Positions 1 to 40,261 of a stretch of DNA of 40,261 bases are shown here, piece by piece. Below the pieces are notes generated by a model. It was not told where the DNA came from. It searched no databases and was given only the letters and a program-made list of their open reading frames with translations. A program made the translations under genes and the position numbers. Each line of letters starts with the position of its first letter. Within the stretch, counting starts at the first letter, position 1. Origin of the DNA: Acidobacteriota bacterium (GTDB lineage: Bacteria; Acidobacteriota; Holophagae; Holophagales; Holophagaceae). The stretch spans positions 1-40,261 of the forward strand of contig JAKAMQ010000006.1 of the NCBI GenBank assembly GCA_021812805.1, read 5' to 3'.

Positions 1-465
1 GTAGGACGCGGAGAATGCGCCGGTGTAGGGCAGGGTGGTGCTCCTGGAGCCGACCCCCGCGATGTCGGTGACCGAGTAGCTGTAGCTCGGGTTGTAGTCC
101 AGCTGGAAGGAACCGCCCCATTCGAAGGGTTTGCTGAGTCCCACCGTCCAGTTCCGGTAGTCGTTGGTGTTGCTGCCGCTGACCGGCGCGCTGCCGACGC
201 TGAACTGCTTGTTGTCGAAGACGGATTTGGCGTGGCTCACGGTGAGGCCGCTGGTGAGCAGCCAGTCGAAGGTGCCCTGGCTGAACTGGAGGTTCGCCTT
301 GGCGGTCTGTCGGGTCTGCTCGGAGATCTGCACCTGGAGGTTGTTCTGCAGGGCGGCTTCGATGGCCTCCTGCAGGGTCAGATGGGAGGCATCCGTCTTC
401 GGCGCACCCTGGGCCACCAGGGTGAAGGCCGCGCACAGGGCCGGAACGAACATGGGACGAACCAT
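1..465 (-). CDS. TolC-family outer membrane efflux protein (N-terminal part, runs off window)
   Basis: The first 155 codons of a minus-strand gene whose 3' part lies before base 1. Translation begins MVRPMFVPALCAAF, a hydrophobic signal peptide of about 20 residues ending near VAQGA. It is followed by LTLQEAIEAALQNN, the typical start of the first outer-membrane-efflux repeat of TolC-like channels (family knowledge: LxLxEAIxxALxNN). The following residues (TRQTAKANLQFSQGTFDW) fit the first long helix, and residues 100-155 are rich in alternating Ser/Tyr/Gly as in a beta-barrel strand region. The ATG at 465 is chosen because an AGGAG lies about 8 bases upstream. The protein is expected in the outer membrane as the exit duct of a tripartite efflux or type I secretion pump; the partner pump genes would lie outside the window. 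Family call is secure, substrate unknown. Confidence 0.8.
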   Translation of the reverse strand, partial: MVRPMFVPALCAAFTLVAQGAPKTDASHLTLQEAIEAALQNNLQVQISEQTRQTAKANLQFSQGTFDWLLTSGLTVSHAKSVFDNKQFSVGSAPVSGSNTNDYRNWTVGLSKPFEWGGSFQLDYNPSYSYSVTDIAGVGSRSTTLPYTGAFSASY

Positions 466-628
466 CACCACTCCTTGGGAATCAAAATGAGCCGCCACTG
501 GGACAGGGAGCCTACGGCTGGATCCGGGGCCTGGTTTAGGTCCGTCCCGGGAAGCAGGATGCCTCCCTCGCAAGCTGAGGGCAAGGGGTATTTCATCGAG
601 TGTTGAATAATGCCAGATCGGGTGGGGG
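466..628. other. intergenic region between acyl-CoA dehydrogenase and TolC-like gene
   Basis: 163 bases between two minus-strand genes. A short inverted repeat (CCCTC at 565-569, GAGGG at 577-581, 7-base loop) could be a weak terminator for the dehydrogenase gene, but it lacks a T tract. The promoter of the TolC-like gene should be here; I see no convincing -35/-10 pair. Confidence 0.35.
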
Positions 629-1768
629 TCATGCCATCAGGGCCCGGGCGATGACGATGCGCTGGATCTCGCTGGTGCCCTCGTAGATGCTCGTGACCCG
701 CACATCCCGGTAGAGCCGTTCCACGACGTACTCCCGGGAATAGCCGTAGCCGCCATGGATCTGGACCGCCCGGTCGCACACCCACTTGGCGCTCTCGGTC
801 GTGAACAGCTTCGCCGTGGCCGCCTCCAGGGTGCAGGGCTGGCCCGCGCCCTTGAGGGTGGCCGCCTTGTAGACCAGCAACCGGGAGGCTTCCACCCGGG
901 CGCTCATCTCGGCCAGGTAGGTCTGGATGGCCTGGTGCTCCCCGATGGGCTTGCCGAAGGTCTTGCGGGTCTTGGCGTAGGCGATGCTTTCGTCGAGGGC
1001 CCGCTGGGCGATGCCCAGGGCCTGGGCCGCAATGCCGATGCGGCCTCCGTCGAGCCCGTGGAACGCGATCTTGAGCCCATCGCAGCCTTCGCCCAGGAGG
1101 GCGGAATCGGGCACGAGAGCATCCTCCAGGGCGACCATCACGGTCTTGCTGGAGCGCAGGCCCATCTTCTCCTCGGGCTTGCCCATGTGGACGCCGGGGG
1201 TATCTGCATCCAGCACGAACGCGCTGATGCCCTTCCTGCCCTTCTCGGGGTGGCTGATGGCCATGCAGACGAAGTACTTCCCTACGCCGCCATTGGTGAT
1301 CCAGGCCTTGGAACCGCTCAGCTTCCAGCCACCCTCCACCTTGACGGCCTTGGTCTTCAGGGCGGCCGCGTCCGAGCCCGCATCCGGTTCCGTGAGCATG
1401 AAGCCGCCGATGACCTCGCCGCTGGCGAGGGGCTTCAGGTAGGCCTGCTTCTGCGCCTCGGTGCCGAAGGCGAGGATCGGGGCGCAGGCCACGGAGTTGT
1501 TGACGCTCATGGTCACAGCCACGGAGGCATCGGCGTAGGCGATCTGCTCCAGCGCCAGGATGTAGCTGAGGTAGTCCACGCCCGCGCCGCCGTACTGCTC
1601 CGGCACGCTCATGCCCATGAATCCCATCTCGCCCAGCTGCCGGATGATGTCTTTCGGGAAGGCCCCGCTGGCATCCCGGGCCATGGCGCCGGGCTCGATC
1701 TCCGCCTGGGCGAATGCGCGGGCCGCCTCCCGGATGGCGATCTGATCTTCAGTGAACTCGGGGAACAT
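629..1768 (-). CDS. Acyl-CoA dehydrogenase (short/medium-chain type)
   Basis: 379 aa flavoprotein of the acyl-CoA dehydrogenase family, which oxidises acyl-CoA to trans-2-enoyl-CoA and passes electrons to ETF. The N-terminal helical domain starts FPEFTEDQIAIREAAR; the middle beta domain carries MLTEPDAGSDAAALKT and KAWITNGG, the FAD/substrate-binding signature; the C-terminal domain has KTRKTFGKPIGEHQAIQ and QIHGGYGYSREYVVERLYRD. The catalytic base is the Glu of IYEGTSEIQR near the C-terminus, at the position used in MCAD/SCAD. Length is standard. The ATG at 1768 is preferred over one 20 codons earlier because family homology starts there and a GGAG lies upstream. It lies 104 bases downstream of the lipB-like gene on the same strand. 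Chain length or branched-chain preference cannot be read from sequence; butyryl-CoA or isovaleryl-CoA are possible. Confidence 0.92.
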   Translation of the reverse strand: MFPEFTEDQIAIREAARAFAQAEIEPGAMARDASGAFPKDIIRQLGEMGFMGMSVPEQYGGAGVDYLSYILALEQIAYADASVAVTMSVNNSVACAPILAFGTEAQKQAYLKPLASGEVIGGFMLTEPDAGSDAAALKTKAVKVEGGWKLSGSKAWITNGGVGKYFVCMAISHPEKGRKGISAFVLDADTPGVHMGKPEEKMGLRSSKTVMVALEDALVPDSALLGEGCDGLKIAFHGLDGGRIGIAAQALGIAQRALDESIAYAKTRKTFGKPIGEHQAIQTYLAEMSARVEASRLLVYKAATLKGAGQPCTLEAATAKLFTTESAKWVCDRAVQIHGGYGYSREYVVERLYRDVRVTSIYEGTSEIQRIVIARALMA

Positions 1769-1872
1769 GGGGACTCCAACCCAAAAGCCCAGGGTAGCAA
1801 GGGCCCCCGCAGGGCCCAAGCGGGTCACGGCGGGTTCAGATGGGGATCACAGACCTGCGGCCAGCGGGTCAG

Positions 1873-3006
1873 TCAGGGGGCGAGGGCGGCTCGCAGCAGT
1901 CCCAGCGCGGCCTTGCTGCCCTCCCACTTCATGAGGGCGTGGGCCTGGTCGAGGCTGCACCACTTGAATTCGGTGTGTTCCGAAGGTTCCAGGCAGACGG
2001 CTGCTTCGGGGGCGACCTCCATGCTGAAACAGGTCTCGGTGTTGAACCGGGGTTCGGGATCAGGGAACCGGACGATGGCGGGATCCACCCAGAAACTGTG
2101 CGAGAGGCCCAGGGGGCGCAGGATTCCGGTGAGGCCCGTCTCTTCCTTCAGTTCTCGATGGGCCGTCTCCTCGGGGGTTTCGCCGGGCTCCATCATGCCG
2201 GTGACGCTCTGCCACCAGAAGCCATGCTCGGGACGCCGCAGCATCATGAGGATTTCGGGGCCCGCAGAGCCGCGCCGCCAGGTCAGGGCGGAGACACTGC
2301 GGCTGGGAGCCCTCGCAGGCTGGAGGTCCAGGGCCAGGCATTCCGCCAGATGGGCCTGGAGGCGGTCGGCGGCGGCTTCCCAGGTGGGGGCTTCCGCCTC
2401 GCCCAGCAGGGAGGCCAGACTGCACACGCCCTTGTCCGTGAAGCCGCAAGGGGTGATCCATTGGAAATGGGCCAGGTTCGGCCGGACGTTGAACGCGATG
2501 CCGTGGGTGGTGATCCAGCGGCTGAGATGGAGGCCGATGGCGCCCAGTTTTTCGAGGCCGCGCGGGGTCTCGACCCAGATGCCGGGCGCCCCCTTCAGGC
2601 GGTCTGCCGCGATGCCGAAGTCCCCAGCCGTGCGGATCATGGCTTCTTCGAGCCCGCGCACGAGCCGACCCACGTCTTCCCGGCCGCCGCGCAGGTTGCA
2701 GATGGGATAGGCCACGATCTGCCCTGGACCGTGGTAGGTGACTTCGCCGCCGCGATCCGTGCGGTGGACGCTCACGCCCTGGCTGGCCAGGAACGTGTCG
2801 CTCACATGGATGTCGGCGGGGGTGGCATTGCGGCCGAGGGTGAACACGGGATCGTGTTCCAGGATCACCAACTGGTCGGGTCGCCCTTCTTCTTCGGAAA
2901 TGTAGGCCGCGAGGGCCTTCTGGAGCCGCCCCCCCGCCGGGTAGAACACCCGGCCGAACCGGCGGAGCTGGGCGGGGCGGTGGGTGCTGAAACCAGGTTC
3001 GGCCAT
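1873..3006 (-). CDS. lipB: LipB octanoyltransferase fused to a NudB-like Nudix hydrolase
   Basis: 377 aa, two domains. Residues 1-225 are lipoyl(octanoyl)-ACP:protein transferase: RTDRGGEVTYHGPGQ at 82-96 is the LipB signature, with the expected catalytic Lys at 153 (EKLGAIGLH) and Cys at 187 (ITPCGFTDKGV). Residues about 236-377 form a Nudix hydrolase with a perfect Nudix box (G270 to L292: G-x5-E-x7-RELKEETGL). The flanking FWWQSVTG and the C-terminal EHTEFKWCSLDQAHALMKW resemble E. coli NudB, the dihydroneopterin-triphosphate pyrophosphohydrolase of folate synthesis. LipB alone is usually 210-230 aa, so the extra 150 residues are a real fusion, in one unbroken frame. The start at 3006 fits the LipB N-terminus. 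The gene is divergent from the kinase at 3070 (63-base gap). Lipoylation function is well supported; the Nudix substrate is inferred. Confidence 0.9.
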   Translation of the reverse strand: MAEPGFSTHRPAQLRRFGRVFYPAGGRLQKALAAYISEEEGRPDQLVILEHDPVFTLGRNATPADIHVSDTFLASQGVSVHRTDRGGEVTYHGPGQIVAYPICNLRGGREDVGRLVRGLEEAMIRTAGDFGIAADRLKGAPGIWVETPRGLEKLGAIGLHLSRWITTHGIAFNVRPNLAHFQWITPCGFTDKGVCSLASLLGEAEAPTWEAAADRLQAHLAECLALDLQPARAPSRSVSALTWRRGSAGPEILMMLRRPEHGFWWQSVTGMMEPGETPEETAHRELKEETGLTGILRPLGLSHSFWVDPAIVRFPDPEPRFNTETCFSMEVAPEAAVCLEPSEHTEFKWCSLDQAHALMKWEGSKAALGLLRAALAP

Positions 3007-3069
3007 GCCCCGAGTGTAGCCCAGCGGTGTGACCCACCCGGGAGCGAGACCTGCCATGATTTGACTGGC

Positions 3070-4512
3070 ATGAGCCTGGATCCTTCCACCATCGGCCGGT
3101 ACAAGGTCCTCGGAACCCTTGGCGCAGGAGCCATGGGTACGGTGTATCTGGCCGAAGATCCGCTGCTCAAGCGGGGACTCGCCATCAAGGTGGTCCGCGA
3201 AGGAACGGGGAACACGGAGATCCTCGAGCGCTTCAAGCGCGAGGCCGAGATCTCCGCCCGGTTGAACCACCCGAATGCCATCACGGTTTTCGATGTGGGC
3301 GAGGAACCCGGCCTGGGGCCCTACCTCGTCATGGAACACGTGGACGGCCAGTCCCTGTCGGAGCTGCTGCGCCGCGGACCGCTGCCGGCCGAGGCCGCCC
3401 TGGACCTCCTGCTCCAGGCGGCGAGCGCGCTGGAAGCCGTCCATGGCCTGGGGATTCTCCACCGCGACATCAAGCCCGGGAACTTCCTGGTCACCCAGGA
3501 GGGTCGCCTCAAGCTGATGGATTTCGGCATCGCGAGGGGGAACCAGGGGCGTCTCACCAGCACGGCGGTCTTCCTGGGCACGCCGGCCTATGCCGCGCCG
3601 GAATTGCTGGCGGGCGCACGGGCGAGCGAGGCCACGGATCGCTGGGCCTTCACCATGACCGCCTACGAGATGCTGGTGGGCGACCTCCCCTATGCTGGGG
3701 ATAACGTGGGGGCCATCCTCTACCGCATCGCCCACGAGACGCCGACGCTCTCAGCGGACCTTCCCCCGGCCGTAGCCGCCGTTTTCCGGCGCGCTCTGGA
3801 AAAGGATCCCGCGGCCCGGTTCCCGGATTTGCGCACCTTCCTGATCGCCCTGTTGGAGGCTCTGCCGCTGACCGAGGGGGTCCGCGAGGCCTTCCGGGGC
3901 CAGGTGGCGAACCTGGCGCGGACGACCGGAACCCTGCGCTTGAACCCTTCAGCTCCGTTCTCCCGGAACCCCTGGGTCTGGGGCGGGGGGGTTCTCGTGG
4001 CCGGCCTGCTCGGCGGGTTCCTCCTGTTCCGACCCCAGGCGAGCCGAACCCTGTCCATCGAGTCCCGTCCGGCCGGGGCCGAAGTGACCCTCGATGGCAC
4101 CCCCCTCGGGCGCACGCCCCTGCGCCAGGTGGTGGTGAAGGGCAAGGCAGAGCTGCTCCGGCTGGAGAAACCGGATTACCAGCCTCTGGAATACCATCTC
4201 CAGCCCTCGGATCGCGACATCGCCCTGCGGCTGGTGCCCGCACCCTTCGAGGTCCACGTGGTGACGGAACCGGCAGGGGCGGAGATCCTCCTGGATGGCT
4301 CAACCAAGGGCACCACGCCCCAGGTGCTGCAGGTGCCGGGAGAGGGCACCCATGTCCTCCACCTGAAGCTGGATGGCTATCTGCCCTGGAACACCACCCT
4401 GGAACGCCACAAGCCCCTGCCGGATCCCATCAAGCTGCAGAAGACGCGGGGCCGGAAGCTGTCCGAGGAAGGCAAGCTCAAGAAGTTCTTCAAGGGGATC
4501 TTCGCGAAATAG
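3070..4512 (+). CDS. Membrane-anchored Ser/Thr protein kinase with two PEGA domains
   Basis: 480 aa Hanks-type kinase. Residues 10-265 form the kinase domain: glycine loop GTLGAGAMGTVY, ATP-binding Lys at 40 (LAIKVV), catalytic loop HRDIKPGN at 131-138, DFG at 151-153 and activation-segment end GTPAYAAPE. The usual D-x-(W/Y)-(A/S)-x-G motif of subdomain IX reads DRWAFTMTAYEML, so the Gly is replaced; otherwise the active site looks intact. A single membrane helix spans about 301-320. The outer part holds two PEGA repeats: SRPAGAEVTLDGTPLGRTPL and TEPAGAEILLDGSTKGTTP. Its very basic tail (GKLKKFFKGIFAK) closes the protein. PEGA domains are thought to bind envelope or surface components, so a sensor role across the inner membrane is likely. 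ATG at 3070 begins MSLDPSTIGRYKVLG, right for the family. It stands alone, divergent from lipB. Confidence 0.92.
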   Translation: MSLDPSTIGRYKVLGTLGAGAMGTVYLAEDPLLKRGLAIKVVREGTGNTEILERFKREAEISARLNHPNAITVFDVGEEPGLGPYLVMEHVDGQSLSELLRRGPLPAEAALDLLLQAASALEAVHGLGILHRDIKPGNFLVTQEGRLKLMDFGIARGNQGRLTSTAVFLGTPAYAAPELLAGARASEATDRWAFTMTAYEMLVGDLPYAGDNVGAILYRIAHETPTLSADLPPAVAAVFRRALEKDPAARFPDLRTFLIALLEALPLTEGVREAFRGQVANLARTTGTLRLNPSAPFSRNPWVWGGGVLVAGLLGGFLLFRPQASRTLSIESRPAGAEVTLDGTPLGRTPLRQVVVKGKAELLRLEKPDYQPLEYHLQPSDRDIALRLVPAPFEVHVVTEPAGAEILLDGSTKGTTPQVLQVPGEGTHVLHLKLDGYLPWNTTLERHKPLPDPIKLQKTRGRKLSEEGKLKKFFKGIFAK

Positions 4513-4523
4513 CCAAGCCCCAT

Positions 4524-4777
4524 GAGGGGGGACATCGCGATCAGAAGGCGAGCAGGCGGTCCCCCCTCGTTGGTATCAGACGCGGCATCCCGGCTTGGCC
4601 GGGAACCCGCGTGGGGGTGCACGAGGGGGGACATCGCGAGCCGAAGGCGAGCAGGCGGTCCCCCCTCGTTGGTATCAGACGCGGCGTCCCGGCTCGGCCG
4701 GGAACCCGCGTGGGGGTGCACGAGGGGGGACATCGCGAGGCATCGTCGAGCAGGCGGTCCCCCCTCGTTGGTATCAG
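4524..4777. repeat. Tandem 99-bp palindromic intergenic repeat, 2.5 units
   Basis: Three copies of a stem GAGGGGGGAC/GTCCCCCCTC (arms 4524-4533/4559-4568, 4623-4632/4658-4667, 4722-4731/4757-4766) repeat with an exact period of 99 bases. Between them lie two copies of a second hairpin with arms like CCCGGC/GCCGGG, followed by GTGGGGGTGCAC. After each first stem comes GTTGGTATCAG; the last one supplies the stop codon of purE (minus strand, 4774-4776). It lies between the convergent kinase and purE genes and may terminate both, though there is no T tract. A diverged single copy lies at 24392-24489. Confidence 0.85.
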
Positions 4778-5265
4778 GGCAGCCGATCGTTCAGCAGCAC
4801 CTTCTGAGTCTGAGCTTCCCGGTAGGCCCGCAGGCGGGCGCGCAGCGTCTCGTCGCTGCCGGCGAGAATGGCTGCGGCCAGGAGCGCGGCATTCACTGCG
4901 CCCGCCTTGCCGATGGCCAGGGTGCCGACCGGGATGCCGGCCGGCATCTGCACGATGGAGAGCAGGGAGTCCATCCCGCTCAGGGCCTTGCTCTGCACGG
5001 GCACGCCCAGGACCGGCAGCAGCGTCTTGGCGGCGGCCATCCCCGGAAGATGGGCGGCCCCGCCGGCGCCGGCAATAATCACACGCAAGCCGCGGCCTTC
5101 CGCCTGCTCACAGTACTTGAACAGCTTGTCCGGGGTGCGGTGGGCACTCGCGACCTCGGCTTCGAAGGGAATGCCGAGTTCCCGCAGCGTCTCCGCCGTA
5201 TGCTCCATCGTCTCCCAGTCCGAGCGGCTGCCCATAATGAGGCCGACCAGCGGGCGATCAGGCAT
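4774..5265 (-). CDS. purE: N5-carboxyaminoimidazole ribonucleotide mutase (class I PurE)
   Basis: 163 aa, the normal length of PurE, which converts N5-CAIR to CAIR in de novo purine synthesis. Visible signatures are [12 protein letters not shown] near the N-terminus (phosphate binding), [12 protein letters not shown] (catalytic His), [17 protein letters not shown] and [20 protein letters not shown]. The bacterial class I pattern argues for the mutase rather than the animal-type carboxylase, so a PurK partner is expected elsewhere; none is adjacent. The ATG at 5265 is chosen over an in-frame ATG 24 codons upstream because the family starts there and GGAGG lies 7 bases before it. The stop codon is formed by the edge of the 99-bp repeat. 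It is divergent from the flavoprotein gene at 5355. Confidence 0.95.
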
Positions 5266-5354
5266 GGGACACCTCCACAGGATGCGTTGGATCTGAGCAT
5301 AGCGGCCCTTTCCTGGCAGGTGCCATCCAGCCTTCATCGGGTGATGATGGATCC

Positions 5355-6587
5355 ATGGCGGATGTGATCGTGGTGGGCGGCGGTGCAGCGGGGCTGGTGG
5401 CGGCCTGGCGGGCGGCCACCCTCGGGTACCGGGTCCTGCTGTTGGAGGCCAATGGGCGCCTGGGCGTGAAGCTCCGCATCAGCGGGGGCGGCAAATGCAA
5501 CGTCACCCATGAGGGCCCCCCCAAGGCGGTCCTGGCGGCCTTTGCGAAGGATCAGGCCCGCTTCCTCCGGGCTTCCCTCTACGCCTTTGACAGTGCGGCG
5601 GTGGTGGACCTGCTCCGGCGCGAAGGGGTGCCGACCTATGTCCGTGAGAACGGCCGCGTGTTCCCCCTGGACCGCCCCGGGAGCGCCGCAGCGGTGGTGA
5701 GTGCCTTCGAGACCCTGGTGCGGCGGGCGGGCGTGGAGATCCGCACGGGGGTGCGTGTGACGGGCCTGCGGGGCGGGGCGCCCCGGATGGAAGGGGTGGA
5801 AACCGAGACTGGCACCCTGCGGGCGGCGCAGATCATCCTCGCCACAGGAGGCGCCAGTTACCCCGAAACCGGCACCCGGGGCGAGGTGCTGGAGTGGCTT
5901 CGGGCCCTGGGCGTGCCCGTGCAGCCCTGGTTCCCGGCCCTGGCGCCAATTCCCCTGGAACACCCGCGCCCTGCCTGGGAAGGGGTTGCCCTCCGCGGCG
6001 GCGACCTGCGCCTGGCGGCGGGGCGGGAGGGCCGCCGACTGGCGGCGTTCGCGGGGGATCTCCTGTTCACGCGGGCCGGCCTGAGCGGACCCGCGGCGCT
6101 GGACCTCAGCCAGGCCGTCGAGCGGGTCCGCCGCGCGGGGCCGGCCTGGCTCACCTACGCCGTCCGGTCCGGGCCTCCCGAGGCCGTGGAGACGGAGCTC
6201 CAGCGTGAATCCACCACCCATCCTCGGCTTCAGGCGGCGACCTGGCTCGGCCGCCACCTTCCCGAACGCCTCGTGGCACCACTCCTGGACGAGGCGGGCG
6301 TGGAACCGGCGCTGCGCATGAACGGGCTGTCCCGGGACGCCCGCCGGAGCCTGGCGGCTCTTGTCACTGCGCTGCCCCTGGGCGCGCCCCGGGCGGTGCC
6401 GCTGGCCCGGGGCGAAGTGTCCGCAGGCGGGGTGACGCTGGCAGGCGTGGATCCGCGGACCCTGCTGCTGCGGGGCTGGGAGAACCTGCGGGTCTGCGGG
6501 GAACTGCTGGATCTGGATGGTCCCGTCGGGGGCTACAACCTCCAGGCGGCCTTCAGCACGGGTTATGCCGCGGGGAGCCTCTCCTGA
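5355..6587 (+). CDS. YhiN/HI0933-family flavoprotein (BaiN-like NAD(P)/FAD-dependent oxidoreductase)
   Basis: 410 aa with the N-terminal FAD Rossmann motif [15 protein letters not shown] and the family signature [11 protein letters not shown]. It also has an [12 protein letters not shown] block and the C-terminal FAD-contact region [26 protein letters not shown]. This is the HI0933/YhiN family of conserved soluble flavoproteins. Its physiological reaction is mostly unknown; one gut member (BaiN) acts on bile-acid intermediates, which should not be carried over here. Length fits the family. The gene is divergent from purE (89-base gap) and convergent with the GAPDH-like gene, their stop codons being only 6 bases apart. 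Family call is firm; the substrate cannot be read from sequence. Confidence 0.88.
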
Positions 6588-6593
6588 AGGGGG

Positions 6594-7604
6594 TCAGATC
6601 CGCCCGGCCAGGTCGCACACCAGGTCGCACAGGCGGGCGGCGTAGCCGGTCTCGTTGTCGTGCCAGCCGAAGATCTTCACGAAGCGGGAGCCGAGGGTCA
6701 GGGTCAGGTCCAGGTCCATGACCACGCTTTCGGGGCGTCCCGTGAAATCGCGGCTGACGAGATCCGGCTCGGCGAGGCCCACCAGCCCGGACCAGCGTCC
6801 ATCAGCGGCGGCGCGGAAGGCTTCGCGGATGGCCTGGGGGGTGGCATCACGCCGCAGGGTGGCTGTCACATCCACCAGATTGACGTTCAGGGTGGGCACG
6901 CGGATGGCCACGCCTCCGAAGCCCTCGGGCAGGTCTGGCATCACCCGGCGCAGGGCGCCGAAGGCGCTTGAGGTGGTGGGAATGATGCCGGCGAAGGCCG
7001 TGCGGGCTCGGCGGAGGTCCGTGTGGGGCGCGTCCAGCAGGCGCTGGTCGTTGGTCACGACGTGGACGGTGCTCATGCCCAGGTGCTCCAGCCCGAAGGC
7101 CTCGTCGAGGATGGCGAGCATCGGCGCCGTGGCGTGGGCCGTGCAGCTGGCGTTCGAGATGATCCGGTGGCGGTGGGGATCCAATTCCCTGCCGTTCACG
7201 GGGGCGATGACGGTGATATCTGCATCGGGACTGGGCGCGCTGATGACCACGTGGGACACGGAACCCTTCAGGTGGCGCGCGGCATCGGCCCGGCGGGTGA
7301 AGCGGCCGCTGGCCTCCACGACGAGGCGGGCATCCCCCGGGGTTGGGATGTCGGCGGGATCCGTGGCATGGAACAGGGGGATCCTGCGGCCGTCGAGCAG
7401 GAGGTGATCCTGGCCGTTCTCCTGTAAACCCTGGATGGCGCAGGGCGCGGAGCCGTGGACCGAGTCGTGGCGGAGCAGGTGGACCACCTGGTCCAGGGGC
7501 GCGGGGTCGTTCAGGGCGCAGAGCAGGTCCGGCTGGCGGGCGGCAAGAAGGCGGGTGGCCACACGGCCGATGCGGCCGAGGCCACTGAGGACGATCCGGT
7601 TCAT
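6594..7604 (-). CDS. Divergent glyceraldehyde-3-phosphate dehydrogenase paralogue (catalytic Cys present)
   Basis: 336 aa GAPDH-family protein. The NAD-binding start is MNRIVLSGLGRIGRVATR, and ISAPSPDADITVIAPVNG matches the usual ISAP...VMGVN block. The catalytic Cys is kept at 154 in SNASCTAHATAP, with the partner His at 181 (STVHVVTNDQR). The active-site loop is unusual: the canonical SCTTNCLAP has become SCTAHATAP, and the usual WYDNEWGYS near the C-terminus reads WHDNETGYA. It could be a phosphorylating GAPDH, an erythrose-4-phosphate dehydrogenase or a specialised relative. Its ATG overlaps the stop of the upstream paralogue by 4 bases (ATGA), so the two are translationally coupled and probably made in similar amounts. 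The family call is secure; activity and substrate are uncertain. The in-frame ATG upstream lies inside the other gene and is not used. Confidence 0.85.
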   Translation of the reverse strand: MNRIVLSGLGRIGRVATRLLAARQPDLLCALNDPAPLDQVVHLLRHDSVHGSAPCAIQGLQENGQDHLLLDGRRIPLFHATDPADIPTPGDARLVVEASGRFTRRADAARHLKGSVSHVVISAPSPDADITVIAPVNGRELDPHRHRIISNASCTAHATAPMLAILDEAFGLEHLGMSTVHVVTNDQRLLDAPHTDLRRARTAFAGIIPTTSSAFGALRRVMPDLPEGFGGVAIRVPTLNVNLVDVTATLRRDATPQAIREAFRAAADGRWSGLVGLAEPDLVSRDFTGRPESVVMDLDLTLTLGSRFVKIFGWHDNETGYAARLCDLVCDLAGRI

Positions 7605-8611
7605 GGCTCGGTGTGCTCCAGGAGGTAAAGGCAGAGATCCTTCAGGCGGGCCGCATAGCCCCATTCGTTGTCGTACCACGCGAAGACTTTCACCATGCGG
7701 GGACCGAGCACCTTGGTGAGGAAGGGATCATAGATGGCGCTGGCTGGGGATCCGACCAGATCCACGCTCACCAGCTCGGCGGGGAGGATGTCGAGGTAGG
7801 GGGCCAGCGGACCTTCCGCGGCGGCCGCCTGGAAGGCAGCGTGGAGGGCGTCGAGGGAGACGTCGGTTCGCAGCGTGGCGGTGAGATCCACCAGGCTCAC
7901 ATCGGGCGTGGGCACGCGCACGGCGAGGCCGTCCAGGCGGCCCGCGAGGTGGGGCAGCACGCGGGCCAGGACCGCGACGGCGCTTGTGGAGGTGGGGATC
8001 ATGCTCGCGGCCGCGGCGCGGGCCCGGCGGAGATCCCCGTGGGGCAGGTCCAGGATCCTCTGATCGCTGGTGTAGCTGTGCACGGCGGTGGCGAAGCCGT
8101 AATCCAAGCCGAAGGCGTCATCCAGGACTTTCACCAGGGGGGCCAGGCCCTGGGAGGTCCCGCTGGCGGCGGAAATGACGCGGGCCGCCGCAGGATCCAG
8201 GCCCGATTCGTTCACGCCCATCACCACCGTGTGGTCCGCGTCCTCGGACGCGGCGCTGATGAGCACGTGGCTTACACCCTCCCGCAGATGCGCAGCGGCC
8301 TGGTCGCGCCGGGTGAAGCGGCCGGTGCATTCCAACACCACCTGCGCGCCGGCGGCGCCGAAGGGAATGTGCGCGGGATCGGGCTCGGTGAACAGGGGGA
8401 TGCGACGGCCCCCCAGCACCAGCGCCGCGCCACTGGCGGCCACGGTGAAGGGGGCCGGGCCATGCGCCGAATCATGCCGCAGGAGATGGGCGAGCAGGGC
8501 CGGATCGGCCAGATCGTTCAGGGCGACGACCTCCACGTGGGGGGTCTGCAGCAGGTGTCGGAGTACCATCCGGCCGATACGCCCCAGACCGTTGATCCCC
8601 ACTCGTCGCAT
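7601..8611 (-). CDS. GAPDH paralogue lacking the catalytic cysteine (Cys to Gly)
   Basis: 336 aa, full-length GAPDH fold: MRRVGINGLGRIGRMVLR (NAD binding), ECTGRFT, SHVLISAASEDADHTVVMGVNE and, near the end, KVFAWYDNEWGYAARL, all close to canonical. The catalytic loop, however, reads SAASGTSQGLAP instead of SNASCTTNCLAP: residue 151 is Gly (codon GGG), and the second conserved Cys is also Gly. The general-base His is present at 178 (TAVHSYTSDQR). Without the thiol, the covalent thiohemiacetal chemistry of GAPDH cannot occur. The rest of the gene is intact, without frameshift, so it looks like a maintained pseudo-enzyme or regulatory subunit rather than a decayed gene. It overlaps the Cys-containing paralogue by 4 bases and lies downstream of the Fis-like gene. 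An alternative is a new activity using the NAD pocket. Confidence 0.85.
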   Translation of the reverse strand: MRRVGINGLGRIGRMVLRHLLQTPHVEVVALNDLADPALLAHLLRHDSAHGPAPFTVAASGAALVLGGRRIPLFTEPDPAHIPFGAAGAQVVLECTGRFTRRDQAAAHLREGVSHVLISAASEDADHTVVMGVNESGLDPAAARVISAASGTSQGLAPLVKVLDDAFGLDYGFATAVHSYTSDQRILDLPHGDLRRARAAAASMIPTSTSAVAVLARVLPHLAGRLDGLAVRVPTPDVSLVDLTATLRTDVSLDALHAAFQAAAAEGPLAPYLDILPAELVSVDLVGSPASAIYDPFLTKVLGPRMVKVFAWYDNEWGYAARLKDLCLYLLEHTEP

Positions 8612-8680
8612 GCGCGCCCCCTGGTCCTGTTGTAGCGGCCGCTGATCCTCCTGTCGAACCGGGGCCTTGGCCGTACGGCC

Positions 8681-8705
8681 GGAAGCCCGGATGGACCGGG
8701 CTTCC
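8681..8705. terminator. Perfect 10-bp hairpin between Fis-like and GAPDH-like genes
   Basis: GGAAGCCCGG (8681-8690) and CCGGGCTTCC (8696-8705) pair perfectly across a 5-base loop. It lies 41 bases after the stop of the Fis-like gene and upstream of the first GAPDH-like start. No T tract follows on either strand, so intrinsic termination is possible but not certain; it could also be an attenuator or operator-like element for the gap pair. Confidence 0.45.
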
Positions 8706-8745
8706 GGGCAAGTGGAACGGGACGGGGCCGTTCGTCTCCAGACAC

Positions 8746-8970
8746 TCAGCTGGCGAGGCTGACCCGCCGGAGCCGGCTGGGCGGCTCCTCCAGTTTCTTG
8801 GACAGGGTGTTCCGGTGGATGCCCAGCTCCCGGGCCGCGGCACTGTGGTTGCCGTCATGCGCGGCCAGGACTTCCTCGACGAAGGTCCGCTCGAACTCCC
8901 GGCAGGCCATGTCCAGGGGCACACCGCCACGCACCATCTCGGCCACGAGGCTTCGCAGCTTCTCGCGCAT
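8746..8970 (-). CDS. Fis-type DNA-binding protein (HTH_8)
   Basis: 74 aa. The C-terminal half, FERTFVEEVLAAHDGNHSAA followed by ARELGIHRNTLSKKLEE, is the Fis-type helix-turn-helix also found at the C-terminus of NtrC-like activators. The N-terminal 25 residues (MREKLRSLVAEMVRGGVPLD) probably form the dimerisation helices. It has no AAA+ or receiver domain, so it is a small stand-alone DNA-binding protein, perhaps a nucleoid-type or local regulator. ATG at 8970 is preceded by a GGAG at suitable distance. Being just upstream of the two GAPDH-like genes on the same strand and divergent from pyk, it is a natural candidate to regulate this glycolytic block; that is inference from position only. 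Confidence 0.8.
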   Translation of the reverse strand: MREKLRSLVAEMVRGGVPLDMACREFERTFVEEVLAAHDGNHSAAARELGIHRNTLSKKLEEPPSRLRRVSLAS

Positions 8971-9106
8971 TCCATCTGCTCCAGTCAACGAATCGGGGAT
9001 CACGAAGGTAGCACCCTGATGGCCCCGTGCAAACCCCTGTGCGATGATGCAAGGGCGGACCTGCTGTGGAAAACAGTGTGGAAAGCCTGCGGATGGGGAG
9101 TGCGCT

Positions 9107-10531
9107 GTGACTCGCAAGACCAAAATCGTGATGACCTTGGGGCCTGCGATGATGCAGGGCGACCGGCTGCGGGAAGCTCTTCGCGAAGCGGATGCGGTAC
9201 GTCTGAACGCCAGCCATGGGGATCCCGAAACCCGTTCCGAGAGCCTTCGTCAGGTGCGCGCCCTGGCCCTTGAGCTGGGCCGCTACATTCCCGTGTTCCT
9301 GGATCTCCAGGGACCGAAGTGGCGCATCGGCGAGCTGGCCGAACCCCTGGCGCTGGAGTCGGACAGCGAGGGCGGCTTCTTCCGGGTCGGCACCCCGGCG
9401 CCGGTGGGGTTCGCCTGGGCGGCGCCGCTTCCCCACCCGGAGCTGTTCGACGGCGCCGAGGTGGGCCAGCATTGGCTCCTGGACGACGGCGCCATCGAAG
9501 TCGAAATCACCGCCGTGGCGGCGGATGCCCTCCGGGCCAAGGTGCGGGTGGGTGGTCCGCTCAAGGGCCGCAAGGGTATCCACCCCATCGGCATGTCGCT
9601 GAACATGGACCCCCTCACGGAGAAGGACCACGCGGACATCCGCTGGGGCGTGGAGCACCAGGTGGATCTCTTCGCGCAGAGCTTCGTGCGCCGCGCTTCG
9701 GACGTCCAGCAGCTGCTGGCCATCATCCAGCACCTGGGCGGCACCCAGTCCGTCATCGCCAAGATCGAGCATCCGGCCGCACTGGCCTGCCTGGGCGAGA
9801 TCCTGGAGGTCTCCTGGGGCGTGATGGTGGCCCGGGGCGACCTGGGCGTGGAACTCGGCGTGGAGCGGGTTCCGGGCCTCCAGAAGCAGATCATCAAGGC
9901 GGCCCGCCGCGCCCTCAAGCCTGTCATCACCGCGACCCAGATGCTGGAGAGCATGATCGAGCACCCCCAACCCACCCGTGCCGAGGCCAGCGATGTGGCC
10001 AACGCCATCTGGGATGGCACGGATGCGGTGATGCTCAGCGCCGAGAGCGCCACGGGAAAGTACCCCGTCGAGGCGGTCCAGTGGCTGGCCCGCATCGCGG
10101 AGGAGGCCGACGCGAACTTCAAGCAGCGGGCCAAGACCCTGCCGGAGGAGTTCGCGGAGCAGGTGCTGTCGCGGACGAACATTTCCGTGGCCTTCGCCGC
10201 CTGCCGGACCGCCGAGGAGATCGGCGCCCGCTGGATCGTGGCCTTCACCGAGGGGGGCGGGACCGCCCGGATGGTGAGCCGTCTCGCGGGCCGGACGCCG
10301 GTGCTGGGAGCCACGGTGGACGAGGGTACCGCCCGCCGCATGGGCCTGCTGCGCGGCGTGACGGCCCTCATCATCCCACGGGTCAGCAGCACGGATGAGA
10401 TGGTGGAAGTGGTCCGGCAGCTCCTGCTGGAGAAGCACCAGCTCCAGAGCCTCGACCGCGTGGTCATGACCATGGGCCTGCCTCTCTGGAAGAGCGGCAC
10501 CACCAACACCATGAAGGTGATGACGTTCTAA
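9107..10531 (+). CDS. pyk: Pyruvate kinase
   Basis: 474 aa. It catalyses phosphoenolpyruvate + ADP to pyruvate + ATP. Start GTG at 9107 (VTRKTKIVMTLGPAM), with GGGAG 6 bases upstream. Motifs in order: AVRLNASHGDPE (Arg/Asn/Ser of the active site), FLDLQGPKWRIGE leading into the B domain, LTEKDHADI, the catalytic Lys in VIAKIEHPAAL, MVARGDLGVELG, and the ADP/PEP signature KPVITATQMLESMIEHPQPT followed by RAEASDVANAIWDGTDAVMLS. A complete C-terminal allosteric domain is present (TEGGGTARMVSRLAGRTPVL). The B-domain entry differs from the common TKGPEIRTG, so the enzyme is somewhat divergent, but all catalytic blocks are there. It is divergent from the Fis-like gene by 136 bases. Call is secure. 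Confidence 0.95.
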   Translation: MTRKTKIVMTLGPAMMQGDRLREALREADAVRLNASHGDPETRSESLRQVRALALELGRYIPVFLDLQGPKWRIGELAEPLALESDSEGGFFRVGTPAPVGFAWAAPLPHPELFDGAEVGQHWLLDDGAIEVEITAVAADALRAKVRVGGPLKGRKGIHPIGMSLNMDPLTEKDHADIRWGVEHQVDLFAQSFVRRASDVQQLLAIIQHLGGTQSVIAKIEHPAALACLGEILEVSWGVMVARGDLGVELGVERVPGLQKQIIKAARRALKPVITATQMLESMIEHPQPTRAEASDVANAIWDGTDAVMLSAESATGKYPVEAVQWLARIAEEADANFKQRAKTLPEEFAEQVLSRTNISVAFAACRTAEEIGARWIVAFTEGGGTARMVSRLAGRTPVLGATVDEGTARRMGLLRGVTALIIPRVSSTDEMVEVVRQLLLEKHQLQSLDRVVMTMGLPLWKSGTTNTMKVMTF

Positions 10532-10735
10532 GGTCCTAGTGCACCTCGCCTGAAATACCTGGATCAATGAGACGAAGGCGAGGTGCACTTCCATCGGGGC
10601 ATGGCCCCTCTGGCGCCCTTGCGCGCAGACGCGCCAGGGCTGTCACCCCGCTGGGGGCACTGGCGTGCCCCCAGACTCCCGCCACGTGGTGCCCACGGGC
10701 GTGGCGGATGATCCAGCTATTTCGCGCGGGTACCC
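10532..10735. other. Structured intergenic region with several hairpins
   Basis: 204 bases between the convergent pyk and a small unknown gene. It holds a near-perfect 14-bp inverted repeat (10538-10551 with 10576-10589, core GTGCACCTCGCCT, 24-base loop). A perfect 10-bp hairpin with a TGGC loop follows (CTGGGGGCAC 10651-10660 / GTGCCCCCAG 10665-10674), then a smaller GCCACG/CGTGGC pair at 10681-10686/10700-10705. The first probably ends pyk transcription. No open frame of note. Confidence 0.6.
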
Positions 10736-11020
10736 CTAGGCGCCGAGCCCCCAGTCCTTCAAGGCGGCCAGGAGCCGGTCCAGCTGACCGGTGTCCGTGG
10801 TGTGGAAGCGGCTGACCAGCTTCCAGCCCTGGGCCACTTTCTGGTAGCGGTGCAGCCAGAGGAAGGGGCCCTCCCAGGGGGCGTCCAGGCCGCCCCGGGT
10901 CTTGACCAGGAACGCCACGGTGGTCCATGGGCCGCGGGAGAGGAAGCGCCGTCCCAGTTCCTGGAGGCCCGCCTCCTCGTCGGATTCCAGCACCAGATCG
11001 TCGAGATCGGGAATGATCAT
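10736..11020 (-). CDS. Small protein of unknown function (94 aa)
   Basis: I do not recognise this gene. It encodes 94 residues with no signal peptide or membrane helix. The N-terminus is acidic (MIIPDLDDLVLESDEEAGL), the middle aromatic-rich (GPWTTVAFLVKTRGGLDAP, then FLWLHRYQKVAQGWKLVSRF), and the C-terminal stretch is probably helical (TGQLDRLLAALKDW). The pattern suggests a compact alpha/beta cytoplasmic protein. Codon use looks like the neighbours, with GC-rich third positions, which supports real coding. It is convergent with pyk and divergent from the small membrane protein gene at 11068. The ribosome-binding site is weak (AAAGG about 9 bases upstream). Confidence 0.6.
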   Translation of the reverse strand: MIIPDLDDLVLESDEEAGLQELGRRFLSRGPWTTVAFLVKTRGGLDAPWEGPFLWLHRYQKVAQGWKLVSRFHTTDTGQLDRLLAALKDWGLGA

Positions 11021-11067
11021 GGGAACGCCTTTCGGGGTGAGAACATCCTAGGCGGAGGAGGGGCATC

Positions 11068-11229
11068 TTGGAAAAGGCCATGGGCTTCGTCGGGGCCACC
11101 GTGGGCAGCTCACTGGGATGGTGGCTGGGCATGTACGTGGGCATCGGCACGGCCATCGCCCTCAGCGTCGTGGGTTCAGTCATCGGCATCTGGGCGGGGC
11201 TCTGGGCCCTTCGGCGCTGGATGGAGTAG
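11068..11229 (+). CDS. Small glycine-rich two-helix membrane protein (53 aa)
   Basis: A TTG start at 11068 with a strong GGAGGAGG just upstream gives 53 residues: after MEKA comes MGFVGATVGSSLGWWLGMYV and then GTAIALSVVGSVIGIWAGLW, ending RRWME. These are two hydrophobic helices with GxxxG-type spacing and a positively charged end. Similar short proteins with FVGATVGSxxGWxLG are common next to housekeeping genes in many bacteria, with no assigned function. It ends 24 bases before cinA, so it may be co-transcribed. An internal ATG at 11080 would give 49 residues. Confidence 0.6.
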   Translation: MEKAMGFVGATVGSSLGWWLGMYVGIGTAIALSVVGSVIGIWAGLWALRRWME

Positions 11230-11253
11230 CGCGCCTGTGGTTCGATGGAATCC

Positions 11254-12489
11254 ATGCGGATCGAATGCATCGCCATCGGAACCGAACTCCTCACGACACG
11301 CCGTCTGGATACCAATTCGGTGTGGCTGGCTGAGCAGCTGGCGGACCTGGGCCTCGGCCTGAGGCTGAAGACCGCCGTGGGCGACCGCCGCGAGGATCTC
11401 GCACGGGTCATCCAGACGGCCCTGGACCGTTCGGACCTCATCCTCGTGACCGGGGGCCTGGGGCCCACCTTCGATGATTTCACCAAGGAGGTTTTCGCGG
11501 AGATCCTGGGCGCGCCGCTGGTGGAGGACGCCGGCAGCCGGGCGGATATCCAGGCGTTCTACGAGGCGCGGAACCGGGTTCCGCCACCCGCCAACTTCAA
11601 ACAGGCCCTCATCCCCGGGGGCGCGGAAGCCCTCCGCAATCCCCTGGGCACGGCGCCCGGCGTGTTCTGGGAGGATCCGCCCGGCCATCCCGGCACGCGC
11701 ATCATCCTGTTCCCTGGCGTGCCCCGGGAGATGAAGCGGATGTGGGTGGATCATGCCCTGCCGCGCCTGCGCTCTCTGGCCGGGCGCCCGGTCCACACGC
11801 TTCGCCTGGTGGTGGCCGGGGTGCCGGAGAGCACCCTCGACCAGCGGATTCAGGACGTCCGCGAACGGCATGGCCACTTGGACTGGACCATCCTGGCCAG
11901 CCTCACCCAGGTCGAGCTGCTGGCGCGGGGAGAGGATCCGGCCGCCCTGGACCGGGCCCGTGCAGACGTCATGCCCCTGCTGGGCGAGGATCTCGCCTGC
12001 ATCGGCGGGGGCAACCTCGAAGACGCGGTGCTGGACCTGCTCAAGCGCAGGGGCGAGACGCTGGCGGTGGCGGAAAGCATGACCGGCGGTCTGCTGGCGG
12101 CCCGCCTGACCGCCATTCCTGGTGCCAGTGCGGTCTTTCTGGGGGGGGCGACGGTCTACTCCGCCCAGGCCAAGGCGGCCCTCCTGGGGCTGGATCCTGG
12201 CACCCTGGCCCTCGAGGGAACGGTGTCAGAGGCCACCAGCCGCCGGCTCGCGGAGGCCGTGCGAGCCAAGGTGGGCGCCACCTGGGGCCTGGCGGTGACG
12301 GGTAACGCCGGACCCGGCGCCGAAGGGGATGCGTCCCTGGGTGCGGTGTTCATCGCGCTGGCGGGGCCCGCTGGCACCGAGACGCGCAACCTCCGTCTGC
12401 CGGGCGACCGGGCGGATGTGCAGCTGCGGGGAACCGCGGTCGCGCTGGATTTACTGAGGCGAGACCTCATTATAGATCAAAAGTATTAA
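11254..12489 (+). CDS. cinA: CinA-family protein (nicotinamide-nucleotide amidohydrolase / ADP-ribose pyrophosphatase)
   Basis: 411 aa, two domains. Residues 1-170 are the MoCF/COG1058 domain (IECIAIGTELLTTRRLDTNS, LILVTGGLGPTFDDFTKE, LFPGVPREMKRMW), which in studied members hydrolyses ADP-ribose. Residues about 250-405 are the CinA C-terminal domain (ETLAVAESMTGGLLAARLT, GGATVYSAQAKAALLG, WGLAVTGNAGPG), the nicotinamide-mononucleotide deamidase of NAD salvage. The ATG at 11254 (MRIECIAIG) is preferred over one three codons earlier. The last six residues after LLRRDL (IIDQKY) are encoded by sharply AT-rich DNA unlike the rest of the gene, so the native C-terminus may have been replaced. The domain call is secure. 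Confidence 0.92.
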   Translation: MRIECIAIGTELLTTRRLDTNSVWLAEQLADLGLGLRLKTAVGDRREDLARVIQTALDRSDLILVTGGLGPTFDDFTKEVFAEILGAPLVEDAGSRADIQAFYEARNRVPPPANFKQALIPGGAEALRNPLGTAPGVFWEDPPGHPGTRIILFPGVPREMKRMWVDHALPRLRSLAGRPVHTLRLVVAGVPESTLDQRIQDVRERHGHLDWTILASLTQVELLARGEDPAALDRARADVMPLLGEDLACIGGGNLEDAVLDLLKRRGETLAVAESMTGGLLAARLTAIPGASAVFLGGATVYSAQAKAALLGLDPGTLALEGTVSEATSRRLAEAVRAKVGATWGLAVTGNAGPGAEGDASLGAVFIALAGPAGTETRNLRLPGDRADVQLRGTAVALDLLRRDLIIDQKY

Positions 12490-12540
12490 TTAAAGTAATA
12501 TCAATCGTTGAATAAAGATTTTACATTATTGTTACGACAT
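12471..12540. promoter_or_regulatory. AT-rich island, probable promoter region of the DUF5666 lipoprotein gene
   Basis: Only 14 of these 70 bases are G or C, in a window that is otherwise strongly GC-rich. It covers the last codons of cinA and the space before the lipoprotein gene. A TTGAAT at 12508-12513 could be a -35 element, but I see no clear -10 at the right distance. Such an island could hold a promoter, a UP element or a nucleoid-protein site, or mark an insertion boundary. Confidence 0.4.
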
Positions 12541-12601
12541 TCGCTGGTTGCGGTACCCATCCTTGGGGCGAGCGGGTTTTCCCCGGCCAAGGAGGAATGC
12601 C

Positions 12602-13807
12602 ATGTTTTCCATCAAGCAGGCCCTGATCCCGGGGCTGGGCCTAGTTCTCCTCACGGCCTGCGGTGGTGCAGGCTCCGTGTCCCCGTCCGCGACGGCGGCC
12701 TCCCAACCGCCCCCCGTGAAGCTCTCCGGGGCGGTCTCGGGAACCTCCACCGCGCCGACCTTCAACGGCCAGGCTCTCCTGACCGGCGGAGCCGTGGTCA
12801 CGGTGGATGGTGCTCCGGGCACCAGCGCCCAGGTCCAACCGGGGGTCGTGGTCCAGGGCACCGCCCAGACCACCTCCCAGGGACTCCAGTTGGAGTCCGC
12901 TGACTTGACCCACGACCTGGAAGGCCCGATTGCGAGCCTCGATCTGACCGCGTCCTCCTTCGTGGTGCTCGGGAAGACCGTCCATGTGGACGCCTTGACC
13001 CAGATCCTGGCCGAGGGCCCCGGAGACACCCAGACCCCGCTGACTCTGGGGGATCTCAAGGCGGGGGACTTCGTGGAGGTCTATGGGGCGGAGAACGCCG
13101 ACGGCACGGTGCAGGCCACCCGGGTGGAGCGGCCGGTCTCCGGAACCAACCCGCAGGAAGCCTTCCATGGCGCCGTGAGCGCCCTCGATCCCGTGGCGAT
13201 GACCTTTCAGGCGGGCGGATTCCTGGTGTCCTATGGCACGGCCACAGTCCAGGGAACCCTTGCGAATGGCGGCTGGGTGGAGGTTCGGGGCACCGCCTCC
13301 GGGACGACCTTCACGGCGACCTCGGTCACCGTCGAGACCCCCGATACCAGCGGCTCGGACATGGAACTCTCCGGTCCGATCAGCGGGCTGGATCCGGCGG
13401 GCAAGACCTTCCTGCTGATGTCCTACAAGGTGGATTACAGTGCGGCGACCCTGGAAGGGACGCTGGTGGACGGGGCGCAGGTGGAGGTCGAGGGCACCTC
13501 GGGGCCGGCGGGAGCCATGACGCTGGCGGCCCGGGAGGTCAAGGTCCAGTTCCCGGACGCGGGCAGCGGCGACAGCAACCTTGACGTCAGCGGCGTCGTC
13601 ACGGCCGTGGATGCCACCGCCAGCACCCTCACCGTCGGCGGGACCACCTTCTGGACCGACGCCTCCACCCTCTTCGTGAAGGCAGATGCCCCAGTCACCT
13701 TCGGCGCCGTGACGGCGGGTGAAACCGTCGAAGTCCATGCCTTGAGCAGCCGGACCAATGCCGCGGGACAGGCCTACGCCACCGTGGTCGTGGTGGAGGG
13801 GAATTGA
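12602..13807 (+). CDS. DUF5666-repeat lipoprotein
   Basis: 401 aa. The N-terminus MFSIKQALIPGLGLVLLTAC is a lipoprotein signal with lipobox LTAC, so the mature protein starts at Cys20. The rest is about four or five repeats of 65-75 residues of the DUF5666 type: each has a G-x-(V/I)-x-x-(L/V)D start, a strand pair and a VEV-containing OB-like strand. Examples are GPIASLDLTASSFVVLG...DFVEVYG, GAVSALDPVAMTFQ...GWVEVRG, GPISGLDPAGKTFLLM...QVEVEG and GVVTAVDATASTLTVGG...ETVEVHA. Function is unknown; the fold suggests an envelope binding protein. ATG at 12602 follows AAGGAGG with 6-base spacing, a strong ribosome-binding site. It is followed by a perfect 16-bp hairpin and preceded by the AT-rich island, so it is probably a single-gene unit. 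Confidence 0.85.
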   Translation: MFSIKQALIPGLGLVLLTACGGAGSVSPSATAASQPPPVKLSGAVSGTSTAPTFNGQALLTGGAVVTVDGAPGTSAQVQPGVVVQGTAQTTSQGLQLESADLTHDLEGPIASLDLTASSFVVLGKTVHVDALTQILAEGPGDTQTPLTLGDLKAGDFVEVYGAENADGTVQATRVERPVSGTNPQEAFHGAVSALDPVAMTFQAGGFLVSYGTATVQGTLANGGWVEVRGTASGTTFTATSVTVETPDTSGSDMELSGPISGLDPAGKTFLLMSYKVDYSAATLEGTLVDGAQVEVEGTSGPAGAMTLAAREVKVQFPDAGSGDSNLDVSGVVTAVDATASTLTVGGTTFWTDASTLFVKADAPVTFGAVTAGETVEVHALSSRTNAAGQAYATVVVVEGN

Positions 13808-13817
13808 GCGGCGGCCT

Positions 13818-13852
13818 CCACCGGAATGCGGGAGCCTCCCGCATTCCGGTGG
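13818..13852. terminator. Perfect 16-bp hairpin after the DUF5666 gene
   Basis: CCACCGGAATGCGGGA (13818-13833) and TCCCGCATTCCGGTGG (13837-13852) pair without mismatch across a 3-base loop, 10 bases after the stop codon. It is the strongest single hairpin in the window. There is no following T tract, as is common for terminators in very GC-rich genomes. Confidence 0.75.
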
Positions 13853-13879
13853 GGCCAGCAGTGCTGATAGCCTGAATGG

Positions 13880-14566
13880 ATGCCTTTGATCCAGTCATCC
13901 GACCTGTTCCTGGGGTGCCTCGCAGCCTTTTTCTGCGGCAGCATCCCCTTCGGCCTTCTGCTGGTGAAACTGGCCGGCAAGGGGGATGTCCGCGCACACG
14001 GCAGCGGCAACATCGGGGCCACCAACGTCAGCCGCGTGGGCGGGAAGGGCCTGGGAATCGTCACGCTCCTGCTCGATGTCAGCAAGGGCTTCCTGCCGGT
14101 GTTCCTCGCCCGGCGAGCCGGTCTGCCCCTGGATGCGCAGGCGGCCATGGCCCTCTGTGCGACCGCCGGCCACATCTTCACGCCCTGGCTGAACTTCAAG
14201 GGCGGAAAGGGCGTCGCCACGGCCCTTGGCGCGGCACTGGCCTTCCGGGCGATGGCGGTGCTGCCGAGCCTGGGCGCCTTCCTCCTGGTGCTGGCAGTGT
14301 TCCGCTACGTGAGTCTCGGCAGCATCGTCGGCGCTCTGCTGCTGCCTGTTTCCATGGGCTGGGTCCACGAAACAGTCCATTCCGCAGAGTGGTTCGGGGT
14401 GCGGATCCAGGCCAGTCTCCGCGAACAGGATCCCTGGCAGGCCACCTTCTTCTGGGGGCTGATCGCCCTCGGGGTGGTGGCGAAACACCACGAGAACATC
14501 GCCCGGTTGTTCAAGGGCACCGAATCGCCGCTCTGGGGCGCCAAGAAGGGGGAGCCCCGTGGCTAG
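13880..14566 (+). CDS. plsY: Acyl-phosphate:glycerol-3-phosphate acyltransferase PlsY
   Basis: 228 aa inner-membrane enzyme that transfers an acyl group from acyl-phosphate to glycerol-3-phosphate, the first acylation step of phospholipid synthesis. Conserved loops are visible: SIPFGLLLVKLAGKGDVR with HGSGNIGATNVSR (motif 1), HIFTPWLNFKGGKGVATALG (motif 2, phosphate loop) and KHHENIARLFKGTES (motif 3). Five or more hydrophobic helices fit the known topology. A small insertion (MGWVHETVHSAEWFGVRIQA) between the later helices makes it slightly longer than the usual 200 residues. It overlaps gpsA by 8 bases, so precursor synthesis and use are coupled. Confidence 0.95.
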   Translation: MPLIQSSDLFLGCLAAFFCGSIPFGLLLVKLAGKGDVRAHGSGNIGATNVSRVGGKGLGIVTLLLDVSKGFLPVFLARRAGLPLDAQAAMALCATAGHIFTPWLNFKGGKGVATALGAALAFRAMAVLPSLGAFLLVLAVFRYVSLGSIVGALLLPVSMGWVHETVHSAEWFGVRIQASLREQDPWQATFFWGLIALGVVAKHHENIARLFKGTESPLWGAKKGEPRG

Positions 14567-15560
14567 GCGTCCCGATATCGGCATCTTCGGTTCCGGCGCC
14601 TGGGGCACCGCGCTGGGCCTCACCTGGGCCCAGGCCGGGGCGGATGTGGTGCTCTGGAGCGCCTTCCCCGAAGAGGTGGCCCTGCTCACGGCGGGACGCT
14701 GCCACCCCCGCCTGAAGGACGCGCCCTTTCCCGACTCCCTGACGGTGACGGGCGATCCGAGCCGAGCCTTCCAGGCGCCGCTCTGGATCTCCGCCATGCC
14801 CACCCAGGCCACACCAGAGGCCTGGCGCGGCTTGCGGAAGGCTGCGCCGGCGCCCCCGGAACTGGTCATCCATGTGAGCAAGGGCATCCTGCAGAGTACC
14901 CACCAGACGCTGACCCAGGCGTTGGCCGGGGTGCTGGATGTGCCCGTGGGCGCCCTCTCGGGGCCCACCTTCGCGGATGAGGTGGCCCGGGGGGTGCCGT
15001 CCGCCATCGTGCTGGCGCTGCCCCCCGCCGTGCCCGAGGCCCGCGCCCTGGAACTGCAGGCCCAGTTGGCCTCAGAGCGCCTCCGGATCTACCTCAGCCG
15101 CGATGTGGTGGGCACGGAGCTATGCGGCGCCCTCAAGAATGTACTGGCCATCGCCGCGGGTCTCGTGGATGGCCTGAAGCTGGGCTACAACGCTCGCGCT
15201 GCCCTGATCACGCGGGGGCTGGCCGAGATGGCCCGGCTGGTGGAAGCCCTTGGCGGCCAGCCCTCCACGGTGATGGGTCTGGCGGGCATGGGCGACCTGC
15301 TGCTCACGGCCACCGGGCCCCAGAGCCGCAACCGCACCTTCGGCGAACTGGTCGGGAAAGGGCACAGCATCGAGGCCGCCCGGGATGCCCTCGGCGGCCA
15401 GGTCATCGAGGGCATGTCCACCACCCAGGCGGCCCTGGCCCTGGCGGCGGAGGTGGGGGTGGAGCTGCCCATCGCCACCGAGGTCCAGCGCCTGCTGAAC
15501 GGCGAGGCACCCCAGGAAGCCGTGCGTCGCCTCATGACCCGTTCCCTGAAATCCGAGTAG
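14559..15560 (+). CDS. gpsA: Glycerol-3-phosphate dehydrogenase [NAD(P)+]
   Basis: 333 aa cytoplasmic enzyme that reduces dihydroxyacetone phosphate to sn-glycerol-3-phosphate. Motifs: IGIFGSGAWGTALGLTWA (nucleotide binding), HVSKGILQ, the LSGPTFADEVARGVPSA block, catalytic Lys in ELCGALKNVLAIAAGLVDGL, and NARAALITRGLAEMARL followed by GLAGMGDLLLTATGPQSRN. Length is standard. The start is a GTG at 14559 inside the end of plsY, with GGGGGAG upstream. Together with plsY it supplies and uses glycerol-3-phosphate. Possible weak terminator just after (AGCGGCA/TGCCGCT at 15559-15565/15582-15588). Confidence 0.96.
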   Translation: MARRPDIGIFGSGAWGTALGLTWAQAGADVVLWSAFPEEVALLTAGRCHPRLKDAPFPDSLTVTGDPSRAFQAPLWISAMPTQATPEAWRGLRKAAPAPPELVIHVSKGILQSTHQTLTQALAGVLDVPVGALSGPTFADEVARGVPSAIVLALPPAVPEARALELQAQLASERLRIYLSRDVVGTELCGALKNVLAIAAGLVDGLKLGYNARAALITRGLAEMARLVEALGGQPSTVMGLAGMGDLLLTATGPQSRNRTFGELVGKGHSIEAARDALGGQVIEGMSTTQAALALAAEVGVELPIATEVQRLLNGEAPQEAVRRLMTRSLKSE

Positions 15561-15618
15561 CGGCATGTGCCCCGTGGACCGTGCCGCTCCAGTCCGCTGG
15601 TTCCCCTGAGCGCGCGCC

Positions 15619-17226
15619 ATGCGCCGTCTCTGGGCGCTTGCCGCCGTTCTCGTTGCCAGCCGCCTGACGGCGGCGCCCTCCTGGGAGGCCCTGGAAGCCC
15701 GGGGGGCGAGGCTTGGCGCGGTCCAGATCCGCATCCAGAACGTCTTCAATCTGGCGGATCCCGTCCAGGACACCTGGGTGGGCCGGCTGGCCAATGCCCT
15801 GCACATCCGCACGCGGGAAGGTGTCATCCGCCGGATGATCCCCTTCAAGCCCGGGGACCGGGTGGATGCACGGCGCATCCACGAGGTGGAACGGGAACTC
15901 CGCTCCTACCGCTTCATCAAGGACGCCCACATTGATCCCATGCTGCGGCCCGACGGCACCGTGGTCGCGGTGGTGGAGGTGCGGGATGCCTGGACCCTCA
16001 AAGCAAGCGTGGGCTACAGCCGCGTGGGGGGCCAGGATTCCTGGGGTTTCGGCCTCCAGGACCGGAACCTGCTCGGGTCGGGCAAATTCCTGAGCCTGCA
16101 CCACGACCGGAATCCCCTCCAGCAGAGCACCACCTTCCGCTACGAGGATCCGCAGCTTCTCGGCAGCCATTGGACCCTGGCGGCCGGCTACCGCAGCCTT
16201 TCCGATGGGAAGGCCCGGAGTCTGGACATCGGCCGTCCATTCTACCTGCTGGACACCCCCTGGTCCGTTTCGCTGTCGGCGGCGGACAGCCAATCCACCC
16301 TCCGGATCTACGACCGGCAGGGCCTCGTCTTTTCGGCGCCGAGCCGCACCGCGCAGGGCTCCCTCGGCATGGCCTGGCTGGTGCGGCTGCGGGAGGCCTC
16401 GGCCCTGCGCCTGGGCTTCCAGGTCGAGGCGTCGGATCAGCGGTACGGCGCGCTCCTGGTCGGCAGCCCGGCGCCGGGCACCCGCGTGCCGGATCTCTCG
16501 CCGCGCCGCCTGCGCGGGCCCTCGCTCACCGTGTCCTGGATCCAGGACCATTTCCGCACCTTCCGGGATCTCCAGGGCATGGACACCCCGGAGGACTACG
16601 ATCTCGGCTGGTCCGGCTCAGGCGCCCTCGGCCTCTACAGCCGCGCCTGGGGCTCCACGGGCACGGGGCCCTTCGGCCGGGTGTTCCTGGCCAAGGGCTG
16701 GGCCTTCAGTCCGAAGACCCTCCTGCTGAGCCAGGCCAGCGCCTCCGGGCGGTACCTGGATGGCCGCCTGGCCAATGCCCTGGGGAACCTCACCGTGTCG
16801 GGCTACGCCTGGAACTGGCCCCGCCAGGTGCTCGCCGGGAACCTCATGGTGGATGTCGCGGCGCGGGCCGATCCGGAAAACCTCCTGAATCTTGGTGGCC
16901 AGGAGGGTCTGCGCGGCTATCCCAACTACATGGACCTGGGGGACCGGCGGTGGATCGCCAGCCTCGAGGACCGGATCCTCACGGAGTGGCGCTGGCTGGG
17001 CATGCTCCGGGCTGGGTTCGTGGTCTACGCGGATGCGGGGGCCATCCGGCGCCTGGACGGCACGGGCTGGACGCGCACCCGCTCGGATGTGGGCGCGGGA
17101 CTGCGCTTCGGCGACCTCAAGAGCAGTCTGGGCCGCGTGGTGCTTCTCACCGTGGCGGTGCCGCTGGCGCGGAAACCCGGCCAGGACCGCTACCAGGTGC
17201 TGGTGGGGAATGTCGTGCGTTTCTGA
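15619..17226 (+). CDS. Omp85-superfamily outer membrane protein with a single POTRA domain
   Basis: 535 aa. A signal peptide (MRRLWALAAVLVASRLTAA) is followed by one POTRA-like domain at about 34-122 (PFKPGDRVDARRIHEVEREL, then FIKDAHIDPMLRPDGTVVAVVEVRD). The rest is a beta-barrel of about 410 residues. The barrel carries the Omp85 loop-6 signature GLRGYPNY at about 434-441, near YPNYMDLGDRRWIAS, and the chain ends in Phe (VLVGNVVRF), as expected for insertion by the BAM machine. BamA has five POTRAs, TamA three, and two-partner secretion TpsB proteins two, so this is a short, specialised member. It sits between gpsA and the ArnA-like gene in an envelope gene run. A role in inserting or moving a lipid or protein across the outer membrane is inferred only. 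Confidence 0.8.
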   Translation: MRRLWALAAVLVASRLTAAPSWEALEARGARLGAVQIRIQNVFNLADPVQDTWVGRLANALHIRTREGVIRRMIPFKPGDRVDARRIHEVERELRSYRFIKDAHIDPMLRPDGTVVAVVEVRDAWTLKASVGYSRVGGQDSWGFGLQDRNLLGSGKFLSLHHDRNPLQQSTTFRYEDPQLLGSHWTLAAGYRSLSDGKARSLDIGRPFYLLDTPWSVSLSAADSQSTLRIYDRQGLVFSAPSRTAQGSLGMAWLVRLREASALRLGFQVEASDQRYGALLVGSPAPGTRVPDLSPRRLRGPSLTVSWIQDHFRTFRDLQGMDTPEDYDLGWSGSGALGLYSRAWGSTGTGPFGRVFLAKGWAFSPKTLLLSQASASGRYLDGRLANALGNLTVSGYAWNWPRQVLAGNLMVDVAARADPENLLNLGGQEGLRGYPNYMDLGDRRWIASLEDRILTEWRWLGMLRAGFVVYADAGAIRRLDGTGWTRTRSDVGAGLRFGDLKSSLGRVVLLTVAVPLARKPGQDRYQVLVGNVVRF

Positions 17227-17271
17227 AGCCTCCGGGCGCTGATAGACTGTCCGTTCTGCACTGGAGACCCC

Positions 17272-18324
17272 ATGAAGGTCCTGATCCTTGGCGTCAATGG
17301 CTTCATCGGCTCCCACCTGGTGGGCCGCATCCTCCGCGATACGGACTGGGAGGTCTTCGGCCTGGATCTCGGTACGAACAAGGTAGAAGAACACCTCGGC
17401 AACCCCAGGTTCCACTTCGTCGAGGGCGACGTCACCATCTCCAAGGAGTGGATCGAGTACCACATCAAGAAGTGCGACGTGGTGCTGCCCCTGGTGGCCA
17501 TCGCCACGCCCAAGGTCTACGTCACGGACCCGCTGCGCGTCTTCGAATTGGACTTCGAGGAGAACCTCCGCGTCGTCCGCCAGTGCGTGAAGTACAAAAA
17601 GCGCGTCGTGTTCCCCAGCACCTCCGAGGTCTATGGCATGTGCCCGGACGCGGAGTTCGACGAGCACGAGTCGCCCCTGGTGACGGGTCCCATCCCCATG
17701 AACCGCTGGATCTACAGCACCAGCAAGCAGCTGCTGGACCGCGTGATCTGGGCCTACGGCTTCCAGCACAACCTCAAGTTCACCCTCTTCCGCCCCTTCA
17801 ACTGGATGGGCCCCAAGCTGGACAGCCTGAACACCGCCAAGGAGGGCAGCTCCCGCCTCGTGACCCAGTTCAGTTGGAACCTGTTCAACGGCGAGCCCCT
17901 GAACCTGGTGGACGGCGGCACGGCGCGGCGCTGCTTCATTGATGTCGAAGACGCCATGGACGGGCTCATGTCTGTCCTGCGCAACGAGGGCGGCAAGGCC
18001 GATGGCCAGATCTTCAACATCGGGAATCCCGCCAACGACTACAGCGTCCGCGAGATCGCCGAGATGATGATCGCCATCTGGAAGGACCACCCCTTCCGCA
18101 AGGAGCGGGGCATTCCCGAAGGCCGCATGGTGGAGACCGGCAGCGGCGAGTTCTACGGCAAGGGCTACCAGGATGTGGCCCGGCGCACCCCCAGCATCAA
18201 GCGCATGCAAGCCACCTTCGGCTTCGAGCCCAAGGTGTCCATGACGGATTCCCTCCGGAAAGCCATTGATTTCTTCGTCGAGGAGCACAAGGCCCTCGAG
18301 AAGGTGGTCGAGACCGAAAGCTGA
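17272..18324 (+). CDS. ArnA-type UDP-glucuronate dehydrogenase/decarboxylase (stand-alone)
   Basis: 350 aa extended SDR protein very like the C-terminal half of ArnA, which oxidises and decarboxylates UDP-glucuronate to UDP-4-keto-pentose. Motifs: VLILGVNGFIGSHL (NAD), LPLVAIATPKVYV, PSTSEVYGMC (Ser118, Glu119), NRWIYSTSKQLLDRVIWAYG (Tyr148, Lys152), RPFNWMGPKLD and ARRCFIDVEDAMDGL (Arg219/Arg220). The Glu after the Ser and the RRCF arginine are the decarboxylase-specific residues known in E. coli ArnA. The N-terminal formyltransferase domain of ArnA is absent; single-domain homologues also make UDP-xylose-type products. It is followed after 3 bases by the protease gene and precedes ArnT-like genes, which supports a sugar-modification role. 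The exact product is uncertain. Confidence 0.88.
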   Translation: MKVLILGVNGFIGSHLVGRILRDTDWEVFGLDLGTNKVEEHLGNPRFHFVEGDVTISKEWIEYHIKKCDVVLPLVAIATPKVYVTDPLRVFELDFEENLRVVRQCVKYKKRVVFPSTSEVYGMCPDAEFDEHESPLVTGPIPMNRWIYSTSKQLLDRVIWAYGFQHNLKFTLFRPFNWMGPKLDSLNTAKEGSSRLVTQFSWNLFNGEPLNLVDGGTARRCFIDVEDAMDGLMSVLRNEGGKADGQIFNIGNPANDYSVREIAEMMIAIWKDHPFRKERGIPEGRMVETGSGEFYGKGYQDVARRTPSIKRMQATFGFEPKVSMTDSLRKAIDFFVEEHKALEKVVETES

Positions 18325-18327
18325 ACC

Positions 18328-20187
18328 ATGCGGCCAGGTGCCTTCGCCTGCGTCATCACGTTTTGCCTCGCTGTGGCGGCCGCACCCTTGCCACTGCCAC
18401 TGCGCATCCTGGCCCGGGCCAAGGCGGCCACGGGAGGAAGTGCCTGGAACCGGATCATCTCGATCCGAAGTGTGGGCACCCTTGAAACCTCAGGGCTGAA
18501 GGGCACCTTTGAGACTCTGGAGGATCTGCGCCGCGGCGCCCATCTCACTCGGTACGACCTCGGGGCGATGTGTGGGGCGGATGGCGATGATGGACGCACC
18601 GTGTGGATCGAGGACGCCACGGGCCAATCCTTTCCCCAGGGGGATGCCTCTAAACGGCAGGAAGCCGCCAACGCGGCCTACCTGGCCTGCCGGGGGTACT
18701 GGTTCCCCAAGCGATGGCCTGCGGATGTGGCCTGGATGAGACGGTGCCAAGAGGGGAACCGGGCCTTCGATGTCCTCCAGATCACGCCCCGCGGGGGGCA
18801 GACCTTCGAGTTCTGGGTGGATGCCGCGACGGGACTCCCGGATCGCACCGTGGACTTCACCTCAGATGGCAGACCCGATACCACCCGCTTCGCCGACTAC
18901 CGCGAGGTGCAGGGGGTGAAACTGCCCTTCCAGATCCGTGAGGGCCGAGGGGAGGATCCGTTCGATGCCCTTGTGCGCCTGACGCAGGTCACCCTGGACC
19001 CGCCCCTGCCAGTTCACGCCTTCGCCATGCCCGTTTCACCCACCGGGGATTGCGGATTCACGACGGGGCACGTCAGTGCGACCGTCCCCCTCGATATCCA
19101 AGCCGATGGGCATGTCTACCTCCAAGCCCGGCTCAACGGGAAGGGGCCCTTCTGGTTCGCGCTGGATAGCGGCGCTGAGGGGGATATGCTCACGCCGACA
19201 GCCGCGAAGAACCTCGGCCTGACGAGCGAAGGAGCGGTGCAGATGCAGGGTTTAGGCGCCTCCAGCGCCGAAGCCGGATTCCTGACGGTGGACCGGGTCG
19301 GGATCGGAGATGCCTGGATGAGCCAGCAGACCTTCAGCGTCTCGCCGTCCGTGGCCGTGATTGGCGAGGTTCAGGGCGAGCCCTGCGCCGGGATCCTCGG
19401 GTCCGATTTCTTCCAGCGATTCGTGGTTCGTATCGAGTACGCCGCCCACCGCCTGAGCCTGTTCCCGGCTGCGGGATGGCGCTACCGGGGACACGGGGCC
19501 GGGGTGCCCTTCGTGTTCCGGGGCCAGCTTCCCCAGGTGTCGGGCGAACTGGATGGCATGCAAGGAACCTTCGCGATGGATACGGGCTCTGGCGGGACCC
19601 TGGATGTGTTTGCCCCCTTCGTGGCAGCCCATGGCCTCATCGCCAAGGCTGGTCTGACCTATCCGAATCCCGAGGGTGACCGGGGCATCGGGGGCGAAAC
19701 CACGAGCCGCCTCGCCCGGGGCCGGGAACTGAAGCTGGGAACCGCTCGCATGGCCCGTCCCCTCGTCAGCTTGAGCACCATGGCGCGCGGAGCGTTTGCC
19801 AGCAGGGACGGCATTGGCAACGTGGGAGCGGGCTTCTTCAAGCGCTTCGACGTCACCTTCGACTACCGCCGCCAGAAAATCTACTTCGAACCGAACGTGA
19901 ACCACGACGCGCCGGACCGGTTCGGCAACACCCACGGGCTGACGAGCTTGGCGGGAGCGCCGGATGGTTTCCGCATCACTGGGCTACTCCAGCCCTCTCC
20001 GCTCTCAGAGGCCGGGGTGAAAAGGGGGGATGTGATCGTCGCCCTCAATGGGAAATCGGGGAAGGATCTGACGCCGGACCTGTTGGGCGCAGCCCTGGGC
20101 GCCCCTGTGGGCACAGTCCTCACGCTTGGGATCCGATCGGGTGCCGGGATCCACTCCCTCACGATCACCCTGCGGGATCTGCTTTGA
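18328..20187 (+). CDS. Secreted protein with two retropepsin-like aspartyl protease domains and a PDZ domain
   Basis: 619 aa. A signal peptide (about 1-19) leads to an N-terminal region of about 230 residues that looks like a lipoprotein-localisation/LolA-type beta sheet (EFWVDAATGLPDRTVDF). Two retropepsin-like units follow: FALDSGAEGDMLT with catalytic DSG at 280-282, and FAMDTGSGGTLDV with DTG at 418-420. The first ends AGILGSDFFQRFVVRIEY and the second VGAGFFKRFDVTFDYR, matching the hydrophobic G-x-x-F/L element of the fold. A PDZ domain closes the protein (about 540-615, SEAGVKRGDVIVALNGKSGK). Retropepsins normally act as dimers of one Asp each; here both halves are in one chain. The location is periplasmic. 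The substrate is unknown. It starts 3 bases after the ArnA-like gene, so co-transcription is likely. Confidence 0.85.
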   Translation: MRPGAFACVITFCLAVAAAPLPLPLRILARAKAATGGSAWNRIISIRSVGTLETSGLKGTFETLEDLRRGAHLTRYDLGAMCGADGDDGRTVWIEDATGQSFPQGDASKRQEAANAAYLACRGYWFPKRWPADVAWMRRCQEGNRAFDVLQITPRGGQTFEFWVDAATGLPDRTVDFTSDGRPDTTRFADYREVQGVKLPFQIREGRGEDPFDALVRLTQVTLDPPLPVHAFAMPVSPTGDCGFTTGHVSATVPLDIQADGHVYLQARLNGKGPFWFALDSGAEGDMLTPTAAKNLGLTSEGAVQMQGLGASSAEAGFLTVDRVGIGDAWMSQQTFSVSPSVAVIGEVQGEPCAGILGSDFFQRFVVRIEYAAHRLSLFPAAGWRYRGHGAGVPFVFRGQLPQVSGELDGMQGTFAMDTGSGGTLDVFAPFVAAHGLIAKAGLTYPNPEGDRGIGGETTSRLARGRELKLGTARMARPLVSLSTMARGAFASRDGIGNVGAGFFKRFDVTFDYRRQKIYFEPNVNHDAPDRFGNTHGLTSLAGAPDGFRITGLLQPSPLSEAGVKRGDVIVALNGKSGKDLTPDLLGAALGAPVGTVLTLGIRSGAGIHSLTITLRDLL

Positions 20188-20237
20188 ACGAACGCGGGAC
20201 TTCCCTGGACCCCCGCGCTTCCCGGTAGCCTAGAGGC

Positions 20238-21953
20238 ATGACGCGACGCGAACGCTGGACCCTGATCCTGATCTGGCTGGGGCTGGGTCTGCTGCCGCTC
20301 TTCGTGCGACCCCTGTGGGAGCCGGACGAGGCGCGCTATGCGGAGATCCCCCGCGAGATGCTGGCCACGGGGAACTGGCTGACCCCGCACCTGAACGGGG
20401 TGCTCTACTTCGAGAAGCCCGCCTTCCAGTACTGGCTGTCGGCGATCAGCATGAGGCTCTTCGGCCTGCATGCCTGGGCGGCCCGCCTGCCCCTGGCCCT
20501 GGCGTCGGCGGTGGTGCTGTGGGCGGCCTGGCGGCTGGCGAAGCGCCTGGGAGCCCGGCGCCCCGTCTGGGCCGCCTTCATGGCCGCCACCTGCCTGCTG
20601 GGCTTCCTGGTGGGCCAGATCCTCACGCTGGATGCCCTCTTCAGCGCCCTGGTGGTGGCGTCCCTGGTGGCCACGCTGGAAGCGGTGGCTGCCCGGATGG
20701 AGGACCGTCCCGCCCTGGCCTGGACCCTGGGCGCGTTCACCTTGATGGCGGCGGCCTTCCTCACCAAGGGCGTGGCGGCCTTGGCGCTCCTCGGACCCGC
20801 CCTGGTGGCCGCCCTGGTCTTCGTGAAGGGCCGGCCTGCCTTGAAGAAGGCTGTGCTCGCCACCGCCTTCAATCCCTGGGGCTGGCTGCTGGGCACGGTC
20901 TTGACGGCGCCCTGGTTCGTGGCCGTGGAGCGAGCCAACCCCGGCTACGCCTGGTTCTTCTTCATCCATGAGCACATCGCGCGCTTCGCCACCACGGAGG
21001 CGCAACGGCAGGGCGCCCACAACTGGATCCTGGACAAGCTCTACTTCGCGGGCATCCTCGGCGTCGGCCTGCTGCCCTGGCTGTCCGCCAACGTGCTGGG
21101 GCTCCGGCGCGCCTGGGCCTTCCTGGGGCGGCGCGGGCCCCAGGCGGAGGATGGCGGCTACGCCCGCTGGGCCGTGGGCGCCACCCTGCTGTTCATCGTC
21201 TGGACCTTCGTGTTCTTCAGCATCTCCCACTCCAAGCTGCCCCCGTACATCCTGCCGGTGGTGGTGCCCCTCGCCGCCCTGGCCTGCGTGTTCGAGCGGG
21301 AGGGCCAGGAGGGCAGGGCCCTCGCCCGCATGGGCAAGGAACTGGGTGTGCTGGCGCTGCTCTTTCTGGGGGCGGGTCTGGCCTTCTCCCGGAACCCGGC
21401 GGGGGGGTACGCGTGGATCCTCGGCCTGGCGGCGGCCTTCGCCCTGCTGGCGCTCTGGGCCCATCGGCCGGGTGCCCTGACAGATTCGGGCTGGAAGGTG
21501 CTCACGGGGCCCCGCCTGATGCTGGGCCTGGGCGCGGCGCTCTGGCTGCTGGTCCTCGCGGCCCAGGTCACGGCGGGCCCCGGGAAATCCGTGGCGGAGC
21601 TGGTGCGCAGCGCGCCCCCCGATGCCCAGTGGATCAGTCTCGGCAGCTATCACCAGGGCATTCCGTTCTACGCCCGCACCCGCTGCGTGGTGGTGGCAGG
21701 CACCGGGGAGCTGGCCTATGGCCGCGACCATCTCGGGGCCGAGGCGGGCCGCTGGTTCAACGATGATCCCGCCGCCCTGAACGGGCTCGCGGATCAGCTG
21801 CGGGCGGAGGATCCCCGCCGTCCCGTACTGGTGCTGGCCACTCCCGGGGCCTGGAAGCAGCTCCCCCCGTCCACCCGGGCGGGTTGGGTTGAACTGCGGC
21901 GCAGCCCGGCCGGTGTGCTGGCACGGCGGAAAGAGGGCGCGCCTACTTCTTGA
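20238..21953 (+). CDS. ArnT/PMT-family membrane glycosyltransferase 1
   Basis: 571 aa with about 12 hydrophobic helices. The first periplasmic loop reads WEPDEARYAEIPREMLATGN, the GT83/ArnT signature with the catalytic Asp (D30), followed by LNGVLYFEKPAFQYWL and later KGVAALALL. E. coli ArnT moves 4-amino-4-deoxy-L-arabinose from undecaprenyl phosphate to lipid A; PMT-family relatives attach other sugars to lipids or proteins. A C-terminal soluble periplasmic part (about 440-571) is present, as in ArnT. The neighbouring ArnA-like and EmrE-like genes support the lipid A type. The last 11 bases overlap the end of the small minus-strand repeat-protein gene. The sugar donor is not proven. Confidence 0.85.
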   Translation: MTRRERWTLILIWLGLGLLPLFVRPLWEPDEARYAEIPREMLATGNWLTPHLNGVLYFEKPAFQYWLSAISMRLFGLHAWAARLPLALASAVVLWAAWRLAKRLGARRPVWAAFMAATCLLGFLVGQILTLDALFSALVVASLVATLEAVAARMEDRPALAWTLGAFTLMAAAFLTKGVAALALLGPALVAALVFVKGRPALKKAVLATAFNPWGWLLGTVLTAPWFVAVERANPGYAWFFFIHEHIARFATTEAQRQGAHNWILDKLYFAGILGVGLLPWLSANVLGLRRAWAFLGRRGPQAEDGGYARWAVGATLLFIVWTFVFFSISHSKLPPYILPVVVPLAALACVFEREGQEGRALARMGKELGVLALLFLGAGLAFSRNPAGGYAWILGLAAAFALLALWAHRPGALTDSGWKVLTGPRLMLGLGAALWLLVLAAQVTAGPGKSVAELVRSAPPDAQWISLGSYHQGIPFYARTRCVVVAGTGELAYGRDHLGAEAGRWFNDDPAALNGLADQLRAEDPRRPVLVLATPGAWKQLPPSTRAGWVELRRSPAGVLARRKEGAPTS

Positions 21954-22218
21954 AGGCCTTCTTGATGCCGTGGCCGGCTTCTTTGGCGCCCTTGGCAATG
22001 CCCTTGCCTGCGGTCCTGGCGCCATGTCCGATGGCGATCCCGCCTTCCTTGGCCACATGCCCGATGGCCTCGCCGCCTTCCTTGGCGGCATGGCCAATGG
22101 CCTTCCCGGCCTTTTTCACGTCCTGGCCGACCTCGTGGGCCGCCTGTTTGATGTCCTGCTTCACATGGGCTTCCCCTGGGGAGGCAAGCAGGGCGAGGGT
22201 GAGGAGCGTGCTGATCAT
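21943..22218 (-). CDS. Small secreted protein made of 11-residue amphipathic repeats
   Basis: 91 aa. MISTLLTLALLASPGEA is a signal peptide. The mature part is nearly all 11-residue units: HEVGQDVKKAG, KAIGHAAKEGG, EAIGHVAKEGG, IAIGHGARTAG, KGIAKGAKEAG and a partial HGIKKAFKK. The 11-mer period, Ala/Gly/Lys/Glu richness and lack of aromatic residues resemble amphipathic 11/3-helix proteins (alpha-synuclein, apolipoproteins, group 3 LEA), which fold on lipid surfaces; similarity here is of pattern, not proven homology. A lipid- or membrane-associated periplasmic protein is a reasonable inference. It lies opposite to and between the two ArnT-like genes, its stop overlapping the first by 11 bases. 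The ribosome-binding site (GGAAG) is unusually close to the ATG, which slightly weakens the call. Confidence 0.7.
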   Translation of the reverse strand: MISTLLTLALLASPGEAHVKQDIKQAAHEVGQDVKKAGKAIGHAAKEGGEAIGHVAKEGGIAIGHGARTAGKGIAKGAKEAGHGIKKAFKK

Positions 22219-22270
22219 GCTTCCATTCTAGGCCCTTTGGGAAACGGCGCCCCCCGGCGAAGATGGGGGA

Positions 22271-23953
22271 ATGGAAGACCACCGGGACCCGACCGTTCGA
22301 GGCCATGCTGCGGGCCGCTGGATCCGCGCGAACCTGCCTGTGCTTCTGTTCGCCCTGCTGCTCTTGGCCGTACTGCCCATGCGGGATTTGTGGGCGCCTG
22401 ATGAGCCGGATTTCGCCCAGTGCGTCAAGGAGATGCGGCATATGGGCTCCTGGCTGCTCCCCTACCTGAACGGCCAGCCGTACAGCGAGAAGCCGATCCT
22501 CTACTACTGGGTGATGAAGGCCTCGGCCCTCGGGCTGGATGCCCTCACGGGCGGCCTCGGCTTCACCCAGGGAGTGGCGGCCTGGGCCCTGCGCCTGCCT
22601 TCGGTGCTCGCCTCCGTGGCCTTCATGGTGGCCTTCCAGCGCTGGATGCGGCGCTTCATCCCCGGCCGCGCAGAGCTGGCGCTGATGGTCCTCGCCACCA
22701 CCCCCATCTGGTTCTGGCAGTCCCAATTCATCCAGATTGATCTGCTCTTCGCGGCCCTGTTGGCCTGGAGCTGGCTCTGCTGGCTGGCGGGCTACCTGCT
22801 GCGGGGGCAGGGCGCAGGGGAGGAATCCCGCCGCTGGTTTCTTCAGGCCTACCTGTGGCTGGCCCTCGCCTTCCTGGCCAAGGGGCCGCTGGCCCCAGTG
22901 CTGTCGTTCCTCCTGGTGGGGGCGTTCCTGCTCTGGCAGCGGGATCTGAAGGCCCTGCGGCACACCGGCATCGGGGCTGGACTGCTCATCACCCTGGTGA
23001 TCGTCGTGCCCTGGTACGTGGCCGCCGGTCTGAAGGGCGGCGCGCACTACGCCTACCAGATGATCATCTACCAGAATCTGGACCGGGCCACCCACGCCTG
23101 GGATCACATCCAGCCCTGGTGGGAGTACGGACGCTACCTCCTGGGCGACTTCTTCCCGTGGGTGCTGTTCCTGCCGGCAGTGGTCCTCCACCTCCGCAGG
23201 GAGGGCGCCTTCCGCGATCCCCTGCGGCGGTTTCTGCTGCTGGCCTTCATGGTGCCCTTCCTCTTCCTGAGCGCCGTGGAGAGCAAGCAGGGCAAGTACC
23301 TGCTGATGGCCTACCCCTTCCTGGCCCTGCTGATGGCGGATTTCTGGCACGCCCTGGCAGAGGGCGAATCGGGAACCCGCGCCCGGCGTCTGGGCGGGCT
23401 GCTCGCAGCCGGGCTGGCCCTGCCCGCGGGCGCCCTCCTGGCGGTGGCCCTGGGAGCGGGAGGCGCGAAGCTCCAGGGCCAGGTGGAACCGTACCTCGGT
23501 CCCATCCGCCTCATGGCCCTGCTGATCGTGGCCGGCACGGTGGCAACCCTGGTCCTGGCGCTCCGGGGCCGGGGACGGCATCTTGTCACCGCTGCCTCCC
23601 TCAGCCTGGGCCTTCTGTACCTGGTGGGGGGCACCTGGGGCTTCCATCGCCTGGATTCCGTCAAGAGCTACCGGAGATGGACAGCCGCTGTCCAGCCGCT
23701 GATCGCTGGGCGGAAGGTCTACTACTGGCAGACCATCCGCAGCGGGGTGATGGTCTACACCGACCACCTGATGCCCGAGATCCGGGATGCGAGCGGCCTG
23801 GCGCGCCTGGGCTCCGGGGACCGGCTGGTGGCCCAGCGCAACGAATGGGACATGGACGCCTGGGGCATGACGCCCGCCCTGCGGGCCCAGTTCGAGGTGC
23901 TGCTGTCCGTGCCCACGGGAGGCGGCCATATCCTGCTGCTCAAGAAGAAGTGA
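22271..23953 (+). CDS. ArnT/PMT-family membrane glycosyltransferase 2
   Basis: 560 aa, about 11-12 membrane helices. The first loop reads WAPDEPDFAQCVKEMRHMGS: the Asp-Glu of the family (D44, E45) is kept but the ArnT DExRYAE motif is altered to DEPDFAQ. LNGQPYSEKPILYYWVMKA matches the second conserved loop, and KGPLAPVLSFLL, SKQGKYLLMAYPFLALL and a C-terminal periplasmic segment complete the fold. It is a clear paralogue of the gene at 20238 but divergent, so it likely uses another donor or acceptor. ATG at 22271 begins a long basic N-terminus (MEDHRDPTVRGHAAGRWIR); no strong ribosome-binding site. It lies 13 bases before the EmrE-like gene. Confidence 0.83.
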   Translation: MEDHRDPTVRGHAAGRWIRANLPVLLFALLLLAVLPMRDLWAPDEPDFAQCVKEMRHMGSWLLPYLNGQPYSEKPILYYWVMKASALGLDALTGGLGFTQGVAAWALRLPSVLASVAFMVAFQRWMRRFIPGRAELALMVLATTPIWFWQSQFIQIDLLFAALLAWSWLCWLAGYLLRGQGAGEESRRWFLQAYLWLALAFLAKGPLAPVLSFLLVGAFLLWQRDLKALRHTGIGAGLLITLVIVVPWYVAAGLKGGAHYAYQMIIYQNLDRATHAWDHIQPWWEYGRYLLGDFFPWVLFLPAVVLHLRREGAFRDPLRRFLLLAFMVPFLFLSAVESKQGKYLLMAYPFLALLMADFWHALAEGESGTRARRLGGLLAAGLALPAGALLAVALGAGGAKLQGQVEPYLGPIRLMALLIVAGTVATLVLALRGRGRHLVTAASLSLGLLYLVGGTWGFHRLDSVKSYRRWTAAVQPLIAGRKVYYWQTIRSGVMVYTDHLMPEIRDASGLARLGSGDRLVAQRNEWDMDAWGMTPALRAQFEVLLSVPTGGGHILLLKKK

Positions 23954-23966
23954 CCTGGAGATCCGC

Positions 23967-24344
23967 ATGAGCCCCAACCTGAAGGCCATTCCCCTTATTG
24001 TCGTGGGCGTGCTGCTGAACGCCCTCGCCCAGATCTGCCTCAAGAAGGGCCTCCAGGCCGCCGGAGGCATGCAGGTGGCCGTGGGCCCGCTGGCTCACCT
24101 CATGCTGGAACCCTGGGTGCTGGCGGGTCTGGCCTGCTACGCCGTCAGCGTGGTGGTGTGGCTCGGCGCCCTCAGTCTCGTGCAGGTGAACTACGCCTAT
24201 CCCTTCCTGGCGCTCGGCTTCATCGCGAACGCCCTGATGGCCCGGGCCTTCCTGGGCGAGGCCATGACGCCCCTGCGCTGGGTGGCCCTTGGCATCATCG
24301 TGGTGGGGGTCAGTCTCCAGGCCCTGAGCGGGCGGGGGCACTGA
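23967..24344 (+). CDS. EmrE/ArnF-like small multidrug-resistance family transporter
   Basis: 125 aa with four hydrophobic helices: IPLIVVGVLLNALAQICLKK, a second around PWVLAGLACYAVSVVVWLGA, a third in NYAYPFLALGFIANALMA and a fourth in PLRWVALGIIVVGVSLQAL. The LNALAQICLKKGL start and NYAYPFLALGF motif fit the SMR/EamA half-size family, in which ArnE/ArnF form the undecaprenyl-phosphate-aminoarabinose flippase. The third position of the membrane-embedded Glu of true multidrug SMR proteins is not obvious, favouring the ArnE/F or lipid-flippase side. It follows the second ArnT-like gene by 13 bases, supporting a role in flipping the lipid-linked sugar. It would need to act as a homodimer, since only one subunit gene is present here. 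Confidence 0.75.
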   Translation: MSPNLKAIPLIVVGVLLNALAQICLKKGLQAAGGMQVAVGPLAHLMLEPWVLAGLACYAVSVVVWLGALSLVQVNYAYPFLALGFIANALMARAFLGEAMTPLRWVALGIIVVGVSLQALSGRGH

Positions 24345-24391
24345 CCGGAATCCCTGCGCTGAACCCTCCAGTCGGCTTGGTATCCTGACAG

Positions 24392-24489
24392 CGACGAGGG
24401 GGGACCGCCTGCTCGCTTTCAGCTCGCGATGTCCCCCCTCGTGCACCCCCACGTGGCATCCGGGCCAAGCCGGGACACCACGTCTGATT
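24392..24489. repeat. Single diverged copy of the 99-bp repeat upstream of purF
   Basis: GAGGGGGGAC (24396-24405) and GTCCCCCCTC (24431-24440) form the same 10-bp stem as at 4524. They are followed by GTGCACCCCCACGT and a second hairpin-like CCGGGCCAAGCCGGGA. The copy is inverted relative to the 4.5-kb array on the + strand. Read along the direction of the neighbouring pur gene, however, both loci have the same orientation: it follows purE's stop and precedes purF's start. It also follows the stop of the EmrE-like gene by 47 bases and could end that transcript. Confidence 0.8.
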
Positions 24490-24547
24490 CTTCCGTCCGG
24501 GCCCGGGTCCAAGGGTGCCGAGGCGGTCCCTTCCCGGGAGGCCGAGC

Positions 24548-25981
24548 GTGTGTGGCATTGCAGGTGTGTTTGAAGCCGAGGGCGCCTCGGGACTCGTGGC
24601 CTCCATCCTCTTTGCCATCCAGCACCGGGGCCAGGAGAGCTGCGGTGCCGCTGCCCGGGACAGTGCCGGCCGCATCGTGGCCCACAAGGGCATGGGGCTC
24701 GTGAAGCAGGTGCTCGACGAGGAGACCCAGGCCCGGCTGTCGGGCACGACGGCCATCGGCCACGTCCGCTATCCGACCGCGGGCTGCAGCGATGTGGTGA
24801 ACGCCCAGCCTCACGCCATCGAGCTGGCCGAGGGGCCGGTGATGGCCATCGCCTCCAACGGCGACCTCATCAACTACGGCGAAATCAGGGCCCGCATGGA
24901 GCGGGAAGGCGTGGTCTTCAAGAGCGACAACGACGCCGAGCTCATCGGCCGGCTCATCGCCCTCTACCACGTGCGGGACGGCCTCACGATCGAGCAGGCC
25001 ATCGCCCGGGTGCAGACAGAGTTGAAAGGAGCCTTCTCCACGGTGCTGATGCACAAGGATCGCCTCTTCGCCTTCCGGGATCCCCACGGCTTCCGGCCCT
25101 TCGTGATGGGGCACCTGAGCCACGAAGGCGAGGGCGATCCTGCCAGCGAGGGCACTGTCTTCGCCTCGGAGTGCTGCGGCTTCGGCATCATCGGCGCCCG
25201 CCGCCTGCGGGAGGTGAAGCCCGGCGAGATCCTGCGCCTCGAGAAGGGTAAGCCCGTGGTCTCGGTGGCCGTGGCGCCCCTCCAGCCGAGGCACTGCGTG
25301 TTCGAGCTCATCTACTTCTCGCGCCCCGACAGCATCCTCTTCGACGAATCGGTCTACCGCTTCCGGGAGCGCCTCGGTGCCGCCATGGCCGCGAAGGATC
25401 TCGATCTCCCGCCTGGCGACGACCTGGTGGTGATGCCCGTGCCCGATTCCTCCAATTTCATCGCCCTGGGCTACGCGAAGGCCTCCAGGGCCGAGTTCGG
25501 CATGGGGCTGCTGCGCAACCATTACGTGGGCCGCACCTTCATCAAGCCCACCCAGGCCAGCCGGGATGAGGGCGTGAAGCAGAAGTTCAACCCGCTGCCG
25601 GACTTCTTCCCGGGCAAGCGGGTGGTGCTCATTGATGACTCCATCGTGCGGGGCACCAGCCTGCGCAAGCTCGTGCGGATGCTGCGCGGCGCGGGCGCCA
25701 AGGAGATCCATGTCCGCATCGGCTCCCCCAAGGTGATCGGCCCCTGCTACTACGGTATTGATACCCCCACGCGCGAGGAGCTGATCGCCAATCGAATGTC
25801 CGAGGCGGAGATCCGCGAATACCTGGGCGCCGACAGCCTGCGGTGGCTGGAGGTCAGCGACTTCGAGAACCTGCTTCCCGGCCGTCGCCAGGACTTCTGC
25901 ACCGCCTGCTTCGACCTGGACTACATCTATCCGCCCGAGGGCTACGCCGCCAAGACGAACGCACCCACGGCGAGAGCCTAG
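24548..25981 (+). CDS. purF: Amidophosphoribosyltransferase (Fe-S type PurF)
   Basis: 477 aa; first committed enzyme of purine synthesis (PRPP + glutamine to phosphoribosylamine). The GTG at 24548 places Cys directly after the initiator (V/M-CGIAGVFEAEG), freeing it as the N-terminal nucleophile after methionine removal, and GGGAGG lies 6 bases upstream. Motifs: IQHRGQESCGAA, GHVRYPTAG, ASNGDLINY (glutaminase half); DSIVRGTSLRKLVRMLRGAG (PRPP loop). Four Cys positions match the 4Fe-4S ligands of the B. subtilis enzyme: HCVFELIYFSRPDS, GPCYYGID and the CxxC of DFCTACFD, so an oxygen-sensitive cluster is likely. Its stop codon overlaps the stop of the convergent TonB receptor gene (shared CTAG). 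Confidence 0.95.
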   Translation: MCGIAGVFEAEGASGLVASILFAIQHRGQESCGAAARDSAGRIVAHKGMGLVKQVLDEETQARLSGTTAIGHVRYPTAGCSDVVNAQPHAIELAEGPVMAIASNGDLINYGEIRARMEREGVVFKSDNDAELIGRLIALYHVRDGLTIEQAIARVQTELKGAFSTVLMHKDRLFAFRDPHGFRPFVMGHLSHEGEGDPASEGTVFASECCGFGIIGARRLREVKPGEILRLEKGKPVVSVAVAPLQPRHCVFELIYFSRPDSILFDESVYRFRERLGAAMAAKDLDLPPGDDLVVMPVPDSSNFIALGYAKASRAEFGMGLLRNHYVGRTFIKPTQASRDEGVKQKFNPLPDFFPGKRVVLIDDSIVRGTSLRKLVRMLRGAGAKEIHVRIGSPKVIGPCYYGIDTPTREELIANRMSEAEIREYLGADSLRWLEVSDFENLLPGRRQDFCTACFDLDYIYPPEGYAAKTNAPTARA

Positions 25982-27984
25982 AACCGGTACCGCGCCTCGA
26001 GGCTGTAGGTGGGCGGGCCGGCGGGGTAGCCGTCAATCAGGTAGGCGTCGTTCTGCCCCTCCCGGAGATCTGCCACCCACTGATCGGCGGTGGTCTTCGG
26101 CTGGAGGAGGTGCTCGCCCCGCAGGATGAAGTGCCAGTGGCGGCCGGCTGCCAGGGTGGCGGCCAGGCCCAGGTCCCGGTAGACCACGTGCGTGGCGCGG
26201 ATGAGGGGCGGGAGGCCGTTGGTGGCGGCGGGAGCGGCGCCCTCGCCGAAGGAAGAGTACTGGTGGCCCTGGAGGGTGTAGTGGAGGTCCACCCGCACGC
26301 GGCCCCAGCCCATGAACCCCTTGAGCCCCTGGGCGGAGAAGGGGCGCCGCTGGGAAGCCGACGTGCGGTACTGCTGCCCATCCGGCGCGTTGAGATCCCG
26401 GGCCTCCTGGGCGCGGACGAAGGCCTCCAGGCCCCGCCTCTGGGCCTGGCGCCAGCCGAAGGCGGCGTCGGTGCCCTGCACGCGGACCCGGTCCCCGTTC
26501 AGATAGGGGCCGCCCGGGGTGGTCCCGATGAGATCCCGGCCGGTCTGCTGCTGGCTTTCGAGGCGGCCGTACCAGTCGCCCCGGCCCCATCCCAGTCCTG
26601 CCTGGAGGAAGGTGGTGCGTTCCATCCGGAGGGGGGCGGCGCCGGGAACCTGGCTGTTCCGCAACTGTTCGATGAGGGCCGGGGCCGTGCGGCCGGTGCC
26701 GCCCGCCGCGTAGACCCGGAAGCCGTCGCCGAGCTCCTGGTTGACCCCCAGGCGGAGGGTGTGGCCCGTGCCGCGGAGCACCTCGGTCTCCAGGTTCCCC
26801 TGGATCAGGGACTGGCGATCCCGGGTGCCGCGGGCCTGGCCCAGCAGGCGGAGGCCCGGCACGGGCTCGAAATGCCACTCCAGGCCCAGGGCGATCTGGC
26901 TGCCCTTGACGGCGCCGAGAATCGCGGGATCCACGTCGCCATCCTGGCGCGTATCTGCGCCCTCGAACCGCAGGCTCAGGCCCGAACGGGGTCCGGTGCT
27001 GAGGTTCAGCGCCGACTGGAAGAGGGTCTGCCGGCCTTCGAACCGGGTGGGCAGGGGGGATCCCGTGTTGGGCTGATCGTGCTGGAACCGGGAGAGGCCG
27101 AGGCTCGCCTCGAGGCTCAGCCCGGGCCCGAGGTCCCAATCCAGGCGCACCTGGCCGGTGTCGCTCCGCTGGTGGCTGGCCCGCGCCGGGTTGTAGATGC
27201 GGAGGGTGTCCGTGACCTCCTGGTAGGGGTCCGGGACGCCGAAAGAAGTGCTGCGCCAGGCCACGCGCCACACGGCCGAGCCCCATGTCTGGCCCAGGGT
27301 GAGGAAGTTGGCGACCTGCCGGTAGGGCCGATCCGTGGGGAGGGCCTGGTCTTCGCGGGCGCTGAGGTTGCCGCCACGCAGGTAGCCGCCCTCCCAGGCG
27401 TAGCCCGGGGTGGCCGTGCCCTGGCTCTGGCCGTTGTTCCCGCCCAGGCCGCCCAGATCCCCGGAAACCCCCGCGTGGGTGGGCCTGCCAGTGAAGAGGG
27501 CGATGGTGCCGCCCTGCCCGCTGGGGCCCGAACCGGGCGAGCCGGTGATCACCTCGATGCGGGTGACGCCGAGGAGGGACACTTCGTTGAGATCCTGGCC
27601 CAGGCGGCCGGGATCCATGAGCGGCATGCCGTCCAGCGTCACCAGGGTGTCCTGGGGGCGGCTGCCGCCGAGGTAGATCTGGGCTGGCAAGCCGGGCCCT
27701 CCCTGGCTCTGCACCTGGGCCGGCAGCTCGGCGAGGAGGAATTCGCCCAGGGTGCGCGCCCCGGACCGAAGGATGTCCCCCTCGTCGAAGATCGCCACCT
27801 GGCTTGGGGTCTGGTTCACAGGCACGGGCCGGGCTTCCGCCGCCCAGGAATCCCGGGGAGGCGCCCCGGTGGCAGGATTCGGCGCGTCGGGGGGCGTCGG
27901 CACCGTCGCCTGGGCCGCCAACGCGAGGGGCGCCGCCACGAGGAGGAGGCTCAAACCCGCGAGGATGGAGGGCCTGACGACCAT
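25978..27984 (-). CDS. TonB-dependent outer membrane receptor (BtuB-like size)
   Basis: 668 aa. Signal peptide MVVRPSILAGLSLLLVAAPL to about ALA. A plug domain follows at about 60-190: PSQVAIFDEGDILRSGARTL, QIYLGGSRPQDTLVTLDGMP, LNEVSLLGVTRIEVITGSPG and SGQGGTIALFT, the last being the usual end of the plug. The remainder is a 22-strand-type barrel ending in ...SLEARYRF, with terminal Phe. The protein is small for the family, like BtuB. The plug wording (LDGMPL, RIEVITG) is canonical; no TonB box is certain. ATG at 27984 has GGAG 5 bases upstream; an in-frame ATG at 28017 is less likely. It follows mtnA by 59 bases on the same strand. No riboswitch fits in that gap. The ligand is unknown; vitamin, metal chelate or a nucleoside-type compound are all possible. 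Confidence 0.85.
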   Translation of the reverse strand: MVVRPSILAGLSLLLVAAPLALAAQATVPTPPDAPNPATGAPPRDSWAAEARPVPVNQTPSQVAIFDEGDILRSGARTLGEFLLAELPAQVQSQGGPGLPAQIYLGGSRPQDTLVTLDGMPLMDPGRLGQDLNEVSLLGVTRIEVITGSPGSGPSGQGGTIALFTGRPTHAGVSGDLGGLGGNNGQSQGTATPGYAWEGGYLRGGNLSAREDQALPTDRPYRQVANFLTLGQTWGSAVWRVAWRSTSFGVPDPYQEVTDTLRIYNPARASHQRSDTGQVRLDWDLGPGLSLEASLGLSRFQHDQPNTGSPLPTRFEGRQTLFQSALNLSTGPRSGLSLRFEGADTRQDGDVDPAILGAVKGSQIALGLEWHFEPVPGLRLLGQARGTRDRQSLIQGNLETEVLRGTGHTLRLGVNQELGDGFRVYAAGGTGRTAPALIEQLRNSQVPGAAPLRMERTTFLQAGLGWGRGDWYGRLESQQQTGRDLIGTTPGGPYLNGDRVRVQGTDAAFGWRQAQRRGLEAFVRAQEARDLNAPDGQQYRTSASQRRPFSAQGLKGFMGWGRVRVDLHYTLQGHQYSSFGEGAAPAATNGLPPLIRATHVVYRDLGLAATLAAGRHWHFILRGEHLLQPKTTADQWVADLREGQNDAYLIDGYPAGPPTYSLEARYRF

Positions 27985-28043
27985 AGATGCTCCGAGGCGT
28001 TCATTGACTGCCGCCATTGAAGCAGAGAAAGAAATAAGCGGCA

Positions 28044-29033
28044 CTATCTCTTTGCCAGGACGCCCGCCTTCAACTCCGGGGCGGAGTACACGCCCTGGTC
28101 CAGCACGAGGCTGGTGACGAGGTCCACGGGGGTGACGTCGAAGGCGGGGTTCCAGGCGGGCATGCCTTCCGGCGCCCAGCGCCACGCGCCGTACCCCCGC
28201 ACTTCGCCCGGATCCCTCAGCTCGATGGGGATGGCCGCGCCGTTGGGGCAAGCCAGATCCACGGTGGAGAAAGGGGCCACCGGGTGGAAGGGGACGCCGT
28301 GGAACCGGGCCTGCACGGCCAATCCGTAGGTGCCCACCTTGTTGGCGAAGTCGCCGTTGGCGGCCACGCGGTCGGAGCCCACCAGCACGCGCTGGACCTT
28401 GCCATCACGCAGCAGCAGGGCGGCCATGCTGTCCGTGATGAGGGTGGACGGGATGCCCAGCTTGCGCAGCTCCCAGGCCGTGAGGCGGCCCCCCTGGAGC
28501 AGGGGGCGCGTCTCGTCGGCGTAGACGTGGATGCGCTTGCCCTGCTCATGGGCGCGACGGAGGACGCCCAGGGCCGTGCCGATGCCGGCCGTGGCGAGAC
28601 CGCCGGTGTTGCAGTGGGTGAGGATGCCTTCGCCGTCCTGGATGAGGTCCGCGCCGTGCCGGGCCATGCCCTCGCAGAGCCGTACATCCTCCTCGAAGAT
28701 GGCCTGAGCTTCGGTCACCGGATCCGTCGCGTCCTTCATCCGGTCCATGGCCCACATGAGGTTCACGGCCGTGGGACGGGCTGCGCGGAGAGCCGCGCAG
28801 GCGAGGGCGTAGTCGCGCGCGGAAGCCCCCCGCTCCGCGAAGGTGGCGAGACAGGTCGCCGCCGCTACCCCGATGAGCGGCGCCCCGCGCACGGCGAGCC
28901 GCTGGATCAGCGCCTCCATCGTCGCCGGGTCGCTGCCGTCCAGCCAGACCTCCGCGTCCGGAAGCTGGGCCTGGTCCAGCACCCAGAGGGTGCGCCCATC
29001 GTGTTTCAGGCCGAGGGATTCGAAGGGATTCAT
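28044..29033 (-). CDS. mtnA: S-methyl-5-thioribose-1-phosphate isomerase
   Basis: 329 aa, normal length. It converts 5-methylthioribose-1-phosphate (or 5-deoxyribose-1-phosphate) to the ribulose form in methionine salvage or the DHAP shunt. Signatures: RLAVRGAPLIGVAAA, ILTHCNTGGLATAGIGTALG with the catalytic Cys, ADETRPLLQGGRLTAWEL, and VLVGSDRVAANGDFANKVGT with the catalytic Asp; close: VAPFSTVDLACPNGAAIPIE. It shares these with eIF2B-like proteins, but the THCNTG and GSDRVAANGD pair is typical of MtnA. It lies between a class II aldolase gene and a TonB receptor gene on the same strand. Confidence 0.94.
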   Translation of the reverse strand: MNPFESLGLKHDGRTLWVLDQAQLPDAEVWLDGSDPATMEALIQRLAVRGAPLIGVAAATCLATFAERGASARDYALACAALRAARPTAVNLMWAMDRMKDATDPVTEAQAIFEEDVRLCEGMARHGADLIQDGEGILTHCNTGGLATAGIGTALGVLRRAHEQGKRIHVYADETRPLLQGGRLTAWELRKLGIPSTLITDSMAALLLRDGKVQRVLVGSDRVAANGDFANKVGTYGLAVQARFHGVPFHPVAPFSTVDLACPNGAAIPIELRDPGEVRGYGAWRWAPEGMPAWNPAFDVTPVDLVTSLVLDQGVYSAPELKAGVLAKR

Positions 29034-29050
29034 GGAAGAGCCTTTTCTTT

Positions 29051-29123
29051 AACCGCAGATGACGCAGATGGCGCAGATGAAAAGCTGCATTCTTCACCCT
29101 CCGATCTGCGTCGTCTGCGGGTT
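29051..29123. repeat. Imperfect palindrome built from GCAGATG-like direct repeats
   Basis: Left arm 29051-29069 (AACCGCAGATGACGCAGAT) pairs with right arm 29103-29123 (begins GATCTGCGTCGTCTGCGG, ends GTT) with one mismatch and one bulge; loop about 33 bases. Within the left side the unit (A/G)(C/G)CGCAGATG recurs three times with a 9-10 base step. It lies between the aldolase and mtnA genes. A similar design of different sequence is at 36271-36370. Confidence 0.7.
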
Positions 29124-29127
29124 CAGT

Positions 29128-29778
29128 TCAAATGATCCTCGGTCCGAGCTGGGCGCGCAGGGCCCGCAGTTCCGCCTGTTCAGAAGGTGCCAGTGGTTTT
29201 GCGCCGCCCAGGGTCTCGGCTTTCCAGAGGATCTCGGCAACCTGCTCCAGGCGCTCCATCCCGCCAGCGGCTTCCTGCACGGATTCGCCCCAGGCGAGGC
29301 CGCCGTGGCGGGCGAGGATCAGGAGCCGGTGGGCGGGCAGGAAGGGCAGGAGGGCGGTCCCCATGGCCTCGGTGCCGGGGATGGCCATGGGCACGACGGG
29401 GATGCGGCCTGCGGCCAGGATCACCTCGGGCAGGCTGTCCGAGGGCAATTCCGCGAGGTCCGGCCGGGCCAGGGTCCAGGCGATGGCCGTGGGCGGATGG
29501 GCGTGGACCACGGCCCGCGCTTCCGGCACGGCGCGATAGACCGCCAGGTGCATGGCCCGCTCGCTGCTGGGGTTGCCGGACAGCACCGTGCCATCCAGCG
29601 AGAGGTAGGCCAGATCCTCGAGGCGCACCTGGGCCTTGGGCACACCCCGGGGCGTCATCGCGATGCGCCCATCCTCGAGTCGCACCGACAGGTTGCCGTC
29701 CCCGGCCGCCAGCAGACCCCGGGCGTGGAGGCGCTGCGCGGCGTCGAGGAGGGCCTGGAGCGGGGGAGCGGACGACAT
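29128..29778 (-). CDS. Class II aldolase/adducin-family protein, MtnB- or Ald2-like
   Basis: 216 aa. Zinc ligands fit L-fuculose-1-phosphate aldolase numbering: Glu73 (SSERAMH), His92 and His94 (VVHAHPP) and His158 (LARHGGLAWG). The N-terminal RGLLAAGDGNLSVRLED matches the phosphate-binding GNLS(A/V)R motif. Placed directly upstream of mtnA on the same strand, it is most likely either 5-methylthioribulose-1-phosphate dehydratase (MtnB) or the 5-deoxyribulose-1-phosphate aldolase (Ald2) of the DHAP shunt. Those two families share this fold and cannot be told apart surely by eye. No mtnC/mtnD genes are near, which favours the aldolase. ATG at 29778 begins MSSAPPLQALLDAAQRLH. Confidence 0.82.
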   Translation of the reverse strand: MSSAPPLQALLDAAQRLHARGLLAAGDGNLSVRLEDGRIAMTPRGVPKAQVRLEDLAYLSLDGTVLSGNPSSERAMHLAVYRAVPEARAVVHAHPPTAIAWTLARPDLAELPSDSLPEVILAAGRIPVVPMAIPGTEAMGTALLPFLPAHRLLILARHGGLAWGESVQEAAGGMERLEQVAEILWKAETLGGAKPLAPSEQAELRALRAQLGPRII

Positions 29779-29832
29779 GGGGCTAGTGTAGGGCGTCTAT
29801 GTCCGGGTCTGGCCGATCCCCCGTGCGGACTC

Positions 29833-31866
29833 CTATTTTTCCAGGTCCTTCCGCAGGGCGGCCTTGAGGGCTTCGGCCTCGGGGTTCGGCTGGGTGCTGA
29901 CGGCCACGCCGGCGAGCTGGCCGGCCTTCTCGCTCAGGAGGAGGCCCAGGAGACTCTCGATGAGGCTGCCGCCGCCCTGGCTCCCGGCCATCTGGATCTT
30001 GGGCACCACGTCCACCTGGGATTTCTCGATGGCCTCGGCGAAGCGGTTCATGACCTGCTGCACCAGCTGGTACTGGGGCCCGCCGTAGGCCTTGACCTGC
30101 TCCTCGATGGCCATGGCCTGGGCGATGCCCACGCGGGCCGCCTGCTCGGCCTGGGCCTCGGCCATCACCTTGATGCGCTTGGCCTCGCCCTCGCCCATGA
30201 GGCGCACCTTCTCCGCCTCGGCGCCCGCCAGGGTCTGGATCTGGGCCGCCTGCTGCTGGGCCTTGGCGTATTCGGCCTTGCCCTGGTTGCTCTGCACCTC
30301 GATGCCGATGGCGGATTCGGTGAGCAGGGTCTGCTGCTTGGCGCGGGCCTCGGCTTCGCGCAGCTCCCGCTCCTTCACGGCGGCGCTCTGCTGGCGGCCG
30401 TAGGTCTCCACCTGCTCATCGGCGATCTGGCGGCTGCGGAGCTGGACGAGGATCTGCTCGATCTGCCCCCCGGGCGCCCCGCTGGTGGGGGTGCCGATGA
30501 GCACTTCCTGGAGTTCGAGGTTGTACTGGGCGAACTTCTCCTTCATCTGGGTGCCGCTCTGCTCCTGGATGGCGCTGCGGTCCTGGATGAGCTGGATGAG
30601 GGTGCGGGTCTGGCCGATGTTCTTGAAGTAGGCGCTGACCATGGGATCCAGCGTCTGCTCCACCAGCTTCTTGATATCACCGAAGCGCTGGATGACCAGG
30701 GGCGCCTTCCGGTAGTCGATGTGGACCACCACGGAGAGGGGCAGGCTGGGCTCGAAGGCATCCTTGGTGATGAGGCTCACCTCGCTGAGGTGCTCGTCGT
30801 ACATGTGGCTGCCCACTTCGCTCTTGTTCCATTTCAGGATGAAATTCGTGGTGGGCACCATCAGCACCTTGCCGGCGAAGGTGTTGAAGGCGTACTTGCC
30901 GGGGAGGAGCGGGTCGTTCCAGACGCCGCGCTGTCCGGTGGCCACCAGCTCGCCATGCCGGTATTCCTGCCCGCTGATGTCATCGCCCTTGGCGCCGGTG
31001 TAGCTCACCACCACGCCCACGGTGCCCACTTCCACGATGGTCTTGGGAATCAGCTCCACGGTCGCGAAGAGGCGGTTGATGTAGTAGGTGCCTTCCACCA
31101 GCACCTGGTGCTGGCGCCCGCGCTGGCCGCCGGCCGCCAGGAACTTGTCCGCGTCCTGGAAGTTGTTGTGGTAGGTGGCCACATCGTTCGGATCGCCGCC
31201 CACGGTGGACGCGATGATCTCGCCGCTGCCGAGGCTGGGGCCGTCCTGGATTGTGACGATGCCCACGGCGTCGTCCGCGCCGCGGATGATGACGGGCCGC
31301 CAGCCGCCGCGCTCGGCGATGATGGCGCTCATCTTCTGGAAGGTGTCCAGCTCGCTCCGGTCCAGGGGCAGGTAGTAGATCTGGTCCTCGGTGAGCACCA
31401 CGAACTGCACGAGGTTGATGGCGTACATGCCTTCGCGCAGGATCTGGCGCTGGGGGCCCTTCTGGCCGCCGCCCTGGAGGAAGCCCACCGCATCCTGGAA
31501 ATCGGCGCCGTGGACGTTGCTGGCCAGGGCCTGGGTGGAGGGGAGATCCTTGCCGTCACGGGCGAAGACGTACCCGATCTTGCCCTGGGGGATCGTCACC
31601 AGGGGCATCTTGTGGATGCGGTACTGGAACGGCGTGAGGAAGTGCCATCCGCCGCGTAGCAGGGCAGGCTGGAAGCCCGCCTCGCCATTCAGGGCGATGA
31701 GGCCCGTCTTGACCGAGCCCTTGCCGCTGATGAGTTTCTCGACGATGCCCACGCGGTTGTTGGGGATGTAGCGGATCCACTTGCTGAGGAGGATCAGCAC
31801 GAAGGCCGCGAGGAGCAGAATCGCCAGGGCGAGACCGGGGTTGTCGGTGAACCAGGTGGGATTCAT
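29833..31866 (-). CDS. SPFH/flotillin-like membrane protein with triple N-terminal repeat
   Basis: 677 aa. A single N-terminal membrane helix (about 11-30, LALAILLLAAFVLILLSKWI) is followed by three related units. Two share FQDAxxFL..GGQ+GxQxQxLxEGxYxIN (about 122-158 and 236-272), and a third reads GQRGVWNDPLLPGKYAFN (about 311-328). Next comes an SPFH domain at about 350-465 (PLSVVVHIDYRKAPLVIQRF). A long charged Ala/Glu/Gln-rich coiled coil follows (about 480-610, REAEARAKQQTLL, AEKVRLMGEGEAKRIKV), then a C-terminal tail. SPFH proteins oligomerise at membranes and organise microdomains. It is longer than flotillin (about 430 aa). ATG at 31866 has GGAG 6 bases upstream. It lies 54 bases before the aldolase gene on the same strand. 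Confidence 0.85.
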   Translation of the reverse strand: MNPTWFTDNPGLALAILLLAAFVLILLSKWIRYIPNNRVGIVEKLISGKGSVKTGLIALNGEAGFQPALLRGGWHFLTPFQYRIHKMPLVTIPQGKIGYVFARDGKDLPSTQALASNVHGADFQDAVGFLQGGGQKGPQRQILREGMYAINLVQFVVLTEDQIYYLPLDRSELDTFQKMSAIIAERGGWRPVIIRGADDAVGIVTIQDGPSLGSGEIIASTVGGDPNDVATYHNNFQDADKFLAAGGQRGRQHQVLVEGTYYINRLFATVELIPKTIVEVGTVGVVVSYTGAKGDDISGQEYRHGELVATGQRGVWNDPLLPGKYAFNTFAGKVLMVPTTNFILKWNKSEVGSHMYDEHLSEVSLITKDAFEPSLPLSVVVHIDYRKAPLVIQRFGDIKKLVEQTLDPMVSAYFKNIGQTRTLIQLIQDRSAIQEQSGTQMKEKFAQYNLELQEVLIGTPTSGAPGGQIEQILVQLRSRQIADEQVETYGRQQSAAVKERELREAEARAKQQTLLTESAIGIEVQSNQGKAEYAKAQQQAAQIQTLAGAEAEKVRLMGEGEAKRIKVMAEAQAEQAARVGIAQAMAIEEQVKAYGGPQYQLVQQVMNRFAEAIEKSQVDVVPKIQMAGSQGGGSLIESLLGLLLSEKAGQLAGVAVSTQPNPEAEALKAALRKDLEK

Positions 31867-31974
31867 GAAGGCTCCAGGGGACGTCGCCCGTGAGTGTATC
31901 GGAATGCGTCGCGGTTTCGTGACGCGGCAGGCTTTCCCTTCACCCCTGCGGAACTTTCGTCCATCCTGGGCCCC

Positions 31975-32598
31975 ATGGATGACTGGAAGGGCTGGATCCG
32001 CGAACGGGGGGGCAAGCTGGCCCTGCTGGCGATGACCCTGGTCCTGGGCCTCTGGTGGTGGCAGGGACGCCCTCTGGCCCAGCCTCCGGGCATCCTGGCT
32101 CCCGCGGATCCGACGCAGACGGCGCCGGACTCCACCGCGCCCTGGACCTTCCGCGGCTACCGCATGACGTCCCTGGCCCGCTTTGATGTCCGCGCCCGGA
32201 TCCTCAGCGCCGAACGGTACCGGTTCGACCGCCCCGCCGACCTGTCGCCCGTGGATTTCGCCCTGGGGTGGGGCCCCATGTCGGATTCCCGGGTGCTGGA
32301 CGCCATCACCATCCGACAGGATGGGCGCTGGTACTACTGGAGTTCTTCGCACCTCCCCATCCCGCCCGCCGAGATCATCAGCCACAGCGCCAACATGCAC
32401 ATGATTCCGGCGAACCGCTCCGTCGAGCATCGCCTCCTGGGTGCCCGGGTGGGCCAGATCGTGCATCTGGAAGGGGATCTGGTGCGGGCGGATGGCCCGG
32501 ACGGCTGGCACTGGGTGAGCAGCCTCAGCCGCACCGATACCGGTGACGGCTCCTGCGAAGTGGTCTGGGTCGAACACGCCGACATCAGCGACCGTTGA
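31975..32598 (+). CDS. Conserved membrane-anchored protein of unknown function
   Basis: 207 aa. A basic start and one hydrophobic helix (MDDWKGWIRERGGKLALLAM, then TLVLGLWWWQG) anchor it in the inner membrane, with the rest outside. The soluble part has SPVDFALGWGPMSDSRVLD, YYWSSSHLPIPPAEIISHSA, NMHMIPANRSVEHRLLGARV, GQIVHLEGDLV and SSLSRTDTGDGSCEVVWVE. This set of motifs belongs to a family of hypothetical proteins I have seen in other bacteria without a known role; His and Ser in SHSANMHMIPA look like an active or metal site. ATG at 31975 begins just before the helix. It is divergent from the SPFH gene and ends base-to-base against the convergent CoA-transferase gene. Confidence 0.72.
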   Translation: MDDWKGWIRERGGKLALLAMTLVLGLWWWQGRPLAQPPGILAPADPTQTAPDSTAPWTFRGYRMTSLARFDVRARILSAERYRFDRPADLSPVDFALGWGPMSDSRVLDAITIRQDGRWYYWSSSHLPIPPAEIISHSANMHMIPANRSVEHRLLGARVGQIVHLEGDLVRADGPDGWHWVSSLSRTDTGDGSCEVVWVEHADISDR

Positions 32599-33876
32599 TC
32601 ATTCCTTGCAGGTGGCCATCTCGCACCAGGACCGCTCCAGCCATTCGCGATCGTCGGGGTGGGCGATCTGGATGAGGGCCTGGGCGCGCTCGTGGAGGGT
32701 CTTGCCGTAGAGGTCGGCAATGCCGTACTCGGTGATGACGTAGTGGACGTGCTGGCGGGTGGTGACCACCCCCGCGCCGCGCTTCAGGGTGGGGACGATG
32801 CGGGATTCACCCTTCTTCGTGCGGCTGGGGAGGGCGATGATGGGCTTTCCGCCCGGGGACAGGGAGGCGCCTCGGATGAAATCCATCTGGCCGCCCACGC
32901 CGGAGATGATGCGGTGGCCGACCGAATCCGCGCAGACCTGGCCCGTGAGGTCAATCTCCACGGCGCTGTTGATGGCGGTCACCTTGGGGTTGCGGGCGAT
33001 GATCGTGGGGTTGTTGATGTAGGCGATATCGAGCATCGCCACCTGCGGGTTGTCGTCAATGAAGTCGTAGAGAGCCCGGGTGCCGGTGACGAAGCCCACG
33101 ACGATCTTGCCGGGATGGATCTTCTTCTGGGTGTTGTCCACGACGCCCGTTCGCACGAGGTTGAGCACTCCGTCCGACATCAGTTCGGTGTGGATGCCCA
33201 GGTGGCGGTGGTCGGAAAGGGCCTTCAGCACCGCGTCAGGCACCGCGCCGATACCCATCTGGAGGGTGGCGCCGTCCTCGATGATCTGGGCGGTGTAGCG
33301 CCCGATGGCCTCTTCTTCCGGGCCGGTGGGCGGCTGGGGGAACTCGGGGATAGGGGTGTCCACCTCCACCCAGTGGTGGATGCGGCTGATGTGGATGAAT
33401 CCATCCCCGTGGACCCGGGGCATGCGGGGGTTCACCTGGGCCACGAGGATGGGGGCGGTATCCGCCGCGGCCTTCGCCACATCCACGCTGGTGCCCAGGG
33501 TGCAGAAGCCGTGTTCGTCGGGCGGCGAGACATGGAGCAGGGCCACATCCAGGGGGCGGCGCCCGGACCGGAAGAGGTTGGGGATCTCGGAGAGGAAGCA
33601 GGGCAGGTAGTCCACCCGCGGGGTTCCCACGTAGGGACGCATGTTGTGTCCCACGAAGAGGTTGGCTACCCGGAAATTCGGGGCGTACTCGGGCCGGGCA
33701 TAGGGCACCTGGCCGGTCACATGGATGTGGATGAGTTCGACATCCCGCAGGCGGCCCGCCTGGGCGACCAGAGCATCCACCAGGAAGGAGGGGGTGGCGG
33801 CCGCGCCGTGGATGAAGACCCGCTGCCCGGACTGGATGCAGGCGACGGCGTCAGCGGGGGAGGCATGCCTAGGCAT
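32599..33876 (-). CDS. Acetyl-CoA hydrolase/CoA-transferase family protein
   Basis: 425 aa. It belongs to the family of 4-hydroxybutyrate/butyryl-CoA:acetate CoA-transferases. Visible marks are the catalytic Glu231 in LGIHTELMSDGVLNLV (Glu forms the glutamyl-CoA intermediate in studied members), the oxyanion/CoA motif GVGGQMDF at 326-333, and the C-terminal HYVITEYGIADLYGK. A likely role is moving CoA between acetate and a fermentation acid, or hydrolysis of acyl-CoA. ATG at 33876 is preceded by AAGAGG with good spacing. It is divergent from the phosphotransacylase-butyrate kinase fusion (165-base gap), so the two may share control. Which acid it uses is not readable. Confidence 0.9.
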   Translation of the reverse strand: MPRHASPADAVACIQSGQRVFIHGAAATPSFLVDALVAQAGRLRDVELIHIHVTGQVPYARPEYAPNFRVANLFVGHNMRPYVGTPRVDYLPCFLSEIPNLFRSGRRPLDVALLHVSPPDEHGFCTLGTSVDVAKAAADTAPILVAQVNPRMPRVHGDGFIHISRIHHWVEVDTPIPEFPQPPTGPEEEAIGRYTAQIIEDGATLQMGIGAVPDAVLKALSDHRHLGIHTELMSDGVLNLVRTGVVDNTQKKIHPGKIVVGFVTGTRALYDFIDDNPQVAMLDIAYINNPTIIARNPKVTAINSAVEIDLTGQVCADSVGHRIISGVGGQMDFIRGASLSPGGKPIIALPSRTKKGESRIVPTLKRGAGVVTTRQHVHYVITEYGIADLYGKTLHERAQALIQIAHPDDREWLERSWCEMATCKE

Positions 33877-34041
33877 AGGATACCTCTTGGTTCTAATATC
33901 TCAAATGTAAGTCCCGCGCGGGTTCTGTGCGAGCTTTTGTGATGACCATCATGGGCGGGTAGGAGGCCGGTTCCTGTACACTGGCGCCCTGGAAGGCCCG
34001 CCGCTCCGCTGCCCGTGGAGTCCTACGCCCCCCGGAGTCCC
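33877..34041. promoter_or_regulatory. Divergent promoter region of CoA-transferase and Ptb-Buk fusion genes
   Basis: 165 bases between divergent starts. The part next to the CoA-transferase is AT-rich (GGTTCTAATATCTCAAATG at about 33890-33908) and includes TTGAGA on the minus strand, a possible -35. On the + side, TTGTGATGACCATCATGG is a partly palindromic stretch. No clear consensus promoter pair; this is a positional call. Confidence 0.4.
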
Positions 34042-36249
34042 ATGTTTGACATCGAAGCCTCCCTTGACGCCCGGCTGCTGGCCGGCCCCCGGAACCGCCC
34101 CACGGTGGTGTTCCCGGAGGCGCTGGATCCCCGCACCCTTGAGGCGGTCTGCTTCCTGGGGCGCTTCATCCGGCCGGTGTTCCTGGCCGCCGAAACCGAT
34201 GTGCGCGACCTGGCGGACCGGGAGGCAGATCGCCTGGGCCGCGATCGGGTGGAGTACGTCCTCTCCGAGAGCCTGTTCGTGGATCCGGCCTCGCGCCCCG
34301 ACCTTCGCGAGGAATTCGCCCAGGCCTGCCTGGCCTTTGCCCAGGCGGCGGGCCGCTCCATGGACCTGGAGGAGGCCCGGCGCCTGGTTCTGGAACCCGG
34401 CCGCTTCGGCATCTGGGCCGTGAAGCAGGGGCACGCCGACATGGTGGTCGGTGGCGCCACCCACGAGCCGAAGGCCTTCTTCCGGCCCATGGTGGAGCTC
34501 CTCACCCAGCGGAGCGTGGCCTGCGAGGCCGGGGTGTTCGTGCTGCCCGAGTCGCATCCGGAGGATGTCTATCCCAGGAATATCGTTGTCTTCGGGGATG
34601 TGGGCGTGAACGCCACGATGACGCCCCGCACCCTGGCCGAGGTGGCCGTGGGCACCTGCGCCGTGGCGCGGGATCTGATTCCCGAGGAGGTCCTGCCCGA
34701 GATCCGCTGTGCCATGGTGTCCTACTCCAACCGCGGCAGCGACGAGGGGCACTCGCCCGAACTGGTGCGCCGGGCGGCCGAACTGGTGCCGGAGATCCTC
34801 GCGAAACGGATCGCCATGGGCGAGCGCTACCGCAGCATCCACATCCGCGGTGAAGTCAAGGTGAGCGTGGCCCTCTCCCAACGCTCCGCCGACCTGTACC
34901 ACGCGGACGGCATGCCCTGGGAAGGGGCGCCCAACGTCATCGTCTGCCCCAACCTGGACATGGGCAATCTGCTCTACCACCTCTACGCCACGCGCTTTCC
35001 GGAGGCCAGGAAGTTCCCGGTGATGTTCGGCCTGCTGTTCCAGGGGGTGGATCTGGCGATGGACTGCACGCCAGAGGACATCCGCCTGGCGGTGAAGGCC
35101 TCGGTGATGCGCCTGCACGCCTACGGCCACTGGCAGCGGACGCCGAAGGACACCTTCTTCCGCCGCCACCGGGTGCTGGTGCTGAATCCCGGGTCCACCT
35201 CCACCAAGACCTCCATCTTCGAAGGGGACGAGGAGCGGTTCACCGAGGAACTCCAGCACGCGACGGAGGATCTCAAGGCCTTCGAAGGCAGGCCCATCAC
35301 GGATCAGTTCGCCTTCCGCAAGGAGGCCGTGCTGAACTTCCTGGCGGCAAAGGGGCTCACCATGGCGGACATGGATGCCGTGTCCGGCCGCGGCGGCCTG
35401 CTGCGGCCCATCTCCCATGGCACCTGGCGGGTGGGGCCCGTCATGCTGGAGGATCTCCGGAGCGGCGAGCGGGGCGAGCACGCCTCGAATCTCGGCGCGC
35501 TCATCGCAGCGGAGCTGGTCGCGGGCACCGACAAGCCCGCCTACATCGTGGATCCGGTGGTGGTGGACGAGGCCGAGCCCAAGGTCAAGATCTCCGGCCT
35601 GAAGGAACTGCCGCGGCGGGTGATCAGCCACGCCCTCAACCAGATCGCCACGGCCAGGCGCTTCGCCGAGGAACGGGAGACCTTCTACGAGCGGGTGAAT
35701 GTCATCGTGGCGCACCTGGGCGGTGGCATCACCGTGGGCGCCCACCACAGGGGCCGCTACGTGGATGTAAACAATGGGCTGGATGGCGAAGGCCCGTTCT
35801 CCCCCCAGCGCACGGGCACCCTGCCAGCCGGCCAGCTCATCGAGCTGTGCTTCTCGGGCAAGTACACCCAGGCGGAATTGAAAACCCTCAACAAAGGCCG
35901 CGGTGGCCTCATCAACCTGCTCGGCACCTCGGACCTGCGGGAGGTGGAGCGCCGCATCGGGGAAGGCGATGCCGAGGCCCATCTGGTCTTCGACGCCATG
36001 GCCTACCAGATTGCCAAAGGCATCACCGCCCTGGTGCCCGCCTTCGAGGGGGAAGCTGTGGATGCCGTGCTCTTGACGGGCGGATTGGCCCGCTCGCAGA
36101 TGCTGGTGGCCGAGCTGCGCCGGCTCACCTCGGCCCTCGGCTGCCCCGTCCAGATCTATCCCGGCGAAAACGAGATGGCCGCCCTCGCCAAGGGCGTCCT
36201 CCGCGTGCTCTCCGGCCGGGAACCCGCCAAGGACTATCCGCCGCAGTAG
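34042..36249 (+). CDS. Phosphate acyltransferase (Pta/Ptb-like) fused to butyrate kinase
   Basis: 735 aa, two full enzymes in one frame. Residues about 15-365 are a PTA_PTB domain: RPTVVFPEALDPRTLEAVCF, ADMVVGGATHEPKAFFRPMV, AMVSYSNRGSDEGHSPELV and CPNLDMGNLLYHLYA. Residues about 376-730 are a butyrate kinase of the ASKHA fold: VLVLNPGSTSTKTSIFEGDE, VIVAHLGGGITVGAHHRGRY, VDVNNGLDGEGPFSPQRTGT and VLLTGGLARSQ. The Buk motifs (NPGSTSTK, NNGLDGEGPFSPQR) separate it from acetate kinase. Acyl-CoA would be converted to acyl-phosphate and then to acid with ATP. ATG at 34042 with GGAG upstream is preferred over a GTG at 34015. The module is completed by a second, separate Ptb 0.9 kb downstream on the other strand. 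Domain calls are firm; the acid is inferred to be C4 or branched. Confidence 0.9.
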   Translation: MFDIEASLDARLLAGPRNRPTVVFPEALDPRTLEAVCFLGRFIRPVFLAAETDVRDLADREADRLGRDRVEYVLSESLFVDPASRPDLREEFAQACLAFAQAAGRSMDLEEARRLVLEPGRFGIWAVKQGHADMVVGGATHEPKAFFRPMVELLTQRSVACEAGVFVLPESHPEDVYPRNIVVFGDVGVNATMTPRTLAEVAVGTCAVARDLIPEEVLPEIRCAMVSYSNRGSDEGHSPELVRRAAELVPEILAKRIAMGERYRSIHIRGEVKVSVALSQRSADLYHADGMPWEGAPNVIVCPNLDMGNLLYHLYATRFPEARKFPVMFGLLFQGVDLAMDCTPEDIRLAVKASVMRLHAYGHWQRTPKDTFFRRHRVLVLNPGSTSTKTSIFEGDEERFTEELQHATEDLKAFEGRPITDQFAFRKEAVLNFLAAKGLTMADMDAVSGRGGLLRPISHGTWRVGPVMLEDLRSGERGEHASNLGALIAAELVAGTDKPAYIVDPVVVDEAEPKVKISGLKELPRRVISHALNQIATARRFAEERETFYERVNVIVAHLGGGITVGAHHRGRYVDVNNGLDGEGPFSPQRTGTLPAGQLIELCFSGKYTQAELKTLNKGRGGLINLLGTSDLREVERRIGEGDAEAHLVFDAMAYQIAKGITALVPAFEGEAVDAVLLTGGLARSQMLVAELRRLTSALGCPVQIYPGENEMAALAKGVLRVLSGREPAKDYPPQ

Positions 36250-36270
36250 GGTTCAGGAGACGCCGAAAAG

Positions 36271-36370
36271 CGGAACACAGAGGACACAGAAATCCCACAG
36301 AGGACACAGAGAAGAACCTGCATGGCCTTTCTCTGTGTCCTCTGCTGCCCTCTGCGCCCTCTGTGTCCCG
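36271..36370. terminator. Nested long palindrome of ACACAGAGG-type repeats between convergent genes
   Basis: The inner arms CAGAGGACACAGAGAA (36298-36313) and TTCTCTGTGTCCTCTG (36329-36344) pair perfectly with a 15-base loop. The outer arms 36271-36283 and 36358-36370 pair at 12 of 13 positions. Each arm is itself built from short direct repeats (CACAGAGG, GGACACAGA). Position between the stops of the fusion gene and the nitroreductase gene suggests a bidirectional terminator, and a T run (CTTTTT) follows on the + side at 36373-36377. Confidence 0.7.
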
Positions 36371-36376
36371 ATCTTT

Positions 36377-37090
36377 TTAGTCCTCGTAGAACCGTGCGAA
36401 CTCGGCGACCGGCGCCCGTTCGGTGATGAGTTGGTTCTCGGGGGCTCCGGAATCGGCGTAGCCGAGGGCCATGCCGCAGACGAGCATCTGGTCGGGGCGG
36501 AAGTGCAGCTCCTCGGCGATGATCCGGTGGAACTGGGTGAAGGCCGCCTGGGGGCAGGTGTGCAGGCCCCGGGCCCGGGCGGCGAGCATGAGGCTCTGGA
36601 GGAACATGCCGTAGTCCAGCCAGCTCCCGACCTCCATCACCCGGGCGATGCTGAAGATCAGCCCCACCGGCGCGTCGAAGAAGCGGTAGTTCCGGCCGTG
36701 CTGCTCGTGCATCCGCGCCTTGTCTTCCTTGGCGATGCCGAGGAGCCGGTAGAGGTCCCAGCCCACCTTGCGGCGCCGCTCCAGGTAGGGCGAGATCCAC
36801 GCTTTTGGATAGTAGGCGTACTCCTGTTCATGCTCGGCCAGCGCTTCGGGATCGTCGTAGACGGCGAGGATCCGGTCGGAGAGGCGCTGCCGCGCAGCGC
36901 CCGTCAGCACATGAACCTGCCAGGGCTGCGTGTTGGTGCCGGAGGGGGCCCGGGAGGCCACCGCCAGGATCTCCTCCACGAGTTCCCGGGGCACGGGCGT
37001 GGGCAGAAAGGCCCGCATGGAATGGCGGGTGGTGATCGCCGCATCCACGGCGGCAGTCTCGGTTGGGCTGGGCGGAGTGAACAGGTCCAC
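36377..37090 (-). CDS. Nitroreductase-family FMN oxidoreductase
   Basis: 237 aa. RHSMRAFLPTPVPRELVEEI and ASRAPSGTNTQPWQVHVLTG are the N-terminal FMN-phosphate and isoalloxazine contacts of the nitroreductase fold. GSWLDYGMFLQSLMLAARAR followed by GLHTCPQAAF is the central dimer/FMN region, and MLVCGMALGYAD is the C-terminal strand. The family reduces nitroaromatics, quinones or enones with NAD(P)H; the natural substrate here is unknown. GTG at 37090 is favoured because GGAGG lies 7 bases upstream; an ATG at 37111 would add seven residues. It lies 38 bases downstream of the Ptb gene on the same strand, so co-transcription is likely. Confidence 0.88.
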   Translation of the reverse strand: MDLFTPPSPTETAAVDAAITTRHSMRAFLPTPVPRELVEEILAVASRAPSGTNTQPWQVHVLTGAARQRLSDRILAVYDDPEALAEHEQEYAYYPKAWISPYLERRRKVGWDLYRLLGIAKEDKARMHEQHGRNYRFFDAPVGLIFSIARVMEVGSWLDYGMFLQSLMLAARARGLHTCPQAAFTQFHRIIAEELHFRPDQMLVCGMALGYADSGAPENQLITERAPVAEFARFYED

Positions 37091-37128
37091 GGGAGATCCT
37101 CCAGTCCCCATTCTGCCCGACCCGCTCC

Positions 37129-38031
37129 TCAGGCCAGCAGGGCCGCCAGGGCGATGGAGCTGAGCTTGGTCTTGGCCGTGTCGCCACGGCTGCTGAGGAC
37201 GCAGGGCACCTTCGCGCCGGCCACCACGGCGGCGATCTCCGCGCCGCCGAGCTTGGTGCCCGCCTTGTAGAAGGTGTTGCCCGCCTCCAGGTTCGGGAAC
37301 AGCAGACAGTCGGCGTCGCCGGCCACGGGTCCGGTCATGCCCTTGATGCGGGCGGATTCGGGATCAAGGGCGCCGTCCAGGGCCATGGGACCGTCCACGA
37401 AGGCACCCTTGATCTGCCCCCGGTCGGCCATCTTCGAAAGCAGCGCCGCCTCGGCGCTGGAGCGGAGCTTGGGCTGCACCGTCTCGGAAGCGGAGAGCAC
37501 GGCCACCTTCGGCGTCTCCACGCCCAGGGCCTTCGCGGTGGCCACGAGGTAGCCGAGAATGGCGACCTTCTCTTTCAGTTCGGGTTCGGGAATCACGGCC
37601 ACATCGCCAGCCACGAGCAGCTTGGGATGGCCCGGGTGCTCCATGACTGTCACGTGGCTGAGGATGGCGCCGGGCTCCAGCAGGCCCTGATCCTTGGCCA
37701 GGATGGCCTTCATGTACTTCTCGGTGCTGAGGAGGCCCTTCATCAGCAGATCAGCCTCCCCGAAGCGGACCATGGCCACCGCCTTGGCGGCGGCTTCCGT
37801 GTCCGTGGCGGCGTGGACCATGCGGAACCGCTGCTTTGGCAGGCCGAGCCCCTGGAGAACCTGGTTCATCACGGGCTCATCACCCACGAGGATGGCTTCC
37901 ACAAGACCCGCCTCCACGGCGGCGTTCACGGCTTCGAGCGTGTGAGCGTCGTTGCCCCAGGCCACCACGAGGCGCTTGCGGGGGCGGTCCTTCACGGCGC
38001 GGAGGAGGTCGTCGAGGCTGTTGATCCGCAT
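37129..38031 (-). CDS. ptb: Phosphate butyryltransferase
   Basis: 300 aa, the usual length of Ptb, which exchanges CoA and phosphate on butyryl (or branched acyl) groups. It starts MRINSLDDLLRAVKDRPRKR. Family blocks: KRLVVAWGNDAHTLEAVNAA, ADLLMKGLLSTEKYMKAIL, LLEPGAILSHVTVMEHPGHP, VAVLSASETVQPKLRSSAEA and GPVAGDADCLLFPNLEAGNTFYK. It is a separate, single-domain enzyme distinct from the N-terminal half of the nearby fusion protein, so the locus has two phosphotransacylases. ATG at 38031 is the natural start; the ribosome-binding site is modest (AGGT). Divergent from the TfoX-like gene by 54 bases. Confidence 0.92.
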   Translation of the reverse strand: MRINSLDDLLRAVKDRPRKRLVVAWGNDAHTLEAVNAAVEAGLVEAILVGDEPVMNQVLQGLGLPKQRFRMVHAATDTEAAAKAVAMVRFGEADLLMKGLLSTEKYMKAILAKDQGLLEPGAILSHVTVMEHPGHPKLLVAGDVAVIPEPELKEKVAILGYLVATAKALGVETPKVAVLSASETVQPKLRSSAEAALLSKMADRGQIKGAFVDGPMALDGALDPESARIKGMTGPVAGDADCLLFPNLEAGNTFYKAGTKLGGAEIAAVVAGAKVPCVLSSRGDTAKTKLSSIALAALLA

Positions 38032-38050
38032 GGCTGCTACCTGTCCAAGG

Positions 38051-38066
38051 CGCCGGCATTCCGGCG
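38051..38066. promoter_or_regulatory. Small palindrome in the ptb/tfoX divergent gap
   Basis: CGCCGG-CATT-CCGGCG is a perfect 6-bp inverted repeat with a 4-base loop, 20 bases upstream of both starts. It could be an operator or only a chance GC palindrome in this GC-rich DNA. Confidence 0.25.
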
Positions 38067-38085
38067 GGTCCGCGAGGAAGGTAGC

Positions 38086-38475
38086 ATGGTCCCCATGGCC
38101 ATCTCTGTGAGCTTCCGCACGTTCGTCCTGGAGCAGCTGGGCCAGGTGCGTCCGGTCACGTCCCGTCCCATGTTCGGCGGGCTGACCTTCTTTGCCGAGG
38201 GCCGCGCCTTCGCCCTGGCCTCCCATGACATCCTCTACTTCAAGGTGGACGCTTCCAACCGCCCGGATTTCGTGGCCGCCGGCATGGGGCCCTTCCTCCC
38301 CTTCGGAGATCCGGCCAAGCCGATGCAGTACTACGAGCTGCCCGCCGAGGTGTTGGAGGATCCCGAGGAACTGGGCCGATGGATGGCCAAGGCCATCGCC
38401 GTGGCGGCCAAGGCCCCATCGAAGGCCAAGACGAAGCGGAATGCGGGCCGTGAACCTCATCCTCCTGTTTCCTGA
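38086..38475 (+). CDS. TfoX N-terminal domain protein
   Basis: 129 aa. FRTFVLEQLGQVRPVTSRPM, FGGLTFFAEGRAFALASHD, ILYFKVDASNRPDF and PMQYYELPAEVLEDPEELGR form the TfoX_N fold (residues 8-105). The C-terminal TfoX domain of the competence activator is absent. Single TfoX_N proteins are widespread with no agreed function, so a competence role should not be assumed. The C-terminus is basic and Ala-rich (AAKAPSKAKTKRNAGR). ATG at 38086 has GAGGAAGG upstream. It overlaps the rsmE start by about 35 bases, implying translational coupling. Confidence 0.85.
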   Translation: MVPMAISVSFRTFVLEQLGQVRPVTSRPMFGGLTFFAEGRAFALASHDILYFKVDASNRPDFVAAGMGPFLPFGDPAKPMQYYELPAEVLEDPEELGRWMAKAIAVAAKAPSKAKTKRNAGREPHPPVS

Positions 38476-39160
38476 AGACCTGGTCGCCCCGGACCATGCC
38501 CGCCTCACGGGGCGCCGGCTGGCCCACGTGCGGGAGGTGCACCGGGCCGCCGTGGGCGAGGATCTGACCGTCGGGCTCCTGGATGGGCCGATGGGGCGGG
38601 GCCGGGTGCGGCGAATGGACGGGGAGGGGCTGGAGCTGGAGCTGGTCCTGGACCAGCCGCCGCCCCCCAAACTGCCCCTGACCCTGGTCATCGCCGTGCC
38701 CAGGCCCAAGGTGCTCAACCGGGTGGTGGCGGCCAGTGCCAGCCTGGGGGCGGCACGGATCGTCATCGTGAACGCCTGGAAGGTGGAGAAGGCTTACTGG
38801 TCGAGCCCCCGCATGGCACCCGAGAACCTGCGCCAGCAGATGATCCTGGGCCTGGAGCAGGCCAAGGACACGGTGCTGCCCGAGCTTCGGCTGGCGAGGC
38901 TCTTCCGGCCCTTCGTCGAGGACGAACTGCCGGGCCTGCTGGCGCAGGGCACAGGCCTGGTGGCCCATCCTGCCTCCGGGAATCCCTTCCCGCGAACGCT
39001 GGTGGCCCCTGTGACGCTCGCCATAGGCCCTGAGGGCGGCTGGATCGAAGCGGAAATCCACAGTCTGGTGCGGGCGGGGATGCGTCTCCTCGATCTGGGC
39101 CCGCGGATCCTTCGCACGGAAACGGCCCTGGCGGCCCTTGCGGGGCGGCTGGCGTTCTGA
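38441..39160 (+). CDS. rsmE: 16S rRNA (uracil-1498-N3)-methyltransferase RsmE
   Basis: 239 aa, normal length. An N-terminal PUA-like part (DHARLTGRRLAHVREVHRAA) leads into the SPOUT methyltransferase domain: LTLVIAVPRPKVLNRVVAAS, LGLEQAKDTVLPELRLARL, and the knot motif LAIGPEGGWIEAEIHSLVRA ending LGPRILRTETALAALAGRL. It methylates N3 of U1498 in the small ribosomal subunit using SAM. ATG at 38441 lies in the tail of the TfoX-like gene; a GTG 9 bases later is an alternative. It is convergent with the HEAT-repeat gene (20-base gap). Confidence 0.93.
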   Translation: MRAVNLILLFPEDLVAPDHARLTGRRLAHVREVHRAAVGEDLTVGLLDGPMGRGRVRRMDGEGLELELVLDQPPPPKLPLTLVIAVPRPKVLNRVVAASASLGAARIVIVNAWKVEKAYWSSPRMAPENLRQQMILGLEQAKDTVLPELRLARLFRPFVEDELPGLLAQGTGLVAHPASGNPFPRTLVAPVTLAIGPEGGWIEAEIHSLVRAGMRLLDLGPRILRTETALAALAGRLAF

Positions 39161-39180
39161 AGAAAGGGCGCGGGTCGCCC

Positions 39181-40261
39181 TCACCCCCCCGCGGCCCGTG
39201 CCCAGGCTTTGGCGGCCTGCTGCATCCGGGCCAAATCCTCGGGCGTCCAGGCCTGGGGCGGCCTTTTCTCGGCCAGGCACTCCTGGATCAGGGCCGCAAG
39301 GGGGGCCCAGAGCGAGGGCGGCTCCAGGCGCAGGCCTTCGAGGGCGGCGGTCATGCGAAGGCGGAAGGGCCAGGGATTGCGGTCGTTCCAGGCGGCCAGC
39401 AGGTGGTCCTGAAGACGCTGGAAGGTCTCCGCCTCCATGGGTGGAGCCGGTTCAGCCTGGGCCTGTACCAGGGCTTGCACCGCGATGACGTGGAGATGGG
39501 GTTGTTTCAGGTCGGCCACCTTGTCGCCCAGGGCCCGGGCGGTATCGGGATCCGCCATGTCCCGCAGCGTCTCCGCCAGCGCGGTCTGGAGGGCCTGGGG
39601 CTGTCCACTGTGAAGCAGGTCCAGGAGCATCGGAGCCATGTCCAGGGCCTGGAGCGCTCCCAGGGCCTCCAGCAACGCCAGATGCCACTCGATCCGTTCG
39701 GAACGCTGGATCTCCGCGACGAGATCCGGGGCCAGGGGACGGAGCCGGTGCAGGGCGATGAAGCGCAGGGCCAGGCTCCGTTCCTCGGATTGGGAGCTGG
39801 CCAGGAGGTCGAGGGCCTGACGCTCTGGATCCTCGAGGTGCCCGAGGTGGACGAGGGCCCGCTGGGCATGATCCTGAATGGAATCCCGGCAGCCCTTCAG
39901 CAGAGCAGGACGGAGCGCCTCCTCACGGCGCTCGCCCAGGATCTCCAGGGCAGCCAGGCGGCAGACCGGGTCCGGGTGGTCCAGCAGGAGATCCAGCCGG
40001 GCCTGGTCCTCGGGCGCGACCAGCCGAGCCAGGGCTCGGGCTGTGCCGTCCCGCCCCGTCAGTTCCTGGAGGGCCTGCTCCAGATAAGGCAGTGCCGACT
40101 CGATGGGGCAGCAGCCCTGCAGCGCCAGGTTGCTGAGGCCCTCGGCGGTGGTGTCCACGGCATAGCCCAGGCGACGGGCGCGCAGGTGGAGCTCGTCGCC
40201 GGCCTCCCGCAACTTGGCGGCCACTTTGGGGGCCTTCCCTTCCAGGACGAGATCCTGCAAT
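39181..40261 (-). CDS. HEAT-repeat-like helical protein (N-terminus beyond the window)
   Basis: At least 359 aa, the frame staying open to the right edge; a TTG at the very edge is not a convincing start, so it is treated as 5'-truncated. The sequence is a chain of helix pairs with the HEAT-like pattern: LLLDHPDPVCRLAALEILGE, RDSIQDHAQRALVHLGHLED, SSQSEERSLALRFIALHRLR, and MADPDTARALGDKVADLKQ followed by HLHVIAVQALVQA. It has no signal peptide or membrane helix in the visible part and ends in AWTPEDLARMQQAAKAWARA. Such helical solenoids bind proteins; some bacterial ones accompany ADP/ATP-translocase-like or cyclic-nucleotide domains, which could lie in the missing part. Function is unknown. 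Confidence 0.7.
   Translation of the reverse strand, partial: LQDLVLEGKAPKVAAKLREAGDELHLRARRLGYAVDTTAEGLSNLALQGCCPIESALPYLEQALQELTGRDGTARALARLVAPEDQARLDLLLDHPDPVCRLAALEILGERREEALRPALLKGCRDSIQDHAQRALVHLGHLEDPERQALDLLASSQSEERSLALRFIALHRLRPLAPDLVAEIQRSERIEWHLALLEALGALQALDMAPMLLDLLHSGQPQALQTALAETLRDMADPDTARALGDKVADLKQPHLHVIAVQALVQAQAEPAPPMEAETFQRLQDHLLAAWNDRNPWPFRLRMTAALEGLRLEPPSLWAPLAALIQECLAEKRPPQAWTPEDLARMQQAAKAWARAAGG

Follow-up and report, generated by a model that had tools for sequence, protein, structure and literature searches.

Does a gene that joins a phosphotransacetylase-like (Pta-like) domain to a butyrate kinase (Buk) in a single reading frame encode a bifunctional enzyme, or has one of its halves taken on another role? 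The gene at issue lies at positions 34,042–36,249 (+ strand) of the window, the whole 40,261-nucleotide stretch of DNA analyzed here, and translates into 735 residues without an internal stop. A preliminary description had read it as a one-chain fusion in which an N-terminal phosphotransacylase passes acyl-phosphate to the kinase, and had named a stop between the domains, or a half that had lost its activity residues, as grounds for rejecting a bifunctional enzyme. The fusion itself is genuine: the same frame recurs in many genomes, and no stop separates the domains here or in relatives. The fate of the N-terminal half is a different matter, as described below.

A fused gene conserved in Acidobacteriota

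Residues 18–347 (N-half; positions 34,093–35,082, + strand) belong to the PTA_PTB fold family (PF01515, 111 bits vs. a cut-off of 24), while residues 377–730 (C-half; positions 35,170–36,231, + strand) match the butyrate kinase model TIGR02707 at 450.6 bits, over its curated cut-off of 289.1 bits, across model positions 1–350 of 351. The Pfam Acetate_kinase family was matched at residues 539–691, and searches with Pfam and NCBIfam found no malic enzyme catalytic domain in the fused protein. The best NCBIfam match of the N-half is pta (TIGR00651) at 106 bits, far under the cut-off of 311, which is a weak test on its own because the separate phosphotransbutyrylase (Ptb) of the window also scores under the cut-off of its own model. 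Pta structures are the closest solved structures (best E ~4e-23), and NCBIfam matches, structure matches and the tree all agree with the earlier observation that the N-half is nearer to Pta than to the neighboring stand-alone Ptb, although the long branch of the N-half makes its deep position near Pta less secure. Among non-fused proteins, the one that falls closest to the N-half in the tree, at the end of a long branch, is a divergent Pta-like protein encoded by a separate gene and 391 residues in length (locus L091, 2,061–3,236, − strand), which keeps Ser-Arg in its motif (FSRSS) and whose neighbors resemble, by eye, 2-oxoacid:ferredoxin oxidoreductase genes. An AlphaFold model of the whole protein, built with 28 close homologues, was too poor for use (mean pLDDT 54.6, pTM 0.37).

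The window genome is fragmented (2.9 Mb, 87.8% complete), and its nearest relatives are Geothrix and metagenome-assembled genomes (MAGs) of Holophagaceae and Acidobacteria. Counting that of the window, 27 genomes of the genus contain this frame intact, as do 13 loci from outside the genus; at one further locus it is truncated by the end of a contig. The fused protein is encoded by most members of the genus, and the named isolates that carry it include Geothrix fermentans (e.g. DSM 14018, locus L050), G. rubra and G. oryzisoli; recovery from so many genomes, isolates among them, rules out an assembly artefact. Beyond Geothrix, further Holophagaceae encode the protein, and so do, with a patchy distribution, members of at least five more Acidobacteriota families. 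These searches covered Acidobacteriota; named genomes were scanned with Geothrix-like patterns. A locus in a ‘Candidatus Eisenbacteria’ MAG (L066), truncated where its contig stops, may reflect misbinning.

Among homologues, N-halves are 43% to 94% identical to that of the window, the start methionine at position 34,042 is conserved as MFDIE or a close variant, and all high-scoring end-to-end matches to the N-half sat in frames of at least 735 residues. Both the C-halves (support 100/100) and the N-halves (100/99) form single clades, which points to one fusion and suggests that it is old and was followed by descent, transfer or loss. We found no description of a fused Pta-like/butyrate kinase architecture in the open-access literature; it is real, conserved and apparently undescribed.

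The N-terminal half lacks the catalytic Ser-Arg pair

We mapped active-site columns on the Pta of M. thermophila (1qzt) after aligning 19 fused N-halves with 9 Pta, 4 MaeB and 19 Ptb sequences, all comparison sets being drawn from the same phylum. The equivalent of Ser309 is Ala or Pro, and that of Arg310 is Met, Gln or Ile, in 19/19 fused N-halves; these positions hold Ser and Arg, respectively, in 9/9 Pta and 19/19 Ptb. In the window protein, alignment with 1qzt and the phylum's Pta, Ptb and MaeB places the degenerate motif DLAMDCTPED (residues 337–346; positions 35,050–35,079, + strand) over DLSRGCSxxD, with Ser replaced by Ala339, Arg by Met340, and Cys342 and Asp346 kept. Column alignment likewise places HEPKAFFR (residues 141–148; positions 34,462–34,485, + strand) where Pta has its Ser/Thr-rich acyl-CoA loop (HSSSDTLR in M. 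thermophila), the last Arg, which corresponds to Arg133, being kept. Across the fused N-halves, the Ser/Thr at Pta position 128 and Arg87 are also lost, the equivalents of Arg133 and Asn279 are kept, and that of the catalytic Asp316 is Asp in all 19.

Mutants of the Treponema Pta TP0094 retain 0.30% activity after Ser-to-Ala, 0.07% after Arg-to-Ala and 14% after Asp-to-Ala substitution (PMC10194888), and the window protein bears the same Ser-to-Ala change as the inactivated mutant. Since the Ser-Arg pair is lost throughout the family and single TP0094 mutants are nearly inactive, the N-half is very probably dead as a phosphotransacylase. At the level of sequence, the N-half thus gives one of the grounds named for rejecting a bifunctional enzyme, and with the pair gone and an intact separate Ptb retained, the proposal of a working phosphotransacylase that feeds the attached kinase is not borne out.

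The kinase half and a separate Ptb form the likely working pair

The closest solved structure to the C-half is Thermotoga butyrate kinase 2 (1saz, E ~1e-98). Asn382, Arg450, Asp504, His558, Arg590 and Glu709/711 are invariant in all complete family members, and, as conserved residues of the acid-kinase family, they probably have their acetate-kinase roles. The best reading is that the C-half is a working kinase for butyrate or a related short-chain acid, as its conserved motifs would predict.

Its likely catalytic partner is encoded by the stand-alone ptb gene at positions 37,129–38,031 (− strand), whose best NCBIfam match is phosphate butyryltransferase (303 bits, under the cut-off of 399), whose Ser-Arg pair is intact and which co-occurs with the fusion. 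A separate Ptb is present in 33 of the 34 fusion genomes tested, its gene mostly adjoining the fused gene. Within the genus it was found in 22/22 tested fusion genomes and 0/8 genomes without the fusion, although these genomes are related and do not represent 30 independent events; outside the genus it was found in 11/12, the exception (G323) being a fragmented genome, and in two of these 11 (G402 and G331) it lies on another contig. At eight non-Geothrix loci, ptb follows on the same strand and starts between 4 bases before and ~120 bases after the stop of the fused gene, and it is convergent to the fused gene at three other non-Geothrix loci and in Geothrix, here with or without an intervening nitroreductase gene. 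The genus genomes yielded no separate butyrate kinase scoring above the cut-off, and unfused sister lineages carry ptb and buk as adjoining separate genes, without the N-half. The working pair thus most likely consists of the separate Ptb and the kinase half of the fused protein. A fusion between Buk and the Ptb of its own pathway is ruled out, as Ptb is a separate gene and sits on a branch distant from the N-half.

Other neighbors are less constant. A divergently oriented CoA-transferase gene of the butyryl-CoA:acetate type (positions 32,599–33,876, − strand; TIGR03948, 267.6 bits, under the cut-off) adjoins the fusion at only 3 of 34 related loci, in a few close relatives, and is probably outside the functional unit because its place is not conserved across the genus; its product is a possible alternative exit for acyl-CoA. 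A 234-residue protein without an NCBIfam match (positions 31,894–32,598) is encoded upstream of the fusion at almost every Geothrix locus, and at non-Geothrix loci the neighbors beyond Ptb show no constant third partner. Between the convergent fused and nitroreductase genes, positions 36,266–36,375 contain fully complementary inverted repeats (CAGAGGACACAGAGAA / TTCTCTGTGTCCTCTG) and a longer imperfect pair; the 17-base core of these repeats has three copies in the genome and the repeat may therefore represent either a small dispersed element or a terminator. Another inverted repeat between genes lies at positions 29,053–29,120 (CCGCAGATGACGCAGAT), with arms that are 94% complementary.

A conserved cleft suggests a ligand-binding, regulatory N-half

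Invariant columns make up 61% of the N-half and 61% of the kinase half, and the median dN/dS values of 0.17 and 0.16, respectively, indicate equal purifying selection. Columns that contact CoA or acetyl-phosphate in Pta are better conserved in the fused family than the rest (mean 0.86 vs. 0.73, permutation p 0.009; p 0.09 by a stricter count, the share at 90% or more), yet their letters differ from those of Pta, and this combination suggests a ligand site retained with altered chemistry. At 20 CoA-contact sites, identity to M. thermophila Pta is 32% for fused N-halves and 56% for MaeB. Given that fewer contacts are kept than in MaeB and that the equivalents of Arg87, Gln244, Lys257 and Lys283 (M. 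thermophila Pta numbering) are replaced, the ligand of the N-half may be something other than a CoA ester.

In MaeB, a Pta domain without catalytic residues binds acetyl-CoA and inhibits the malic enzyme (PMC7902834, PMC12704298). Reasoning from the conserved cleft and from this analogy, we favor, on balance, a working kinase for butyrate, isobutyrate or another short-chain acid whose pseudo-phosphotransacylase N-half binds a ligand and regulates it. The separate Ptb would turn acyl-CoA into acyl-phosphate, which the kinase half would convert to acid and ATP, or the reverse; the N-half would hold its ligand, most likely acyl-CoA, CoA or a related phosphate compound, in the old substrate cleft and would tune kinase activity as the dead Pta domain of MaeB does that of malic enzyme. 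More tentatively, we propose that the Pta fold was made into the ligand-sensing gate of an acid kinase independently of MaeB, so that, in Acidobacteriota, acyl-CoA or a related metabolite would directly govern the formation of ATP from short-chain acyl groups.

The same evidence bears on other accounts of the N-half. Were it a structural adaptor that determines the oligomeric state or provides a dock for the separate Ptb, acyl-phosphate could be handed over inside a Ptb-kinase complex, in keeping with the tight gene pairing of fusion and Ptb and with the tendency of Pta-fold domains to oligomerise (Ptb forms an octamer, PMC9706017, and MaeB a hexamer, PMC7902834). We nevertheless regard this as unlikely, since a pure adaptor has no need of a conserved cleft, the N-half and Ptb lie on distant branches, and the Geothrix genes face each other instead of forming an operon. 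The loss of catalytic residues could also mark a functionless relic of gene fusion, but the invariant columns and dN/dS values largely rule out a decaying domain, and since the two halves are under equally strong purifying selection and the fusion has persisted in several families, we consider this extremely improbable.

A bifunctional enzyme would still result if the N-half had a rebuilt active site and acted as a phosphotransacylase with a different acyl range. The conserved cleft and the invariant Asp316 and Arg133 equivalents are compatible with such an enzyme, and the newly invariant Lys273, Lys324 and SYSxxGSD stretch, which fall in cleft columns or motifs of Pta, could serve to bind phosphate instead. 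Against this stand the absence of both Ser309 and Arg310 from all 19 N-halves, where either change nearly abolishes activity in TP0094 (PMC10194888), and the retention of a Ptb with an intact pair, whose presence and absence within the genus match those of the fusion; we therefore think such activity quite improbable.

If the N-half is a sensor, it would represent a second, independent case of a phosphotransacetylase fold turned regulator of a partner enzyme and, to our knowledge, the first suggested allosteric control on a butyrate kinase. Geothrix isolates such as G. fermentans DSM 14018 make the sensor reading testable, and our results caution against annotating the fused protein as a bifunctional Ptb-Buk.

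Comparison with known systems

The C-half is a full-length member of the butyrate kinase family (TIGR02707; Thermotoga Buk2, 1saz) with conserved motif residues, but known butyrate kinases are stand-alone, whereas this one has a Pta-fold domain of ~370 residues in front. The N-half shares the fold family of Pta (TIGR00651; M. thermophila, 1qzt) and the equivalents of Asp316, Arg133, Asn279 and Tyr282, at ~30% identity to the M. thermophila enzyme, but lacks Ser309-Arg310, Arg87, Ser128 and several CoA contacts. Compared with the ptb-buk operon of clostridia and unfused Acidobacteriota, the pathway pair of Ptb and Buk is the same, but here Buk has an extra domain and the genes are either ordered as fusion then ptb or convergent.

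The closest parallel is MaeB, in which a catalytic domain of central metabolism is likewise joined to a degenerate domain of the Pta fold in which the catalytic Ser is missing; in the four MaeB of this phylum in our alignment, the Ser309 position holds Gln. The two nonetheless differ in catalytic partner, domain order (reversed), clade and residues changed, and the regulation of MaeB has been demonstrated, whereas that of the fused kinase is proposed here. Bdellovibrio MaeB has lost the Ser/Thr and Asp positions (PMC7902834), unlike the fused kinase, in which Ser and Arg are lost and Asp is kept. Common descent of the N-half with the MaeB domain is unsupported, the two falling in separate clades in the tree, and the different patterns of loss therefore indicate that the fused kinase and MaeB are alike in kind, not by descent.
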